Origin: Gammaproteobacteria bacterium
Lineage (GTDB): Bacteria > Pseudomonadota > Gammaproteobacteria > Chromatiales > Chromatiaceae
Length of the DNA stretch: 64,000 nt
Assembly: GCA_020445415.1 (NCBI GenBank)
Contig: JAGRGP010000003.1
Span: 1 to 64,000 of the forward strand
Direction: 5' to 3'
In this document: positions 1 to 64,000 of the stretch, piece after piece
Numbering within the stretch: position 1 is the stretch's first letter
Layout: every line of letters begins with the position of its first letter
The notes under the pieces: generated by a model
What the model saw: the letters and a program-made list of their open reading frames with translations, nothing else
What the model was told of the DNA's origin: nothing
Databases searched by the model: none
Program-made: the position numbers and the translations under genes

Positions 1-52
1 GGTGAAACTCCGGTCAGGACAAGGTCCTGAAACTGGTCAATGGCTGAACATT

Positions 53-406
53 TCAGCTCATATAAGATCTCGCTTCTTCTCCGGGGTCTGGAAGGCCGGA
101 GATCCTCCAGACATCTAGACAACTGCCGAACAATGCCTTCACTTCCGATCGGCTAAGCTCACTGCCGCGGCATATACTCCTAATAGAAGGGGCGGAGCCG
201 AGTCGCAGATACTTGCTCCTCACATAGTGAATCACCGCCCAGTGGTTACTGCTAAGGGGACCCACTCCGCGCAGATTAGCAATTGCCCGCGCCGTCTCCT
301 CGGTCCAAGAATCACTGTTGGCTAGGAATCCCTCCTCATCCAATTCGAGAGGGACCACGCCACGATGAACCACCTGGTGCTCTTCAATGGAATACATACC
401 AACCAT
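53..406 (-). CDS. DsrC/TusE-family protein lacking the catalytic cysteines
   Basis: 117 aa. The body follows the DsrC/TusE fold: a DEEGFL segment near residue 24, a SSNHWAVIHYVR segment matching the family's EEHW-V--F-R helix, an APSIR motif, and a RISGLPDP segment matching the family C-terminus. In DsrC one redox cysteine sits just before the RIAGLP-like segment and the other is the penultimate residue; TusE keeps only the last. Here the first position is Trp and the tail ends GEEARSYMS, so both are absent, and the lysine/glycine-rich insertion before the last helix is missing too. It therefore cannot act as a sulfur carrier in the known way. Cysteine-less homologues have been proposed to be regulatory (RspA, from memory). 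It is divergent from cysB across about 150 bases. Family assignment is firm; role is inference. Confidence 0.75.
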   Translation of the reverse strand: MVGMYSIEEHQVVHRGVVPLELDEEGFLANSDSWTEETARAIANLRGVGPLSSNHWAVIHYVRSKYLRLGSAPSIRSICRGSELSRSEVKALFGSCLDVWRISGLPDPGEEARSYMS

Positions 407-498
407 CAGCCGTCCTCTAGCTGGCTACCACCTGTCAGGGTGAAGATTTATCTGTCATGCAATCTAATACAAAGTTAGGCTGACTATAAAATATTTTT

Positions 499-526
499 TT
501 GATATATAGATATATTTGATTATTCT
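499..526 (+). promoter_or_regulatory. Candidate sigma-70 promoter for cysB
   Basis: In the AT-rich gap between the divergent DsrC-like gene and cysB there is a TTGATA hexamer (499-504), a 16-base spacer and a TATTCT hexamer (521-526), ending about 30 bases before the cysB ATG. The match to TTGACA/TATAAT is fair (5/6 and 4/6). AT-rich DNA gives such matches easily, so this is a candidate only. Confidence 0.35.
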
Positions 527-555
527 ATCGGTAATTCCAAGCTAAATCAGAATTC

Positions 556-1530
556 ATGAAACTCCAACAATTACGATTCCTACTCGCAGTCGCCCAAAGT
601 GACCTGAATATCACTGCCGCGGCAGAGCGGTTGTTTACGTCCCAGCCGGGGATAAGCAAACAGATTCGCTTATTGGAAGAGGAGCTGGGTGTCACTATCT
701 TTGAGCGGAATGGCCGACAGCTCTCAACCATCACCCCAGCGGGAAAGGCAATCATCAGCCAGGTTCAACAGGTATTAGCCGGGGTCGACGCAATTAGGGA
801 TGCTGCCAGCGATTTCATCTCACCCGATCACGGCAGCCTCTCTATTGCGACCACCCACACCCAAGCCCGGTACGTGCTACCACCCGTTATTACCGCCTTC
901 CGGGCGCAATACCCTGGTGTGCGCCTGCAAATGCATCAGGGAAATCCGGAGCAAATATCGGAGATGGCCGCCAGTGGCACCGTAGACTTCGCCATTGCCA
1001 CCGAGGCCACAGCCGAGTTCGGCAACCTGGTAATGATGCCCTGCTACCTTTGGAATAGGGCCATTATTATCCCCTGTGGACACCCCTTGCAGCAGCGCAG
1101 GCAGTTGACCTTGAGAGCACTCTCCAAGTACCCGATTGTTACCTATGTATTTGGTTTTACTGGGCGCTCCCAGCTTGACCGTGCCTTCCGTGAGCGAGGC
1201 CTGGAACCCCAAGTGGTACTTACTGCCACGGATGCGGATGTCATCAAGACCTATGTAAGGCTGGGGTTGGGGGTGGGCATTATCGCCAGAATGGCATTCG
1301 ACCCCGAGCTAGACACCACGCTCTGTGCCCTGGACGCCAGCGGTCTGTTTCCGCCCAGTACAACACGCTTAGGCTTTCGTCCCAGCCTCTTTTTACGAGG
1401 ATACCACTATGATTTCATTAGACTCTTTGCCAATCATCTAACACGGGAGACGGTTGACTCGGCGATCGCTGCAACCTCAGAGCAAGAGCGCGATGCCCTG
1501 TTCAAGGACCTGCAACTCAAAGAAATGTAG
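556..1530 (+). CDS. cysB: LysR-family transcriptional regulator CysB
   Basis: 324 aa, the same length as enterobacterial CysB. An N-terminal winged helix-turn-helix (about residues 1-60, with the TSQPGISKQIR recognition segment) is followed by a LysR substrate-binding domain. Segments diagnostic of CysB rather than other LysR proteins are present: TTHTQARY near residue 100, MHQG-P-QI, DFAIATEA, FGFTGRS near 200 and TATDADVIKTYVRLGLGVG near 225. In enteric bacteria CysB senses N-acetylserine and activates sulfate and thiosulfate assimilation; the effector here is presumed the same. It is divergent from the DsrC-like gene, which is itself a sulfur-trafficking relative, and convergent with the oxidoreductase gene downstream. 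Confidence 0.95.
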   Translation: MKLQQLRFLLAVAQSDLNITAAAERLFTSQPGISKQIRLLEEELGVTIFERNGRQLSTITPAGKAIISQVQQVLAGVDAIRDAASDFISPDHGSLSIATTHTQARYVLPPVITAFRAQYPGVRLQMHQGNPEQISEMAASGTVDFAIATEATAEFGNLVMMPCYLWNRAIIIPCGHPLQQRRQLTLRALSKYPIVTYVFGFTGRSQLDRAFRERGLEPQVVLTATDADVIKTYVRLGLGVGIIARMAFDPELDTTLCALDASGLFPPSTTRLGFRPSLFLRGYHYDFIRLFANHLTRETVDSAIAATSEQERDALFKDLQLKEM

Positions 1531-1617
1531 CCACCCTACCGAAATTGACCGTAAAAACGGGGACCGTCCCAGCATGCAGACTTTTTCCGAAGCATCCGCA
1601 CCCCCGTAGCGCCCGGG

Positions 1618-2577
1618 TTATGCGGGAAATCGCTCCAGCCGCTGAAGTATTTCCGCCTTTACCCGCAAAGCGACTTCCAGCGCCTTCAACCCCACCCTTC
1701 CATCTACCAATGGTGGAATACCATGGCGGACACTTTCGACAAACGCCGCCAGCTCTGCATCCAACGGCCGGACCGGATCAACGTCCAAAGACTCCATCAC
1801 CACCTCCGGCCAGTCACTGCCAGGTCGGGCTCTTGGATAGGCGGTGTCCACCCGTTGAGCGGTAAAATCGAGCGACTCGTAGCGGTCGACCTCGAAGACC
1901 CTAATGCGGCGAGTTGTTTTTTCCGAGACGCGACTGGCAATCACATTTGCCACGGTACCGTTTGCGAATTCCAACCGGGCATTGGCTATATCCACATGGG
2001 AGGTTAGCACCGGTGTGCCCACCGCTGAAATAGCGACGATCTCCGATCCGACAAGAGCCAGTATGATATCAATATCATGGATCATTAGATCTGAGATCAC
2101 ATCCACATCCGTGGCCCTTGCCACGAACCGGTTCATTCGATGGGCCTCGATAAAGCGGGGCTGTGAAATACGCCCCGCCAATGCCATTACACCCGCATTA
2201 AACCGCTCCAAATGGCCAATTTGCAGGATGACACCCGCCTGCTCCGCAAGCCTTATGATCTCCCGCCCCGCCTCTAACGTGGCAGCAATGGGCTTCTCCA
2301 TGAGTACATGAATTCCGTGGTCCAGGAAGGGGCGCGCTACCTCGAGATGACTGCTGGTAGGGACAACGACACTTACCGCGTCTACCTGGGACACCAAGTC
2401 ATCCGCGTGTTCAAAGACCGCGCAACCGGCCTCACTTCCAACCCGAGCAGCCGCTGCGGGGTCCATATCGGCCACTCCGACCAACTTCACCCCAGGCATG
2501 CGCGAGTAGATCAAGGCATGAAATCGTCCCAGATAACCGACACCGACCACACCCACCCGGACAACGCCACTCATCAC
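1618..2577 (-). CDS. Gfo/Idh/MocA family NAD(P)-dependent oxidoreductase
   Basis: 319 aa. An N-terminal Rossmann fold with the dinucleotide-binding segment GVVGVGYLGRFHA (residues about 8-20) is followed by the family's EKPIA motif (about residue 93) and a C-terminal alpha/beta substrate domain with the HLERFN and HDIDIILAL segments. The family oxidises or reduces sugar and nucleotide-sugar hydroxyls. Relatives in some proteobacteria are GnnA, which oxidises UDP-GlcNAc C3 for lipid A diamine synthesis, but those genes sit beside lpxA or gnnB and nothing of the kind is next to this one, so the substrate is left open. The gene is monocistronic as far as can be seen and convergent with cysB. The start has a second in-frame ATG at the next codon. 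Confidence 0.8.
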   Translation of the reverse strand: MMSGVVRVGVVGVGYLGRFHALIYSRMPGVKLVGVADMDPAAAARVGSEAGCAVFEHADDLVSQVDAVSVVVPTSSHLEVARPFLDHGIHVLMEKPIAATLEAGREIIRLAEQAGVILQIGHLERFNAGVMALAGRISQPRFIEAHRMNRFVARATDVDVISDLMIHDIDIILALVGSEIVAISAVGTPVLTSHVDIANARLEFANGTVANVIASRVSEKTTRRIRVFEVDRYESLDFTAQRVDTAYPRARPGSDWPEVVMESLDVDPVRPLDAELAAFVESVRHGIPPLVDGRVGLKALEVALRVKAEILQRLERFPA

Positions 2578-2640
2578 GCACCCGCTTGATGCCGAATTAA
2601 CCGACAGGATGTGAATGACATGGGGTACCTGCGACGTAGA

Positions 2641-2847
2641 TCAGCATCCCGGAGGGGAGGGCTCTCCGGAAGATGGCCTAGAGCAGCTTTTCAGCTGAGA
2701 CAATACGGGCGCCAGCTCATGTGACGAGACCGACGACAGCGCATGGACATGAAGGGTCAGGGTAGCGGCCAGTGCCACGCCTACCACAGTTACCAGAACC
2801 ATTAAGAAATCAGGCTTCCGGTATCGATGGTTGGACTGCCTGTACAT
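2641..2847 (-). CDS. Small single-pass membrane or exported protein, unknown function
   Basis: 68 aa. An upstream in-frame start would add ten residues, but an AGGAGAG Shine-Dalgarno (plus-strand 2853-2859) lies 5 bases before the ATG ending at 2847, so that start is preferred. A basic N-terminus is followed by one hydrophobic stretch (about residues 15-35, FLMVLVTVVGVALAATLTLHV), then a Ser/Pro-rich tail with two cysteines. It could be an uncleaved anchor or a signal peptide cut after the HVHA segment. I do not recognise the family. It lies between the oxidoreductase and the ankyrin gene, both on the same strand, without clear coupling. Confidence 0.5.
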   Translation of the reverse strand: MYRQSNHRYRKPDFLMVLVTVVGVALAATLTLHVHALSSVSSHELAPVLSQLKSCSRPSSGEPSPPGC

Positions 2848-2970
2848 ATTGACTCTCCTGGATTCGCGCGTTACCACCGGACTATGGTCTGGAGTCCGGC
2901 AACAACCCCGCGACCGGGTCTAATTATACGCGGAGTCGATGCAATTGGTGCACTATATGGAAAAAAAAAC

Positions 2971-3429
2971 CTACTCTTCATCGGTGGCGCCCACCTCTTC
3001 AAGCAACTCAACGATAGCGCCCCACTTCCCGAGCCGTGCCCGCTTCAAGGCATTAAAGCCTGCATTATTTTTTAGATTGAAATCCGCACCGGCCGACAGC
3101 AACAAAGATACCACCTCGAAATGCCCTTGGGCAGACGACTCCATCAAGGCGGTATTTCCCTGATTGTCTGCCAAATTGACATCGGCTCCTGCGCCTAGCA
3201 ACATTCGCAGGGTGCGTAGATTACCGTTGTAGGCTGCCAGGATGAGTGCCGAACGCCCGCTGGGATTTTTGGTGTTGGCGTCGATCCCCTGAGCCAGCAG
3301 TGACTCAACGGTTTGCTCACGTCCAGAACCCGCCGCTGCCGTCAACTGTAGCGCGGTGTCCGCCGCCACAAAGGGCGCGGACACCAGGGAAATCGCCAGC
3401 ACTATACGCAAAACACCCATATTTCGCAC
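2971..3429 (-). CDS. Exported ankyrin-repeat protein
   Basis: 152 aa from a GTG at 3429. An in-frame ATG four codons in (3420) gives the sequence MGVLRIVLAISLVSAPFVAA, a typical Sec signal peptide with cleavage probably before DTAL, so the ATG may be the true start. The mature part holds about four ankyrin repeats: TALQLTAAAGSGREQTVESL, then SALILAAYNGNL, TALMESSAQGHF and a degenerate last repeat around NALKRARLGKW. Ankyrin repeats mediate protein-protein contacts; an exported four-repeat protein of this size resembles periplasmic AnkB-type proteins, some of which sit beside catalases, but no catalase is here. It is divergent from apaG. Confidence 0.8.
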   Translation of the reverse strand: MRNMGVLRIVLAISLVSAPFVAADTALQLTAAAGSGREQTVESLLAQGIDANTKNPSGRSALILAAYNGNLRTLRMLLGAGADVNLADNQGNTALMESSAQGHFEVVSLLLSAGADFNLKNNAGFNALKRARLGKWGAIVELLEEVGATDEE

Positions 3430-3593
3430 GACTACTAAAAAAAATCCTATTGCATTTAGATAGCGGTCGTTACTTTCTGATCTTTAAAGAGATCTATTAA
3501 ATAATTCGAGCCGGGACTTGGGGATTGGCACTTGCTTTTCTATTCCCGTGTCGTTAACTTGCCGGGTGATTGCCGATCTTTACCGGAAGGTCT

Positions 3594-3962
3594 ATGCACA
3601 GCATACATGTGGACGTAACAACGGCGTACATCGAATCCCAGTCGTCACCGGAAGACCACCACTATGTTTTTTCCTATACCATTAGGATACGTAATGATGG
3701 CACGGTGGCCGCACAGTTGCTGAATAGGCATTGGATCATCACCGATGCGAACGGAAAAGTGCAAGAGGTCGTAGGAGAGGGAGTCGTCGGTCAACAACCG
3801 CTGCTGCAACCGGGCGAAGACTTTCATTACACAAGCGGAACCTCCCTGGAGACACCGGTGGGTAGCATGCATGGCAGTTACCAAATGTGTACCGCTACTG
3901 GAGACCGCTTCGATGCGCCCATCGCTCCTTTTACTCTAGCTATACCGAGATCACTGAACTGA
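3594..3962 (+). CDS. apaG: ApaG protein (Co2+/Mg2+ efflux-associated, FN3-like fold)
   Basis: 122 aa from the ATG at 3594, preceded by GGAAGG with a short 3-base gap; a TTG at 3570 would add eight residues. The length and start match the E. coli 125-aa protein. Conserved landmarks are YIESQSSPEDHHYVF, QLLNRHWIITDANG, the VVGEGVVGQQPLLQPGE core and TSGTSLETPVGSMHGSYQM, followed by an APFTLAIP end. ApaG is a small fibronectin-III-like protein, classically encoded with the Ap4A hydrolase ApaH; its biochemical role is not settled. Here a DUF2238 membrane protein gene is inserted between apaG and apaH. Confidence 0.93.
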   Translation: MHSIHVDVTTAYIESQSSPEDHHYVFSYTIRIRNDGTVAAQLLNRHWIITDANGKVQEVVGEGVVGQQPLLQPGEDFHYTSGTSLETPVGSMHGSYQMCTATGDRFDAPIAPFTLAIPRSLN

Positions 3963-4576
3963 TAACCTACCGCCGGGCGCCTCTGTTTCTAATCACGGTC
4001 ATCGCCGTGGCCTTAGCGATCAGCGGTATCGATCCGGTCGCCGATCGATATACATGGTTTCTGGAGACATTCCCGGTGATGGTGGGTATCATTTTGTTGC
4101 TGGCCACCCAAAAGACGTTCCCCCTCACCATGCTGCTTTACGCCCTGCTTGCAGTTCACGCCGGAATTCTCATGGTCGGAGGATATTACACGTATGCCGA
4201 GGTCCCGTTGTTTAACTGGCTGCGAGACAGCTTGGACTTATCGCGTAACCACTACGACCGGGTAGGTCATTTCTTTCAGGGATTTGTCCCCGCGATACTG
4301 GTGCGTGAGCTACTGCTTCGGAAATCCTCACTTGTCGCTGGAGGCTTACTGTTTGGTATTGTTACCTGTATCTGCCTAGCCTTCTCCGCCTTCTACGAAA
4401 TGATTGAATGGTGGGTTGCACTGGTAAATGGCGAAGCGGCATCCGCCTTTCTCGGAACTCAAGGTGATGTGTGGGATACTCAGTGGGATATGTTCCTGGC
4501 ATTGATCGGTGCGATTTCTTCCCAATTACTGCTACGCAGGATACATGACCAGCAACTCGCCACCCTGGAGAGATAA
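3887..4576 (+). CDS. DUF2238 (YjdF-type) inner-membrane protein
   Basis: 229 aa as an open frame from the ATG at 3887, but the first 25 or so residues are encoded inside the end of apaG and look unlike the family; the conserved part begins at about RRAPLFLITVIAVA. A start nearer 3956-3962 is likely but only CTG or ATA codons are available there, so the N-terminus is uncertain. Six or so membrane segments are visible, and the family signature GGYYTYAEVPLFNW, NHYDRVGHFFQGFVPA and AFYEMIEWW-A segments are intact. No enzymatic function is established for the family. The stop TAA overlaps the apaH ATG by one base (ATAATG), implying translational coupling. Confidence 0.85.
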   Translation: MYRYWRPLRCAHRSFYSSYTEITELITYRRAPLFLITVIAVALAISGIDPVADRYTWFLETFPVMVGIILLLATQKTFPLTMLLYALLAVHAGILMVGGYYTYAEVPLFNWLRDSLDLSRNHYDRVGHFFQGFVPAILVRELLLRKSSLVAGGLLFGIVTCICLAFSAFYEMIEWWVALVNGEAASAFLGTQGDVWDTQWDMFLALIGAISSQLLLRRIHDQQLATLER

Positions 4577-5415
4577 TGTCAGTCTACGCCATTGGTGACC
4601 TCCAGGGATGTTACAACGAGCTGCGTCGGCTGCTGGAGAAAATCGGGTTCGACCCGGCCCGGGATAAACTATGGCTGGCCGGAGACCTGGTTAACCGGGG
4701 TCCGGACTCGCTCTCGACGCTCAGATTTATCAAGAATCTTGGTAACCGGGCAGTCAGTGTACTGGGAAACCACGACCTGCATTTACTGGCGCTTTCCCAG
4801 AATAGCACCAGTCTGAAGGTGAAAAAGGCCGACCCGACCTTGACGCCCGTGCTCACCGCAAAAGACCGGGACGAACTGCTTGACTGGCTTCGCCATCGTC
4901 CGCTGATGCACCGTAGTCGCAAGTTGGGCTTTTCGCTCATTCACGCAGGACTTCCCCCACAATGGGATATTGAAACCGCGATGAGTGTGGCAAAAGAAGT
5001 AGAAGCGGTATTGAGGAGTGCGCACTATGGCGATTTTCTGAGGCAGATGTACGGCAACAAACCCCGATGCTGGTCGGATCGACTGGCGGGCATGGAGCGC
5101 CTGCGTTTCATCACCAACTGCTTCACCCGGATGCGCTACTGCGACCCCTGGGGAAACCTTGCCCTTGGCGAGAAGGGCCCTCCCGGCGCGCAGTCCTCCC
5201 CGTACCTGCCTTGGTTCCAGATTCCGGGCCGAGCCACCCGGCAGGAGCGAATCATATTTGGGCACTGGTCCACACTAGGCTACCATTGCAGCGACAATAC
5301 TTGGGCACTGGACAGTGGTTGCGTATGGGGTGGCAGTCTCACCGCCCTGAAACTACGAAAAACCAAGTCACCCAAGCCGTTTCGCATACAATGCCCCGGG
5401 GCGCTCAAGCCCTAG
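4576..5415 (+). CDS. apaH: Symmetrical bis(5'-nucleosyl)-tetraphosphatase (Ap4A hydrolase)
   Basis: 279 aa, close to the E. coli 280-aa enzyme, which hydrolyses Ap4A to two ADP in the cytoplasm. The calcineurin-like metallophosphatase motifs are in order: YAIGDLQGCYNEL (residues 4-16), WLAGDLVNRGPDS (about 33-45), VSVLGNHDLHLLAL (about 61-74), then SLIHAGLPP and the late IFGHWSTLG histidine motif followed by ALDSGCVWGG. All metal ligands (D, H, D, N, H, H) appear present. Its ATG overlaps the stop of the DUF2238 gene. It is the last clear member of the apaG group; a 90-base gap precedes the next gene. Confidence 0.95.
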   Translation: MSVYAIGDLQGCYNELRRLLEKIGFDPARDKLWLAGDLVNRGPDSLSTLRFIKNLGNRAVSVLGNHDLHLLALSQNSTSLKVKKADPTLTPVLTAKDRDELLDWLRHRPLMHRSRKLGFSLIHAGLPPQWDIETAMSVAKEVEAVLRSAHYGDFLRQMYGNKPRCWSDRLAGMERLRFITNCFTRMRYCDPWGNLALGEKGPPGAQSSPYLPWFQIPGRATRQERIIFGHWSTLGYHCSDNTWALDSGCVWGGSLTALKLRKTKSPKPFRIQCPGALKP

Positions 5416-5505
5416 AAACTGGGTATTGCGTGGTAATATACTGGACTCTGAGAGAGTTAATCGCTGACCCGTTAACCCGCTATTCCAAGGATCCGTTGCA
5501 TCAAG

Positions 5506-5928
5506 ATGTCCGATAAACGTTTTTCCCTCGGTAACTACATGATCCGCCTGCTCATGGCGCTGATCGTCGTGTTCGCTACGTACAACCCGACAGGTAAATC
5601 CTGGTTGCATTGGTTTCTGCAGACGGAAAACCGTTTGGATCCACTGCTCATATTGTGCGGCATTGTTCTACTGATCGGCTGGGTGATCTTTCTTCGCTCC
5701 ACGCTTCGCTCCCTAGGCGCCCTGGGCACCCTACTGGCGATTGCCTTCTTCGCCGCCCTGGTCTGGTTGCTGATCAGTTACGACCTCTTATCCCTAAACA
5801 ACACTACCGCACTCAGCTATGTGATACTGGTCGTAATCGCCGCCATTATCGCCACCGGCATGTCATGGTCTCATATCAGACGGCGCTTGTCCGGACAGCT
5901 CGATGTCGATGATGTGGAGGAGGGGTAG
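5506..5928 (+). CDS. DUF6524 family four-helix membrane protein
   Basis: 140 aa with four hydrophobic helices (about residues 12-25, 46-63, 70-90 and 103-120) and a short acidic C-terminus. The N-terminal pattern MIRLLMALIVVFATYNPTG followed by SWLHW is the recognisable signature of the family. No function is known. The gene follows apaH on the same strand after 90 bases that include a TATACT hexamer which may be a promoter -10 element, so it may be expressed independently. Confidence 0.75.
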   Translation: MSDKRFSLGNYMIRLLMALIVVFATYNPTGKSWLHWFLQTENRLDPLLILCGIVLLIGWVIFLRSTLRSLGALGTLLAIAFFAALVWLLISYDLLSLNNTTALSYVILVVIAAIIATGMSWSHIRRRLSGQLDVDDVEEG

Positions 5929-5937
5929 CCTTCTCAT

Positions 5938-7110
5938 TTGGAGGCGCATTATCTCCCAGGATCATGTCAGGCTTGGAATGGCTGGGAAACGGCGGTTGGC
6001 ATAAAATCAGCTATATCAGTCAGGAAAAAAGGAACCAGCTTCTGGTTGGCAGATTCCGTGGAACCTGAACTCAGTGTCATCATACCGGCCATTAACGAGG
6101 CCAAGTCCCTCCCTTTGTTGTTGCGCGGACTCGCTCAGCAGCGAGAGATCAGACTCGAGATCATCGTCGCCGACGGAGGATCCGATGACGAAACCTTGAT
6201 TTGTGCACATCAACACGGTGCCCTAGTGGCGCGGTCCCAAGCGGGGCGAGGGGTGCAAATGAATACCGCGGCGGGGCTCGCCAGATCTCCTCACCTGTTG
6301 TTTCTGCACGCCGATTCCGAGTTGACTTCACCGACCCAACTGTCCGTTGCCCTGACCACCTTCAAGGAGGCCTGCCACAGGCTTGGGCACCGGCGAATTG
6401 CGGGACATTTCCGACTGCGTTTCCGGCGGTCGGAACAGCGCAACGGCCTGGCTTATCACTATTACCAAGAAAAGAGTGGACTCAATCGTCCCGAATGTAC
6501 TAACGGAGACCAGGGGCTGATGATTGCCGGAGAGTTCTTCAGGCGACTTGGAGGATTCGACGAGTCTCTTTGGTTTCTGGAAGATCAACGACTGGCCGAA
6601 ACCGTTCGCCGCCACGGCACCTGGATTACCCTGCCAGGCGATCTATACACTTCCGCGCGGCGCTTCGAACAAGAAGGCCTTAGTCGGCGGATGATACTCT
6701 CCGCGCTGATTATGAATTTCCACAACATCGGCTTTCTGGAATTCTTTCACCGTGCCCGCGCCCTGTACCGCAACCACGACCGCAGCGGGCCTTTGGCGCT
6801 CAGTCCCCTGTTCCAACTCATCGATCAGCTCAACCGTGAGGCAGGTGCAACAGTGGCCAGACAGCGCTGGTTGGCAACCGGGTCCTATGTACTGGGGAAT
6901 TCATGGCAGATCTTCTTCTTTCTAGACACGCTGATCGGTTATCTTTTCGGCACTGGTCGGCATCCTTTTCTCGCCACCTACGACCTTGTTTTTAAACCGA
7001 TATGTGCCTCCAAGATCTTGGCCTACCCCAGCGCCGCATTGACATGGCTATGGTTCCAATCAAGCTGGAAATATTTCATCGTCAGGGAACGAAAAGGTCT
7101 CATGCGCTAA
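5938..7110 (+). CDS. Family 2 glycosyltransferase, TIGR04283-like
   Basis: 390 aa if read from a TTG at 5938. The first 42 residues look unlike the family and the true start may be the TTG at 6046 or the GTG at 6058, just before ELSVIIPAINEAKSLPLLL. The GT-A nucleotide-binding segment is followed by EIIVADGGSDDET, the RSQAGRGVQMN motif and LLFLHADSEL (the DXD-like metal site), then GDQGLMI and GGFDESLWFLEDQRLAETV. These match the TIGR04283 glycosyltransferases, some of which have been linked to arsenosugar biosynthesis; no arsenic gene is nearby, so the product is left open. A C-terminal extension with hydrophobic segments suggests membrane association. Its 3' end overlaps the 3' end of folA by 11 bases (convergent). 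Confidence 0.8.
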   Translation: MEAHYLPGSCQAWNGWETAVGIKSAISVRKKGTSFWLADSVEPELSVIIPAINEAKSLPLLLRGLAQQREIRLEIIVADGGSDDETLICAHQHGALVARSQAGRGVQMNTAAGLARSPHLLFLHADSELTSPTQLSVALTTFKEACHRLGHRRIAGHFRLRFRRSEQRNGLAYHYYQEKSGLNRPECTNGDQGLMIAGEFFRRLGGFDESLWFLEDQRLAETVRRHGTWITLPGDLYTSARRFEQEGLSRRMILSALIMNFHNIGFLEFFHRARALYRNHDRSGPLALSPLFQLIDQLNREAGATVARQRWLATGSYVLGNSWQIFFFLDTLIGYLFGTGRHPFLATYDLVFKPICASKILAYPSAALTWLWFQSSWKYFIVRERKGLMR

Positions 7111-7621
7111 GGGGCTGGCATCCCTTGCCGCCCCTCTTTCTCGCCAATACCTGAAATGTTAGCGGACAAAAATGTGCGTCGTCCCGCGGATGATCAATCC
7201 GCTCCACCACGCACCATTCGCCTTCATCAAAGATAGGAAAGCAGGTATCGCCATCGATATCGGCGTGTACCCGGGTCAGATACAGACGATTGGCCCTAGG
7301 TAGCAACGCCTGGTAAAGTGCGGCGCCACCGATCACCATCAATTCGGGCACATCACCAGCGGCGGCAACGGCCTCGTCCGGAGAACGGACCATTATGCAG
7401 CCAGACGCGTGACACAAACCGCGGCTCACCACAATGTGGGGGCGCCCAGGTAACAGACCGGGGAGGGATTCCCACGTGCGCCGCCCCATGATCATCGGCT
7501 TTCCCATCGTCAGTTTCTTAAACCGCTTCAGATCCGCGGGAAGGTGCCAAGGCAGTCCGCCGTTAGTACCGATAATCCGATTGCGGGCTACCGCAGCTAT
7601 GATAGAAACCAAGGGCGCCAT
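7100..7621 (-). CDS. folA: Dihydrofolate reductase
   Basis: 173 aa. Reduces dihydrofolate to tetrahydrofolate with NADPH. Landmarks are IIAAVARNRIIGTNGGLPWHLPAD (N-terminal strand, Met20-loop equivalent and the catalytic acidic residue at D30), MIMGRRTWESLP, RPHIVVSR and the VIGGAALYQALLPRA NADPH-binding segment. Length is slightly above the E. coli 159 aa because of a short basic C-terminal tail. It is downstream of lgt and thyA on the same strand, which makes functional sense because ThyA generates the dihydrofolate that FolA recycles; a small ORF lies in between. Confidence 0.96.
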   Translation of the reverse strand: MAPLVSIIAAVARNRIIGTNGGLPWHLPADLKRFKKLTMGKPMIMGRRTWESLPGLLPGRPHIVVSRGLCHASGCIMVRSPDEAVAAAGDVPELMVIGGAALYQALLPRANRLYLTRVHADIDGDTCFPIFDEGEWCVVERIDHPRDDAHFCPLTFQVLARKRGGKGCQPLSA

Positions 7622-7687
7622 CGGCTTATGCTAACACAGACAAAAATGGAAACTGGTCGGCGCCCGCTAGGGAGAGGCGACGAAAGA

Positions 7688-7807
7688 CTATCCGCAAAAC
7701 TCCAAATCTGCGTCGATCATCATCTCCATCACAACTTCCATCTCGGCTGGGTATTGTTCTGCAATTGCCAGCCATTCATTGCACGGAATCACCAAATAGT
7801 TAGACAT
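7688..7807 (-). CDS. Predicted 39-residue acidic microprotein between thyA and folA
   Basis: A 40-codon frame (ATG at 7807, TAG ending at 7688) begins MSNYLVIPCNEWLAIAEQYP and ends DADLEFCG. It has a GAGGTG Shine-Dalgarno about 6 bases before the ATG and lies on the coding strand of the lgt-thyA-folA group, 87 bases after thyA and 66 before folA. The product is strongly acidic, rich in Glu and Met (EMEVVMEMM), with two cysteines and no membrane segment. I do not recognise it. Support is the ribosome site, strand and position; comparative evidence is not available here. Confidence 0.5.
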   Translation of the reverse strand: MSNYLVIPCNEWLAIAEQYPAEMEVVMEMMIDADLEFCG

Positions 7808-7894
7808 CGCTCACACCTCACTGCAACCACCTACCTATATATGCATATTATCTATTTCTTATTGTACGTGCAATCCCCTTCATGGATACCAGCC

Positions 7895-8689
7895 TCAGAC
7901 CGCGACCGGTGCCTTGATGTGGGGATGGCAGTGATAATCCTGCAGCTCGAAATCGTCGTACCGGAAGTCGAATAATGACTGTACGACCGGGTTAAGGCGC
8001 ATACTGGGTAGGGGGTAAGGGGTACGCTGCAACTGGGTATCCACCTGCTGCAGGTGATTGGTGTAAAGATGTGCGTCGCCAAACGTGTGGATAAACTCCC
8101 CGGGCTGCAAACCCGTCACTTGAGCCACCATGAGTACCAGCAGGGAATATGAGGCAATATTGAACGGAACCCCAAGAAAAATGTCCGCGCTGCGCTGATA
8201 CAGCTGGCACGAGAGCCGTCCGGCTGTTACATAAAATTGGAACAGGCAATGGCAGGGAGGTAACGCCATTTGATCCACCTGGGACGGATTCCAAGCAGTT
8301 ACCAACAAACGGCGCGAATCGGGATTGGTACGAATCTGCTCGACTAGTCGGCTGATTTGATCGATACCCAGTCCATCGCTTCCAGGCCAAGAACGCCATT
8401 GATAACCATAGACCGGACCCAGATCGCCCGCTTCGTCCGCCCATTCATCCCAGATACGCACACCATTTTTGTTGAGATACGCGATATTGGTGTCGCCCCG
8501 TAAAAACCACAGCAGCTCGTAAATAATGGAACGAAGGTGCAGCTTTTTGGTAGTAACCAATGGAAAACCCCGGGATAGGTCAAACCGCATCTGGTAGCCG
8601 AATATGCTCAAAGTCCCCGTGCCGGTACGGTCCTCCTTGAGGGTCCCACAAGCACGCACATGACGCATAAGCTCCAGATACTGTTCCAT
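7895..8689 (-). CDS. thyA: Thymidylate synthase
   Basis: 264 aa from the ATG at 8689, identical in length to E. coli ThyA; the frame is open further upstream into lgt but [11 protein letters not shown] is the family start. Converts dUMP and methylene-tetrahydrofolate to dTMP and dihydrofolate. Visible landmarks are the [12 protein letters not shown] phosphate-loop segment, [14 protein letters not shown], the catalytic cysteine in [12 protein letters not shown] (C146 by alignment), [20 protein letters not shown] and the C-terminal IKAPVAV. The gene starts 2 bases after the lgt stop, so the two are surely co-transcribed. Confidence 0.97.
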
Positions 8690-8691
8690 GT

Positions 8692-9543
8692 TCAAGCTCC
8701 CTTCCCGTGGGTGCCGGTGTGGCGGTAGGCAAGAAACAGTAGCAGGGGACCCGCGGCCAGCATAGGAAGGGTAAGCAACTGCCCCAGAGTTACCCAGCCA
8801 AATGCCAAATACCCAATATGGGCATCCGGCATACGCAGCAGCTCCACACCAAAGCGGAATAATCCGTAGCAAAACAGAAACATTCCCGAAACCGCCATCA
8901 ACGGTCTTGGCTTGGAAGAAAAAATCCAAAGTATGGTGAAAAGCACCACCCCCTCCAGCAAGGCCTCATATAGCTGGGTTGGGTGTAGAGGGGGGGTAAA
9001 TAGGGTACCGGCCGGTAAATGCAGTTTATCTTGACACAATGCCTGAAAGCGTTCGCAGGAAACCTGCATTGCCCAAGGAACGCCTCCGGGAGCACCCCAA
9101 AGTTCACCGTTAATGAAATTCCCAAGCCGACCCGCCCCCAAACCAACAGCTACCAATGGCGCGATAAAGTCGGTGATCTCGAAAAACGGTTGATGGTAGC
9201 GCCGGGCGAACCACCACATGGCCAGCAGCACGCCTAGCAGCCCTCCGTGGAATGACATCCCACCCTCCCAAATACGCAAGATCGAGAGCGGATCATGGAT
9301 CCAATACGAGAACCCGTAAAACAGCGTGTACCCCACTCGCCCTCCCAGCACCACGCCAAGTACACAATAGAACAGTAAGTCATCGACCTGCTGGGCCGAC
9401 CAGCGTGACCAAGGGAGCGATGCACGCACTCGCCCCAGCCACCATCCGCCCAGAAACCCCACCAGGTACATTAGCCCGTACCAATGAATCCGCAATGGAC
9501 CGAGGGCAATCGCGACCGGATCGATGTTTGGGAATGTCAGCAT
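8692..9543 (-). CDS. lgt: Prolipoprotein diacylglyceryl transferase
   Basis: 283 aa multi-pass inner-membrane enzyme that transfers diacylglycerol from phosphatidylglycerol to the lipobox cysteine of prolipoproteins. Seven or so hydrophobic segments are visible. The diagnostic Lgt signature [17 protein letters not shown] (with the essential Arg and Asn) lies near residue 140, and the family HGGLLGVLL segment with its histidine is near residue 100. It heads the lgt-thyA-folA minus-strand group. A divergent small exported-protein gene starts about 50 bases away. Confidence 0.96.
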
Positions 9544-9595
9544 GGCTGCGCTATCTTAGGGCTTGTCATTGGCAACCGCAAACGAAGCAAATACC

Positions 9596-9991
9596 ATGAA
9601 AACTTCTTGGGCAGCAGCCTTTCTGATGGTACTTACCTCTACGTCGCCAGCAGGGGAAGTAAAAATTCTGGACGTTGTGGTGCAGCGAAATGCAGAAAAT
9701 CTCTACCGCTTCGATGTCACACTGCAGCACGAAGATTCCGGGTGGGAGCACTACGCCGACGCCTGGGAGATTCTCTCCCCGGATGGCCGGGTGATTAAGC
9801 AGAGAGTACTCTTTCACCCACATGTGGAGGAGCAGCCATTCACCCGTTCACTGGATGGAGTAGAGCTGTCCGATGGGTGGGATCATGTCCTGATCCGGGC
9901 CCATGACAAGGTGCATGGTTATGCAGCTCAAACCTTTAGAGTCAATCTAGTCCATCCATCCAATTTGGGCAAAGGCAATCAATCTGACTAG
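9596..9991 (+). CDS. Conserved hypothetical exported protein
   Basis: 131 aa from the ATG at 9596 (an upstream in-frame start at 9563 would place 11 extra residues before the signal peptide). Residues 1-20 (MKTSWAAAFLMVLTSTSPAG) form a signal peptide, so the product is periplasmic or surface exposed. The mature part is a compact beta-rich domain with YRFDVTLQHEDSGWEHYADAW, an ILSPDGRVI turn and HPHVEEQPFTRSL, suggesting an immunoglobulin-like or FN3-like fold. I recall similar short proteins in proteobacteria without assigned function. It stands alone, divergent from lgt. Confidence 0.6.
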   Translation: MKTSWAAAFLMVLTSTSPAGEVKILDVVVQRNAENLYRFDVTLQHEDSGWEHYADAWEILSPDGRVIKQRVLFHPHVEEQPFTRSLDGVELSDGWDHVLIRAHDKVHGYAAQTFRVNLVHPSNLGKGNQSD

Positions 9992-10064
9992 GATATTTTT
10001 TCGTATTCCGCTCTACCTATCTCGACTCAATTAATTATAATAACTACGTACAGCTCAATTCCAG

Positions 10065-10081
10065 AGTACGGTTAACGTACT
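10065..10081. promoter_or_regulatory. Inverted repeat, candidate operator upstream of the XRE gene
   Basis: AGTACG (10065-10070), five bases, CGTACT (10076-10081): a perfect 6-base dyad with 11-base centre spacing, typical of a dimeric helix-turn-helix operator. It lies about 140 bases before the XRE-family gene in a 230-base gap that is otherwise AT-rich and shows no gene. A related ACTACGTAC element is found some 20 bases upstream. Autoregulation by the XRE protein is an inference. Confidence 0.3.
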
Positions 10082-10221
10082 GTGGGAAAGTGGTACCTCA
10101 CCCGAAAACCGTGAGAAGCCCAGGCTTTGAATGAAATTCACAAAAACGATTCAAGAAACCTGTACGAGTGCCGTTAGAAAAAACGTGAATTTCTTACACC
10201 ACTGACAAGCAGGTTGATTGC

Positions 10222-10554
10222 ATGACTGTATCGAATCCCCAAAACCTCGGGACCCTCGGCCAGCGGATGCGTTATAAACGCCTAGACCTCGGCTGGACCC
10301 AGGAACAGCTGGCCGCCCGTGCCAGCACCAATCAGGCGGTTATTCAGAAGATCGAGAATGGAAAAAGCCTGCGACCTCGGAAGATCGATGAGATCGCCGC
10401 GGTACTGGGTGTCAATCCCGCCTGGCTCATGTTCGGCGAAGAGCCAGAATCGGCCCTGCCGGAGGATGCCAAGAATATCGCCGAGGCTTGGAGCAAGTTG
10501 CCAGAGCCTCACAAGTCCAGAATTCAGCAAGAGATACTGAACCTAGTTGCTTAA
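10222..10554 (+). CDS. XRE-family helix-turn-helix transcriptional regulator
   Basis: 110 aa. A single Cro/C1-type HTH domain occupies residues 10-70: LGQRMRYKRLDLGWTQEQLA, then ASTNQAVIQKIENG as recognition helix and an AAVLGVNPAWLMFG end. The C-terminal 35 residues (AEAWSKLPEPHKSRIQQEIL) form an amphipathic helix likely to be a dimerisation tail rather than a C1 peptidase domain. It resembles stand-alone chromosomal or phage-derived repressors, but no other phage gene is present. A strong hairpin follows the stop and separates it from the convergent rlmI. Confidence 0.85.
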   Translation: MTVSNPQNLGTLGQRMRYKRLDLGWTQEQLAARASTNQAVIQKIENGKSLRPRKIDEIAAVLGVNPAWLMFGEEPESALPEDAKNIAEAWSKLPEPHKSRIQQEILNLVA

Positions 10555-10563
10555 TGCACCGCC

Positions 10564-10593
10564 GATCCTCGAGGGCCAAGAGCCCTCAGGATC
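10564..10593. terminator. Bidirectional hairpin between convergent XRE and rlmI genes
   Basis: GATCCT-c-GAGGGC (10564-10576) pairs with GCCCTC-AGGATC (10582-10593) across a CAAGA loop: a 12-base-pair stem with one bulged C. It lies 10 bases after the XRE stop and 3 bases before the rlmI stop, exactly where convergent transcripts should end. No U-run follows on either strand, so termination may be inefficient or Rho-assisted. Confidence 0.6.
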
Positions 10594-10596
10594 GCA

Positions 10597-11793
10597 TCAG
10601 AAAGACGGCAGGACACGCAGCATATAGGTCTTGAGATACGCGGTCTCAGGTATTGCCGTATGAATCGGGTGGTCAGGTGATTGCGCGCCTTGCTCTAGCA
10701 ACTGCAAACTGCGATCAAGATGCCTGGCCGCTTTCTGTAGTGTCTGCACCAAGTGCTCGCCGCTCATGTGGTATGAACAGGAAGAGGTGATCAAGATACC
10801 GTCCTTGGCGAGCAACTGCATCGCCGCCTGATTTAACCTCCGGTAGGCGAGCATTCCCGCCTTTACATCCTTTCGCCGCTTGATGAAGGCCGGCGGATCA
10901 ACAATCACTACCTCGAATCGCTGGCTTTCGTTGCGCAACTCGCGCAGTGCCACAAAGGCATCCCCCTCTAGGGTTGCCAGCCGTTCCTGTACCCCATTGA
11001 TCGCGGCATTGTTTTGCGCCTGCTCAAGCGCCATACCCGAGCTATCGACACAAAAGGCCTCCGCAGCACCTGCCGACAGTGCCCGAATCCCCCAGGCTCC
11101 GACGTAACTGCATACATCCAAAACCCGTCGGTTGCGGACATAGGGAATCATTCGCGACCGGTTACTCGCCTGATCGAAAAACCAGCCGGTCTTTTGGCCT
11201 TCGGTCACCGCCACCTGAAAACGGCACCCCCCCTCCTCAATCTCTAGAAAATCGGGTCTTTCCCCCACCGGAACCTCTACGTAGAGCTCGAGCCCCTCGC
11301 TTTCGCGTACCGGCGAGTCATTGCGTAAAATGATGCAAGACGGCCGTAAAACTTTCTCCAGCGCCGTTATCACCTCCCCTTTCACCCACTCCATCCCTGC
11401 TGTGTTCAGCTGCACTACAAGAACGTCTCCATAACGGTCAACCACCAAACCCGGCAAGCCATCACTTTCACCAAAGATTAGCCGGTAGTAGGGCCGTGCA
11501 AACAGTCGTTCCCGCAGTGAGAGGGCTACTTTGAGCCGATGCACCATCAACGACACGCCCAGTGAGTAATCATGATCACGACTGACTAAGCGAGCACATA
11601 TCAGCGAATGCGGATTGACATAACCCGACCCCATCCATTTCCCCTGATGAGTGATGATATCGACCGGCTGACCGGCCTGATACGCCTTCAGCGGAGAACG
11701 CCCGCCATCAATCTCATTGCTATAGACCCAGCAATGACCGGCACGGATCCGGCGGTCCTGTTCTTTAACGAGGTAGAGAGGTTCGGCATGCAT
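10597..11793 (-). CDS. rlmI: 23S rRNA m5C methyltransferase, RlmI type
   Basis: 398 aa, the same size as E. coli RlmI (methylates C1962 of 23S rRNA using S-adenosylmethionine). An N-terminal PUA domain (about residues 1-75) is followed by the family beta-hairpin with FGESDGLPGLVVDRYGD, and a Rossmann methyltransferase domain with motif I VLDVCSYVGAWGIRAL (about 220-236), motif IV VDPPAFIKRRKD and motif VI with the likely catalytic cysteine in SSCSYHMS. Related PUA/Rossmann proteins exist, so the precise target base is inferred from overall similarity. It is convergent with the XRE gene. Confidence 0.88.
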   Translation of the reverse strand: MHAEPLYLVKEQDRRIRAGHCWVYSNEIDGGRSPLKAYQAGQPVDIITHQGKWMGSGYVNPHSLICARLVSRDHDYSLGVSLMVHRLKVALSLRERLFARPYYRLIFGESDGLPGLVVDRYGDVLVVQLNTAGMEWVKGEVITALEKVLRPSCIILRNDSPVRESEGLELYVEVPVGERPDFLEIEEGGCRFQVAVTEGQKTGWFFDQASNRSRMIPYVRNRRVLDVCSYVGAWGIRALSAGAAEAFCVDSSGMALEQAQNNAAINGVQERLATLEGDAFVALRELRNESQRFEVVIVDPPAFIKRRKDVKAGMLAYRRLNQAAMQLLAKDGILITSSCSYHMSGEHLVQTLQKAARHLDRSLQLLEQGAQSPDHPIHTAIPETAYLKTYMLRVLPSF

Positions 11794-11954
11794 AGTGCGC
11801 TGAATTGTCCGTCTTAGTTCTACCGGCCAGTTAGCCTATGGCCGTGGCGAGTGAGCATCGCGCCGGCGAAAACAACCGGATAAGGGTACGGATACCACAG
11901 ACCTCACATTCGGTTAGCACGCCGGGATGACCGCCAGAATCGACTGGCCGCAGC

Positions 11955-12040
11955 ATGATACGAAATACCTAAACAAACTATCAACATTCTGCTCATTCAA
12001 TCCGCCGGATAGGGTTGATATCCGGCCTATTTCGTATCAT
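11955..12040 (+). repeat. Nested inverted repeats in the leader of the first RND operon
   Basis: An outer perfect 13-base inverted repeat, ATGATACGAAATA (11955-11967) and TATTTCGTATCAT (12028-12040), encloses 60 bases. Inside lies a second perfect 8-base stem, GCCGGATA (12004-12011) and TATCCGGC (12019-12026) with a GGGTTGA loop. The outer right arm ends 27 bases before the adaptor ATG. It can be a pair of spaced operator half-sites or a folded 5' leader that would present the ribosome site outside the stem; the sequence does not decide. Confidence 0.6.
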
Positions 12041-12067
12041 TCTTTGGCCCGAAGCCAGGGAAACATC

Positions 12068-13111
12068 ATGAAGGATTCAATACGAAGCGTTCTATCAACA
12101 CATGCCGGGCGCTTTGCAATGGGATTGTGGGCCTTGTTGGTGGCAACGCAATCCGTCGCGGAAACCCAGGGAGTGCGGGTTAGTGTATCACCGGTGGATA
12201 GTCTCATCTATCTGCCTACTTATTCGGCTCCCGCAACCGCTGTCAGTCTTAATGAAAGCCGACTCAGCGTCGAAACCTCCGGGCGTATCCTCGGCATACC
12301 CGTGCACGTGGGTGACTCCGTTGAAAGCGACGGTCTTCTGGCAGAACTGGAATGCAGTACTAACCGCAGCGCCCAACGAGAAGCCGCGGCACAAGTTAGT
12401 GCCGCCAAAGCCCAGTTGACGTTAGCTGAGCGGCAAATCAAGCGCACCCGGATCCTCATGAAGGAACGCAACGTCTCGGAAGAGATACTGAACCAACGGG
12501 AAGCGGAGCTACTAACCGCGCAGGCTAATATCGCGGCCCGGCAAGCGGCTCTCGAAAATGCTGACTTGGCGGTTCGACACTGCCGGATAACCGCACCTTT
12601 CGCGGGAGTGGTAACCCAGCGACTCGCTAATGAAGGCGAATGGATAACACCCGGCCAGCCCCTGGTCCGCCTACTTGATACCGAGCGTCTCGAGGTTTCC
12701 GCGCAGATTCCCCTTGGCCATATCGACTCCCTGAAACAGGCCCCGCAGTACGATCTGGCGGTGGCGGGAAAGCGTTATCAGCTCAGTCTCAGACGGCTGC
12801 TGCCCGCCATTGACAGCTTGGCGAGAAACCAGGAGGCCCGCTTCGAGTTCATCGGCAAGCGGGCGCTTCCGGGAAGCAGTGGGCGGTTGCTTTGGCAGGC
12901 TACTCACTATCACCTGCCCGCCGATATTCCAGTGAGGCGTAACGGTCAACTCGGAGTTTTCGTGGAAGCGGATGGCATCGCCCACTTTAAGGTTCTGCCC
13001 GGAGCACTCGAGGGAATCCCGGCGCCCACTGACTTGCCCCCGGGGACGGTGCTGATCATCGAAGGGCGTCACGGATTGAGTGACGGTGATCCGGTGATTC
13101 CCCAGAATTAA
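12068..13111 (+). CDS. RND efflux periplasmic adaptor subunit (membrane fusion protein)
   Basis: 347 aa from the ATG at 12068, which has AGGGAA 5 bases upstream; a longer open frame from 11927 would run through the inverted-repeat leader and is rejected. A signal peptide ends about residue 32 (LLVATQSVAE). No lipobox cysteine is seen. Then come the biotinyl-lipoyl half-domains around VETSGRILGIPVHVGDSVES and CRITAPFAGVVTQRLANEGEW (its second half), separated by an alpha-helical coiled-coil hairpin rich in Ala, Gln and Glu (about residues 100-165). It is a short HlyD/AcrA-type adaptor linking the pump to an outer-membrane channel. The pump gene begins 1 base after its stop; no channel gene is present. 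Confidence 0.88.
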   Translation: MKDSIRSVLSTHAGRFAMGLWALLVATQSVAETQGVRVSVSPVDSLIYLPTYSAPATAVSLNESRLSVETSGRILGIPVHVGDSVESDGLLAELECSTNRSAQREAAAQVSAAKAQLTLAERQIKRTRILMKERNVSEEILNQREAELLTAQANIAARQAALENADLAVRHCRITAPFAGVVTQRLANEGEWITPGQPLVRLLDTERLEVSAQIPLGHIDSLKQAPQYDLAVAGKRYQLSLRRLLPAIDSLARNQEARFEFIGKRALPGSSGRLLWQATHYHLPADIPVRRNGQLGVFVEADGIAHFKVLPGALEGIPAPTDLPPGTVLIIEGRHGLSDGDPVIPQN

Positions 13112-13112
13112 G

Positions 13113-16100
13113 ATGCTCTCTCGACTGCTGCGGAACCATGTTCTGGCCAATCTTAGCTTTGTGCTGGTGTTGATGATGGGGCTCTTTTCCTATCTGCAGA
13201 TGCCCAGGCAGCAGGATCCGACCATCAACTTTAACTGGATTGACATTACCACCCTGTTGCCGGGTGCCGCAGCGGAAGATGTCGAAACACGGGTCACCGA
13301 CATCCTAGAGAAGAAGATACGCCGGATAGCGGATATCAAGTTCGTCTCCAGTACCAGCCGGGAGAGCTTGTCAAACATCCTGGTTCGCTTCGAGGATATT
13401 CCCGAGCGCGTCTTCGACAAGCGGGTTGCCGACCTGCGCCGTGAAGTGCAGAATGCGGAGGCCGAACTTCCTCCCGAAACCGACTCCCCGATCGTCACCG
13501 AGATTACCACAGGAAACGCTTTTCCCAGTGCCGTCTTGGCGGTGGTGGGTGTCGAAGACGATGAGAACCTGCGTCAACGCTCTGAGGCAATCAAGAAGGA
13601 CCTGGAGCGAATAAAGGGCGTGGATCGCGTGCTTTCCGCCGGATTGCGGGACCCGGAGTTGCAAATCAATTTTCTCCCGGGGCGCCTCGAGGCAGCCGGA
13701 GTTAGACCGGTCCAGCTATCCGCTACCGTCAACCGCAGCTTCAAAGACCTGGCGGCGGGCAGTACCCGGGTGAACGATCAGACGTGGCTCGTGCGGCTGA
13801 TCGGACGGGACAATGATCCCGGCTATTTGGCGCAATTGCCGATTGCCGGTGCCGAGGGTGAGATTCCGCTTGGCGATCTGGCTGAAGTGGTGCGGGGCCG
13901 AGAGAAGGCAAACGAGTTGGTCCGCTACGAGGGGCGGCCAGCCGTCATGTTTTCGATCACCAAGAAAGACGGCTCCAACACCTTAGAACTGGTGCAACGG
14001 ATTCGGGAGTATATCGATGGAGGCAACCAGTTCAGCGACCGCACCGGTGTGCATATGGTGTTGATTGACGATCAGACGGAGATAACCCGTAACGCCTTGT
14101 CCATCATGCAAACCAATGCCCTGATCGGGTTGCTGCTGGTACTCGTGGTAACTTGGCTGTTTCTCGGTAGCCGCATTGCCCTGCTCACTACTATCGGCAT
14201 CCCATTCATCCTGGCAGGAACATTCTGGGCCCTGGATAAACTGGGTCAGACCCTGAATGTAAGTGTGCTGCTCGGAGTGGTGATAAGCCTCGGCATGTTA
14301 GTCGACGATGCCGTGGTGGTAGTGGAATCCATCTATTACCGGCTACAACGCGGCATGGCTGGCTTGGGTGCCGTGGTTGAGTCGCTACGTGAGGTATTCG
14401 CCCCCGTCACTACCGCGGTATTGACCACCATGGCAGCCTTCCTCCCATTGATGTTATTGCCCGGCATTCTCGGAAAATTCATGCTGGTCATCCCCTTGGT
14501 GGTCACCATCGCACTGGCCATCAGTCTAATCGAAGCCTATTGGATGCTGCCTACCCACATGCTGGGGATAAACATCAACCTTCAACGCCCATCTCGCGTT
14601 CATGCCACCCGGGTCAAGGCACTCCACTGGATCAGGCTAAAGTACACTCGACTGTTGATCCGCGCTCTGAGATGGCCAAGGCTTATCATGCTGATGATGG
14701 TGCTTGCCTTCGCCGTTGCCATCGGCACCGTCCTGGGTGGCAAGCTAAAATTGGACTTCTTCGCCTCAGACCCGATCCGGCTGTTCTACATAAATGTAAT
14801 CATGCCCTCCGGCACGCCGCTCGATGTTACCTTGACAAAGGTACTGGAGGTGGAAAAACGCGCCAAAGAACATCTACAACCTGGGGAGCTTCGCAACCTG
14901 ATTAGCTTTTCGGGACAAATGTTCACCGAGATCAATCCATTTTTTGGCGACCACTATGGACAAATCCTGATCGCACTAAACCCCCTGAAAGACGGATTGC
15001 GTGGCGTGGACGAAATGATCGAGTCCATGCGGGCCGCAGTTACAACGATCCCGGGCCCCGAGAAGGTCTCGTTCCTGCGCCTGGCCGGCGGTCCACCCAC
15101 CTCCAAACCCATTTTGATTAAGGTACTGGGAGACGATACTGAAGAGATCCGCCGAGCGGTGGCGGAACTAAAAGCGCTCATGACCGCTAACCCCGCCATC
15201 CGGGACATCAGTGACGACGATAGCCGGGGACAGATGGAGCTGCGGACCCGGGTAAATCAGGAGGCGGCCCATCGAGCCGGCATTGACCCTGGGGAGGTCG
15301 GCCGCACACTCCAGCTACTGATCGATGGCGAGATCGTGGCCCGCATGCAAGACCGGGGAGAAGAAGTTGAGGTTCGCGTGCGGGCTCGGCCCCGCAACCT
15401 AGATGAAATCGACCTACCAAGCAATTTCACACTGCCACTGGAAGGGGGCAAACAGATCGCCCTGAGTGAACTGCTGCACACGGAGACCGGTCCCAGCCTC
15501 GCTAATATCCGCCACTACAACTTCCGCAGAAGCATCACTATCGAAGCGGACCTGGACAAAACAGTAACCGACACAGTCACTGCCAACCGCGAGATCCTGG
15601 ATGGCTGGGAACGGAGAAGGTCGCACTATCCGGGGATTAGTTTGGATTTTTCCGGTGAACTGGACGACATTCAAGAAAGCATCGATGCCATTCAGGTTCT
15701 GTTTCTATTCGGTTTGGGACTGATGTACTTAATCCTCGGCACCCAGTTCCGAAGTTACTTTCAACCATTGATGATTCTGGCCACGGTACCCATGGCCTTT
15801 ACCGGTGTTGTGGCGGGACTATTGATTACCGACAACCCCCTCAGTCTGTTCACAATGTATGGGGTGGTGGCACTGGCAGGCATCGCCGTGAATGCCGCCA
15901 TTGTCTTGATCAGCGCCGCCAATGAACGCCTGGAGTCTGGCATGAGCGTACTTCATGCCACCCTGTATGCCGCCCGCCGCCGGGTCATTCCGATTCTAAT
16001 TACTTCAATGACCACCGTCGCCGGCCTGCTTTCATTAGCCACCGGGTTGGGTGGTCACTCCCTCATGTGGGGCCCCGTTGCCACGGCTATCGTCTGGGGA

Positions 16101-16223
16101 CTTACGGTTTCAACCCTGTTGACGCTGTTCGTTATCCCCTTGCTCTACCGCATCTTCATGGCCGGCAAAGGCGATTCACGGAGACGATTGGCGGCCGCCC
16201 AACAATCGGCACAGTCAACATAA
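13113..16223 (+). CDS. RND family efflux transporter permease
   Basis: 1036 aa, standard for HAE-type RND pumps. TM1 (residues about 10-28) is followed by the first periplasmic loop with PGAAAEDVETRVTDILE, then TM2-6 including the proton-relay pair in LGMLVDDAVVVVES near residue 400. The second half repeats the pattern with a GLGLMYLILGTQFRSYFQPL segment and AGIAVNAAIVLISAANE. Substrate cannot be read from sequence. It belongs to the clade distinct from AcrB (MLSRLLRNHVLANL start, PRQQDPTINF instead of the AcrB P-AQYP pattern). It forms an operon with the preceding adaptor. Convergent or downstream features are not coupled. Confidence 0.9.
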   Translation: MLSRLLRNHVLANLSFVLVLMMGLFSYLQMPRQQDPTINFNWIDITTLLPGAAAEDVETRVTDILEKKIRRIADIKFVSSTSRESLSNILVRFEDIPERVFDKRVADLRREVQNAEAELPPETDSPIVTEITTGNAFPSAVLAVVGVEDDENLRQRSEAIKKDLERIKGVDRVLSAGLRDPELQINFLPGRLEAAGVRPVQLSATVNRSFKDLAAGSTRVNDQTWLVRLIGRDNDPGYLAQLPIAGAEGEIPLGDLAEVVRGREKANELVRYEGRPAVMFSITKKDGSNTLELVQRIREYIDGGNQFSDRTGVHMVLIDDQTEITRNALSIMQTNALIGLLLVLVVTWLFLGSRIALLTTIGIPFILAGTFWALDKLGQTLNVSVLLGVVISLGMLVDDAVVVVESIYYRLQRGMAGLGAVVESLREVFAPVTTAVLTTMAAFLPLMLLPGILGKFMLVIPLVVTIALAISLIEAYWMLPTHMLGININLQRPSRVHATRVKALHWIRLKYTRLLIRALRWPRLIMLMMVLAFAVAIGTVLGGKLKLDFFASDPIRLFYINVIMPSGTPLDVTLTKVLEVEKRAKEHLQPGELRNLISFSGQMFTEINPFFGDHYGQILIALNPLKDGLRGVDEMIESMRAAVTTIPGPEKVSFLRLAGGPPTSKPILIKVLGDDTEEIRRAVAELKALMTANPAIRDISDDDSRGQMELRTRVNQEAAHRAGIDPGEVGRTLQLLIDGEIVARMQDRGEEVEVRVRARPRNLDEIDLPSNFTLPLEGGKQIALSELLHTETGPSLANIRHYNFRRSITIEADLDKTVTDTVTANREILDGWERRRSHYPGISLDFSGELDDIQESIDAIQVLFLFGLGLMYLILGTQFRSYFQPLMILATVPMAFTGVVAGLLITDNPLSLFTMYGVVALAGIAVNAAIVLISAANERLESGMSVLHATLYAARRRVIPILITSMTTVAGLLSLATGLGGHSLMWGPVATAIVWGLTVSTLLTLFVIPLLYRIFMAGKGDSRRRLAAAQQSAQST

Positions 16224-16334
16224 CCCGCCCATAATAGCCCCAACAGGCACGCGTTTTATCCGCTCGCCACAACTGATAGCGTAGTATCCAGCAGATTCCA
16301 GACTCCCCGCGCGCTAACTCAGGAAACCGAGTCA

Positions 16335-18416
16335 ATGAGCAAAAACCGCTTAGCTGATGCCACCAGCCCCTACCTGCAGCAACACGCGGACAATCCGGTA
16401 CATTGGTACCCCTGGGGAAATGAGGCACTTGATCTGGCCCGGCAGCAGGGCAAACCCATATTACTCTCTATTGGCTACTCCGCCTGTCACTGGTGCCATG
16501 TGATGGCGCACGAATCATTCGAAGATCTGGAGACCGCCGGTATCATGAACCGGCTATACGTCAATATAAAAGTGGACCGGGAGGAACGACCCGACCTGGA
16601 CAAAATCTATCAGACTGCCCACCAGTTGCTGGCCAGACGCCCGGGGGGCTGGCCGCTCACGGTATTTCTGACTCCCGAGGACCAGGTGCCGTTCTTTGCG
16701 GGGACCTATTTCCCCGACCACGCCCGTCATGGCCTTCCCGCATTTCGAAACCTGCTGCGCGACATCGCTCAAGCGTTCCAAGATCAACGGGAAGAAATCG
16801 CCGGCCAAAACCAGGCGCTATCGGAAGCGCTTGCCCGTCTGAACCCACAACCCCCGGATAATCGAAAACTGTCATTTGAAGCTGCTCCGCTGCAGCTCGC
16901 CAGCCAGCAGCTCAGCGAGAGTTTCGATGAGACCTGGGGTGGATTTGGGAGGGCGCCCAAGTTTCCGCACCCGGGCAGTCTGAACCGATTACTACGGAAT
17001 TGGGCCTCGCTGACCATAAATGGCAAACCAGAGCCGCGCTATCTCTACCAGGTCGACCATACGCTCACCCGGATGGCGCTGGGTGGGGTTAACGACCAGC
17101 TCGGAGGCGGGTTCTACCGTTACTCAGTAGATGATCGGTGGATGATTCCCCATTTCGAAAAGATGCTGTACGACAATGGGCAGCTGTTAGGACTGTATGC
17201 AGATCTTTGGCAGCTCACCGGCAAACCACAATTCCGGGCAACCGCGGAGTCCACCGCAGCCTGGGTAATGAGGGAGATGCAATCTCCCGCAGGAGGCTAC
17301 TACTCCAGCCTAGACGCGGACAGTGAGGGCCACGAGGGGCGGTTCTACATCTGGACCCCAGAATCAGTCCGGTCTCTGCTAACCGACGAGGAGTACCAGC
17401 ACCTGGCCGCTTATTACGGCCTGAATCGAGCGCCTAATTTCGAAGGTCAATGGCATCTACACAACTTTATCTCGATAGCGGATCTTAACAGCACCCTCGG
17501 CAGTACGTCAGTGCAAGCCAGGGCGCTCCTCGACAGCGCCCGCCACAAATTATTCAAGGTCAGAGAGTTGCGGGCTAGGCCAAGCCGGGACGAAAAGATT
17601 TTGACCTCCTGGAATGCGCTGATGATTAGGGGGATGGCACGCACTGGCAGGATACTCGGGTGCCCCCAATACATCCATTCGGCAGAACGCTCACTGGATT
17701 TTTTACGCACTAGGTTATGGCAAGACGGGCGGCTGCTGGCGACCCATAAGGATGGACGGTCACAATTTCCCGCCTACCTTGATGACCACGCGTATCTGTT
17801 GGACGCGCTGCTCGAACTGCTACAGACACGTTGGCGTCAGGAAGATCTGGAATTTGCCATCGAACTTGCAGAATTGCTACTCACCCGGTTCCTTGATGGC
17901 AATGCTGGAGGCTTCTACTTTACAGCCGATGATCATGAAAAATTGATCCACCGCCCGAAACCATTTGGAGATGACTCCATCCCTTCAGGCAACGGCGTAG
18001 CCGCCCTTGCGTTGTGCCGATTGGGTCATTTGCTGGGCGAGGGACGGTATACGGCGGCGGCGGAGGGAACCCTGCGAATCGCTTGGGAGCAGATCGTTCA
18101 GGCGCCTTATGCCTATTGCACCCTACTCGATGCCCTGGAAGAACAGCTAGATCCTACCGAGACTATCGTAATTCGAGGCATGGGAGCAGACCTCGAGCGC
18201 TGGCGGAACAGGGCCTTGAGTCGCTACGCACCGCGCCGCCTGGTAATTGCCATCGCGAATAGCGAAGAAGACCTTCCAGCCCTCCTGCAAACCCGCCGCA
18301 GTGAGGCAAGAACACTGGCCTATGTATGTAGCGGTACCCAGTGCGAAGTTCCGATTGAGCAGTTCGATGCGTTCGAACGACGACTATCCAGAACCGAGAT
18401 CTCATTCAACGCATAA
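16335..18416 (+). CDS. DUF255 thioredoxin-domain protein (YyaL/SPATA20 family)
   Basis: 693 aa. The N-terminal DUF255 thioredoxin-like domain (about residues 1-165) starts [19 protein letters not shown] and holds a CHWC redox motif at C51/C54 in [13 protein letters not shown], followed by [10 protein letters not shown] and [11 protein letters not shown]. The remainder is an alpha/alpha-barrel related to N-acylglucosamine 2-epimerase and glycoside-hydrolase folds, with [24 protein letters not shown] and [10 protein letters not shown] segments. The family is widespread from bacteria to mammals; its substrate is not established. It stands alone between the RND operon and the moa group, with 111 bases upstream. 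Confidence 0.92.
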
Positions 18417-18564
18417 GCACGCGGCGCCTGCCAGTCTTTTTGGTCACCGGGTTCTCGCCAGGCGGCTGCACGCCAAACGAGAAAACCACTGAGCCTCATC
18501 ATTCGGGACGGGTTGCGGATGCCAACTACAAGAATCAAATACCGGACAACAGGAGCGCAGCCAC

Positions 18565-19032
18565 CTAAGCCTTCCACCGCGCCTCGGCATTATGATCGCT
18601 GTGCCGTGCCTCCACCCAACGCTCGCCATCAGCCGTTCGCTCTTTCTTCCAGAATGGCGCCTGAGTCTTTAAGTAATCGATAACAAACTCGCAGGCGCGA
18701 AAGGCCTCCCCACGATGCGAGCTAGCCACCGCCACTAATACAATCGGATCTGTCGGTTGCAATTCTCCCACTCGGTGTACAACCCGAATATCCTCCAGGT
18801 CCCAGCGCTTACCGGCCTCGTCCACGATCCGCTGCAAGGCCTTTTCCGTCATACCCGGGTAATGCTCGAGGGTCATTGCGGTGACCTGCTCTCCGGCGTT
18901 AATGTCCCTCATTAAGCCCACAAACGAAACCACCGCACCCACCCGCGGGTTATCATTCCACAACTCCGCAAGGTGCGAAGGGATATCGAGTGACTCCCGC
19001 TGCACTTTAACGTAATACATTCTCGAGCTCAC
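18565..19032 (-). CDS. moaE: Molybdopterin synthase catalytic subunit MoaE
   Basis: 155 aa, family length about 150. MoaE with thiocarboxylated MoaD converts cyclic pyranopterin monophosphate to molybdopterin. Seen are GAVVSFVGLMRDIN, LEHYPGMTEKAL, VVHRVGELQPTDPIVLVAVASSHR and the catalytic-lysine segment APFWKKE with the C-terminal RWVEAR. It is the last gene of the moaB-moeA-moaD-moaE minus-strand group, 61 bases after moaD. Confidence 0.95.
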   Translation of the reverse strand: MSSRMYYVKVQRESLDIPSHLAELWNDNPRVGAVVSFVGLMRDINAGEQVTAMTLEHYPGMTEKALQRIVDEAGKRWDLEDIRVVHRVGELQPTDPIVLVAVASSHRGEAFRACEFVIDYLKTQAPFWKKERTADGERWVEARHSDHNAEARWKA

Positions 19033-19093
19033 CAGTACCTTCGGTCGACCTTCCAGGGAGACTGCATTTCCTCGCCGCCCTGTCGCGGCTCGT

Positions 19094-19339
19094 TCATCCC
19101 CCAGTTACCGGAGGGAAAAACGCCACTTCGTCTCCGTCCCTAATGGGGGTCCGCGGGGTCGCCATCTCCTGATTCACCGCGGCCAACACCTGCCCCTCAC
19201 TCCCGAATGCTTCAGCCCACTTTCCGCCCCGCGCTCGCAAGCGCCCTATCAACTCGTCAACATTCGCTGCCGCCTCCAACTCCTCGGAGCCAATGCCGAG
19301 TTGTTCCCGAAGGTGTGCAAAATAGCGCAGCCTGATCAT
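19094..19339 (-). CDS. moaD: Molybdopterin synthase sulfur-carrier subunit MoaD
   Basis: 81 aa ubiquitin-fold protein ending in the diagnostic VTGG; the terminal glycine is thiocarboxylated by MoeB-type activation and supplies sulfur to molybdopterin. Other landmarks are IRLRYFAHLREQLG at the N-terminus and DGDEVAFFPPVTGG at the end. Its ATG overlaps the moeA stop by 4 bases (ATGA), so translation is coupled. No moeB is seen in the window. Confidence 0.95.
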   Translation of the reverse strand: MIRLRYFAHLREQLGIGSEELEAAANVDELIGRLRARGGKWAEAFGSEGQVLAAVNQEMATPRTPIRDGDEVAFFPPVTGG

Positions 19340-20586
19340 GTCAACAACTCGCTGAAAGGTAAAAACCGCACGACATCGCCCCGACTCAGTGGGGTGTTTT
19401 CAGGCAACACCGCTAGGCCGTTGGCCCAGGCCAAGGAATTCAGCACACCCGACGAACGGCTTGGATACACGGTGATCCACGCCTCTCCCTGCTCATCCAG
19501 ATCCAACCTAGCCCGGGCAAACTCCCGTCGTCTATCCGGATGAGGCCAATCAAAATCGATTTTTGCTGTGACCGCTCGAGGCGTCAGATCGCCCGCGATC
19601 CCCTGCAGCTTAAGTATAAACGGCCGCGCGAATAGACAGTAGGTTACAAACAGGGAGACCGGATTACCGGGCGTACCGATGAACGGGACATCACCGATAT
19701 GGCCAAATGCTAATGGCTTGCCAGGCCGGATGGCTATCTTCCAGAGATCTAGCCTACCCAACCGCTCGATGGCCGGTTTGATGTGATCTTCCTCGCCGAC
19801 GGAGACACCCCCAGAGGTCATCACTAGGTCGGCGTCCTGTGCCGCCGATCTCAACGCCTCGCAGGTTGCATCGAAGGTATCCGCTACAATGCCCAGTTTT
19901 ACCAGCTTGCAACCCACCCCCGCTAACAGACCCTCGAGGGTGAACTCATTGGAATTGTAGATCTGCCCCGGCCCCAGTGGTTGGCCCGGCATCACCAGCT
20001 CATCCCCCGAAGAGAATACTGCTACCTTAAGGCGCCGGAATACCAGAAGCTCGGCCACGCCCACGGATGCAAGCAAGCCAAGATGCTGAGGACCCAAGCG
20101 GGTCCCAGCCTCGACTACCACCTGCCCCTCGCGGGTATCCTCGCCCGCCCGCCGGATATTGGCGCCGGATTTCGGGACTCGATTGATGATCACGGAATCC
20201 CCCGCAGATTCGCAAACCTCCTGTATCACCACCGCATCGGCATGCGCGGGGATCGGAGCACCGGTAAAAATCCGAGCGGCGCTGCCTGGAGTTAACGGCT
20301 CGGCAGCAACTCCCGCCGGCAAGCGTTGGGAGATTGGCAATATGGTGCCCTCCGCCGGGATATCCGAAGTATTCACCGCATAACCGTCCATGGCGCTATT
20401 ATCCCAGGGTGGCATGGTTATCCGACTCGTTACCGGCTCTGCCAATACCCTTCCCAGCGCCTCCTGTATGGAAACACGCTCAGTGCCTTGAACCGGCCTC
20501 GCCTGAGCGAGTAGCCGCTCAAGGGCTGCCTCTAATGGCAGTAGATCGGACCCCTTGCCGTGAGATGAACAGTCACATGCGTGCAT
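19336..20586 (-). CDS. moeA: Molybdopterin molybdenumtransferase MoeA
   Basis: 416 aa; inserts molybdate into adenylylated molybdopterin. Landmarks in order are PVTSRITMPPWDNSAMDGYA (about 52-71), IFTGAPIPAHADAVV, ANIRRAGEDTREGQVV, the MoCF-domain segments VAVFSSGDELVMPGQPLGPGQIYNSN, MTSGGVSVGEEDH (about 258-270) and GTPGNPVSLFV. The Ser-Gly-Gly loop and aspartates of the molybdopterin pocket are intact. The N-terminal residues MHACDCSSHGKGSD are cysteine-containing and not typical, so an internal start is possible. It overlaps moaD. Confidence 0.95.
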   Translation of the reverse strand: MHACDCSSHGKGSDLLPLEAALERLLAQARPVQGTERVSIQEALGRVLAEPVTSRITMPPWDNSAMDGYAVNTSDIPAEGTILPISQRLPAGVAAEPLTPGSAARIFTGAPIPAHADAVVIQEVCESAGDSVIINRVPKSGANIRRAGEDTREGQVVVEAGTRLGPQHLGLLASVGVAELLVFRRLKVAVFSSGDELVMPGQPLGPGQIYNSNEFTLEGLLAGVGCKLVKLGIVADTFDATCEALRSAAQDADLVMTSGGVSVGEEDHIKPAIERLGRLDLWKIAIRPGKPLAFGHIGDVPFIGTPGNPVSLFVTYCLFARPFILKLQGIAGDLTPRAVTAKIDFDWPHPDRRREFARARLDLDEQGEAWITVYPSRSSGVLNSLAWANGLAVLPENTPLSRGDVVRFLPFSELLT

Positions 20587-20610
20587 GTGGATTCTCCCTG
20601 ATTTCCCGGC

Positions 20611-21129
20611 TCAGGACCGAAACATCTGAGCAAAATTGCAGGGGCGAGTACGATGATCCAGTTGCGGCTCCAATATTTTTTGCCACCCCGTGCGACAGGC
20701 GCCGGTTGATCCCGGTAAACAAAAAATCAGCGTCTGATTGGTGAGCCCTGCGAACGCCCTGGACTGGATAGCCGAAGCCCCAATCTCCTCCATCGAAACC
20801 GCCCTGAAGAGCTCGCCAAATCCCTCGATTGGCTTATCCAACAGGGGATTAACCGCCTCGGGTGTGCTATCGCGTCCAGCAATCCCCGTGCCGCCGGTAC
20901 TGAGAATGACATGCACATGGGGATCCGCAATCCAGCGGCAAAAAATAGCGCGCATCTGATGGATGTCGTCTTTGACGATCTCTTTCGCCACTACATGGTG
21001 GCCAGCATCCTCGGCCCCCCGGCGCAACACCGCACCAGATTTATCGGTCTCTTCGGTTCGGGTATCCGAGATCGTCAACACGGCAATATTCAGTGGTACA
21101 AAGCCCGAATCGTCATAATGTCCGGTCAT
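20611..21129 (-). CDS. moaB: Molybdenum cofactor biosynthesis protein MoaB (adenylyltransferase)
   Basis: 172 aa MoCF/MogA-like protein that adenylylates molybdopterin before molybdate insertion. Seen are LNIAVLTISDTRTEETDKSG, ILSTGGTGIAGRDSTPEAV, the FRAVSMEEIGASAIQSRAFAG segment and FCLPGSTGACRTGWQKIL. GAGGAAG stands a few bases before the ATG. It is the first gene of the moa group, 24 bases before moeA. MoaB rather than MogA is chosen by size and motif order; the two are functionally close. Confidence 0.92.
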   Translation of the reverse strand: MTGHYDDSGFVPLNIAVLTISDTRTEETDKSGAVLRRGAEDAGHHVVAKEIVKDDIHQMRAIFCRWIADPHVHVILSTGGTGIAGRDSTPEAVNPLLDKPIEGFGELFRAVSMEEIGASAIQSRAFAGLTNQTLIFCLPGSTGACRTGWQKILEPQLDHRTRPCNFAQMFRS

Positions 21130-21208
21130 CTCTTCCTCATGTCAGCTTGTGGGTACTGATCCTAGAGATCTGCCAAAGGGTCAACCCGCGTTATGTCTAA
21201 CCGCTGCT

Positions 21209-22147
21209 TCATGTAAACGAAAATCCAAAAATATCTTTAAACTGCGCCGCAAACTCACCCGGAGTGAAACAGTGATTCTGGGTGCCGGCATGGGCTATTT
21301 TGATGGCCCCCATCAGTGCGGCGATGCGCCCCGTGACATCCCAGTCCATGCCGTTCATCAATCCATAGAGCAGTCCCGCCCGGTAGGCATCACCGCAACC
21401 GGTCGGGTCTACCAGTCGAACGGCCGGTGCCGCCGGTATCTCGAACAACTTATTACGGGTATAGATGCTGGAGCCCTTGGCACCTCGGGTAACAATAACT
21501 CCATCAACTAACTCCGTGAGCATTCTGGGTGATTTCCCTGTCCGTTCCTCCATGAGCTTTGCTTCATAGTCGTTAAACGCCAACCAAGTTGCCTGCTCTG
21601 CAAACCCCAGTAGCTCTTCTCCATTGAACATGGGCATACCCTGGCCTGGATCAAATATGAACGGGATTTCCAATTCGGAAAACTGCGCGGCATGATCGAT
21701 CATGCCTTGCCTGCCATCTGGTGATACCAACCCAAGTGAGCACTCCCGACCAGCCGCGCTCACCTGTTGAACATGAGAATGATTCATCGCGCCAGGGTGA
21801 AACGCGGTTATCTGATTGTCGTCCTGGTCGGTAGTAATGTAGGCTTGCGCGGTATACTCCTCGTCGATGACCCTCAGGTAGGACCTATCGATTTCCCAGC
21901 GGTCCATCCACTCGGCATAGGGCCCAAAGTCCCGGCCGACGGTGCCCATGGGCTTACCCTCGCCACCTAAAAGTTTGAGGTTGTAGGCGATATTTCCTGC
22001 ACAGCCCCCATACTCGCGCCGCAACTCGGGAACCAGGAAAGCGACATTCAGTATATGCACTTGTTCGGGCAGGATATGGTTCTTGAAACGGTCATGGAAC
22101 ACCATGATCGTGTCAAAAGCGAAAGAACCACAGATCAACGCTGACAT
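21209..22147 (-). CDS. PfkB-family carbohydrate/nucleoside kinase
   Basis: 312 aa ribokinase-fold protein. The N-terminal signature LRREYGGCAGNIAYNLKLLG (about residues 42-61) and the C-terminal anion-hole motif DPTGCGDAYRAGLLYGL (about 251-267, with the catalytic aspartate) are intact. A VIVTRGAKGSSIY segment precedes it. Among PfkB members the proteobacterial group annotated as adenosine-kinase-like is the nearest by length and by the YGGCAGNIAYNL motif, but the substrate is not certain. It is downstream of the diguanylate cyclase gene by 82 bases on the same strand. Confidence 0.85.
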   Translation of the reverse strand: MSALICGSFAFDTIMVFHDRFKNHILPEQVHILNVAFLVPELRREYGGCAGNIAYNLKLLGGEGKPMGTVGRDFGPYAEWMDRWEIDRSYLRVIDEEYTAQAYITTDQDDNQITAFHPGAMNHSHVQQVSAAGRECSLGLVSPDGRQGMIDHAAQFSELEIPFIFDPGQGMPMFNGEELLGFAEQATWLAFNDYEAKLMEERTGKSPRMLTELVDGVIVTRGAKGSSIYTRNKLFEIPAAPAVRLVDPTGCGDAYRAGLLYGLMNGMDWDVTGRIAALMGAIKIAHAGTQNHCFTPGEFAAQFKDIFGFSFT

Positions 22148-22229
22148 GCAGACCCCCGTGAAGGCGGAAAGGACAGCGCGATTCTACACCAAAACGGCAA
22201 CGGCGTGGCGCCACTGCCTCCCACCCGAA

Positions 22230-24434
22230 TCACGCGTTCTGGCGCAGCAGTGTGATGGCTTCGGAAGCGGGTAAGGGATGACCAAGAAAAAAACCTTGGG
22301 CACGGCAGCCGTCGAGATTACGCAAATACTCCAACTGAGCCTGCTTCTCCACGCCCTCCGCAACGATTTCCAGGCCGAGCTCCCGGGCCATCGCAAATAC
22401 CGCGGTAACGATGGAGTTGCGATCCTGGGGAGACTGAATGCCGGTAATGAAGCTGCGGTCGATCTTCAAAGTATTCAGCGGCAAGGCGTGCAGGTAGCTC
22501 AGCGAAGAATAACCAATACCGAAATCATCCACCGCCACCCGCACTCCGCTGGCTGCCAAACGCTGAAATTTGTTGACCGCCTGATCCATATCTTGCATGA
22601 GCATGTTTTCGGTTATCTCGATCTCCAACTGGCCGCCTGGGATCCCATGCTTATCCAACGCATCGAGAAAACTTCGCTCAAACTCCGACTGAACGAGCTG
22701 CGCCGCAGAAATATTGATGGCCAAAGTCACATCGTCATATCCCGCTGAGCGCCAATGTTTTAACTCCCGGCAACAGCGGTCGAGCACCCAGTTGCCGATC
22801 TCGATTATCAGCCCCGTCTCCTCGGACAACGGAATAAACTGTCCCGGCAGCAGCAGGCCACGTTCCGGATGATTCCACCGGATCAAGGCCTCCATCCCAC
22901 AGACCCTGCCAGAGCCGATATCGAACTGGGGTTGAAAAAACAGCTCGAACTGTTTCTTCTCTATCGCCTTGCGGATTCCGTTCTCGAGGGATAGTTGTCG
23001 CTGAAAGGTTGCCTTCATGTTATCGGAGAAGAACTCATAGCCGTTCTTTCCGTGAGCCTTGATATGGTACATCGCCATATCAGCATTCTTGATCAAGGCG
23101 TCTATGGTCTGGCCATCTTCAGGAAACAAAGCGATCCCGATGCTGAAGCTGACAAAGACCTCATAGCCATCCAATATCACCGGCTCCTTCAATCGGTCGA
23201 TGATTTTTTTTGCCACCATGGCAGCCGCATCTCGGCCCTCAATCCCCGGGACCAACAGGTTAAACTCGTCTCCACCAACGCGAGCCAGGGTGTCGCCATC
23301 CCTCAGACAAGAGTGCAAACGAGACGCTACCGTCTGCAGCAGCTGATCGCCAGCCAGGTGTCCCAGAGAGTCATTGATCACTTTGAATCTGTCCATATCC
23401 AGAAACATCACTGCCAGATTCGCCTTGTTGCGCCGAGCCTGGGAAATCGCCAGATTCAAGCGGTCCCTAAACAACTCACGGTTGGGCAGCTTGGTCAGGA
23501 GATCGTGATAGAGCTGAAACTTGATAACCTCCTCGGCGCGCTTGCGTTCGCTGATATCCCTGGCGACACCATAGGTACCGACAAACTCCCGTTCCCGTTC
23601 CTCCTGCTCAGGGGTATAAATCCCCATCGCGCTGAGTTCGATGGTGATAGACTTGGATTCAAAATAACGGTAAGGCAGCTCACTTCCCCGGCATAACAGC
23701 CGGAGTTCGATATTTTGGCTGGCGCGGCTGCCGGTGCGCCGCTCATCAAAAACATACCTGGCCTTTTCCATATCCTCCTTGTGCACCAGCTGCGAATAAT
23801 GCATCCCGAGAAGGAATTCGGTGTTGTAACCGAGCAGGCTTTGAGCGCGTTCGTTGAGAAAGGCGAACCGCCCCTCGTTATCCAGCATGTAGATGATGTC
23901 GGGTGAATTATTGACAATAAACCGATACCGATTTTCCGACGCCTCAAGGCAACGGTTCATCTCCTTCAGGTTTTTTTCTAACTGCCTTTTGCGCAACAGA
24001 TTATCGACCACCCGGATCAGCTCATCCGGAGAATACGGTTTGCGTAAAAAATCTTGTGCACCGCTGCGCAAGGCTTCCGTTGCGCTTTCGAATGTGGTTT
24101 CACCGCTGATGACGATCACATCCGTATCCTGGTACTTTTCTTGAATATCGCGCATCACCTGAAAGCCGTCCATCTCCGGCATGTTCAGATCGAGCAATAC
24201 CAAATCGACCGCGCCGGCCCCCAATACCCGCAGCGCCTCCTCCCCATTGGCGGCTAATTGGCACTCGTGGCCATAGGCCATCAATAAGTCCGCGACACTC
24301 GACCGCATCCTCGGCTCATCATCCACAACCAATACCTTGGCTTCAGAATCCTCCTGTGTTTCTGCTGCCCCTCCCTGGCTGTGGTCAATCTGGGAACCGT
24401 ACCGGGTTCCCAGCCATGACACAGAGGTTTTCAT
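22230..24434 (-). CDS. Response regulator with PAS, GGDEF and EAL domains (c-di-GMP turnover)
   Basis: 734 aa from the ATG at 24434, chosen because AGGAG lies 6 bases upstream; the frame is open further. A receiver domain (about 32-150) has the acidic pair D38/D39, phosphoacceptor D82 in LLDLNMPEMDG and the late KPYS lysine. A PAS domain (about 170-290) follows, then GGDEF (about 305-465) with an intact RVGGDEFNLL site and EAL (about 480-734) with MEALIRWNHP, NISAAQL, DDFGIGYSSLSYL and KIDRSFI segments. Both catalytic motifs look active, so it may make and degrade c-di-GMP under phosphorylation control. It follows the HDOD histidine kinase gene after 81 bases, an apparent two-gene signalling operon. 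Confidence 0.93.
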   Translation of the reverse strand: MKTSVSWLGTRYGSQIDHSQGGAAETQEDSEAKVLVVDDEPRMRSSVADLLMAYGHECQLAANGEEALRVLGAGAVDLVLLDLNMPEMDGFQVMRDIQEKYQDTDVIVISGETTFESATEALRSGAQDFLRKPYSPDELIRVVDNLLRKRQLEKNLKEMNRCLEASENRYRFIVNNSPDIIYMLDNEGRFAFLNERAQSLLGYNTEFLLGMHYSQLVHKEDMEKARYVFDERRTGSRASQNIELRLLCRGSELPYRYFESKSITIELSAMGIYTPEQEEREREFVGTYGVARDISERKRAEEVIKFQLYHDLLTKLPNRELFRDRLNLAISQARRNKANLAVMFLDMDRFKVINDSLGHLAGDQLLQTVASRLHSCLRDGDTLARVGGDEFNLLVPGIEGRDAAAMVAKKIIDRLKEPVILDGYEVFVSFSIGIALFPEDGQTIDALIKNADMAMYHIKAHGKNGYEFFSDNMKATFQRQLSLENGIRKAIEKKQFELFFQPQFDIGSGRVCGMEALIRWNHPERGLLLPGQFIPLSEETGLIIEIGNWVLDRCCRELKHWRSAGYDDVTLAINISAAQLVQSEFERSFLDALDKHGIPGGQLEIEITENMLMQDMDQAVNKFQRLAASGVRVAVDDFGIGYSSLSYLHALPLNTLKIDRSFITGIQSPQDRNSIVTAVFAMARELGLEIVAEGVEKQAQLEYLRNLDGCRAQGFFLGHPLPASEAITLLRQNA

Positions 24435-24515
24435 CGATTCTCCTGTTGTGACTGCGGCTCGGGAAGCACTTAGGGACAAGCCAGTCCCCCTGCACCCCCT
24501 CTTCAGTCCTCGCTA

Positions 24516-26618
24516 TTATTCTAATTTTCTGGGCAACATGACGACGAACCGTGCCCCGCCCTTGCTTTTGTTGCTGCAACTGACAGAGCCGTTCAGCTCG
24601 GCAACCAGATCCTTGACAATTGTCAAGCCCAGACCCGAGTGCCGCCCCCCCTTCCGACTCCTGACCGGGCGAAACATGGCATCCACCATCTCCCTGGGAA
24701 TCCCCGGTCCATCATCCTCAACTACCAACTCTATAAAAGGACTACCGTTGACATTTATCTGATCGCGGGTGGAAACCGTTAGCCTGCCTTGTGCTGCCAT
24801 CCCCTCCGCCGCGTTCTTAAGAAGATTGGTCAACACCTGCTTTATATTGTTGCGATCGGTCATGATTCGAGGCATATCCCGGTCCAGGTCTTCCACCACG
24901 ACAATACCCCGGGGGGTAAAATGAGAGACACGAAAGACACCGATCAAATCCCTGGCAAGCTCGTTGATATCGACGGCGCCTTGCCCTCTCTCGACGACGG
25001 GCGCCTCCTGCATGCGCGCGATAATGTCCGCAACCCGGCCGATCTCTTCGTTGAGTATATCGATCTGTTCGGTAACCTTGCCTTGATCCGTCAGGCGAAC
25101 GGACAGCACCTGAAGATAATTCTTAATTATTGCCAAGGGATTGTTAGCTTCATGCACCAACTTCGTTATCAGATTCTGATGGCGTTCTTGCGCCTGGCTC
25201 ACCGCCTGCTGAAGATTTCTAAGCGCATAGCGCCTAACCCCCAAGACCTGGGAAACCGCCTCACCAAAATAGCGGAACAGATCATCTTGTTCACGTAGCC
25301 GCAGTAAGTCAGCGGGCGCGCCCCCAATTACAAGGACTCCGATATCCTCCGACTCCGAATAGAGCGGCAAGCAAATGAACTCCTCACAACCCAAAAGCCT
25401 GGCCAACTGCCTGTCCACAACCGACAGCATGGGCTTAGCGATGTCCCCGGTTGATAGCCTGTCTCTTTCCAGTAGCGCCCTTGCAATCAAACTGCCTTCG
25501 GCAACCAGACGAATACAAAACTCATTCATCTGGATTTTGTCCAAGCAGGTGCTTGCCTCGGCAGTCAGCAAGCTACCGGTATCGTCGCTCAAAAAGCAAA
25601 CACATCGATAAACTCCAAACAGTGTTCCGCAGTCCTGAAACACCGCCATAAGCGTATCCTTAAACTGCGCGGTGCCGGCAAGGTGACGACGCACACCATC
25701 AAGTTGGGCCGACTCCCTGACCCGCCGCGCCAACGCTACTCTGACTTCGTCCCCGTCAACCAGCGGCCCACCTTGCTCGTTGTCGTCGTCAACAACCAGA
25801 ATACCCGTCAAATCGGCGACAATACCGGCCTCGATCTTCTGCTGTATTTCCTCGAGTTCCGAAGGAGCCAGGCCCAAAAGCTGCTGCCCGTCATGCGCTA
25901 GGTCGTGAGTGATCTTCGCCTGACTATTGAAGCGGCAAGCGAGGTTGATCAACCTTACCAAATGGGGCGCATCCCTTACCGCGTCGACTGTCTCGGACTG
26001 GTAAAGCACCGCATCCGACAGCATCGAGTGGGGATCCCACTGCCGTATCAGCATGGCGCCCACTTCGATTGCGGTATGGCCAAATATGTGCCGTTCTCCT
26101 TGGGCCAGTTCGGCTTCATTGGCGGATTGAACCAGTAGCTGCTGGTAACTTTCAGGGTCTCGGTTTAGGAATAGCAGCTTGCCCAAACCGTGAAACAGCC
26201 CCGAGAAATAGGCTTCCTCCGGAAATTCGTAATGGGTTAGATCAGCTAACATCCGGGCTCCGTGGGCGCAGCCCAGGGAACGCCGCCAAAACGTTCCCAG
26301 CCACCGCCCCATACCGGGATCCAACCGGGAGAAAAACTGCTGTACCGACGAAGTAACAGCAATCGCCCGCACCGTCTCCACCCCCAGAGAAGATATGACC
26401 TCCGCCAGCCTTCCTACCCGCCCCTGGGCCGGCCAAGGCCGCGAAACCGCGAATATCCTGGCACACAGGCCCATATCCCGACGCGCGATCCGGGCCAGTT
26501 CATCAAAACCCTGGTTGCGATCGTTACAGGCATCAATGAGCGCCAGCACAACCCCAGGAACAGATGGGATCTGCCCTACATCGAAGGTGCCGCAGGCTGT
26601 GACGGATGCCTCATTCAT
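24516..26618 (-). CDS. HDOD-GAF sensor histidine kinase
   Basis: 700 aa soluble protein. An N-terminal HDOD domain (about residues 10-235; SVPGVVLALIDACNDRNQGFDELARIARRD and later FPEEAYFSGLFHGLGKLL) is followed by a GAF-like sensor region (about 300-450), then a HisKA dimerisation helix with the phosphoacceptor in KLVHEANNPLAIIKNYL (about 485) and a HATPase domain with N box NLLKNAAEGM, G1 VEDDGPGIP and G2 GLGLTIV. No membrane segment is visible, so the input is cytoplasmic. The downstream receiver-GGDEF-EAL gene is the obvious phosphotransfer partner. HDOD fused to a kinase is uncommon but known; its ligand is unknown. Confidence 0.9.
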   Translation of the reverse strand: MNEASVTACGTFDVGQIPSVPGVVLALIDACNDRNQGFDELARIARRDMGLCARIFAVSRPWPAQGRVGRLAEVISSLGVETVRAIAVTSSVQQFFSRLDPGMGRWLGTFWRRSLGCAHGARMLADLTHYEFPEEAYFSGLFHGLGKLLFLNRDPESYQQLLVQSANEAELAQGERHIFGHTAIEVGAMLIRQWDPHSMLSDAVLYQSETVDAVRDAPHLVRLINLACRFNSQAKITHDLAHDGQQLLGLAPSELEEIQQKIEAGIVADLTGILVVDDDNEQGGPLVDGDEVRVALARRVRESAQLDGVRRHLAGTAQFKDTLMAVFQDCGTLFGVYRCVCFLSDDTGSLLTAEASTCLDKIQMNEFCIRLVAEGSLIARALLERDRLSTGDIAKPMLSVVDRQLARLLGCEEFICLPLYSESEDIGVLVIGGAPADLLRLREQDDLFRYFGEAVSQVLGVRRYALRNLQQAVSQAQERHQNLITKLVHEANNPLAIIKNYLQVLSVRLTDQGKVTEQIDILNEEIGRVADIIARMQEAPVVERGQGAVDINELARDLIGVFRVSHFTPRGIVVVEDLDRDMPRIMTDRNNIKQVLTNLLKNAAEGMAAQGRLTVSTRDQINVNGSPFIELVVEDDGPGIPREMVDAMFRPVRSRKGGRHSGLGLTIVKDLVAELNGSVSCSNKSKGGARFVVMLPRKLE

Positions 26619-26923
26619 AGGGTGACGACTTTAACAGATTTGCTTCCGGGAAACCTCCCTCAATGGAGGGTCAGGCGTCTGCTGTTCATGATCCTTCCGG
26701 TCACCAATGGAGGACCCATTATCGAAGGCACGATGCCGCTGACTGCGCAATGTGAGGTCCTCGGGAAAGATCCTAGACTGTTGAATCCACCTTTTGCTTA
26801 GACCGTTGGGCAGTGCAGACAGTAATCACGGGAGGCGGTAGAGAATCACTTCGCTTTCTGGGAAACTGTCGCTAACGTACTCTGCCCTCCTGAGATCGAT
26901 TATCCAGGGTATGGTCCACCGCC
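26619..26923. other. Intergenic region between divergent kinase and MinD-like genes
   Basis: 305 bases with no convincing gene. It must carry the promoter of the HDOD kinase operon and probably that of the MinD-like gene. The nine-base word CAATGGAGG occurs twice (26661-26669 and 26705-26713), the first copy forming a small hairpin with CCTCC just upstream of it. No strong sigma-70 match was found. Confidence 0.4.
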
Positions 26924-27892
26924 ATGATGAACAATTCATACTCACCAAATTCATGCACAACCAAAACCAAGGGGGCCTGCATCCTCGTCTTGGCGGGCAG
27001 CAGAAAAGGTGAAGGGACCAGCACTATCGCCGCCAACATTGCGTTTAGCCTTGAGGCCTTAGGTAAATCTACTACCTTGCTGGATACCCTGGACGGAGAC
27101 ACATCCACCCCGAACGGCGGCATCGAGCCACCCGGATGGGCACGGCAAGTTCAGCCCGCTCGAGGGCCCTGGTCAGCACCCCAGCCTTTCACGGTTAGTA
27201 GTGCCTTCGCACACTTTTTACACTTGGACAATGACCTCCAATTACGCGTGATAGCTCAATTAAGAGAGCTAGAGGAGCGTCTGGATTATCTGCTGGTGGA
27301 TAGTTCCGGGGGCACTGCCGAAGAACAGGCTGCCCTGCTGCTGGCGGCACCACAGTTGCTTCTCGTCATGACCCCCGAACCTGCCTCCCATGAAAGTGCC
27401 TTCAATCTGTTAAAGATGCTCAAACGGCACTATTTCGAGCAGCCGGTCTATGTAATGATCAACAGCGTTGCCGATCTAGCCGAAGCCCACGACTGCTTTC
27501 GTAGTTTCAGGCGAGCAACCCTGAAGTATCTTCAGACGGAAGTGCGCTACCTCGGCTATTTATTGGAAGACTCCAAGATGCGCCAGACGGCCGCACCTGA
27601 CCAGCCGATCGCACCGGTAAATCAGAAAAACATTTTATTCCAATGTCTTGAGGCGATATCGGCGCGTATTATCCACTTATTGCATCCTGGCTCGGAACTC
27701 CACCCCTTGAGCGATCACCTCCGCCGATTGGCGGCTGAATCTGGGGTTGAAGATCGTCCATCTGTCACGATGCTCTCTGGCGATCAGCATGCGAAAGCGG
27801 TCACCGCAACCGTGCCTAACTCACCCGAAAAGGACACCGAAGGCTTACGTGCGGGGGCCCACTATGCAGCCCTGCTTCCACGGCAGGATTAG
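26924..27892 (+). CDS. MinD/ParA-like protein with a P-loop lacking the invariant lysine
   Basis: 322 aa. The N-terminal half is a SIMIBI/MinD-like fold: LVLAGSRKGEGTSTIAANIA (about 21-40) aligns with the deviant Walker A KGGxGKT, LDYLLVDSSGG (about 121) with Walker B, and LLVMTPEPASHESAFNLLK with the switch region. The position of the invariant P-loop lysine (residue 32) is Thr, while the deviant upstream lysine (K28) is kept; the Walker A' aspartate region is also weak. It therefore may bind nucleotide poorly or not hydrolyse it. The C-terminal third is variable. Closest in look to FlhG/FleN-type MinD proteins, but no flagellar gene is near. It is divergent from the HDOD kinase. Confidence 0.75.
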   Translation: MMNNSYSPNSCTTKTKGACILVLAGSRKGEGTSTIAANIAFSLEALGKSTTLLDTLDGDTSTPNGGIEPPGWARQVQPARGPWSAPQPFTVSSAFAHFLHLDNDLQLRVIAQLRELEERLDYLLVDSSGGTAEEQAALLLAAPQLLLVMTPEPASHESAFNLLKMLKRHYFEQPVYVMINSVADLAEAHDCFRSFRRATLKYLQTEVRYLGYLLEDSKMRQTAAPDQPIAPVNQKNILFQCLEAISARIIHLLHPGSELHPLSDHLRRLAAESGVEDRPSVTMLSGDQHAKAVTATVPNSPEKDTEGLRAGAHYAALLPRQD

Positions 27893-27963
27893 CGTACAGG
27901 GTATAGAAGACCTTAAAACCCAGCGCCTCTCGGCGGGAGATTAATTCGCACCCTGCGCTACGG

Positions 27964-29424
27964 TCAACTGTCGGCAGGCCAAACCCAGGCCAAATCGAGA
28001 TCCCTGGCCGCACGCACGTCGTCCAAGCGCTTGACTGGCAACTTATGGGGCGCCCTTTTGACAACCTCCGGATCGTTTTCCGCTTCTGACTGAATTTGAT
28101 TCATAGCACCGATAAAGGCATCTAAGGTTGCTTTGTCCTCTGTCTCGGTAGGTTCGATCAACAAACACTCGGGAACAAGCAACGGAAAGTATGTCGTTGG
28201 CGCGTGAAACCCGTAGTCTAGTAGCCTTTTGGCGAAGTCCATGGTGTTTACTCCAAGCGTCTTAGCTTGGTGCCGCAGGGTAATAATGAATTCATGCGTC
28301 GCCCGCCGATTGGGAAAAGCGGCATCAAACCCCGATTCCATCATGCGTTTGAGCATGTAATTGGCATTCAGAGTGGAGTACTCGGCGACTCTTCTCATAC
28401 CCTCGCGCCCGAGCATGCGGGCATATACATAGGCACGCAACAACACCCCGGCATTACCCGCGAACGCGGTCAACCGGCCGATACTGTGGGGACAATCCGC
28501 CTCGCTTAGCCAATGATATTCATCTCCATTCTTTGCAACCATCGGAATGGGCAAAAAAGGAATCAATCGCTCGCTTACTCCCACCGGCCCCGCTCCGGGG
28601 CCCCCTCCGCCATGGGGTGTAGAGAAGGTTTTGTGCAGATTCATATGAATGACGTCGAACCCCATATCGCCGGGGCGCACCTTGCCCAAGATGGCGTTCA
28701 GGTTGGCGCCGTCATAATAGAGTAACCCACCTGCGTCATGCACAAGCTCGGCGATAACCTCGATACCCCGATCGAAAACGCCAACGGTGGAGGGATTGGT
28801 TAACATGATTCCCGCCGTGTGGGGGCCTAAGACTGCCTTCATCGCCTCGACATCCACATCGCCTTCCGCTCCGGTGGGTATCTCCCGAATACGGTATCCA
28901 CACATCACTGCGGACGCGGGATTGGTGCCATGGGCGGCATCAGGAACCAGGATTTCATTGCGTCCGGTATCGTTACGGGAATCGTGGTAGGCCCGAATCA
29001 TGGCGACTCCCGCGAACTCGCCCTGGGCGCCCGCCGCGGGACTGAGAGAGACAGCCCGCATCCCGGTGACCTCTCTCAGGATTTCCTGTAATTCGTACAT
29101 GCATGCCATGAATCCCTGGCTATGGCTGATGGGCGCCTCGGGGTGCCGCGCAATAAATTCGGGGAGCATGGCCAGGGAATTGCACCCCCTTGGGTTGTAC
29201 TTCATGGTACAGGAACCCAGTGGATAGAACTCCGTATCGATGGAGAAATTCTTGCGTGACAGCCGGGTATAATGACGTACGGCCTGCATCTCGGACACCT
29301 CGGGCAGTTTCGCAGGTCGCCGGCGCAACAACGCATCGGGAATTCCGGAAAGCTGTTCACGCACTAAGGGCGCTTGGGCGATGGCTCTGCGGCCGGGCAT
29401 GGTTTGCTCGAAGATTAATGACAC
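27964..29424 (-). CDS. gcvPB: Glycine dehydrogenase (decarboxylating) subunit 2
   Basis: 486 aa from a GTG at 29424, chosen because GAGGAGG lies 6 bases upstream; an upstream ATG would add 13 residues in the gcvPA-gcvPB gap. It is the PLP-binding half of the split P-protein, which decarboxylates glycine and passes the aminomethyl group to GcvH. The PLP lysine sits in [18 protein letters not shown], and [27 protein letters not shown] and [10 protein letters not shown] are typical. It is the last gene of gcvT-gcvH-gcvPA-gcvPB and is convergent with the MinD-like gene. Confidence 0.97.
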
Positions 29425-29509
29425 GCGTGCCTCCTCGTATTTTCCTGATTCAACGCTCTTCAACGGGAAGCGGTGCAGTGCTGAAGAGTATCGCTCGTTA
29501 GGACCAAGC

Positions 29510-30910
29510 TCACCAACCCTCTGGTTTGAGTTGGCAAGGCGCTCCGCCCTGGAGACTGATGATCCGTTCTAGCTTCTCAACGTAGGCGTTCATCTCCTCG
29601 GGAGTGCGTTTCTCTGTCGCGCAAACAAGCAGGGCGTTCCCCAGTTCCGGATAGTCGCTGGACAGGTCAAATCCTCCAAGAATATTGTGGGCGGCCAAAG
29701 CACGCAACGCATCCTTCACATTAATCGGCAGGGTGAGAACCCGCTCATGAAAGAACGGGCGACCAAACACTGGGGAAACCCCGGGCAGGCGACACAACAA
29801 ACCGGTGAGCTGGTCCGTGTTTCGATGACAAGCGGCGGCGACCCGAGAAAGCCCCTCCGAACCCAATAGCGCCAGGAAGATGGTTGCGGCAGTGACCATC
29901 AACCCTTGGTTAGTACAAATATTTGAGGTTGCCTTGGAACGGCGTATATGCTGCTCCCTGGCTTGGAGCGTCAATGTAAATCCCAACGAGCCCTCACTAT
30001 CCAAGGTGCGGCCGATAATTCGGCCCGGCATTTGCCGTACCAGACTCTTCCGGCAACAGAGAAAACCGAAATAGGGCCCACCGGATGAGAGCGGCGCCCC
30101 CAGTGGCTGACCCTCTCCACAACAGATGTCTACTCCTTGCTCACCCCATTCCCCAGGTGGCGCCAGTACCGACATCGCCACCGGGTTGACGACCGCGATG
30201 GAGAGGGCTCCGTTATCCCGGGCCCAGTTGCATAGCTCGCTGGCCTCTTCCAACACCCCAAAGAAGTTAGGTTGTGGGATCACCAGAGCCGCGATATCCT
30301 GCCCCGAATAAGGTTCCAGTGCCCCCAGATCCGTGTGCCCCCCCTGCGGATCGAAGGGTAACTCCACCAGCTCTACCCCCTGGTTATGGGTAATATTCCG
30401 CACTACCCGGCGGTACGCAGGGTGCAGACTGCGAGGGACCAAAATGCGATTTGACTTGGACTTGCGATTTGCGCGGACCGCCATCAGCACCGCTTCTGCC
30501 AAAGCGGATCCCCCATCGTACAGGGAGGCATTAGAGACATCCATGGCCGTCAACGCAGTCATCATCGACTGGAATTCATACAGCAACTGCAGGGTACCCT
30601 GGCTCGCCTCTGCCTGGTAGGGGGTATAGGCACTGTAAAACTCTCCCCGGGTAGCAATCTGCCAGACTGCTGCCGGAATGTGATGATCGTAGGCACCAGC
30701 GCCGATAAAACAACATGGCTGGCCATCCTGGCGGGCCCGCGCCGCCATCAGCCTGGCAATATCCATCTCCGTCAGCGCGGGCGGTACGACTTGAAGGTCT
30801 CCACAACGAAGGTGTTTAGGTATCTCGTCGAACAGATCCTCAATGCCATCCACACCGATAGCATCCAGCATCTCCTTGATTTCGGACTCTGTATGAGGGA
30901 TGAAGGGCAT
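29510..30910 (-). CDS. gcvPA: Glycine dehydrogenase (decarboxylating) subunit 1
   Basis: 466 aa, the usual length for the N-terminal half of the split P-protein. Starts [15 protein letters not shown] as in the family and holds [49 protein letters not shown], and [20 protein letters not shown]. It forms a heterotetramer with GcvPB. The preceding gcvH stop is 12 bases upstream, so it is within the riboswitch-controlled operon. The split-subunit form, instead of the single GcvP of enteric bacteria, is common in other gammaproteobacteria. Confidence 0.97.
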
Positions 30911-30922
30911 GGTGAAATTCCG

Positions 30923-31318
30923 TCAGTGATCTTCGGACGCCAATAATTGAGCGTAATCATCGGCGTCCAACAATGCCGCCAACTGAGCGGAATCGCTCAT
31001 CTTTATTTTGAATATCCAACCACCGCCAAAGGGATCGTCATTGACCGTTTCCGGCGCGTCGTTTAGCTCTTCGTTGACGGCCACAACCTCGCCGCCGACG
31101 GGACTGTAAATATCCGAAGCCGCTTTCACCGATTCCACAACCGCGCATTCGACACCTTGAGTAAACTGCGTACCTGGCTCCGGCAGCTCTACGAATACCA
31201 GGTCGCCAAGCTTCTCCTGGGCATGGTCGGTAATGCCCACCGTGGCGGTTCCGTCGCCCTCATCCCGAATCCACTCGTGGCTTTTGGCATATCTCAGTTC
31301 TGGGGGTATATTGCTCAT
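30923..31318 (-). CDS. gcvH: Glycine cleavage system H protein
   Basis: 131 aa lipoyl-carrier protein. The ATG at 31318 is preferred over a TTG one codon earlier; a TAGGAGT ribosome site stands a few bases upstream. The lipoylated lysine is K65 in VESVKAASD, and the family segments [41 protein letters not shown] and GGGWIFKIK are in order. It shuttles the aminomethyl group between P, T and L proteins. Lies between gcvT (46 bases upstream) and gcvPA. Confidence 0.97.
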
Positions 31319-31364
31319 CAAACACTCCTAAACGCTAAACAAAGTAGCCTGCGCCTGATACTGA

Positions 31365-32459
31365 CTAGGGCAGCGTTATCTGTACCTGGCCATTGCGCAC
31401 GAACGGGGGCTTCACCACCATCGCATCCAGCCTCTTGCCGCGGATCTCCACTTGACAGACCTCACCCACTCCTGGGTTGACCCGGGCCAGGGCAATAGAC
31501 CGCTCCAGGGTAGGAGAATAACCTCCGGAGGTGATCTCGCCGACAAGATCATCTCCCAAAAACAACTGCTGGTGATCTCTCAGCACGCCCCGGCCATTGA
31601 GCACCAGCCCCACGAACCGCCGATTGGCAGGGTCACTCCGTTTCTCATCCAAAGCCCGCCGCCCGATAAACTCCCGGTCCGGCGGATCCCAGGCCAGGGT
31701 CCAGGATAAACCTGCCTCAAGCGGCGATGTCTGCTCGTCCATATCGGAACCATAGAGATTCATACCCGCCTCGAGCCGCAACGTATCTCGGGCTCCAAGA
31801 CCGCAAGGGGCAACACTGGCATCTGCCAAGCGACGCCAAAACTCCGGTGCCTGATCTACGGGCATAATGATTTCAAAACCATCTTCTCCGGTATAGCCCG
31901 TGCGTCCAACGAACCAATGTTCGCCGGCTACCGCGGAGAAAGGCTTGATAGCCTCTGCTTGCATCCGCAGGGCCTCAGGAAGCAAAGGTATTGCGGTTTC
32001 GCGTGCGCGCGGACCCTGTACGGCGATCATCGCGAGATCACGCCGAGGACTCACTGCTACCCGATATTCCTCGGCATGATCGCCAATCCATCGCAAATCC
32101 TTCTCCGTAGTTGCGGCATTTACGACCATCCGATACCAATCATCGCGGAGATAGTAAACAATCAGATCGTCGATAACCCCGCCATCGGGGTTGAGCATAC
32201 AACTGTACAAGGCCTTACCAGGCTGCTTGAGGCGGGCAACATCGTTGGCGAGCAAATGGCGCAGAAAGTCCCTGACACGCTGGCCGTGCAGATCCACCAC
32301 CGTCATATGGGATACATCGAACATGCCGACGTGACGGCGCACCTGATGATGCTCTTCGATTTGGGATCCGTAATGCAACGGCATATCCCAGCCACCAAAG
32401 GGTACGATACGGGCGCCCATTGCGTGGTGTTGTTCAAATAGGGCTGTCTTGTTTCCCAT
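31365..32459 (-). CDS. gcvT: Aminomethyltransferase (glycine cleavage T protein)
   Basis: 364 aa from the ATG at 32459, preceded by a GAGGAGAG ribosome site; the frame stays open through the riboswitch up to 32765 but that part is RNA leader. Transfers the methylene group to tetrahydrofolate, releasing ammonia. Landmarks are LFEQHHAMGARIVPFGGWDMPL, the MFDVSHM motif, DLIVYYL, YTGEDGFEI, and GLGARDTLRLEAGMNLYG. First gene of the gcv operon and directly behind the tandem glycine riboswitch. Confidence 0.97.
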   Translation of the reverse strand: MGNKTALFEQHHAMGARIVPFGGWDMPLHYGSQIEEHHQVRRHVGMFDVSHMTVVDLHGQRVRDFLRHLLANDVARLKQPGKALYSCMLNPDGGVIDDLIVYYLRDDWYRMVVNAATTEKDLRWIGDHAEEYRVAVSPRRDLAMIAVQGPRARETAIPLLPEALRMQAEAIKPFSAVAGEHWFVGRTGYTGEDGFEIIMPVDQAPEFWRRLADASVAPCGLGARDTLRLEAGMNLYGSDMDEQTSPLEAGLSWTLAWDPPDREFIGRRALDEKRSDPANRRFVGLVLNGRGVLRDHQQLFLGDDLVGEITSGGYSPTLERSIALARVNPGVGEVCQVEIRGKRLDAMVVKPPFVRNGQVQITLP

Positions 32460-32510
32460 GGGTCTCTCCTCGGACATCACGGCAGCTTCGGGCACAATAC
32501 CCTGAGCCGT

Positions 32511-32690
32511 CCCTCTGTCCAAAACCTGAGAGTTTGAAACCGCATCAGCCGGCTCCTGCCCCATCGGTGGATCGAATGATCTCTCTCCAGAGTCAACCCA
32601 GGCAATCGCCTTGAGTTCCCGGTCCTTTTGCCTGAGCGATTCCGGACGGTTTTGCGCCTTCGGCGTCGGTCTGAGCCGACCTCTCCCGGG
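32511..32690 (-). ncRNA. Tandem glycine riboswitch controlling the gcv operon
   Basis: On the minus strand two consecutive glycine aptamers precede gcvT. Aptamer 1 (32690 to about 32618) opens with GGGAGAGG, has CGCCGAAGGCGCAA and closes with GCTCAGGCAAAAGGACCGGG. Aptamer 2 (32592 to about 32511) opens CTCTGGAGAGA, has a GGGGCAGGAGC core and closes CTCTCAGGTTTTGGACAGAG. The two are joined by a short linker, as in classical cooperative glycine riboswitches, which usually switch gcv expression on at high glycine. The 3' end is about 50 bases before the gcvT start; whether control is by termination or ribosome access is not clear. Confidence 0.93.
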
Positions 32691-32714
32691 AACACGGGTT
32701 AGGTTGCAGGAACA

Positions 32715-32743
32715 ACTATACCTAGGGTAAGTCCTATTGCCAA
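32715..32743 (-). promoter_or_regulatory. Sigma-70 promoter of the gcv operon
   Basis: Reading the minus strand: TTGGCA (32743-32738, 5/6 match), 17-base spacer, TATAGT (32720-32715, 5/6 match). It ends 25 bases before the first riboswitch aptamer, so the transcript would begin just ahead of the aptamer. Position, spacing and match make this the best promoter in the window. Confidence 0.75.
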
Positions 32744-33246
32744 CACGGGAGATGAACTTTATCACCCGCGGTTTCCGGTTCTCGCTTTACGTTGGCGGGC
32801 TAAGGTTAGACGATCCTGCAAAACGGTTGCTCCGAGCGTGGCAGGCGGTCTCGCGCTCGACCGGAATGAAATTTGCTCCTTAGTCCCCTGGCCTATGGCC
32901 GTGGCAATCTCCCAAGGTGAGTTGCAGGTCCATCAAGGCGATTCCCATCCTTTTTCGCTGGGGAGGAGCGGCCAGCATTCTAGGTCACTCGACTTTTTGG
33001 AGTTCATTAAGGTGAGTGTGCACATTCGCGGATATCGACAACTGAGGGAGTGGCAGGTGCCGAAGCGGCACAGGCTGCCGAGCACCCCTTTCCCCGCCCA
33101 GGGCAGTGCGATAGGAGGCGGGTCTGATCATGTCACCCAAAGTCGGCTGCATGTTGCCGGTTTAAGCGGCGTATATGGTAGTCTAGCCTCAAATCAATTA
33201 AAGATGCAGTCGCCTCCGCCAGAGGCCTCTAACCGGGAATTTTCTC
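32744..33246. other. Intergenic region between divergent gcv and AcrAB-like operons
   Basis: 503 bases upstream of the gcv promoter and of the AcrA-like gene. A plus-strand frame from 32838 to 33314 is open but has no family look, lacks a clear ribosome site and runs into the start of the adaptor gene, so I do not call it. No marR, tetR or other local regulator gene is present. I see no strong promoter match for the efflux operon. Confidence 0.4.
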
Positions 33247-34557
33247 ATGGGAATATCAAACGTACGCACTGCCTTAATACTGTCGGGGGTGGTGATCCTG
33301 GTCAGCGCTTGTGACTCAACCGATACCCAAAAACAAGCGGCTCGCAATGCGCCGCCGCCCGGCGTGTTGGTAGCCGAGGCGAGACCTGAGCAGATCAGGG
33401 ATACCGTGGAATTTATTGGCCGGACTGTCGCCGTAAACGATGTCTCCCTGAATGCTCAAGTGAGCGGCTATTTACAGGAAATACTTTTCGAAGAAGGCGG
33501 AGAGGTGCGGGAAGGGGAGCTCCTGTTCAAGATAGATCCCGCGATTTATGCGGCCCAGGTGGCAGCCGCTAAGGGGTCGGTCGCCAAGGCAAGCGCTGCC
33601 CTCGTCAGAGCGGATAAGGACCTTGCCCGGTATCGGGAGCTCCTCAAGAAACAGTCGGTGAGCCGTCAACAAGTGGACCAAGCGGAAAGTGACCAGTTGC
33701 AGGCTGCCGCAGAGGTACAAGCGGCCGAGGCCAGTCTAAAAAAAGCCGAGACCGATCTTTCGTTCACAGAGATCCGCGCCCCTATTGACGGCCGTATTGG
33801 GAGGGCGTTGGTCAGTACCGGCAATTTGGTCGGACCGCAGAGCGGAGAACTGGCCAGGCTGGTGGAACTCGATCCTATCTACGTCAATTTCAGCGTCAGC
33901 GAGAGCGACTTACTGGATGTGAAGCAGAAGCGCAAAAATTTGACGGTAGAGGAAAGAGGAAATGAGCGGGGTAAGCTCTCCGTAGCGCTGCGGCTGGCCA
34001 ATAGATCGGTTTACCCGCATACCGGAGAAATCGATTTTCTCGATAACGTCGTGGATCCGAAAACCGGCACCGTGACCCTTCGTGCGAAGTTCGATAATCC
34101 GGATGACTTCTTGGTACCTGGTCTGTTTGTCAGCACTATTTTGAGCACCGAAGAGCGCACGACCGAGCTAATGATTCCCCAGGCTGCGGTGCAAGAGGAC
34201 CAGGCCGGACGGTTTGTTATGGTGGTCGCCCCCGATGATACGGTGGAGCGGCGCAAGATCACCACTGGGCGCCAAATTGGCGCCAATCTGGTAGTTACCA
34301 CCGGACTGAATCCGGAGGAAAGGGTCGTAGTGGAAGGCATCCAGAAGGTCCGCCCCGGTATGAAGGTAGACGCGAAGATGTCTCCTCGTCCGGAGGACGA
34401 CAGAGAAGCCGCAATAGAAGACAGGTCACAGCCAGCGGCTACGGTGGCGACCGATTCCAGTGCGCACTCACCGGCAGCCCCGGCTGCAAATGAAAATAAT
34501 GCTCAGGAGGCCGAGACGCCTTTAGGGAATTCCGGTGGCGAGAGCAAGGGAGACTGA
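33247..34557 (+). CDS. RND efflux periplasmic adaptor lipoprotein, AcrA/MexA type
   Basis: 436 aa. The lipoprotein signal ends in a lipobox with C22 (ILVSAC), so the protein is inner-membrane anchored through a lipid. It then shows the lipoyl half-motifs AQVSGYLQEILFEEGGEVREGELLF and ITEIRAPIDGRIGRALVSTGNLV-like segments flanking a coiled-coil hairpin (about 100-165), the beta-barrel domain with LDPIYVNFSVSE, and MIPQAAVQEDQAGRFVMVV. A long Ala/Glu/Asp-rich, low-complexity tail of some 65 residues after the membrane-proximal domain is longer than in AcrA. The pump gene starts 3 bases after its stop. Confidence 0.92.
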   Translation: MGISNVRTALILSGVVILVSACDSTDTQKQAARNAPPPGVLVAEARPEQIRDTVEFIGRTVAVNDVSLNAQVSGYLQEILFEEGGEVREGELLFKIDPAIYAAQVAAAKGSVAKASAALVRADKDLARYRELLKKQSVSRQQVDQAESDQLQAAAEVQAAEASLKKAETDLSFTEIRAPIDGRIGRALVSTGNLVGPQSGELARLVELDPIYVNFSVSESDLLDVKQKRKNLTVEERGNERGKLSVALRLANRSVYPHTGEIDFLDNVVDPKTGTVTLRAKFDNPDDFLVPGLFVSTILSTEERTTELMIPQAAVQEDQAGRFVMVVAPDDTVERRKITTGRQIGANLVVTTGLNPEERVVVEGIQKVRPGMKVDAKMSPRPEDDREAAIEDRSQPAATVATDSSAHSPAAPAANENNAQEAETPLGNSGGESKGD

Positions 34558-34560
34558 TCC

Positions 34561-37500
34561 ATGTTCAGCAGCTTCTTTATTAACCGGCCGAAATTTGCCT
34601 TCGTTATCTCTATCGTTATTACGATTGCCGGACTGGTCTCTCTTGGCGCCCTTCCGGTTGCTCAGTACCCCGAGCTGACGCCTCCACAGGTACAGGTTTC
34701 TGCCGTATATCCGGGGGCAGATGCTGAAACGATCTCCGACACTGTCGCCGGCCCCATTGAGTCGAAAGTCAATGGGGTGGAGAACATGATCTATATGTCT
34801 TCCAACAGTGCCAACGACGGCAGCTATACACTTACTGTTAGTTTTGAAGTGGGCAGCGACCCCGATATCAATACCGTCAATGTGCAGAACCGGGTAGCCC
34901 AAGCTACCGCCCAACTCCCCGAGGAGGTAAGGCGTCAAGGAGTAACTACGACCAAACAGTCCACCAGTATGTTGATGGTGGTCAACCTCTATTCGCCGAA
35001 GGGGACCTACGACACGCTGTTTCTCAATAATTACGCCAATATCAACGTCACCGACTCGCTGGCACGTATCAACGGCGTGGGAAAGGCCAGCATCCTTGGC
35101 GTGCAGGACTACAGCATGCGCATCTGGCTAAACCCAGATCGACTGGCTAGCCTAGGGCTGACCACCGACGATATCACCAACGCTATCCGAGAGCAGAATG
35201 TCCAGGTGGCGGCCGGTCAACTTGGCCAGCAACCATCCACAAACCGAACCCAATTTCAGTACAACCTGCGCACCCAAGGGCGTCTCAGTAACCCAGAAGA
35301 ATTCGGCAACATAATCATACGTACCGGAAATGATGGATCCACGGTGCGCGTGAGGGATGTCGCGCGTATTGAGCTAGGCTCGAAATCCTACGATGCCTTC
35401 GGCTTGTTTAATGGCCAACCGGCGGTCGTACTGGCCATTTATCAGCTACCGGGCGCCAATGCCATGCAGGTCGCGGAGCTGGTCAAAGCGGAGATGGAAA
35501 AGATATCCCAGCGTTTTCCCGAAGACCTCGAATATGCCGTGGCGTATGACACCACTCGTTTCGTAAAGGCATCCATCGATGAAGTCGTGGAGACCTTGTT
35601 CATTGCCATCGCCCTAGTGGTTTTCGTGGTTTTCGTCTTTATCCAAGACTGGCGCTCGACACTGATTCCAGCAATTGCGATTCCCGTCTCGTTGATCGGC
35701 ACTTTTGCCGGAATGTTGGCCTTGGGGTACTCGCTAAACATGATCACACTCTTCGGGATCATCCTGGCAATCGGCATTGTGGTGGACGATGCTATCATCG
35801 TTGTTGAAAACACCCAGCGCCACATGGCCGAGGGGATGACAGCCAAAGCGGCGGCGGCCAAGGCGATGAGCGAGATATCGGGAGCTATCATCGCAACGAC
35901 GCTGGTATTGCTCGCCGTATTCGTCCCGATGGCCTTTATTCCCGGACTCACTGGAGAACTATACCGTCAGTTTGCCGTTACCATAGCCGTCGCAGTCTCC
36001 ATCTCGTCTGTCAACGCGCTCACTCTCAGCCCCGCCCTGTGCGCAACCCTGCTGAAACCAGGCAGTGGCGAGCTTCCCACAACCGGATTCTTTGGACTAT
36101 TCAACCGCACCTTTGACCGCACTACCGCCGGTTACTCGAAATGGGTAGGCGGCCTGCTTGGCAGGCGGACACTGATCATGGCGGGATTTGCTATTTTTGT
36201 CGTTCTCACCCTGTGGATGTTCAATCGCATGCCGGGGGGATTCGTACCCTCGGAAGACCAGGCTGCCTTTATGATCGACATCCAGCTTCCGGATGGCGCC
36301 ACCCTGAGCCGCACCCGGGAGGTAGTCAATGAGGTGGAGCAAATTCTCGCTGACCAAGACGGTGTGCAAGATCTGATATCGGTGGTGGGCTACAGTATCC
36401 TTAAACAGGGGATCGCCTCAAACGGTGCCCTTTCCATCGTGGTGCTCAAGAATTGGAGTGAACGCACCGAGCTCGCGTTGCACGAGGCAGTGATCGTCCA
36501 GGCGTTGCGGGGAAGGCTCAACGCCATTGCATCGGCTACGGTATTCCCGTTTCAAATGCCGCCGATTCCGGGGCTTGGTAATACCGGCGGCTTTGAATTC
36601 ATTCTTCAGTCCACCAGCGGCGACAGCCCCGCAGACATGGCCGGCGTACTGGGCGGGCTAGCCATTGCCGCCAACCAAGCACCCGAGCTCAATGCGGTTT
36701 TCAGCACCTTCAAGGCATCTGTACCCCAGATTTTTCTGGATATCCAGAGAGATAAGGCCAAGACCATGGGAGTCTCTCTGTCCAGCATTTTCAGCACCCT
36801 CGCCAGCGCAACGGGCAGTAATTACATCAACGACTTTAACAAGTTTGGTAAGACCTATCAGGTACTTGCCCAGGCGGACCGCGAGTTCAGGGAAAACGAA
36901 GAGGATGTCTTCAATCTGTTCGTGCGCAACGATGAAGGGGATATGGTGCCGCTTCGGACGCTGCTCAACACCGAGTCCTTCCTGGGCCCCGATATGATCA
37001 GCCGTTACAATATTTACCGCGCGATCACCATTAATGGCTCGCCGGCACCCGGATACAGCTCAGGGCAGGCGATCGCGACCATGGAACGAGTCGCTAGAGA
37101 CGTACTACCTCCCGGTTATGTCTACGAGTGGACTGGGCAAGCCTACCAGGAGATCTTAGCGGGCAACCAGGCTCCGGTTGTTTTTGGGATGGCGCTCGTG
37201 TTCGTGTTTCTATTCTTGGTTGCCCAGTACGAAAGCTGGTCAATCCCCATCTCCGTGCTGCTCTCCGTACCCTTGGCAATTTTCGGGGCAGTGGCCGCCC
37301 AGACCGCCATGGGCCTGCAGAACGATGTCTATATGCAGGTTGGCATCGTACTGTTGATGGGGCTCGCCACCAAGAACGCGATCCTTATTGTAGAATTCGC
37401 TAAATCCCTCCGCGAAGAGGGTGAGACCATCATGGACGCCGCCGTCAAGGCAGCTCGCCTACGCTTCAGAGCAGTCTTGATGACCGCTTTTTCATTTCTC

Positions 37501-37713
37501 CTTGGCGTGATCCCGCTGGTCATCGCCATGGGTGCCGGGGCCGCCAGCCGGCGCTCATTGGGTACCGCGGTATTCGGCGGAATGTTGGCCGCCACGGTAA
37601 TGGTACCGCTATTTGTCCCGGTGTTTTATGCTACTGTGCAGGCTATTCGCGAGCGCGTCAAAGGCGGTTTACCAGCCACTACAGAGAGCTTGAAAGCAGA
37701 GTCAACCGAGTAG
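34561..37713 (+). CDS. RND multidrug efflux pump, AcrB/MexB (HAE1) family
   Basis: 1050 aa, nearly identical in length to AcrB (1049). [19 protein letters not shown] is the TM1 start, then [25 protein letters not shown], the proton-relay pair in [15 protein letters not shown] near residue 407, and the second-half [17 protein letters not shown] with the conserved lysine. The [20 protein letters not shown] porter segment is also typical. It pumps lipophilic compounds from inner membrane/periplasm through an outer-membrane channel that is not encoded in the window. Operon with the preceding adaptor. Confidence 0.95.
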   Translation: [1050 protein letters not shown]

Positions 37714-37899
37714 TTAGCACTTACCAACGTAATTTATATATCCGCTTGTGGTAGGTGATCACCCGGAATTCACCAACCTCCTCGGGGGGTGTCGGGCCTT
37801 GCCACAAGGGGGCTTTCTAACCGCCATCTGCCAAGTCCATTACCCTCGAAAACGCGGGCAGCCGGTCGACTGATCGGCATAAAATGGGAGCTACCGTTA

Positions 37900-37917
37900 C
37901 TGTGCCCCTAGGCACAG
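37900..37917. terminator. Hairpin between the AcrB-like gene and the ubi hydroxylase gene
   Basis: CTGTGCC (37900-37906), CCTA loop, GGCACAG (37911-37917): a perfect 7-base-pair stem in the 250-base gap between these convergent genes. No U-run follows on either strand. It may stop or pause convergent transcripts; it is only modestly supported. Confidence 0.4.
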
Positions 37918-37963
37918 ATGCTGGGAGCCCCAAGAGTACCGGACAAGCATTTTTCCCACCCGA

Positions 37964-39190
37964 TCATGGGCGGTATTTGGCAAGCGATGGCAAGTCGCCG
38001 GTGACACCCATGGCGCGCCGCGCCAGAATACCCTTCAGCGGCCCGATGGCGTTAACCAGATTCAACCCCCCATTGCGAACCAGTGTTAAGGGCAGATTGT
38101 CATTACTGAACAGCCGCTTGAAAAGATCCATCAATCCCAGCACCGCCAAATTTTCCCCCTTCCTGGCACGCTCATATTGACGGAGCGTAGCGATATCCCC
38201 CAATGGGCGCCCTTTATTTTTTGCCCGAGACAGGATATCGCATAGATCGGCGGCATCGAGCAGGCCCATATTGACCCCCTGGCCTGCCAGCGGGTGGATA
38301 CCGTGGGCTGCGTCACCCACCAATGCCAAGCCCGGCAACACGTACCGGTCGGCGTAGCGCAACGCCAAAGGGAACTCACCCCGAGGCCCTACCCGCTTGA
38401 TTCTCCCCAGGACAAACTCGCTAGCAACACCCAGTTCCTTACAAAATTCTTGCTCATTCAGAGCCATCAATCGATTAGCTTCTGTAGGCGAAGTGGACCA
38501 GACAATCGAGCAACTTCCGTTATCGATGGGTAAAAAGGCCAACGGGCCGGTTGGCATAAAGCGCTGCCGAGCAATGTGTCCATGATGGAGCTGCGGCCAT
38601 ACCGTGGCAGTAATCGCATGCTGATCGTAAGACCATCCGTGAGATGTAATGCCTGCCATTTCCCTCAATGGTGAGTTGGCGCCCTCGGCAGCAACAATCA
38701 CATCTGCATTCAAACGGATTCCGGAGGCCAATTCCACCGACGGGCGCCCCTCGTCGATTGTTAGCCGGACCACATGGTCGGGACAAAATTTTTGCACAGT
38801 CGAGTACTCGCCAAGCCGTTCCCAAAGGGCCAGTTGAGTTACTCGGTTTTCGACAATATGGCCTAAATCCGGCTCGCCAAGTTCCCCTGCATCGAAGTGT
38901 ATACGGCCGCTTCCCACCGCATCCCATACCTCCATCCCGGTGTAGGGACTGACCCGGAGTTTCGCCATCCTTTCCCAAGCACCCAGGTTCTCGAGTATCC
39001 TCCTACTTGCGCGGGATAAGGCCGATACTCTTAGGTCAACCGAGTCTTCGGGCCATCCTAACTGCGGCTCTCGCCGTTCAACCACCGCCACTCGAAAGCC
39101 GCACTCCGCCAGGCCACAGACAAGCGCGGCACCAACCATCCCACTGCCCACCACCAGGATATCGGCGTCGGAAACCGGAGCGCTACTCAA
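37964..39190 (-). CDS. UbiH/UbiI/Coq6-type FAD-dependent ubiquinone hydroxylase
   Basis: 408 aa from a TTG at 39190, which overlaps the end of ubiH by 8 bases; the longer open frame from 39310 lies inside ubiH and is rejected. The FAD-binding dinucleotide fold DADILVVGSGMVGAALV is at the N-terminus, then the DxR region around SVDLRVSALSRASRRILENLGAW, VAAEGANSPLRE and the second FAD motif LALVGDAAHGIHPLAGQGVNMGLLDA (about 300-325). In this position (pepP-ubiH-next) it is normally UbiI, the C5-hydroxylase, but UbiF or UbiM-like specificity cannot be excluded, so no symbol is given. Confidence 0.88.
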   Translation of the reverse strand: MSSAPVSDADILVVGSGMVGAALVCGLAECGFRVAVVERREPQLGWPEDSVDLRVSALSRASRRILENLGAWERMAKLRVSPYTGMEVWDAVGSGRIHFDAGELGEPDLGHIVENRVTQLALWERLGEYSTVQKFCPDHVVRLTIDEGRPSVELASGIRLNADVIVAAEGANSPLREMAGITSHGWSYDQHAITATVWPQLHHGHIARQRFMPTGPLAFLPIDNGSCSIVWSTSPTEANRLMALNEQEFCKELGVASEFVLGRIKRVGPRGEFPLALRYADRYVLPGLALVGDAAHGIHPLAGQGVNMGLLDAADLCDILSRAKNKGRPLGDIATLRQYERARKGENLAVLGLMDLFKRLFSNDNLPLTLVRNGGLNLVNAIGPLKGILARRAMGVTGDLPSLAKYRP

Positions 39191-40406
39191 AACATTCCCC
39201 GGAAGGTTTGGGCAAATGCCCGCCAAATCCCATGAACTGGCGTGCCAGCAAATATTTACCCAACGGTATGGCATCAAGAGCCAGCATCCCGATGTTACGA
39301 CCCAGTTCAATGGGCCACAGCGGATTGGTAAACAGACGCACTAAACCGTCGGTAACCAGAGCGACCGTCTGCTGATCTTTTTTGCGCCGGTTCGCATATT
39401 TTCGAAGGATACCGATATCGCCCACATCCGTCCCCGACCGGTGGGCACTACGCAGCACCTCGGCCAACACCGCCACATCCCTGATCCCCAGATTGAATCC
39501 CTGACCGGTGATAGGATGGACCGCGTGCGCGGCGTTGCCGATGAGCACTGCCCGATGCCGCACAATATCTTGCGCCAACATTAAATAAAGCGGGTAGTTG
39601 GCACGCCTGCCGGCTTGTTGGAATCGGCCCAGACGAAACCCGAAGCGCCGCTGTACCCGCTCTAGAAAAGCCTGATCATTCAATGAGACGATCTCATCGA
39701 GGTAGCGCTGGTCAACGGTCCAGATCATTCCGTACCGCTTATCGGGGAGTGGCAGCATCGCTATCGGTCCGGTATCGGTAAAGCGCTCGAAGGCAGTTGC
39801 CCCCTGGAAACCGATCCCGGGCGTAAGATTGGCGACTATAGCCGCTTGACCGTAGTGCCACTCTCGCGCCCCGATACCGAGATTCTTCCGAACGGCGGAT
39901 TGCGCACCGTCCGCGGCCACGATCAACTTGCCAGCCAGGGTCCGAGTCTGGCCGTCGATCGAGACCTGCACGCGGACACCTGCGTCATCAATCTGGAACG
40001 AAATCATCCGTGCCGGACAGTACAACACAACATCGTCGTGCGACCGAATGTCCTTCAACAAAACCGCACCCAAATCATGGGCGGTGACCACATAGCCAAA
40101 AGCCTCGACCTGCTGTGCGACATGGTTGAGCCGGGTAAACCCAAACTGGCCACGGTCGGACACGTGAATATCGCGTATCGGCGCGACTCGTAACGCCAGC
40201 GGGCTCCATAGGCCCATATCCTCAAGTATCAGCCGGCTCCCATACGCTAGCGCGATAGCCCGATCGTCATAGCTTGGCTGACGCTTCGAGTCCAGCGGCC
40301 AGGATTCCAGAACGGCAATTTTCAGCCCACACCCGGAAAGGGCCCGGGCCAAGCTGGCCCCAACCATTCCTCCGCCAATGACGATGACATCATATTCCAT
40401 GGTCAT
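39183..40406 (-). CDS. ubiH: 2-octaprenyl-6-methoxyphenol hydroxylase UbiH
   Basis: 407 aa flavoprotein monooxygenase acting at C1 of the ubiquinone ring in aerobic biosynthesis. Seen are the N-terminal FAD fold MEYDVIVIGGGMVGASLARAL, DDRAIALAYGSRLILEDMGLW, AADGAQSAVRKNLGI, the second FAD motif VLIGNAAHAVHPITGQGFNLGIRD and the UbiH-typical VTDGLVRLFTNP near the C-terminus. A second in-frame ATG lies two codons downstream. It follows pepP by 77 bases and overlaps the next hydroxylase gene. Confidence 0.93.
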   Translation of the reverse strand: MTMEYDVIVIGGGMVGASLARALSGCGLKIAVLESWPLDSKRQPSYDDRAIALAYGSRLILEDMGLWSPLALRVAPIRDIHVSDRGQFGFTRLNHVAQQVEAFGYVVTAHDLGAVLLKDIRSHDDVVLYCPARMISFQIDDAGVRVQVSIDGQTRTLAGKLIVAADGAQSAVRKNLGIGAREWHYGQAAIVANLTPGIGFQGATAFERFTDTGPIAMLPLPDKRYGMIWTVDQRYLDEIVSLNDQAFLERVQRRFGFRLGRFQQAGRRANYPLYLMLAQDIVRHRAVLIGNAAHAVHPITGQGFNLGIRDVAVLAEVLRSAHRSGTDVGDIGILRKYANRRKKDQQTVALVTDGLVRLFTNPLWPIELGRNIGMLALDAIPLGKYLLARQFMGFGGHLPKPSGECFE

Positions 40407-40483
40407 GATTGTATCGCAATGGTCCCTCGCCAGACGCCGCGGCGCTGGCTAATCGTGCCATGCGGGCAGCTCCTGGAAAACCA

Positions 40484-41794
40484 TCAGGCCGATCCCATGA
40501 GGGCCTCTATCTCTTCCACTTGTTTGGGTACATCACGGGTCAGGATATCGCAGCCATCCTTGGTCACCACCACGTCATCTTCGATACGGATACCGATATT
40601 GTGCCACCGCTTCGCCACCCCTTTGGAACCTGCGGGAATATAGATGCCGGGCTCAATCGTGAGAACCATCCCAGGTTCCAGCAACCGCCAGGCGCCGTCT
40701 ACTTTGTAGTCTCCTACATCATGCACATCCATCCCTAGCCAATGTCCGGTTCGATGCATGTAGAAGCGTTTATAGGCTTCGTTTTTTATCTGCGTCGAAA
40801 CTCTCCCACTGAGGATGCCCAGCTGCAATAGGCCGCGGGTAATCACCTTGACCGCGGCATCATGAGGTTCGTTCCAATGATTTCCCGGGCGCACCTTTTC
40901 CAGCGCCGCCTCCTGGGCTTTCAAAACGAGTTCATAGAGTTCCCGCTGGGGCTCGGTAAACCGCCCGTTGATCGGAAAGGTACGGGTGATATCGGATGCG
41001 TAATTGTCCAGTTCACAGCCAGCATCGATTAACAGCAGATCTCCATCACGCAATACATCCCGGTTATCGATATAGTGAAGAACGCAACCGTTAGCGCCAC
41101 CGCCAACGATCGGCGAATAAGCCTGATACCTCGCTCCGGCGGCACGGCAGGCGTGAACGAGCTCGGCCTCCACTTGCCACTCCTTCAAACCGGGTTTGCA
41201 GATCTTCATGGCATGCCGGTGCGCCTGGGCAGAAATCTTGGCGGCGTCGCGCATCACTTTGATTTCTGATCGACTCTTATACAGACGCATGTCATGCAGG
41301 TAATGATCCAAGGCAATGAACTCCACCGGACCCTGGATTCCGGCTCGGCCTTTCTCACGAATTCCGCTGATCCATTCGGACATCCGTTTGTCCAGTTCCA
41401 GATTGCATCCCATGGCATAAAACACCCGCTGGCATTGCTCCAACATGCGCGGCAAGATCTCATCCATGTCGCCAATGGGAAAAGAATCGTCAGCACCGAA
41501 AATCTCCCGCGCCCCCTCTTGCCCTGCCCGCGCGCCATCCCACAGTTCCCGTTCTGCATTCCGCTCCCGACAAAACAAGACATATTCGGCATGTCGGCGA
41601 CCGGGTATCAGCACCGCCACGGCCTCGGGTTCTGGGAATCCGGTCAGATAGTAAAAATCGCTATCGGGACGGTAGGGAAACTCCACGTCCCGGTTTCGGC
41701 GCGCGACCGGTGCCGATGGCAAGATGGCAATACTGCCGTGCCCCATCATCCGCATCAGCTGGCGACGGCGGCGCCTAAATTCAAATGGAGTCAC
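40484..41794 (-). CDS. pepP: Xaa-Pro aminopeptidase P
   Basis: 436 aa, against 441 in E. coli. Removes the N-terminal residue before proline. The pita-bread metal site is visible as DAGCELDNYASDITRTFP (two Asp), HRTGHWLGMDVHDVG (His), and the IEPGIY and RIEDDVVV segments (Glu residues). The N-terminal creatinase-like domain includes FPYRPDSDFYYLTGFPEP. The GTG start overlaps the ygfB stop by 4 bases (GTGA), implying coupling. The ygfB-pepP-ubiH-ubi hydroxylase order is the classical gammaproteobacterial one. Confidence 0.95.
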   Translation of the reverse strand: MTPFEFRRRRRQLMRMMGHGSIAILPSAPVARRNRDVEFPYRPDSDFYYLTGFPEPEAVAVLIPGRRHAEYVLFCRERNAERELWDGARAGQEGAREIFGADDSFPIGDMDEILPRMLEQCQRVFYAMGCNLELDKRMSEWISGIREKGRAGIQGPVEFIALDHYLHDMRLYKSRSEIKVMRDAAKISAQAHRHAMKICKPGLKEWQVEAELVHACRAAGARYQAYSPIVGGGANGCVLHYIDNRDVLRDGDLLLIDAGCELDNYASDITRTFPINGRFTEPQRELYELVLKAQEAALEKVRPGNHWNEPHDAAVKVITRGLLQLGILSGRVSTQIKNEAYKRFYMHRTGHWLGMDVHDVGDYKVDGAWRLLEPGMVLTIEPGIYIPAGSKGVAKRWHNIGIRIEDDVVVTKDGCDILTRDVPKQVEEIEALMGSA

Positions 41795-42348
41795 AATCGT
41801 GCCCGCCCCGACTGAACCAATTCATCGTGAACGAGCATGGCCGCTACCCAAAGGAACTCGGTTATCTGCATCAGAGCGTCCTCTCCATCTTCTTGGTAAT
41901 CTTCCAAACCGTCGAGGTCCATACGGGTAACCTCGCTGATATCCCGCAGCGCCTCCTGGGCTTGCGGAGAGAGCACCGTCTGGGTGGAAACTCCCGCGAT
42001 TCCGATACCGTACAAAAAACCCTGGCACCAATCCACAATCCCAGCGGCGCGCCGCTTGAGCGGCTGTTCGTCATCGGGAAGCAGCAACGAGAACCCCAGT
42101 TCCGAATCGTTGAGCTCGATGCGTGTTTGATCGAACAACCGGCGGAGCGACTTGAGACAGTCTTCACGTAGCAAATCACCTTCCACGGGATCAGGAAAGA
42201 GTTCTGTCAACCACAATGCGTCGGTATCTGGTCTGGCACTGCATAACAGCCCGGAAAACAGACCATGCACCTCCGCGCCGCTCATCTCAACATCCGCCCC
42301 GGCGAGGCGACGTTCGATCTCCTCCAGCTCGACCCTTTGCCCCAACAT
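41791..42348 (-). CDS. ygfB: UPF0149 protein YgfB
   Basis: 185 aa all-helical protein. Landmarks are MSGAEVHGLFSGLLC (about 22-36), LLPDDEQPLKRRAAGIVDWCQGFLYGIG (about 88-115) and the acidic EDGEDALMQITEFLWVAAMLVHDEL end. In Pseudomonas YgfB has been reported to act on gene expression linked to beta-lactam resistance; the molecular function here is unknown. First gene of the ygfB-pepP-ubiH group and divergent from the ZapB-like gene. Confidence 0.9.
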   Translation of the reverse strand: MLGQRVELEEIERRLAGADVEMSGAEVHGLFSGLLCSARPDTDALWLTELFPDPVEGDLLREDCLKSLRRLFDQTRIELNDSELGFSLLLPDDEQPLKRRAAGIVDWCQGFLYGIGIAGVSTQTVLSPQAQEALRDISEVTRMDLDGLEDYQEDGEDALMQITEFLWVAAMLVHDELVQSGRARL

Positions 42349-42440
42349 AGTCGAAAGATTCCTGTTGATACCTGAATGCCAAGCATATCATGGCTCACAC
42401 ATCATTGACCCTGTGTAATCGGCACTTTATATTGAGTGGC

Positions 42441-42674
42441 ATGAACAGCGATGAACGGCAGCCAGATACGGAACTGGATCTCAACAACCTTGAGAATCGA
42501 GTAGACGAGTTGATTCGAACCGTCCGGCGGCTGCGGGAAGAAAATTCCTCTCTGCGCTCCAGTCAGGAACGGTTAACGCTTGAGCGCGCAGAACTGATCG
42601 AAAAAACCGAGTTGGCGAAGAATCGGGTCGAGTCAATGATTACCCGTCTGAAATCAATGGAAACCAACCTTTGA
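42441..42674 (+). CDS. TIGR02449 small coiled-coil protein (ZapB-like)
   Basis: 77 aa from the ATG at 42441; an upstream open extension is not typical. The whole protein is one heptad-rich coiled coil (LDLNNLENRVDELIRTVRRLREENSSLR), of the kind annotated TIGR02449 and found immediately before zapA in gammaproteobacteria. By size, position and coiled coil it resembles ZapB, which bridges ZapA and MatP at the Z-ring; that role is inferred. Its TGA overlaps the TTG start of zapA by 4 bases (TTGA). Confidence 0.85.
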   Translation: MNSDERQPDTELDLNNLENRVDELIRTVRRLREENSSLRSSQERLTLERAELIEKTELAKNRVESMITRLKSMETNL

Positions 42675-42985
42675 AAGACAATACTATTCCCGTAGTCGTC
42701 CGAATCCTGGATAAAGAGTACCGGATTGCATGCCAGCGCGGAGAGGAGAATGATTTGTTGACCTCCGCCCGCTACCTGGATGGCAAGATGCGCAGTATAC
42801 GCTCAACCGGCAAGGTGATCGGAACCGACCGGGTAGCGGTAATGGCAGCCCTGAACATCGCCCACGAACTTCTCCAACAGCAACATCAAAAAGATTCTGC
42901 CTCCGGCACGTTTCGCACCCGCCTGCAGCGCATTCAGGAAAAAATCGAAATCGCGCTGGAACCCAGCAAACGACTGGAAGTTTAA
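42671..42985 (+). CDS. zapA: Cell division protein ZapA
   Basis: 104 aa from a TTG at 42671 that overlaps the previous stop; no better start is available, since the fold begins at once with VVVRILDKEYRIAC. The N-terminal beta-alpha domain contains DLLTSARYLDGKMRSIR, followed by VMAALNIAHELLQQQ and a C-terminal coiled-coil helix. ZapA crosslinks FtsZ protofilaments at midcell. 6S RNA lies directly downstream, as in E. coli and many relatives. Confidence 0.93.
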   Translation: MKDNTIPVVVRILDKEYRIACQRGEENDLLTSARYLDGKMRSIRSTGKVIGTDRVAVMAALNIAHELLQQQHQKDSASGTFRTRLQRIQEKIEIALEPSKRLEV

Positions 42986-43016
42986 TCCGATTAGGTTTAG
43001 CCTTATTCATGAAGGC

Positions 43017-43200
43017 ATCCCCTGCGGTGTTCGTTAGAAGGCCGGGTATTTTCTTGAGCCTAATATCTACCCCGGGGGTAAAAAGTGGTTGTCGATGTGC
43101 ATGTCCGCCACGAGCGGAAAGCCTATAGACGGCGCGGTTATCCCCACTTGAACCATCCGGTTCAAGAACGAAAGCCGACGACGGCACAGGCGGGGGGTGT
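43017..43200 (+). ncRNA. ssrS: 6S RNA (SsrS), global regulator of sigma-70 RNA polymerase
   Basis: About 184 bases directly downstream of zapA, the conserved location. Recognisable 6S pieces in order are a CCCCTGCGGTGT closing strand, GAGCCTAATATCTACC in the 5' bubble region, the apical GGTTGTCG...GCATGTCCGCC part, the stem CTTGAACC and GGTTCAAG with a four-base loop (43147-43166), GCCGACGACGGCA and the complementary GGCGGGG closing strand. 6S RNA mimics an open promoter and sequesters the sigma-70 holoenzyme in stationary phase. Ends are estimated to within several bases; in the usual arrangement fau follows, and here only a fau relic does. Confidence 0.88.
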
Positions 43201-43256
43201 CTTTATCCAAACGCGGATCACGCATTGTCCACCCCAAAGCCCCTAAATTTAGTTTT

Positions 43257-43840
43257 ATGCGCTCACCCGTGCGGTTACGCCGGCTGTTAGGTAACGGCCG
43301 CAAAGACTTCTCACCATCAGTAACGTGGACGCAGTGAAGCGATATTGCGCCACCTGTCAGGTGCGAGATACCTGTTACGCCACCACCCCAGTTGCTCTCT
43401 CTCGCCAAGGACGGTGAACTCGACCGCGCTCCGATAGAGGCGGCAGCCAATCAAATGGGTAAGACCCTATACTTTTGCCGGTACTTCGAAACAGGCCCCA
43501 TCGTTCTCTCTGGGTTGCTGGATACCGTCCGGGAGACAAATTGCAAACCAATAGATTCGATATCGATGGGTTCGAAATCGGTAAGCGTGCTCCAGTTCCT
43601 CCGTGAGCTACCGATCTCATTCTACTGCCCCTGGTGGGTTTTGATGGTGGCTGCAACAGATTAGGTATGGGAGGTAGATTCTATGACCGTACGCTTTACT
43701 GTTTGCACCAGAGGAGAACGTGACATAAATCCAGACTGGTTGGCCTGGCACGCGATGTCCAACACACGGACAGCATCTCTTGCCAACCCTGGGACATCCC
43801 GTTGCATTCGATCGTCAGCGAACCGGGGTTTTTATCACAA
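43257..43840 (+). pseudogene. fau: Decayed 5-formyltetrahydrofolate cyclo-ligase gene
   Basis: Directly after 6S RNA, the normal fau (ygfA) site, all three frames together spell a 5-FCL. An N-terminal piece RLRRLLGNGRKDFSPS (from ATG 43257) ends at a TGA (43335); SEAILRHLSGARYLLRHH continues in the next frame; LLSLAKDGELDRAPIEAA (from about 43392) in the first again; then from 43475 a third frame gives LPVLRNRPHRSLW, YRPGDKLQTNRF and ILLPLVGFD, RLGMGGRFYDRTL (family GMGGGFYDR) and LVGLARDVQ...QPWDIPLHSIVSE. Two in-frame TGA codons (43604-43606, 43721-43723) stand where the family has Trp. So there are at least three frameshifts and two nonsense changes. Not translatable as a whole. Confidence 0.88.
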
Positions 43841-44005
43841 CAATTCACCGCGATCACTTCTTCGAAATACAAAGGACTTTATCAAAACCGAATAACAATT
43901 AGCCCATAGCAATCCGGATGGGAAAATGGATACCTTTTTTCTGGTAATTTCAATACGGTTTATTATACTTCATCGAGAATCCAGTGCGTTCACCGGGGGA
44001 TAAAA

Positions 44006-44500
44006 ATGGCAGCCAAGAAAACAACAGCAAGAAAGACTACCGCCAAGACAGCAGCTGGCAAAACACCAACCACATCGAGCACGGCGTCGACACCACCCCA
44101 AAAACCGGCCATCAAGAAGCGAGCCACACCATCGAAGGCTACCGTCAAGAAAGCATCCGCGGTAAAAAAAGCCGTGTCGAAGAAGAAGGTTGCGTCAGCA
44201 ACCGCCACCGTGAAGAAAGCACCCGCGGTAACCAAAAAAAAGGTAGTGACGAAAAAGCAGGCCGCTCCATCAAAGACGACCGCCAAGAAGGCATCTTCGG
44301 TAAAGAAAACCGCAACAACCAAGAAAAAAGTAGCGGTTAAAAAGAAGGCCGTCACAACTAAGTCCACCGCTAAAAAGGCACCCGTCCTGAAGAAGCCCGC
44401 GGCAACCAAGAAAACTGCCAAGAAAAAGGTAGCGACAAAAAAACGGGTATTGAGAGAGCGAAAAGTAACCCCAAGAAAAAAGCCGGCGTCCAGCACTTAA
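44006..44500 (+). CDS. Histone H1-like lysine/alanine-rich DNA-binding protein
   Basis: 164 aa made almost wholly of Ala, Lys, Thr, Val, Ser and Pro in AKKT/VKKA-type repeats (for example KKATVKKASAVKKAVSKKK-like units), ending in a basic RERKVTPRKKPASST. GGGGATAAAA precedes the ATG. Such proteins resemble AlgP/AlgR3 and the chlamydial Hc proteins: unstructured, nucleic-acid-binding, nucleoid-compacting. Repeats are imperfect and likely prone to length change. The opposite strand is also open for 168 codons, giving a Phe/Val/Leu/Ala-rich frame, as expected for a low-complexity gene. It sits alone between the fau relic and ilvA. Confidence 0.85.
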   Translation: MAAKKTTARKTTAKTAAGKTPTTSSTASTPPQKPAIKKRATPSKATVKKASAVKKAVSKKKVASATATVKKAPAVTKKKVVTKKQAAPSKTTAKKASSVKKTATTKKKVAVKKKAVTTKSTAKKAPVLKKPAATKKTAKKKVATKKRVLRERKVTPRKKPASST

Positions 44501-44636
44501 CAAGAACTGTTATGGAATAAGCTCGCGGGGCATGGGTGGCTGTTGCACACCCTTTCGTCTGGCACTCCGAGGGTTGGTTGGGTCGCTGGTGAAACGAGGC
44601 AAACCCTGAGAAGGGGAAAACGGGTTTTAATTACAC

Positions 44637-44668
44637 GGGGGATGTTATTTACCGATACAGCATCCCCC
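44637..44668 (-). terminator. Hairpin spanning the ilvA stop codon
   Basis: GGGGGATG (44637-44644) pairs with CATCCCCC (44661-44668) around a 16-base loop that contains the ilvA stop. On the ilvA strand it is followed by a TAATTAAAA stretch, then AACCCGTTTTCCCC. The 8-base-pair GC-rich stem suits a terminator for ilvA, though the loop is long and the U content behind it poor. Confidence 0.4.
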
Positions 44669-46180
44669 GCAGGCAAAAAGCCGGTAAGCGATATTGTCTG
44701 TCTCTTCTTCCCAGGGGTATCCTAATAATTCGAGAAATTCGTGGAATGTTTTTCTCTCGGCGGGTTCGATTTGAACTCCCATCAACACCCGGCCGTATGC
44801 GGCTCCATGATTACGGTAATGGAATAAACTGATATTCCAGCGCTGGCCCATCTCCGTCAGAAATGCTAATAAAGCCCCGGGGCGCTCTGGAAATTCAAAT
44901 CGGTAAAGGACCTCATTGGTAATCGAGGGTGCATGCCCCCCTACCATGTATCGAATATGAAGTTTTGCGGTTTCGTTCTCGGTTAGATCCACAACCGCGT
45001 ACCCCTTACGCTGAAGCTGCCCAACCAGCGCATTTCGCTCCTGATCACCCTCATTCAGCTCAACACCGACGAACACGTGAGCATTTATGGTGTCTGCGTA
45101 ACGGTAATTGAACTCGGTGACACTGCGCCGCCCGATCGCTCGACAAAAACTCAAGAAGCTGCCAGGCCGCTCTGGAATCTCAACTGCCAAAAGTGCCTCT
45201 CGCCGTTCACCCAGCTCTGCGCGCTCGGCGACATGCCGGAGGCGATCAAAATTGATATTCGCACCACTTTCAATCGCTACCATGCTCATGCCCTTCATCG
45301 ACTCCCTGGCGACGAATTTTTTCAAACCAGCGACCGACAGGGCACCCGCCGGCTCAGCCATGGTCCGGGTATCATCGAACACATCTTTTATCGCCGCACA
45401 GATCTCATCGGTATCAACGAGCACTACTTCGTCAACGACTTGTCTGGCAATACGAAACGTCTCCTTACCAACCTGCCGCACGGCAACACCGTCAGCGAAT
45501 ATCCCCACTTGCTTCAGATTAACGCGACGGCCCCGGACAAGTGCCTTGTGCAGGGTTGGCGCATCCTCGGGCTCTACGCCAATAATCTTGACCTGGGGGA
45601 ACACGAACTTGATATAGGCGCCTATACCTGCGATCAACCCACCACCACCAACGGGAATGAATACCGCATCCGGCGGGCCTGGGTGTTGGCGTAATATCTC
45701 CATGCCCACGGTGCCTTGTCCCGCAATCACGTCGGGATCATCAAAGGGGTGAATAAAGGTCATGCCCTTTTCAGTAACAAGCTCTTGAGAGTGACGGAAA
45801 GCCTCATCATAGGAATCACCGAACAGAATTGTGCGCGCGTTGAGATTACGCACCGCCTCCACCTTTATCTGGGGAGTGGTCTTTGGCATGACAATCAGAG
45901 CCCGGATTCCCAGCCGCTTAGCCGACAGCGCAACACCCTGAGCATGATTGCCTGCTGAGGCGGCGATCACTCCACGCTCCTGTTCGGCCGGGGATAGATT
46001 GGCGATCCGGTTGTAGGCACCACGCAGCTTGAAGGAAAACACCGGCTGTAGATCTTCTCGCTTCAAATAAACCCGGTTATCGAGCCGCTTGGATAATTTT
46101 GCAGCGATGTTGAGCGGCGTTTCCTGAGCCACATCATAGACACGGGCACGGAGTATTCTTTCGATATACGACTGGGGCAT
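44645..46180 (-). CDS. ilvA: Threonine ammonia-lyase, biosynthetic
   Basis: 511 aa, the long biosynthetic form. The PLP lysine is K51 in PVFSFKLRGAYN; then AASAGNHAQGVA, VPVGGGGLIAGIG-like (FIPVGGGGLIAGIGAY) and FDDTRTMAEPAGALS. Two C-terminal ACT-like regulatory domains (about 330-405 and 425-500; AVEIPERPGSFLSFCRAIG and RFEFPERPGALLAFL) give feedback control by isoleucine in the family. It makes 2-oxobutanoate from threonine for isoleucine synthesis. After the usual YRLF end it carries an extra ACGGCCIGK tail with three cysteines. It is divergent from rpiA. Confidence 0.95.
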   Translation of the reverse strand: MPQSYIERILRARVYDVAQETPLNIAAKLSKRLDNRVYLKREDLQPVFSFKLRGAYNRIANLSPAEQERGVIAASAGNHAQGVALSAKRLGIRALIVMPKTTPQIKVEAVRNLNARTILFGDSYDEAFRHSQELVTEKGMTFIHPFDDPDVIAGQGTVGMEILRQHPGPPDAVFIPVGGGGLIAGIGAYIKFVFPQVKIIGVEPEDAPTLHKALVRGRRVNLKQVGIFADGVAVRQVGKETFRIARQVVDEVVLVDTDEICAAIKDVFDDTRTMAEPAGALSVAGLKKFVARESMKGMSMVAIESGANINFDRLRHVAERAELGERREALLAVEIPERPGSFLSFCRAIGRRSVTEFNYRYADTINAHVFVGVELNEGDQERNALVGQLQRKGYAVVDLTENETAKLHIRYMVGGHAPSITNEVLYRFEFPERPGALLAFLTEMGQRWNISLFHYRNHGAAYGRVLMGVQIEPAERKTFHEFLELLGYPWEEETDNIAYRLFACGGCCIGK

Positions 46181-46266
46181 TGGTTATCCTCAACAGATCA
46201 GGATCATAGTAAACGGGCAACAGCAAAGTTATCATAAACTAGTAAGCCAAATGACAGGAGGCAGTC

Positions 46267-46929
46267 ATGTCCCAGGATGATTTGAAACGCAAAGCGGCGG
46301 AAGCGGCAATCGACTACGTCAAAGGAGGAATCATCGGGGTAGGTACCGGATCTACGGTCAACCACTTCATCGACCTATTGGCGGAGGTTAGACATCGGAT
46401 CGATGGCACGGTCTCCAGCTCCGAGGCGTCGACCGAACGGTTGCAAAGCCATGGCATCCGCGTCCTCGATCTCAACGCTACCGGTGAGTTGGATCTTTAT
46501 ATCGACGGAGCTGACGAATCAAATGCCTATCTCCATCTAATCAAAGGAGGGGGTGGGGCACTGACACGGGAAAAGATTATCGCCGGGGCCAGCCGCCAGT
46601 TTGTTTGCATTGCCGATGACAGTAAGTTGGTCGACGTGCTTGGCGGATTCCCGCTTCCTGTGGAGGTCATACCCATGGCGCGCAGCCACGTGGCGAGACA
46701 GCTGGTTAAATTGGGGGGAACTCCAGTGTGGCGAGAAAAATTCATCACGGATAACGGAAACATCATCCTCGACGTACATAACCTGCGTATCATGGAGCCG
46801 GCGAAACTGGAGCAGGAGATCAACAACATCGCCGGCGTGGTGACCACCGGATTATTCGCCCTGCGCCCCGCGGATATTCTGATACTCGGTAGCGAGGGGG
46901 GAATCAGAACGATAGACCCCCGATTTTAA
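46267..46929 (+). CDS. rpiA: Ribose-5-phosphate isomerase A
   Basis: 220 aa (E. coli 219). Interconverts ribose 5-phosphate and ribulose 5-phosphate. Landmarks are [15 protein letters not shown] (phosphate-binding), [39 protein letters not shown] with the catalytic Asp/Glu/Lys region, [11 protein letters not shown] and [26 protein letters not shown] ribosome site is at good distance. It is divergent from ilvA, a gene pair that is common in gammaproteobacteria, and convergent with the degS-type gene across a strong hairpin. Confidence 0.96.
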
Positions 46930-46961
46930 CCAACTCGCCCCCGGGCTTAAAGGTAATGGAA

Positions 46962-47002
46962 GAACGGCGTCTGACCACCGCGTGTCTCGGGTCACGCCGT
47001 TC
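46962..47002. terminator. Long hairpin between convergent rpiA and degS-type genes
   Basis: GAACGGCGT (46962-46970) pairs with ACGCCGTTC (46994-47002), and inside it GACC (46973-46976) pairs with GGTC (46990-46993) past a two-base bulge, giving 13 base pairs. The right arm overlaps the stop codon of the protease gene. The position between convergent genes fits a bidirectional terminator; U-runs are weak. Confidence 0.6.
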
Positions 47003-48110
47003 AGAGTGTGATTGTGATCTCCAGGCGTTCGCCATCCCGAAGAATCAAAAGACTCGTAGTGTCACCTGTCTGATAGTCGTCCAGTCGAGAGAGTAAATCA
47101 CGCAGATTCGAGACCGGAGTACCGCCGACCGCCAGGATGAAATCTCCAAACCGGATTTCCCCCTGACTGTCCAACACCGTGCCTTGGATTCCCACCATCT
47201 CCGCAACCGACCCGGGGGTGGTCCTCAGCACCAGCACGCCCCGCTCCCCCAGTTGATCGGAGACGATCTTGTTTAGCTCCTCGCTAACCTCGATGCCCAG
47301 TACTGGCCTGACATAGCGCCCTTTGGCAATGAGTTCTGGCACAACCCGGTTCACGGTATCGACGGGTACGGCAAAGCCGATCCCCGCGTAGGCTCCAGAC
47401 GGGCTGTAGATCGCGGTATTGACCCCTATCAAACGTCCGGCACTGTCGAGCAAAGGGCCCCCGGAGTTACCCGGATTGATGGCGGCATCGGTTTGGATCA
47501 AATGATCGATGGAAGTATCACCCTCGCCACTGAGACTCCTGTCGAGAGCGGATACAATACCGGTGGTCAGGGTATAATCAAGACCGAAGGGATTGCCGAT
47601 AGCGAATACCTTCTGTCCAACCCTGAGATCTTCACTGCTTCCGATGGGCACCGCTGGTGGGCGATTAAAGGGAACCCGTATACGAAGCACGGCAATATCG
47701 TGATCAGGACTGCTTCCCACCAACACGGCACTGTAGCTGCGGCCGTCGTTCAACCTGACCCGGGCCTCGGACACGTCCTGAATAACGTGATGGTTGGTGA
47801 CCAAATGCCCCAGCCCATCCCAGATAAAGCCAGACCCAGTCCCCCTGGGCATGCTCATCACGTCCCGGGTCCAAGGGTTGAGGACTCGCCTCACGGTAGT
47901 GATATAGACCACCGAAGGGCTGACCCGCTCGAAGATCTCGATAGTCGACCGTTCGTCAGACGCCAGATCACCCCGGGAATCCACCGTTCTGGGAGTCGCG
48001 GTACTGCCAATGATTGCCTGCTCGACAACTGGCAACAGATACCAGACAACCATAATCACCACGAGCGCCAAACCCAAAAACCGGATCCGGCTCACAAACG
48101 GGTCATTCAC
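47001..48110 (-). CDS. degS: DegS/AlgW-type membrane-anchored serine protease
   Basis: 369 aa. One N-terminal membrane anchor (about residues 10-30), a chymotrypsin-fold protease domain and a single PDZ domain, the layout of DegS/AlgW rather than the two-PDZ DegP. The catalytic triad is H108 (TNHHVI), D138 (HDIAVL) and S216 (GNSGGPL). The PDZ part starts about 275 (RPVLGIEVSEEL) and includes LRTTPGSVAEM. In related bacteria it senses misfolded outer-membrane proteins and starts cleavage of the anti-sigma factor RseA/MucA; neither rseA nor rpoE is in the window. It lies downstream of the basic exported protein gene. Confidence 0.88.
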   Translation of the reverse strand: MNDPFVSRIRFLGLALVVIMVVWYLLPVVEQAIIGSTATPRTVDSRGDLASDERSTIEIFERVSPSVVYITTVRRVLNPWTRDVMSMPRGTGSGFIWDGLGHLVTNHHVIQDVSEARVRLNDGRSYSAVLVGSSPDHDIAVLRIRVPFNRPPAVPIGSSEDLRVGQKVFAIGNPFGLDYTLTTGIVSALDRSLSGEGDTSIDHLIQTDAAINPGNSGGPLLDSAGRLIGVNTAIYSPSGAYAGIGFAVPVDTVNRVVPELIAKGRYVRPVLGIEVSEELNKIVSDQLGERGVLVLRTTPGSVAEMVGIQGTVLDSQGEIRFGDFILAVGGTPVSNLRDLLSRLDDYQTGDTTSLLILRDGERLEITITL

Positions 48111-48244
48111 GGGATACTTGTCTCGCAGCCCCCCGGCACTCTCGAACCTCTATACTCGGAAGACTTAGGCAGTTGAGAAAACATGCCCACTATACTACCG
48201 AGTTCGGCGTCCCCTGGTAAGCATCCAGGTCCACACGCACGGAA

Positions 48245-48267
48245 GGGGCCGGTCAGCGACCGGCCCC
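48245..48267 (-). terminator. Hairpin downstream of the basic exported protein gene
   Basis: GGGGCCGGTC (48245-48254), AGC, GACCGGCCCC (48258-48267): a perfect 10-base-pair stem with a three-base loop, 15 bases after the stop of the minus-strand gene ending at 48283. A short TTCC follows on the minus strand. It separates that gene from the degS-type gene. Confidence 0.65.
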
Positions 48268-48282
48268 CGGACAGCCCACTTG

Positions 48283-48894
48283 TCAGAACTCCCTGGTTTT
48301 ACTCATGCCGACGCTAAATCCATCAAACTGCAGGTCCAACGCCAGACTGGAGGAACTGGACGGTGCATAGATTACCCGCTCCTCAACCGATGAGTAATGG
48401 TTATGGCCATGGTGGCGACGGTGGTGATGAGGCTTGCGGTAGGGTTTGTAATGGCGGTGGTTACGATCACCCCACCCCCAACCAGGACGATAGCCCCGCT
48501 CTCGGTCGTTGTGCTTGGCCCGGTAGATCCGGTCGCTTGCCCGGTTCTGAGCCCGATTCAAGATGCGCCGCTCCCGCTTATCCAATCTACCGTCCCGTTC
48601 AAAGCGACGCTCCATTCGCGAGATTTCCTTTTGGTCCTTACGCAACATCCGCGTCTCACCCCGGGTTAGCGCTCCGCTTTCCCGGCCAGCACGAATCCGT
48701 GACCATTGCCGATCTTGGCGGCTGTCAACTCGATTAGCAACGTCACGCCGCCCACCCCGGTCACTACGCTCCACCGCATCCCTTTGCTGGCCACTCATCC
48801 GCCCCCCGCGATCACCGTCCCTGGCAACCACGGTGCCGGTCTGAACTATCGCCAAAACAGCTACCACCGCAACAACTAGGGAAATGCTTTTCAT
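48283..48894 (-). CDS. Exported Arg/His-rich protein, unknown function
   Basis: 203 aa from the ATG at 48894, preceded by AGGAG 8 bases upstream; a start eight codons earlier is rejected. Residues 1-24 (MKSISLVVAVVAVLAIVQTG) are a signal peptide. The mature part is extremely basic: Arg/Asp/Gln-rich to about residue 120 with helix-like ETRMLRKDQKEISRMERRFE and RDGRLDKRERRILNRAQN, then a His/Arg/Tyr/Lys-rich segment (RKPHHHRRHHGHNHY) and a Ser-rich end. The RMERR...DG-LD--ER--L pattern resembles secreted proteins seen near two-component systems, but I do not assign a family. The His-rich part may bind metal. A tandem direct repeat stands upstream. Confidence 0.7.
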   Translation of the reverse strand: MKSISLVVAVVAVLAIVQTGTVVARDGDRGGRMSGQQRDAVERSDRGGRRDVANRVDSRQDRQWSRIRAGRESGALTRGETRMLRKDQKEISRMERRFERDGRLDKRERRILNRAQNRASDRIYRAKHNDRERGYRPGWGWGDRNHRHYKPYRKPHHHRRHHGHNHYSSVEERVIYAPSSSSSLALDLQFDGFSVGMSKTREF

Positions 48895-48959
48895 CTCAAT
48901 GACTCCTCTGTCGGTCAATCAGGACCGGGTATCCGATCCTTGGAGCCATCCTATGACCC

Positions 48960-48981
48960 GTAAGCTGAACGTAAGATGAAC
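48960..48981 (-). promoter_or_regulatory. Tandem 11-base direct repeat, candidate OmpR-family response-regulator box
   Basis: On the plus strand GTAAGCTGAAC (48960-48970) is followed without gap by GTAAGATGAAC (48971-48981), one mismatch in 11. Read toward the gene it gives CTTAC-N6-CTTAC, the one-turn spacing bound by OmpR/PhoB-type dimers. A TAGGAT -10-like hexamer follows 6 bases after the repeats on the minus strand, so a bound regulator would sit in the -35 region of the promoter for the basic exported protein. Confidence 0.5.
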
Positions 48982-48995
48982 GACGCTGTTGAGTT

Positions 48996-49015
48996 AAAAC
49001 GGGGGCGCAGCCCCC
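48996..49015 (-). terminator. Rho-independent terminator after waaA
   Basis: On the minus strand GGGGGC-TGC-GCCCCC (49015-49001) is followed by GTTTTAAC. A 6-base-pair all-GC stem, three-base loop and four-base U-run about 150 bases after the waaA stop fit the end of the long glycan operon and insulate the next gene. Confidence 0.65.
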
Positions 49016-49168
49016 TGGGACAGGCCCCTAGGCAGCGAACCCACTAGCCGTCCGGAAGACTCATCCGAATAACGGACGCACCCTAACGGCTGGCGTTTGG
49101 ATGAAAGAACGGCTGGTAGGAAAAGCGCTGTAAGTGCGCACCCCAGCCAATCCGGCCTGTCTGTCGGG

Positions 49169-50443
49169 TCAGCCAGACTGAGGGGGTGGTAGCTGCGTAC
49201 TTACCAGTGCATAGAGACGTTCCAGAGCGCCCCGGTTTTCTGCCACCACGCTTCTCCCGTTCTCTCCCACCCGGGTTCGTTCGGCGGCGTCGCCAAACCA
49301 GCGTTGAACCCAATTGGCAATCTCCGGCGCGTCCTTGACTTGCACAGCCGCTTCCTTTTCGAGCATCATGCGGCTGATCTCCAAGAAGTTAAACATCTCC
49401 GGACCAAACAGGGTAGGGACCCCAAGAGCAGCAGGTTCCAGAATGTTATGCCCCCCCACCGGAACCAAACTTCCCCCTACGAACGCAACGTCCGCCGCCG
49501 CGATAAATAGCGTCAGTTCGCCCATTGTGTCGCCAAGGAATACCGAAGTAGACGGCGTGCAACTATCACCGACTGAGCGTCGGGCAAGTGAAAACCCCCC
49601 CTTTTGGCAGAGGCCTGCCACCTTATCGAACCGCTCAGGGTGACGGGGCACCAATACCAACATCGCTTCCGGATAGCTCATGAGAATGCTCCGGTGCGCG
49701 GCCAAGACTCGCTCGTCTTCACCCTCATGGGTACTGGCGGCTACCCACACGAGCCGATTTCCCCACTGGCGGCGCAGTACCTCTGCCTGCTCGTAGAGGC
49801 TGCCCGGCAACTGAATATCAAACTTGATGCTGCCAGTCACCCGCACCCGCTTCTCGGCAACCCCAAGGTCGATAAATCGCCGGGCATCCGCGTCGGTCTG
49901 CGCGCCGACCAATGCGATACGGGAGAAGGTTTCCCGACTGAACGCCTTAAGCCGGGAGTATCCTAGGGCGGAAGCCTCTGAAAGCCGGGCGTTGGCCAAT
50001 ATGGGCGGGATACCGCGCTCTGTGCAAATTGCCAGGAGATTGGGCCATATCTCGGTCTCTATCATCACCAACACCCGAGGCCGCATGCGAAGAATGAACC
50101 CAGAAACAGCAAACGGAATGTCGTAGGGAAAGTACACATGAAAAACGGTGTCTCTAAAGAGCCGCTTGACACGTACCGACCCGGTTGGCGTCGTGGTAGT
50201 CACCACCACAGGGTACTCCGGGTGTTCCGCAAGCAGGCGCTTGATGAGCGGCGCCGCCGCTTGTACTTCTCCCACCGAAACCGCGTGAATCCAAAGCGTT
50301 CCCCTAACTTCGGGTGAAGGGAAATATCCAAAGCGCTCAGGCCAACGCCGCCGATAGGCCGGGGAGCGGATACTGCGCCACAACAGCCGGATCAGGATGA
50401 AAGGAAGCAGAAGATAGAGTAGCAGTGTATAAAATCTTCGCAT
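49169..50443 (-). CDS. waaA: 3-deoxy-D-manno-octulosonic acid transferase (Kdo transferase)
   Basis: 424 aa from the ATG at 50443 (E. coli 425); an upstream open extension of 48 residues is rejected. A membrane-associated N-terminus (MRRFYTLLLYLLLPFILIRLLWR) is followed by GT30/GT-B domains with YRRRWPERFGYF, IHAVSVGEVQAAAPLI with its conserved Glu, VTTTTPTGS, and the C-terminal donor site APRHPERF-like LVPRHPERFDKV and GGSLVPVGGHNILEPAALGVP. It adds Kdo to lipid IVA. It is the last gene of the surface-glycan cluster, 146 bases behind pglE. Confidence 0.94.
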   Translation of the reverse strand: MRRFYTLLLYLLLPFILIRLLWRSIRSPAYRRRWPERFGYFPSPEVRGTLWIHAVSVGEVQAAAPLIKRLLAEHPEYPVVVTTTTPTGSVRVKRLFRDTVFHVYFPYDIPFAVSGFILRMRPRVLVMIETEIWPNLLAICTERGIPPILANARLSEASALGYSRLKAFSRETFSRIALVGAQTDADARRFIDLGVAEKRVRVTGSIKFDIQLPGSLYEQAEVLRRQWGNRLVWVAASTHEGEDERVLAAHRSILMSYPEAMLVLVPRHPERFDKVAGLCQKGGFSLARRSVGDSCTPSTSVFLGDTMGELTLFIAAADVAFVGGSLVPVGGHNILEPAALGVPTLFGPEMFNFLEISRMMLEKEAAVQVKDAPEIANWVQRWFGDAAERTRVGENGRSVVAENRGALERLYALVSTQLPPPQSG

Positions 50444-50589
50444 GACTATTGACTCAATACCGGAAAACCTTGCCCTGATTCTGAAAGATTTTCCGTAAGG
50501 CGCTCGGAGATAGTGCGAGCACGGAAGCCTGGGCGTGGGACTTTCAACACCACGTAAAACTGCCCATCGAGGCAGGGGTAGGGGCACCC

Positions 50590-51768
50590 CTAAATAGTTG
50601 CGAGGCTCATTACGCGGTCTATAACCTCGACCGCCTTTGTCATGTCACGATCGGTCAATGTGGGATGAACCAGAAACATCATGCTGGTTTCTCCGAGCTC
50701 CCTCGCGATTGGCAGCCGTTCTCTGGGACGGTAGCCAGTGCCATCGAATGCCTTCTCCAAATAGATCTCCGAACAGGAACCGGGACCACATGGAACCCCC
50801 TGCCGCCGAATCTCTTCCAGTATCCGGTTTCGCGACCATCCTGCATTAAGGGACTCTGGTATCAAAAACACATAAAATCGATACCAAGCGTGGTCGATGT
50901 CATCGGGAGGCATTGGTATTCTAACGGCGGCAGGAAACCTATCGAAAGCTGCTTTAAGACGTTGCGCATTTTCCCTACGCGCGGCATGCCAGTCGTCGAG
51001 GCATGTCAGCTGATAACTGCCAATGGCAGCCTGCATCTCGGTCATCCGCCAATTGCTACCGAATGATTCATGGAGCCAACGATATCCCGTAGCGTTTCTG
51101 GCCTGCTGAACCGCATCCCAGGATTTTCCGTGATCCTTAAACTCCCAAGCAAACCGCCAGATTTGCGCGTCGTTTGTGGTCACCATTCCCCCCTCTCCTC
51201 CGGTGGTAACGATCTTGTCCTGGCAGAAAGACCAGGCCGCCACATGACCTAACGCACCCACTGAGCGCCCTCGGTAGCGGGCCCCATGGGACTGGGCACA
51301 GTCTTCGATGACAAACATCCGATGTTCTTCCGCTAAAGCCATTAATCCATCCATATCACAGGGCCAACCGGCGAGATGAACCGCAATGATGGCACGGGTA
51401 CGCTCACTCAACACCGGCCGTATGGTCGCGGGACAGAGATTCTGCGTGTTTTTGTCGACATCGGCGAACACCGGTATGGCGCCAACCATCACCACCGCAC
51501 TGACTGATGCGACGAATGATCGAGGCGTTACGACAACTTCGTCCCCAGGCCCAATGTTGAGCGCCCGCAATGCAAGCTCCAGCGCCAAAGTCCCATTTGC
51601 CAGGGCAACCGCATGCCTAGCTCCGACATAATCGGCAAAATCCCTTTCAAACGTCCTGCCCCTTTCGCCGGTCCAATAATTTACCCGGTTGGAAAGTAAA
51701 ACCGAGCTGATAATTTCGGACTCCTCTTTGGAGTAGCAAGGCCAGGGGGCGAACTCGGTATCTAACAT
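50590..51768 (-). CDS. DegT/DnrJ/EryC1-family aminotransferase, PglE-like
   Basis: 392 aa PLP sugar aminotransferase. N-terminal VNYWTGERGRTFERDFADYVGA and NGTLALELALRAL, then IEDCAQSHGARYRGRSVG and the PLP-lysine segment WSFCQDKIVTTGGEGGM (lysine about 190). Next to pglD- and pglC-type genes it most likely makes the C4-amino group of UDP-N,N'-diacetylbacillosamine (QuiNAc4NAc), as PglE or WeeJ do. Perosamine-type synthesis is the alternative. It starts 78 bases after pglD; the first conserved residues after the ATG (MLDTEFAPWPCYS) support the start. Confidence 0.85.
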   Translation of the reverse strand: MLDTEFAPWPCYSKEESEIISSVLLSNRVNYWTGERGRTFERDFADYVGARHAVALANGTLALELALRALNIGPGDEVVVTPRSFVASVSAVVMVGAIPVFADVDKNTQNLCPATIRPVLSERTRAIIAVHLAGWPCDMDGLMALAEEHRMFVIEDCAQSHGARYRGRSVGALGHVAAWSFCQDKIVTTGGEGGMVTTNDAQIWRFAWEFKDHGKSWDAVQQARNATGYRWLHESFGSNWRMTEMQAAIGSYQLTCLDDWHAARRENAQRLKAAFDRFPAAVRIPMPPDDIDHAWYRFYVFLIPESLNAGWSRNRILEEIRRQGVPCGPGSCSEIYLEKAFDGTGYRPRERLPIARELGETSMMFLVHPTLTDRDMTKAVEVIDRVMSLATI

Positions 51769-51845
51769 CGCAGCGGCTCCCAGAGATCAAATGATTGTAA
51801 CTGCATTGGCGAAGCAAAGGATCTAGAGTTAAGGGTACTGATTGG

Positions 51846-52463
51846 TTAGAAAACCCTTCCCGGGTTCCCGGCCACCCGGCAACCATCCGCAACATCATTG
51901 ATGATAACCGCACCCGCCGCCACCATGCAGCCCCGGCCGATTGTTATTCCATCCCGTATCACCGCACCAATACCGATCCAGGTCTCATTGCCAACCCTCA
52001 CCTGTCCCGCCAACCGGGCACCGGGACTGATGTGCACTCCATCCCCCAATATACAGTCATGGTCCACGGAAGCACCTGTGTTCACGATGACCCCCGTCCC
52101 GAGTGTCGCGTCCGCGTTAACCGCCGCCGTGGCAAATACAACGCTACCGGCTCCGATAGTGGCGTAGCGGCTGACAGCCGCGCTCGGATGGAAAACGGTG
52201 GCAAGCGGTGCCCCCTGGGCAGCGAACGACTCCAACAACAACAGACGCCGACGATTATCACCAACAGCCACCGCCACACTACCCCCCGCAAGCCACGCAC
52301 CGGCGAGCGCTTGTTTTCCCCCTGCCACGGGCCAACAACTCAGAGCGCTGAGCTCGGGCCAGCGATCGTCAAAAAAGATTATCTCGCTCCAGCCTGCCTG
52401 TTGCGCCGCGTCCGCGACAACCTTGCCGTGTCCTCCCGCTCCGAATATCAGAAGTTGTTTCAT
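51846..52463 (-). CDS. NeuD/PglD-family sugar N-acetyltransferase
   Basis: 205 aa from the ATG at 52463. An N-terminal Rossmann-like half begins [19 protein letters not shown] (about 3-21). The C-terminal left-handed beta-helix shows hexapeptide repeats ([30 protein letters not shown]) with the catalytic His in DHDC and ends VAGNPGRVF. PglD acetylates the 4-amino sugar using acetyl-CoA; the neighbourhood supports that reading over a sialic-acid O-acetyltransferase. Its ATG overlaps the pglC-type stop (52460-52463). Confidence 0.85.
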
Positions 52464-53050
52464 CGGTTTCCCTGAAACTTGGTCATCGTTGCCTGCCCCT
52501 CCTGAGAGATTCCCTTGCGGAGCAACACTTGCCACACGGTGAGTAGCAAAATCTTAAGATCGAGCAGAAACGAGCGATTGTCCACGTACCACAGATCCAA
52601 CTCGAATCTCTTATCCCAGTCGACCGCATTGCGACCATTGATTTGCGACCAGCCAGTAATTCCGGGACGCACCGCATGCCGCCGCCGTTGCTCGGCATTA
52701 TAGAGAGGGAGATACTCCATCAGTAAGGGGCGCGGGCCCACCAGACTCATATCACCCTTTAGTACATTCCACAGTTCTGGCAATTCATCCAAGCTGGAAC
52801 TCCGCAGCAGTCTGCCGAATGGGGTCAGCCGGTCCGCATCCGGCAACGGGCTTCCCGCCGGATCCCGGTCATCTCTCATGGTGCGAAACTTCACGAGCTG
52901 AAATGGCCGTTCAAATAACCCGGGCCTTGGCTGCCGAAACAAGACCGGCCGCCCCAGGCTCAGGCGAACCGCCAAGCCGATGATGAGTAACAGGGGCGAG
53001 AGCAATACGATCAAAACCAGTGCGACCGCCACATCGAAGGATCGTTTCAC
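52460..53050 (-). CDS. Undecaprenyl-phosphate sugar-1-phosphate transferase, PglC-like
   Basis: 196 aa from a GTG at 53050 that overlaps the preceding glycosyltransferase stop (GTGA). One reentrant N-terminal hydrophobic helix ([24 protein letters not shown]) is followed by the monotopic phosphoglycosyltransferase core: FRQPRPG, FKFRTM-like VKFRTMRDD, the [24 protein letters not shown] segment with the catalytic DE pair, and [14 protein letters not shown]. The short length matches PglC rather than long WbaP-type enzymes. It would start the repeat unit by placing a bacillosamine-type sugar on undecaprenyl phosphate. Confidence 0.9.
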
Positions 53051-54267
53051 GGCGCATCGATTCCACTGGCAGAAACCAGGCACCGTTCTAGATCCTCCGC
53101 TAGTTTATCCCGGGAAAACTCTCCTTCCGCCAATTTGCGTGCCCGCCGCCCGGCAGATGCCAGCCAGACATCATTCCCCGCATAGGCAAGAAAGACTTTG
53201 ACAGCGTCCGCTGGGTCGGGGGGTAAAATCTTGCCTGCCTCACGCTGTTCTGCAATCTGTGTCGAGAAACCAGAAAAATTCGCAAAAACCGGCTTTCCAG
53301 CCGCTAAGGAATCAAAGAACTTATTGGAGACCGAATCGCGGAAAACGATCTCCGGGCCGGAATAGGTCATTATCGATGCGGTACAGCAGTGATACCAGTC
53401 ACTAACCTCCCGCTTGGGTCTGCCGCCCAAAAAAACGATTGACCGATCCAGAACCGACAAGTCACTCGCCAATTGCCTGATGCGCGCCTCCTCTCTACCT
53501 TCACCAATAATCACAAAAAGATATTTCTCCCCAAGCAATTGGAGTCGGCTCGCGAGACGCACGATATAGTCGACACCATTGACGTCACCTATAGTCCCCG
53601 CATAGAGGATCAACTTCACCGATTGGGAAATACCCTGGTTGGTACGAAGTTGCCTGCAATCCACATCGCGCCCATAGAAAAGGGTGAGATCGGCACCATT
53701 GGGAATCACATCGACGATAGCCGGATCAATACCCCTGGCAACTACCGATTGCTTCATCCCGGGTGCCAGCGCCACGATTCGGCGCGCGCTGCGATAGGCA
53801 ATACATTCGAGTTTGCGCGCCAGCCACTTCATGAGCGGATTTCTCAATATTCCTAACGCGATTGGAACATCTGGCCAGAGATCTCTTACCTCAAATACCA
53901 ACGGAACACCCAATCTCCGAGCGGCAAAGATACCGGGTATGGCTATCGTGAGCGGTGTGCTCGTCGCAAATACAAGATCCGCCTCCAATCGGGCGGCATA
54001 GCGGGAGGCCCCCAGCGCAAACCGGAGAAACGCGAAGATTCTCGCCGTGAAGTTCATGCCATTGGAATAGGCTACGGGTTGCCAATGGACGTTTATCCCG
54101 TCCTCCTCGCACTGAAACCAACCCTTCCGTTCATCAGGCTCCCGCCAGGTGGTCACCATGTGCACCTGGTGTCCGCGCGCTACCAAGCGTCTGGCCATTT
54201 CATACGAACGCGTTCCCCCAATCATATCTGGCGTATTGAAATACTGGTGGAGATAGATGATACGCAT
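53047..54267 (-). CDS. GT4-family glycosyltransferase, WbuB-like
   Basis: 406 aa from the ATG at 54267, 7 bases after wbpI; an upstream frame inside wbpI is rejected. N-terminal [28 protein letters not shown] and later [43 protein letters not shown] and the GT4 donor-site region [31 protein letters not shown]. The DLWPD segment and YLHQYF start are characteristic of WbuB-type transferases that add an N-acetylated deoxysugar. It probably adds the second sugar of the unit. Confidence 0.85.
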
Positions 54268-54274
54268 CGTCGGC

Positions 54275-55336
54275 TCAGACGAAATACTGGGCGATCCGTC
54301 GTGCCGCCTGCCCGCCACCATAGAGCTGATCATCATCCATCACCGTTACCGGCCGCATCCGGCCAACAGCGCTCAAGATGGATTCGGCATTGGCACCCGA
54401 GAGGTAATTAACACCGCGCTCAACCAACTCTACCCATTCCGTCTCGTCTCTCAAGGTGACACAAGGACGCCCAAAAAAATAGGCTTCTTTCTGCAGCCCT
54501 CCACTATCGGTCAGCACGATCTGGGCATGTTCAAGTAGCCAAACCATCTCCAGATACCCCACCGGCTCGATTACATGAAGATCCAACTTCAGACCGTATT
54601 TCTCAAGGCACTTACGTGTCCTCGGGTGTAACGGCAACACAACGGGCTGGTCACGATGCAGCCGATTCAAGGCCATGACAATCTGCGTCAAGCGTTCCCG
54701 ATCGTCGGTATTTTCGGCGCGGTGCACGGTCGCTAGAATTAAATCGTCGCGGGCATATGTAGATACCGATTCCGGCCGTCGGGCACGGGATTTATAGAAC
54801 AGCGCCGCATCCTGCATGACATCACCGACCAGTTGGATCTCCACGTTCAGGTTTCGGTATCCTTCCGCTTCCAGATTGGAGACCGCGTGCGCAGTCGGAC
54901 AAAACAGCACAGAACTAATCCGATCGGCCAACACACGGTTTATCTCTTCGGGCATCCGCATATTGAAACTGCGCAGCCCAGCTTCTACATGAGCAACCGG
55001 CACATGCAGTTTTGCCGCAGCCAATGCCCCCGCCAACGTAGAATTGGTATCTCCGTAAATTAAGACCCAGTCCGGTTTACGGTCAGTTATCAGTGCCTCT
55101 ACCCCTTCCAGCATACGGCCGGTCATCGCACCGTGGTTCATCCCTGATATCTGTAGACGGTGGTCGGGGCGGGGAATCTCCATCTGCTCAAAAAAGATAT
55201 CCGACATACCGGCATCGAAGTGCTGTCCGGTATGGATCAGGATTTCTTCCACTTCCGGCTTTTTCCGCAACTCCCGGGAAACCGCCGCGGCTTTGATAAA
55301 CTGAGGCCTAGCGCCGACTACAGTGAGAATTCTCAT
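54275..55336 (-). CDS. wbpI: UDP-2,3-diacetamido-2,3-dideoxyglucuronate 2-epimerase WbpI
   Basis: 353 aa non-hydrolysing 2-epimerase. It matches the P. aeruginosa WbpI type closely: GARPQFIKAAAVSREL, HTGQHFDAGMSDIFFEQ, MTGRMLEGVE, YGDTNSTLAGALAAAKLHVPVAHVEAGLRSF, LPLHPRTRKCLEKYGL, VGYLEMVWLLEHA and LTDSGGLQKEAYFFG. WecB-type UDP-GlcNAc 2-epimerase is the alternative, but wbpB, wbpD and wbpE in the same cluster favour WbpI, converting the GlcNAc3NAcA form to ManNAc3NAcA. It overlaps wbpH by 4 bases. Confidence 0.9.
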   Translation of the reverse strand: MRILTVVGARPQFIKAAAVSRELRKKPEVEEILIHTGQHFDAGMSDIFFEQMEIPRPDHRLQISGMNHGAMTGRMLEGVEALITDRKPDWVLIYGDTNSTLAGALAAAKLHVPVAHVEAGLRSFNMRMPEEINRVLADRISSVLFCPTAHAVSNLEAEGYRNLNVEIQLVGDVMQDAALFYKSRARRPESVSTYARDDLILATVHRAENTDDRERLTQIVMALNRLHRDQPVVLPLHPRTRKCLEKYGLKLDLHVIEPVGYLEMVWLLEHAQIVLTDSGGLQKEAYFFGRPCVTLRDETEWVELVERGVNYLSGANAESILSAVGRMRPVTVMDDDQLYGGGQAARRIAQYFV

Positions 55337-56451
55337 GTAAAGACCCGCTTATAAAATTGCAGGAGTTTTTCGGACTCCTTCTCCCAATGATAGATATCTT
55401 GTACAGCCCTACGCCCCCGCACCCCCATCTCGCGCGCCTGGCGAGGATTTTGGAAAATCCATGTCATGGCTTCCGAGATGGCTTGGGGATCCAGTGGATC
55501 CACCAGTATCCCGCAACCGACTCCGTCGATGATCTCTCGCCACAGGGGAAAATCAGAAGCGATTACCGGCAGACCCGCCGACATGTATTCGAAGAGCTTA
55601 TTGGGCTGTGATTCGATATGATTGCGCTCTGGATGAAGCACCACCAATCCGGCTGCCGACCGGCTAAACAAAGCGGCGATTTGAGGTCTCTCCAACCAAC
55701 CCAAGAGATCGGTGCGCTCCCAGCCCAAGGAACAGCGCATCTGGTTTTCCAGTCCCTTCTGACGAATCGGCCCAGCGAGTCGCAGCCTTGCATTATACCC
55801 GGAATCCATCAGACCAATGGCACGGACCATTTCCAGAGCGCCACGACCGGCTGTAATTCCTCCGACATAACATATCCAGGCTGTCGACCGTTCCAGCCCC
55901 TTGTCTTCCGCGACGAGTTGAAACTCGGAAACCCTTGGATAGTTCTGGACCACAACCGTCTTCCGGGATGGAAATCGCCTGGCGATTGGGGGTGTAGCGG
56001 CAACCACTCCCGTGAAGAAAGCTACGGAGACCCGTTCTATTATCGACATCACTACCGAAACTGGCCAACGAACCAGTGGGTGTAGCCAACTCTTGCTCAT
56101 TAGTACTTTCGGTACGTTCTCATGGGCATCATAGATTACCTTCTTGCCACGGAATCGAAGCATCACCCCGACCGGTAGAAGTTCCGGATCGTGAAAGTGG
56201 TAGAGATCGCCGTGCAAGGAAACCGCCCGCCGATAGAGTCTCCAGACGGTAACAAAAATTCGTTCCAATCGATTCTTCGGAAACGCGATGGCCTTGATCT
56301 GTACACCGTCCACGACCTCATCCTTGGGATGAGTGGTCACTAACACAACTTGGTAACCAGCGGCGACCAAAGTCCGGCATTCTTTGCTGAAAATCCGCGT
56401 ATCAAATGTTGGATGCACGGAGCTAAGGTGTACGATTCGTGGCATGTTCAC
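55333..56451 (-). CDS. wbpH: GT4-family glycosyltransferase, WbpH-like
   Basis: 372 aa. PRIVHLSSVHPTFDTRIFSKECRTL at the N-terminus, YHFHDPELLPVGVML and KVIYDAHENVPKVL, then YVGGITAGRGALEMVRAIG and the donor-site segment ESQPNKLFEYMSAGLPVIASDFPLWREI with its conserved Glu. This is the WbpH/WfbG-type GT4 that sits between wbpG and wbpI in the P. aeruginosa O5 locus, probably transferring a ManNAc3NAcA-type residue. It follows wbpG after a 200-base gap with no gene seen and overlaps wbpI by 4 bases. Confidence 0.85.
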   Translation of the reverse strand: MNMPRIVHLSSVHPTFDTRIFSKECRTLVAAGYQVVLVTTHPKDEVVDGVQIKAIAFPKNRLERIFVTVWRLYRRAVSLHGDLYHFHDPELLPVGVMLRFRGKKVIYDAHENVPKVLMSKSWLHPLVRWPVSVVMSIIERVSVAFFTGVVAATPPIARRFPSRKTVVVQNYPRVSEFQLVAEDKGLERSTAWICYVGGITAGRGALEMVRAIGLMDSGYNARLRLAGPIRQKGLENQMRCSLGWERTDLLGWLERPQIAALFSRSAAGLVVLHPERNHIESQPNKLFEYMSAGLPVIASDFPLWREIIDGVGCGILVDPLDPQAISEAMTWIFQNPRQAREMGVRGRRAVQDIYHWEKESEKLLQFYKRVFT

Positions 56452-56653
56452 TGTTATCCGTCCGCCGGAATTAACCCACTATCACGGTAACCATCATTGG
56501 GAAAACAGCGACACAGGTTGCATCTGAAAGCTAAAAACAACCGGACACTCGCATAGGTTCCCTCGGGTAATCTTGAGGTCCGAGGCATCCCTACCCGACC
56601 AAAAACTGGGTGGTAATCCACCCGCTGAATGAACGGCGCATACCAAAACCATG

Positions 56654-57802
56654 TCAGGATTGCACATTACGGGCAACCACCTTCAAGTGCTTCAATCGCC
56701 GCACCATCCCATTCTTGAACTCGAACAGCCGCGCATTGGACGGATAGTCCCGATAACTCCGAGGAGGTTGTGCGATGATACGGTCAAATTGTGCATCCGA
56801 TATGCCCATCTTCTTGGCCACGTAAGCCTTATCTTCCATGAGCGCCCTTTCGTCATACGGGGGTTGTTCCATCGCGTGCAGCGCATCTTCACGTGACAAC
56901 TGCCCGGAAACGATCAGGCTGGAGTAGTGAGCCCGGCGTTTGTCGTATCCAAATTTACGCGGAAGGTAATACGCCTGAAAGAACCGGGTGAATACCGATT
57001 CATAGTGCTTTCCACCGTAATCACGCCAGGAAAATTCGGATTGGATTAATGCCTTTGCTCTTTCCTTCTCGTAGGGCAAGTAATTCAGCAACCGGATTGT
57101 GCGCACCCCTTTTACAAATGGGTAATAAAGATACCGCTGGAAAAACGAGAGTGTTGGGTAGTTTTTCAGTTTGACGGTTCCAAATTTCTTTTGTATCCCC
57201 AGCAGGTGCCGAACGTCCCCCGCATTGTATCCCCAAGACCTTGGCAATATGGATTCCGTGGCAAGATTCCATCCCGAAATGATATTCCGAATGCCGTGTG
57301 ACACCGACATGCGGTAAAGCACCGCCAAAAACGCATGGTCCTGAGGAATATCACAATTTGCAAGCGAAGCCCTGAAAAAGGCAAGCTGAAGATCGCGCAT
57401 CTCGCGCCAATCTACAACGTAGGTGAAAAGGTCGATATTCAGTCGCTTTACAATATTTTCAATGTTATTGACCGCCAACTCCGAGTTCCAGCCGGTATCA
57501 CAGTGAACGGCTAATGGGCGAAGCCCGAATTCCTTAACCTGGTAGGCCAGATAAGAACTATCGATACCGCCGCTTATTCCGATTACACAGTCGTAGTCCC
57601 TACCCCTGCCTTCTCGTTTGATTTCATCGATTAACGTGGTCAACGTCCGGTTCCCCTGGGAGGTCCCCACCCGCTTCAGTACCGGTACTGCAACCTGATC
57701 AAATCGAAGACAGTGGTTGCAAACCCCGCTTGAATCGAAAAAAATTTCCGGATCACTCGTATCCATAATGCAGCGGCTACATATCTGGTACTTCGCTAAC
57801 AT
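56654..57802 (-). CDS. wbpG: N-acetyl sugar amidotransferase WbpG
   Basis: 382 aa. N-terminal CSRC and CNHC pairs (C8, C11, C28, C31) suggest a zinc knuckle. The PP-loop motif SGGIDSS is at residues 77-83, an ATP-pyrophosphatase signature, and LAVHCDTGWNSELAVNNIENI follows. WbpG with the HisH2/HisF2 ammonia-generating pair converts a sugar N-acetyl group to acetamidino. The two partner genes lie immediately upstream in transcription (7-base gap after hisF2), so the three form a dedicated module. Confidence 0.93.
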   Translation of the reverse strand: MLAKYQICSRCIMDTSDPEIFFDSSGVCNHCLRFDQVAVPVLKRVGTSQGNRTLTTLIDEIKREGRGRDYDCVIGISGGIDSSYLAYQVKEFGLRPLAVHCDTGWNSELAVNNIENIVKRLNIDLFTYVVDWREMRDLQLAFFRASLANCDIPQDHAFLAVLYRMSVSHGIRNIISGWNLATESILPRSWGYNAGDVRHLLGIQKKFGTVKLKNYPTLSFFQRYLYYPFVKGVRTIRLLNYLPYEKERAKALIQSEFSWRDYGGKHYESVFTRFFQAYYLPRKFGYDKRRAHYSSLIVSGQLSREDALHAMEQPPYDERALMEDKAYVAKKMGISDAQFDRIIAQPPRSYRDYPSNARLFEFKNGMVRRLKHLKVVARNVQS

Positions 57803-57809
57803 GGCTCCA

Positions 57810-58586
57810 CTAATCCTCGGGCGATAGTCCTAGCGCCTGCTCCAGAACCCCAATTGGTGGATAGCTAATCAATACCGCCCGGTGCTTACCGTGAAAAACA
57901 AAAAAACTACCCGCCGCCACCGCGGATACGCCGGCCTGATTTACCGCCCCGCTGAAATGGTCAATCGAACCTGCTCCCCCGAGGGCGATGACTGGAATAC
58001 CCACCGCCGATGAAACACTGGAAAGCAAACCGAGATCGTAGCCTGACATCGTACCATCCCTGTCGATTGAGTTGACAATCAACTCACCCACGCCTAGCTG
58101 TTCCAGCTTTACCGCGGCGGCCACCGGGTCCATACCGGTTTTTTTGCTGCCCGAATAATAGTAAGTCTGATAGCCACCGAATAATCCCTTCCGTACATCC
58201 AGAGATACCAGCACGCTCTGACTGCCAAATCGACGGACCGCCTCTTCGATTAACTTGGGATTGGTGAACGCCGCGGTGTTCAAGCAGATCTTTTCCACCC
58301 CCAAGGCAAAAACCTGTCGCATATCGTCGATGGTGCGTATCCCTCCCCCATAGGTAAGTGGCATAAAACATTCGCTGGCGATCTCGCCGATTACGTTGAA
58401 ATCAGGCCCTCGCCGAGCGGGACTCGCCTCGATATCAAGGAAGATCAACTCGTCGACCTCCTTTTCGTTGAAGATACGCACCGCATTGACCGGATCACCG
58501 ACATACTTCGGGTTCTTGAAGCGTATCGTCTTGACCAAACCGTGCCCTTGGAAAAGCAGGCAAGGTATGACCCGCGACTTAAGCAT
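57810..58586 (-). CDS. hisF2: HisF-like acetamidino-modification protein
   Basis: 258 aa from the ATG at 58586; a start six codons earlier is inside hisH2. TIM-barrel HisF paralogue: LKSRVIPCLLFQGHGLVKTIRF replaces the histidine-pathway RIIPCLDV-like start, then DELIFLDIEASPA, PLTYGGGIRTIDDM, VLVSLDVRKGLFGG and ELIVNSIDRDGTMSGYD. The catalytic aspartates are at LDIEA and SIDRDG. The altered start and the lysine/phenylalanine-rich loop are typical of the glycan paralogues rather than of histidine biosynthesis HisF. It channels ammonia from HisH2 to WbpG. Confidence 0.9.
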   Translation of the reverse strand: MLKSRVIPCLLFQGHGLVKTIRFKNPKYVGDPVNAVRIFNEKEVDELIFLDIEASPARRGPDFNVIGEIASECFMPLTYGGGIRTIDDMRQVFALGVEKICLNTAAFTNPKLIEEAVRRFGSQSVLVSLDVRKGLFGGYQTYYYSGSKKTGMDPVAAAVKLEQLGVGELIVNSIDRDGTMSGYDLGLLSSVSSAVGIPVIALGGAGSIDHFSGAVNQAGVSAVAAGSFFVFHGKHRAVLISYPPIGVLEQALGLSPED

Positions 58587-59202
58587 TACCAAAAGTTTCC
58601 ACAAAGTTTCGCATCAACCGAATGCCGTATTTATGGCTCTTCTCGGGATGGAACTGAACACCGGAAATATTGCCCCGTTCATAAGATGACGCAAAACTAA
58701 AGCCATAATCGGTCTGCGTCAGTTGATCATCTAAATCATTGCATTCCATGTAGTATGAGTGCACAAAATAAAATCGCGCGGGGTCCGGCATGTCGTGGAA
58801 TAGACGGCTCTGTTTCGTAGGCATCACTAGGTTCCATCCCATGTGGGGAATCTTAAGCGGCCGCTCTGGAGCAAACCGAAAACGCCTCGTCGTGATATCC
58901 AACCATCCCAAGCCTGGGCACCTGCCTTCCTCACTTCCCTTAGTCATCAACTGAGCCCCCAGACAAATGCCGAGCACCGGCTTGCGCTGGACGATAACCG
59001 CCTGCTCCAAGATCTCGGTTAAACCAAGATCATGTAACTTCATCATTCCGTTATCGAAAGCGCCAACCCCCGGGAGTATGAGTTTGTCAGCACTCAGAAT
59101 AAGATCCTTGTCGGAAGTCACCTGGGATTTGGCGCCGATTTTTTTAAGCATGTTTACAATCGATCCAAGATTTCCCATCTCATAGTCGACGACGACAATC
59201 AT
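58579..59202 (-). CDS. hisH2: HisH-like glutamine amidotransferase for acetamidino sugar synthesis
   Basis: 207 aa from the ATG at 59202, which has GGAGAGG 7 bases upstream; a GTG two codons earlier has no usable ribosome site. Class I glutamine amidotransferase: VDYEMGNLGSIVNML, LPGVGAFDNGM, the nucleophile in LGICLGAQLM, and the catalytic His/Glu in VQFHPEKS. It overlaps wzx by 23 bases and hisF2 by 8. In the glycan context it hydrolyses glutamine and hands ammonia through HisF2 to WbpG. Confidence 0.92.
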   Translation of the reverse strand: MIVVVDYEMGNLGSIVNMLKKIGAKSQVTSDKDLILSADKLILPGVGAFDNGMMKLHDLGLTEILEQAVIVQRKPVLGICLGAQLMTKGSEEGRCPGLGWLDITTRRFRFAPERPLKIPHMGWNLVMPTKQSRLFHDMPDPARFYFVHSYYMECNDLDDQLTQTDYGFSFASSYERGNISGVQFHPEKSHKYGIRLMRNFVETFGNA

Positions 59203-60487
59203 CTTCACGCCTCTCCGAATATCGGTACGACATCACCAGATAGATCAGATACATGACAGAATAACTACCAGCGTAAAACGCAATGCTCAAAGTAGGATCA
59301 TTCAGCAACCCTCCGGCAACCAACGACACGCCGGTAATTAACAGTAGCCCAATCTGCCATACCAGATCGTGTAGCTGTTTCTCCGCGATATACAGAACGT
59401 AACTCAACGGGCTGGCAATAAACCGCAAGAAAAACAAAGTGATCAATAAGCGAGTATAATCTCCCGCAGCACGCCACTCACTGCCGAAGACAAACTCAAA
59501 CAACAAGGGTGCAAAAATGAAAAGAAGGAGAAACGGCAATAACGCCAGGGCGGTTAGCGCCTTAAAGGTTTTCATGTAGATATCTCGGCAGGAGCCGGTT
59601 TGCCGGAAATCCCGACTTGCCTGCTCCCGAAATACTTCTTGCACGGAAACGCCCAGTAACGCAATAGGGGCACCAAGCGCACGCTGAGTCAAGGCAAACA
59701 GACCGACTACCGTTGGGCCAAAATACAGACTGAGCATGATGACAGGAAGTTGGCTGGTCAGCGTGTTAGCGAGGCTAGCCGGTAATGACAACAACGGAAA
59801 CTTGTAATATCCGCGAGCCACGCTCAATAGTCTGTCACGGGCCACCTGCTTAAGAAGATAGAGATCGGCGGAAACCGTTCGAATGAACAGGTATAACGCA
59901 CCTAACAGATGCCCGGCTACCTGTCCCGCCACCAGCCCCCCTGCCAGGGAGATTCCACCCGCGGATAACTGCAGGCCCGCGATTCCCCCCGCTTGAACGA
60001 CCTTGCCAATCGCCAGCCCGCGGAAACGAGCCCGGTAGATAGCCCAATAGCTAAATACCCGAAAACTCGCGATGCCCAGTGCTCCCAGAGGTATCCAAAA
60101 GATAAGTGAACTGTTCTCTTCGGCACCCAGATAACCGTTTAGGGAGGATTGCCAAATCCCTGTGCCAACAACCAGAAGTAAACAAAAGAACACACTCGAC
60201 AGGATCGATAGCAGAAATACCGCAGCGGCGTCCTGCTCATCCTTAGGCAGCGTGATAGCCATTTCATAACGGCCGGTCGCAAGCACTCCGCTGATGGTGA
60301 TTACACTGTAATACAGCGCGAAGATGCCAAAGTCGTCAGGCGAATAAAGCCGAGTCAGCGCCGGGGCGGCCAAAAGTGGCATCAGCTGGGCAAAGACGCT
60401 TCCAGTAAACACTGTCATCACGCGCCGGACAAACTGGCTTTGTTTCAACCTACTAATCAGGCTGAGAATCCCCACGCGGTCAACCAC
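59180..60487 (-). CDS. wzx: Oligosaccharide flippase Wzx
   Basis: 435 aa with about 12 hydrophobic segments, beginning VRRVMTVFTGSVFAQLMPLLAAPALTRLYSPDDFGIFALYYSV, the typical polysaccharide-flippase start. FPLLSLPASLANTLTSQLPVIML in the second half and GLFALTQRALGAPIALLG are also typical. It would flip the undecaprenyl-linked repeat unit to the periplasm. The matching polymerase wzy is not found in the window, although wzy adjoins wzx in the O5 locus. The 148-base gap upstream to wbpE holds no gene I can support. Confidence 0.9.
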   Translation of the reverse strand: MVDRVGILSLISRLKQSQFVRRVMTVFTGSVFAQLMPLLAAPALTRLYSPDDFGIFALYYSVITISGVLATGRYEMAITLPKDEQDAAAVFLLSILSSVFFCLLLVVGTGIWQSSLNGYLGAEENSSLIFWIPLGALGIASFRVFSYWAIYRARFRGLAIGKVVQAGGIAGLQLSAGGISLAGGLVAGQVAGHLLGALYLFIRTVSADLYLLKQVARDRLLSVARGYYKFPLLSLPASLANTLTSQLPVIMLSLYFGPTVVGLFALTQRALGAPIALLGVSVQEVFREQASRDFRQTGSCRDIYMKTFKALTALALLPFLLLFIFAPLLFEFVFGSEWRAAGDYTRLLITLFFLRFIASPLSYVLYIAEKQLHDLVWQIGLLLITGVSLVAGGLLNDPTLSIAFYAGSYSVMYLIYLVMSYRYSERREDDCRRRL

Positions 60488-60635
60488 TCAACATCCTGCC
60501 CGCCCCCGGTAACTTCGACGCCGGACAGACCCAGCAGGCTCGGCGAGCCAGTTTACCAAGAGACCCGGCACCCCTTGAGACGGAGTACGGTTATTCTCGA
60601 AGCCGAATAGTCCATCAACAGCACAACGTAGCGAC

Positions 60636-61715
60636 TCAACCAAGCGACGCAACAACCGCCCCCATCTCGACATTCGTCAGATACGGATGCATAGGTAAAG
60701 AAACCACACGCCGCGCGAGCCGAGAAGAAACCGCCAAATCAAACCGATCGGTGCGCAACGCGGGCTGCTCGTTCAGGGGAACCGGGTAGTGCACGGCGTA
60801 GGGGATGCCACTCCGGCTCATTCGGTCGATGGTAGCTTCCCGATCATTTACCTGTATGGTGTACTGCGCGTAGACGCTGGTGTTACCCTCCGCGATGTAG
60901 GGTACGGTGATATCCGGCCACTTCGATGAAATCATCTCCGAATAACGCTCACCGACCTGTTTTCTCAATGCCACCTCTTCCGGAAAGATATCAAGCTTTG
61001 CCAATAAAATGGCGGCCTGGAGCGTATCCAGCCTCCCATTCAGCCCAATCCTGGGATGATGGTAGCGGCGGTCCTGGCCATGATTCCTTATCTCACCCAT
61101 ACATTTCGCCAGTGCATCGTCATTGGTAAAGCAGGCCCCTCCGTCTCCGTATCCCCCAAGGGGCTTGGATGGAAAGAAACTGGTGCAACCAATGGTGGAA
61201 AGGCCGCACGAACGCCGTCCCTTATAGGTTGCTCCAAGACTTTGGGCGGCATCCTCGATTACCGGTATACCATACCGCTCCCCAATCTCATTGATGGCAT
61301 CAAAGTTAGCGCATTGTCCGTAAAGGCTAACCGGTAAAATTGCCCGGGTCTTTGGCGTGATTGCCGCCGCGATTCCATTGGGGTCGATGTTGTAGGTACG
61401 CGGTTCGATATCCACAAAAATCGGCGTCGCTCCAAGCAATGCGATCATCTCTCCCGTGGCAAAAAACGTGAAGGGTGACGTAATCACTTCGTCGCCGGGT
61501 CCAACACCCAGCGCCATCATGGCAATGAGCAACGCATCGGTTCCAGACGAAACACCGATACAGTGCCTGACTCCAACATACTCCGCCAGACGGGATTCCA
61601 ACTCACCGATTTCCGGCCCCATGATGTACTGACCATGATTCAGCACCGCGTTGATACGCTCACCGATCTGTGGCTGTATACGGGAGTACTGCGCCTTGAG
61701 ATCAACAAAATTCAT
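60636..61715 (-). CDS. wbpE: UDP-2-acetamido-2-deoxy-3-oxo-glucuronate aminotransferase WbpE
   Basis: 359 aa DegT/DnrJ family. MNFVDLKAQYSRIQPQIGERI start, HGQYIMGPEIGELESRLAEYVG, SSGTDALLIAMMALGVGPGDEVI, EDAAQSLGATYKGRRSCGLS and the PLP lysine in SFFPSKPLGGYGDGGA (about 185). With WbpB and WbpD it makes the 3-amino group of UDP-GlcNAc3NA. It lies between wbpD and wzx in the same order as in P. aeruginosa O5. Confidence 0.93.
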   Translation of the reverse strand: MNFVDLKAQYSRIQPQIGERINAVLNHGQYIMGPEIGELESRLAEYVGVRHCIGVSSGTDALLIAMMALGVGPGDEVITSPFTFFATGEMIALLGATPIFVDIEPRTYNIDPNGIAAAITPKTRAILPVSLYGQCANFDAINEIGERYGIPVIEDAAQSLGATYKGRRSCGLSTIGCTSFFPSKPLGGYGDGGACFTNDDALAKCMGEIRNHGQDRRYHHPRIGLNGRLDTLQAAILLAKLDIFPEEVALRKQVGERYSEMISSKWPDITVPYIAEGNTSVYAQYTIQVNDREATIDRMSRSGIPYAVHYPVPLNEQPALRTDRFDLAVSSRLARRVVSLPMHPYLTNVEMGAVVASLG

Positions 61716-61796
61716 AGCTGGAAACCCTTACTTAACAGATAACATCCTGGCCAGACGAATCACCCTCCGGCACCCATTTGCAGCGGCAACATCGAA

Positions 61797-62375
61797 CTAT
61801 TGCTCGATGCGGCAGACTCCATCCCTGAGCCGGTAGACATCTCCCGTATGTGGGCATACCGCATCACCATCTCCACCAAGCGGTAGATCGAGCCTCTCGC
61901 CAAACCGGCTCATCCATCCGATCTGCCGCGCGGGCACACCAGCCATCAACGCAAAGGGTGGTACATCTCGATTAACTACCGCACCGGCAGCCACAAAGGC
62001 ATATTCACCAATCGCAGTCCCACAGACGATGGTGCAATTGGCCCCCAAGGTGGCGCCGCGTTCAACCCGGGTATCACGATACTCTTCCTTGCGTGAAACC
62101 GCGGAACGCGGATTATAAACGTTGGTGAAGACCATGCTCGGTCCACAAAATACATCATCGGAGAGAAAGACATTGTCATAAACCGAGACATTGTTCTGAA
62201 TCTTTACGTTGTCACCGATCTTGACCCGGTTACCGATAAAGACGTTTTGCCCAAGACTGCAGCCCGAACCAATAACCGCCCCGGCACACACATGGACCCA
62301 ATGCCAGATACGGGTATTCTCCCCAATGGTCGCACCTGAGTCGACAATCGCCGTCTCGTGTTTCTGGAATCCCAT
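61797..62375 (-). CDS. wbpD: UDP-2-acetamido-3-amino-glucuronate N-acetyltransferase WbpD
   Basis: 192 aa left-handed beta-helix protein. Hexapeptide repeats run from about residue 10 to 150 ([51 protein letters not shown]), with [22 protein letters not shown] as the family insertion and [22 protein letters not shown]. The C-terminal [18 protein letters not shown] is typical of WbpD. It acetylates the 3-amino group with acetyl-CoA to give UDP-GlcNAc3NAcA. It is 8 bases after wbpB. Confidence 0.93.
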
Positions 62376-62383
62376 CGCCCCTC

Positions 62384-63442
62384 CTAATACTCCAGGGGCA
62401 ACGGAACCCGCGTACCGTTACGGGCAGAAAGATAGGCGGCAATCAATGTTTCCAAGGACCGCAAACCCTCTCTTCCATCGGTCTCGGGTTCACACACTCC
62501 CCTGAGGGTCTGAATCACATTGTCGTAGTAGAGCGGATGGCCAAAACCATAGACGGAGGTCGTCTGATAATTGACATCAGTTACCCGCTCGTCATCGGCA
62601 TGAGGTTCCTGAAACTCCCAGTGCTGGATTTCATTTACCGCAACACCGCCCACCCGTACGGTACCCTTTTCACCGATAATGGTAATTGAGCCTTCGAGAT
62701 TCTTAGGGTAGGTCAACATGGTCACATTCATCGAGCCCATGGCACCGGATCGCCAACGAACTCCCATGGTTGCCGTGTCTTCAACCTCGATGTCCCGATC
62801 CAGCGTTCCGGTATAGGCCTGGATGCTCTCGATTGGACCGATCAGCCAATCCAGTAGATCGACATAGTGACTGGCCTGGTTCATTAACGCGCCACCATCA
62901 AACTCCCAGGTTCCGCGCCATTTATCCATGTCGTAATAGGACTGCGGTCGAGTCCAGAAAACATTGATCACTACCATGTAGATACGCCCAAAACGCTTTC
63001 CCTCGACCGCGCGCTTGAGCAGCTGCAACGTGGCGTTGCGGCGATTTTGCTTAACAACAAACAGTCGTACTCCGGCCTCATCACAGGCATCGACCATGCG
63101 AATACCATCCTGCCAGCGGGTAGCCATAGGTTTTTCAGTCATGACATGCCGCCCCGCCTGGGCAATCCTGCAGGTTTGATCCGGATGCAATCCGCTTGGC
63201 GTAGTCAACACCACAAGGTCGGGTGACGCCTGCAGTAGGTCATCGAGCTCCGCGTATCCCACCGTCCCTGTCCGTTTCACCGCGGCTTGCAATCTCGATT
63301 CATCATTATCGCAAACACCCACCAGCTCCAGCTGATCCGCATGCGCGTCAATTGCTTCAAAATGCTTACCGGATATCCGGCCGCATCCCACTAATCCAAT
63401 CTTGATTTTCCGACCGGTGATCGGAGGCTGTTTCTTAAACAT
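62384..63442 (-). CDS. wbpB: UDP-N-acetyl-2-amino-2-deoxyglucuronate oxidase WbpB
   Basis: 352 aa Gfo/Idh/MocA dehydrogenase. [20 protein letters not shown] (about 12-31) binds NAD, then VTEKPMA-like [15 protein letters not shown] (about 100), [43 protein letters not shown] with the catalytic His/Lys region and [19 protein letters not shown]. In the WbpB/WbpE pair it oxidises C3 of UDP-GlcNAcA, with NAD recycled using 2-oxoglutarate. wbpA, the UDP-GlcNAc 6-dehydrogenase that should precede it, is not in the window. Confidence 0.92.
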
Positions 63443-63543
63443 ACGTGGCTATTTGCTCTGTCGATAAATACATGGTGGTTAATTTCCGAAGCTCGGAATA
63501 ATACAAGCGGCGCGAAAGCGGTGTCCCTGTTTCGTCGTCAGCA

Positions 63544-64000
63544 TCACGAAATACTGTTTTTCTCCCGAAACTGTTCCGTTGTGGATTCACTTTCTTCGGT
63601 GCTCCGTTGGCCAGCCTGATTCTGCCCGTCGAGTTCCTGGCTCCGGGAACTCACATGATACTCGGGGACAAGCAGCCGTAATCTGTCTTTTAGCACAGCC
63701 GAGTCCATCCGAGTACAGGCTTCCGCGATTTCGTCAAGCACCTTGTTGAGCCATACCCAGTCCACGCGCCGAAACTGGGCCAGAAAAACCTTTTTGTGTT
63801 GGGTCGCCTGCAGCGCTTCATGTTCATGGAACAATTCTTCATAGAGCTTCTCCCCCGGCCGCAACCCTATGTATTCAATCTGGATATCTTCACCCGGTAT
63901 CTTACCGGAGAGCCGAATCATCTGCTCCGCCAGATAACCAATTTTCACCGCCGCCCCCATATCCAGTACAAAGATCTCGCCGCCGTGCCCTATGACCAGT
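63544..64000 (-). CDS. C-terminal part of a WbpM/PglF-type nucleotide-sugar 4,6-dehydratase
   Basis: Partial: the frame runs off the right edge, and the visible 152 codons are the end of the gene. GHGGEIFVLDMGAAVKIGYLAEQMI, then RLSGKIPGEDIQIEYIGLRPGEKLYEELF is the diagnostic C-terminal pattern of the FlaA1/WbpM/PglF/CapD short-chain dehydratases, which make the UDP-4-keto-6-deoxy sugar from UDP-GlcNAc. That is the substrate for the PglE-like aminotransferase. The last 40 residues (SRSQELDGQNQAGQRSTEE region) are polar and unlike the family core. It is 101 bases upstream of wbpB. Confidence 0.88.
   Translation of the reverse strand, partial: LVIGHGGEIFVLDMGAAVKIGYLAEQMIRLSGKIPGEDIQIEYIGLRPGEKLYEELFHEHEALQATQHKKVFLAQFRRVDWVWLNKVLDEIAEACTRMDSAVLKDRLRLLVPEYHVSSRSQELDGQNQAGQRSTEESESTTEQFREKNSIS

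Follow-up and report, generated by a model that had tools for sequence, protein, structure and literature searches.

The start of an RND efflux operon in a gammaproteobacterial genome carries three copies of a two-block word, ATACGAA-N14/10/6-TATCAAC, in the orientations +, −, +. We tentatively read these copies as a lineage-specific cluster of three candidate sites for one DNA-binding regulator, placed over putative divergent promoters and the gene start. The window analyzed here is the whole 64,000-nucleotide stretch of contig JAGRGP010000003.1 (assembly GCA_020445415.1), and the genome assembly spans 3.79 Mb. A sequence-only reading of this DNA had reported a perfect 13-base inverted repeat with 60-base spacing that encloses a second, perfect 8-base stem. 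Both elements were recovered exactly as described, and the outer dyad is the inverted pair formed by word copies 1 and 2.

The dyad region occupies the 274-bp gap that separates a divergent rlmI-like gene from the RND adaptor gene, which is followed in operon order by the permease and then by a DUF255/thioredoxin-like gene. The adaptor reading frame is open upstream to an ATG at 11927, the mechanical ORF start. We set the start at the ATG at 12068 because AGGGA lies seven bases before it and the N terminus that follows resembles a signal peptide, a choice of ours in which that resemblance was judged by eye. Given this start, the outer right arm ends 27 bases ahead of the adaptor, as the earlier reading had it. 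Its remark that no regulator gene is adjacent holds for the immediate neighbors; beyond the divergent rlmI-like gene, however, lies a gene for an XRE-type helix-turn-helix (HTH) protein.

Table 1. Features at and around the start of the RND efflux operon (positions in the window).
Feature	Position	Strand	Basis or remark
XRE-type HTH gene (HTH_3)	10222–10554	+	Family match; conserved in neighborhood
Divergent 23S rRNA methyltransferase-like gene (RlmI/RSP_2647-like)	10597–11793	−	Below NCBIfam cut-offs
Outer dyad, left arm ATGATACGAAATA	11955–11967	+	Perfect over 13 bp
Promoter-like TTGATA-18-TATCAT facing rlmI-like gene	11955–11984	−	13.0 bits; −10 inside left arm
Two-block word copy 1, ATACGAA-N14-TATCAAC	11958–11985	+	Exact match
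Inner hairpin GCCGGATA-7-TATCCGGC	12004–12026	+	Perfect over 8 bp
Two-block word copy 2, spacer 10	12014–12037	−	Exact match
Weak promoter-like TTGATA-17-CATTCT facing adaptor	12015–12043	+	8.9 bits; overlaps inner hairpin and right arm
Outer dyad, right arm TATTTCGTATCAT	12028–12040	+	Perfect over 13 bp
Predicted hairpin over ribosome-binding site	12040–12062	+	Absent from best fold of 11940–12067
RND periplasmic adaptor (RND_mfp, TIGR01730)	12068–13111	+	ORF and family match
Two-block word copy 3, spacer 6	12080–12099	+	Exact match; adaptor codons 5–11 if start is 12068
RND permease (ACR_tran, PF00873)	13113–16223	+	ORF and family match

Taken singly, the 13-bp outer pair is mildly unusual and constitutes weak evidence; its nesting around a second stem is stronger evidence. 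The outer dyad is the longest in the window with a gap of 100 or less and, in the 397,500 bases examined of its own genome (the window plus 20 further stretches), the only one to reach 13 bp; with mismatches allowed the repeat extends to 22 nt at 86%. Shuffling the 274-bp intergenic region alone 2000 times gave no dyad of 13 bp or more; genome-wide, however, the outer dyad by itself is not rare, dyads of that length with gaps up to 100 being present in 14 of 150 dinucleotide-shuffled windows. The inner arms (12004–12011 and 12019–12026) pair perfectly over 8 bp around a 7-base loop; when the 60-base interior was shuffled 3000 times, stems of 8 bp or more appeared in 9 cases. Dyad and nested hairpin together are thus unlikely to be a product of chance, though the region was picked for that combination. 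Slightly inward of the outer arms, TATCAAC (11979–11985) and GTTGATA (12014–12020) form a further inverted pair.

Neither dyad points to a wider set of targets. A genome search for the 13-mer, suggested by the earlier reading, found it at these two places plus one 1-mismatch site elsewhere, and a genome-wide regulon for it was rejected. The same conclusion was reached for the inner dyad after a genome search for CCGGATA-N3-11-TATCCGG, which occurs at three places including the inner hairpin; the other two are inside what we take, from the translation, to be a ccmF-like ORF and between ORFs that appear, likewise from their translations, to be cvpA-like and purF-like. In L057 the dyad CCGGATA-8-TATCCGG stands at 1501–1522, between the presumed cvpA-like and purF-like ORFs, with a stem identical to that of the inner dyad. 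An interspersed repeat, MITE-like or other mobile element was also rejected: a 201-base query matched itself alone in its own genome at E ≤ 0.001, and relaxing a 274-base query to E ≤ 1 brought in two short stretches, one of 16 and one of about 22 bases.

The two-block word is exclusive to this locus within the assembly. Exact matches to ATACGAA-N4-14-TATCAAC number three in 3.79 Mb, all of them here and within 142 bp, and the same pattern (spacer 4–14) has no match in two genomes of the same genus. A search of 204 family genomes, themselves taken from a larger group, gave 32 occurrences in 24 of them; the 203 genomes other than this one account for 29 matches in 23 genomes, never two per contig. 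With blocks of 7 + 7 bases, a three-copy word arose in none of 1000 shuffles of the region and in none of 3000 shuffles in which the 13-bp arms were held fixed; with 6 + 6 bases the corresponding counts were 1 of 1000 and 6 of 3000. These counts are post hoc, the region having been chosen on account of the dyad. A two-copy pair of two-block words with unequal spacing turned up in 61 of 1000 shuffles, and therefore it is the third copy that carries the weight. The spacers share no sequence save an ATA that follows the first block in copies 1 and 2; perfect blocks with unrelated spacers are the pattern anticipated where it is the blocks that are preserved. Thus several copies of one word lie at one promoter beyond chance expectation, as for a local operator, in a region selected after the fact, and a search for the word at other promoters of the genome, as for a regulon, found it at these three places alone.

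With the start at 12068, the third copy falls within the adaptor coding sequence, over the codons TCA ATA CGA AGC GTT CTA TCA ACA, most of which are rare (synonym shares 0.07–0.24). These eight codons are rarer than codons 4–11 of all 200 ORFs compared and rarer than all 10,808 internal eight-codon windows, although 1 of the 200 ORFs has an equally low window within codons 2–15. The control set comprised ORFs of at least 250 codons taken from their first ATG, so that some starts are wrong and the adaptor itself is included with 11927 as its start. A run of rare codons over copy 3 fits a constraint on the nucleotide sequence. AT-rich rare codons also arise near gene starts for other reasons, and a tendency of genes to begin with AT-rich codons could account for part of the result.

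Scanning with a hand-entered sigma-70 matrix placed the best predicted promoters of both strands over the dyad, pointing outward, so that by sequence match they would start transcription outside it. The minus-strand match has its −10 element in the left arm, and 5 of 1000 shuffled strands scored as high. The plus-strand match falls short of significance, since 174 of 1000 shuffled strands reach its score, and one further promoter scan missed it. In the corresponding gap of relatives, strong matches were found in G017 (14.5 bits) and in G222 and G012 (15.3 bits each), and none above 5 bits on the plus strand of G073 and G074.

Together, the exclusivity of the word, its perfect blocks, the predicted −10 element in the left arm and the rare-codon run over copy 3 speak for the operator cluster. 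Each candidate site would consist of two recognition blocks, ATACGAA and TATCAAC, joined by a loose spacer. Copy 1 would cover the −10/−35 region of the promoter on the rlmI side. Copy 2 would lie over the promoter region that serves the efflux operon; copy 3 would fall among the first adaptor codons, about 30–50 bases downstream of the predicted transcription start. Occupied singly or bridged, the sites could control both directions, with repression as the simplest mode. Protein binding, repression, the promoter assignments and the replacement of a PadR circuit considered below are what we infer. A rigid dimer would not easily accommodate spacers that change from 14 to 10 to 6 bases, and with the triple word absent from 11 orthologous leaders and lacking a second target in its own genome, no regulon backs this reading. 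Because the spacers are uneven, no other target was found and the word is not conserved, we hold this reading as a tentative one.

Comparison with relatives covered 12 neighborhoods, in which the XRE gene (66–90% identity) is present in 10, the rlmI-like gene in 10, lgt in 8 and a small ORF in 6; the G066 contig has no rlmI, the G004 stretch shows the adaptor and permease alone, and the G073 contig ends inside rlmI. The adaptor is 47–56% identical to its orthologues (55–56% over the aligned part within the genus, about 48–55% beyond). None of the 11 orthologous leaders has a comparable dyad, their longest being 7–8 bp, or 11 bp in G066. The latter is an inverted repeat, CACGGAGATCA, in the XRE–adaptor gap of a contig that lacks an rlmI-like gene (L066), and it looks to us like a common interspersed repeat. 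At 28 other adaptor loci, with the upstream stretch counted from the start of the BLAST match and not from an annotated start codon, the longest dyad is 11 bp. No three-copy word of any sequence with 6 + 6 bases is present in the 11 leaders, searched over their last 420 bases at most. Words with 5 + 5 blocks occur in three copies in 3 of the 11, and versions this short are therefore meaningless; single blocks with at most one mismatch appear in 8 of 11, never as a copy of the word. A search of a contig collection, from which the own genome was possibly left out, for exact 11-bp arms with a spacer of 50–76 gave no match, and a protein search of that collection matched 87 stretches, none confirmed as a relative. 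Conservation of the dyad in orthologues was accordingly rejected for the leaders examined. The sequence-only reading had named, as the outcome that would count against it, relatives that keep the operon with neither pairing nor a conserved word, and this is what two same-genus and nine other leaders show. A young, species-specific site may still explain the dyad, the orthologues being diverged.

The XRE-type protein is probably not the reader of the word. Its HTH region is unchanged from TQEQ to RPRKI in two same-genus genomes where the word is absent, with one D/N change just after. The HTH region is nearly invariant in six family members, and the gene recurs in 10 of 12 neighborhoods. Upstream of the gene, at 9992–10221, is a block conserved in this genome and in G001, G002, G072 and G074. 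We take this block to resemble a sigma-28/FliA promoter (TCAAGAAA-N11-GCCGTTAG here), and the hairpin upstream of it covaries from CCTCAC/GTGAGG to CCTCGC/GCGAGG, with 5 of 6 pairs formed in this genome. The aligned block is a separate conserved element and was rejected as a form of the two-block word.

Of the explanations that compete with an operator cluster, the absence of any function, with a dyad due to chance and repeats due to chance or to mutation (template switching) in intergenic DNA under no constraint, strikes us as rather unlikely. The relatives' leaders examined show nothing similar, and both the unequally spaced two-block pair (61 of 1000 shuffles) and the dyad itself are readily obtained by shuffling; from the 14 of 150 shuffled windows, a perfect 13-bp dyad would be expected several times in a genome of this size, and sites without function would make this locus a caution to that effect. 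Chance accounts poorly, however, for a word present three times here and matched exactly nowhere else in the genome, a pattern not reproduced in 3000 shuffles with the arms fixed, or for a nested hairpin seen in 9 of 3000 interior shuffles, and duplication would be expected to leave similar spacers, whereas those observed are largely unrelated. A very different proposal is that the 13-bp repeats are recombination sites and that an 86-bp flip aims TTGATA-18-TATCAT at the efflux operon. Inverted repeats do surround a promoter here, as identified by sequence match, and this strongest match (12.97 bits), which now faces away, would upon inversion face the operon with a leader of about 21 bases before the ATG. 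Such a swap follows by construction, though, from any promoter with its −10 in an arm, and the third word copy is left unexplained. A 60-base interior is very short for recombination of this kind. Searches for a dedicated invertase with PF00239 (resolvase/invertase) and PF00589 (tyrosine recombinase) found none nearby: the former has no match in the genome, against matches in 10 of 14 control genomes, and the five matches to the latter are all on other contigs. PMC8748976 describes promoters of this invertible kind that control resistance genes in Bacteroidales, and it found no resistance gene with such a promoter outside Bacteroidales among its samples. We regard inversion as highly improbable.

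Of the two options in the earlier reading, the looped repressor site survives in altered form, as a local protein site with three word copies, one of them coding, and the RNA switch finds no comparative support. As an RNA, the arrangement would work by strand exchange in a transcript starting upstream of copy 1: copy 1 would pair with the antisense copy 2, forming the 13-bp stem with the inner hairpin and leaving the start codon free, and when this pairing fails copy 2 would pair with copy 3 and enclose the ribosome-binding site and start codon. The sense–antisense–sense order is the arrangement this requires, and spacers of unequal length are unsurprising in an RNA. On either strand the 86-nt segment outdoes 200 of 200 shuffles in folding (z about −4.5), and a further predicted hairpin could mask the ribosome-binding site. 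Pairing of copy 2 with copy 3 lies 1.4 kcal/mol over the minimum if copy 1 is left out and 5.6 kcal/mol over it if copy 1 is included; the probability of this pairing, however, is near 0 with copy 1 and at most 0.16 without, and the TATCAAC:GTTGATA helix joining copies 1 and 2 hardly forms (probability 0.012 or less). That the predicted transcription starts fall outside the dyad argues against a transcribed switch, with the reservation that the plus-strand match is not significant. The covariation test suggested by the earlier reading was run on an alignment of 8 of 12 leaders (the own genome and seven others, with start codons picked by eye; G005, G066, G222 and G012 were left out for length, a PadR-like gene or a missing rlmI). 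At 31% mean identity these leaders hardly align, which makes the test a weak one, and covariation did not exceed that of shuffles: 53.6% of 69 testable cells pair, compared with 51.0% (131 of 500 shuffles as high), and five pairs show changes in both partners, a count that 136 of 500 shuffles reach. More cells do pair in the true register than in six slid registers (24.6–42.0%), as expected for a structure taken from one row. RNAalifold gave no consensus structure for the alignment, and Rfam gave no gathering-level match at the leader, with two matches at E 2.1 and 2.5 below their family cut-offs; a described RNA family was rejected on that basis. Elsewhere in the window there are two adjacent glycine riboswitch aptamer matches (32505–32698, − strand) and a 6S RNA match (43016–43200, + strand). 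We judge the strand-exchange switch unlikely, and still less probable is a species-specific, three-strand version in which the antisense copy 2 chooses its upstream or downstream partner and either the choice of transcription start or a factor bound to copy 1 decides whether the start codon is enclosed. A switch of the three-strand type, if real, might have replaced the PadR gene that presumably guards the operon in some relatives.

A tblastn comparison with the G222 PadR, itself above the Pfam cut-off, placed a PadR-like gene immediately before the adaptor in 13 of the 27 genomes covered, and from this position the adjoining PadR presumably controls the RND operon of those relatives. The PadR family model has no match in the genome studied here and matches 14 of 14 control genomes; a literature search returned no report on a PadR with an RND efflux operator. 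If the candidate sites are real, the control of a conserved RND operon would have been rebuilt within one family, with the PadR-like gene in some genomes and absent in others, and the cluster, unique within its genome and spanning promoter and first codons, would offer a small, testable case of regulatory turnover.

Several known systems resemble parts of this arrangement. Sites of NarL/FixJ-type response regulators are heptamers in varied orientation and spacing, and the locus shares with them short blocks, mixed orientation and variable spacing at one promoter, although its block sequences do not fit the NarL heptamer. The Pseudomonas PA5471 leader, which controls mexXY, requires a translated leader peptide and works through an anti-repressor. 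It is similar in that a structured leader is proposed to act on an RND pump and differs in that the leader here has neither covariation nor an RNA family match. The invertible promoters of Bacteroidales, as presented in PMC8748976, likewise combine inverted repeats around a promoter with resistance genes, the counterpart here being an RND operon; unlike them, this locus has no invertase-family gene on its contig by two family searches and an interior of 60 bases. A further comparison is the PadR-associated RND operon of relatives such as G222 and G012. There a padR-like gene stands directly upstream of the adaptor, and GATATATATTGA is found near the promoters of both; here the genome has no PadR match and the leader lacks that sequence. 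The adaptor–permease operon is nonetheless of the identical type, and in G222 and G012, for which larger flanks were examined, it sits in the same place beside the rlmI-like and XRE genes, and each of the two has a promoter match, TTGACA-17-TATATT, preceding padR.
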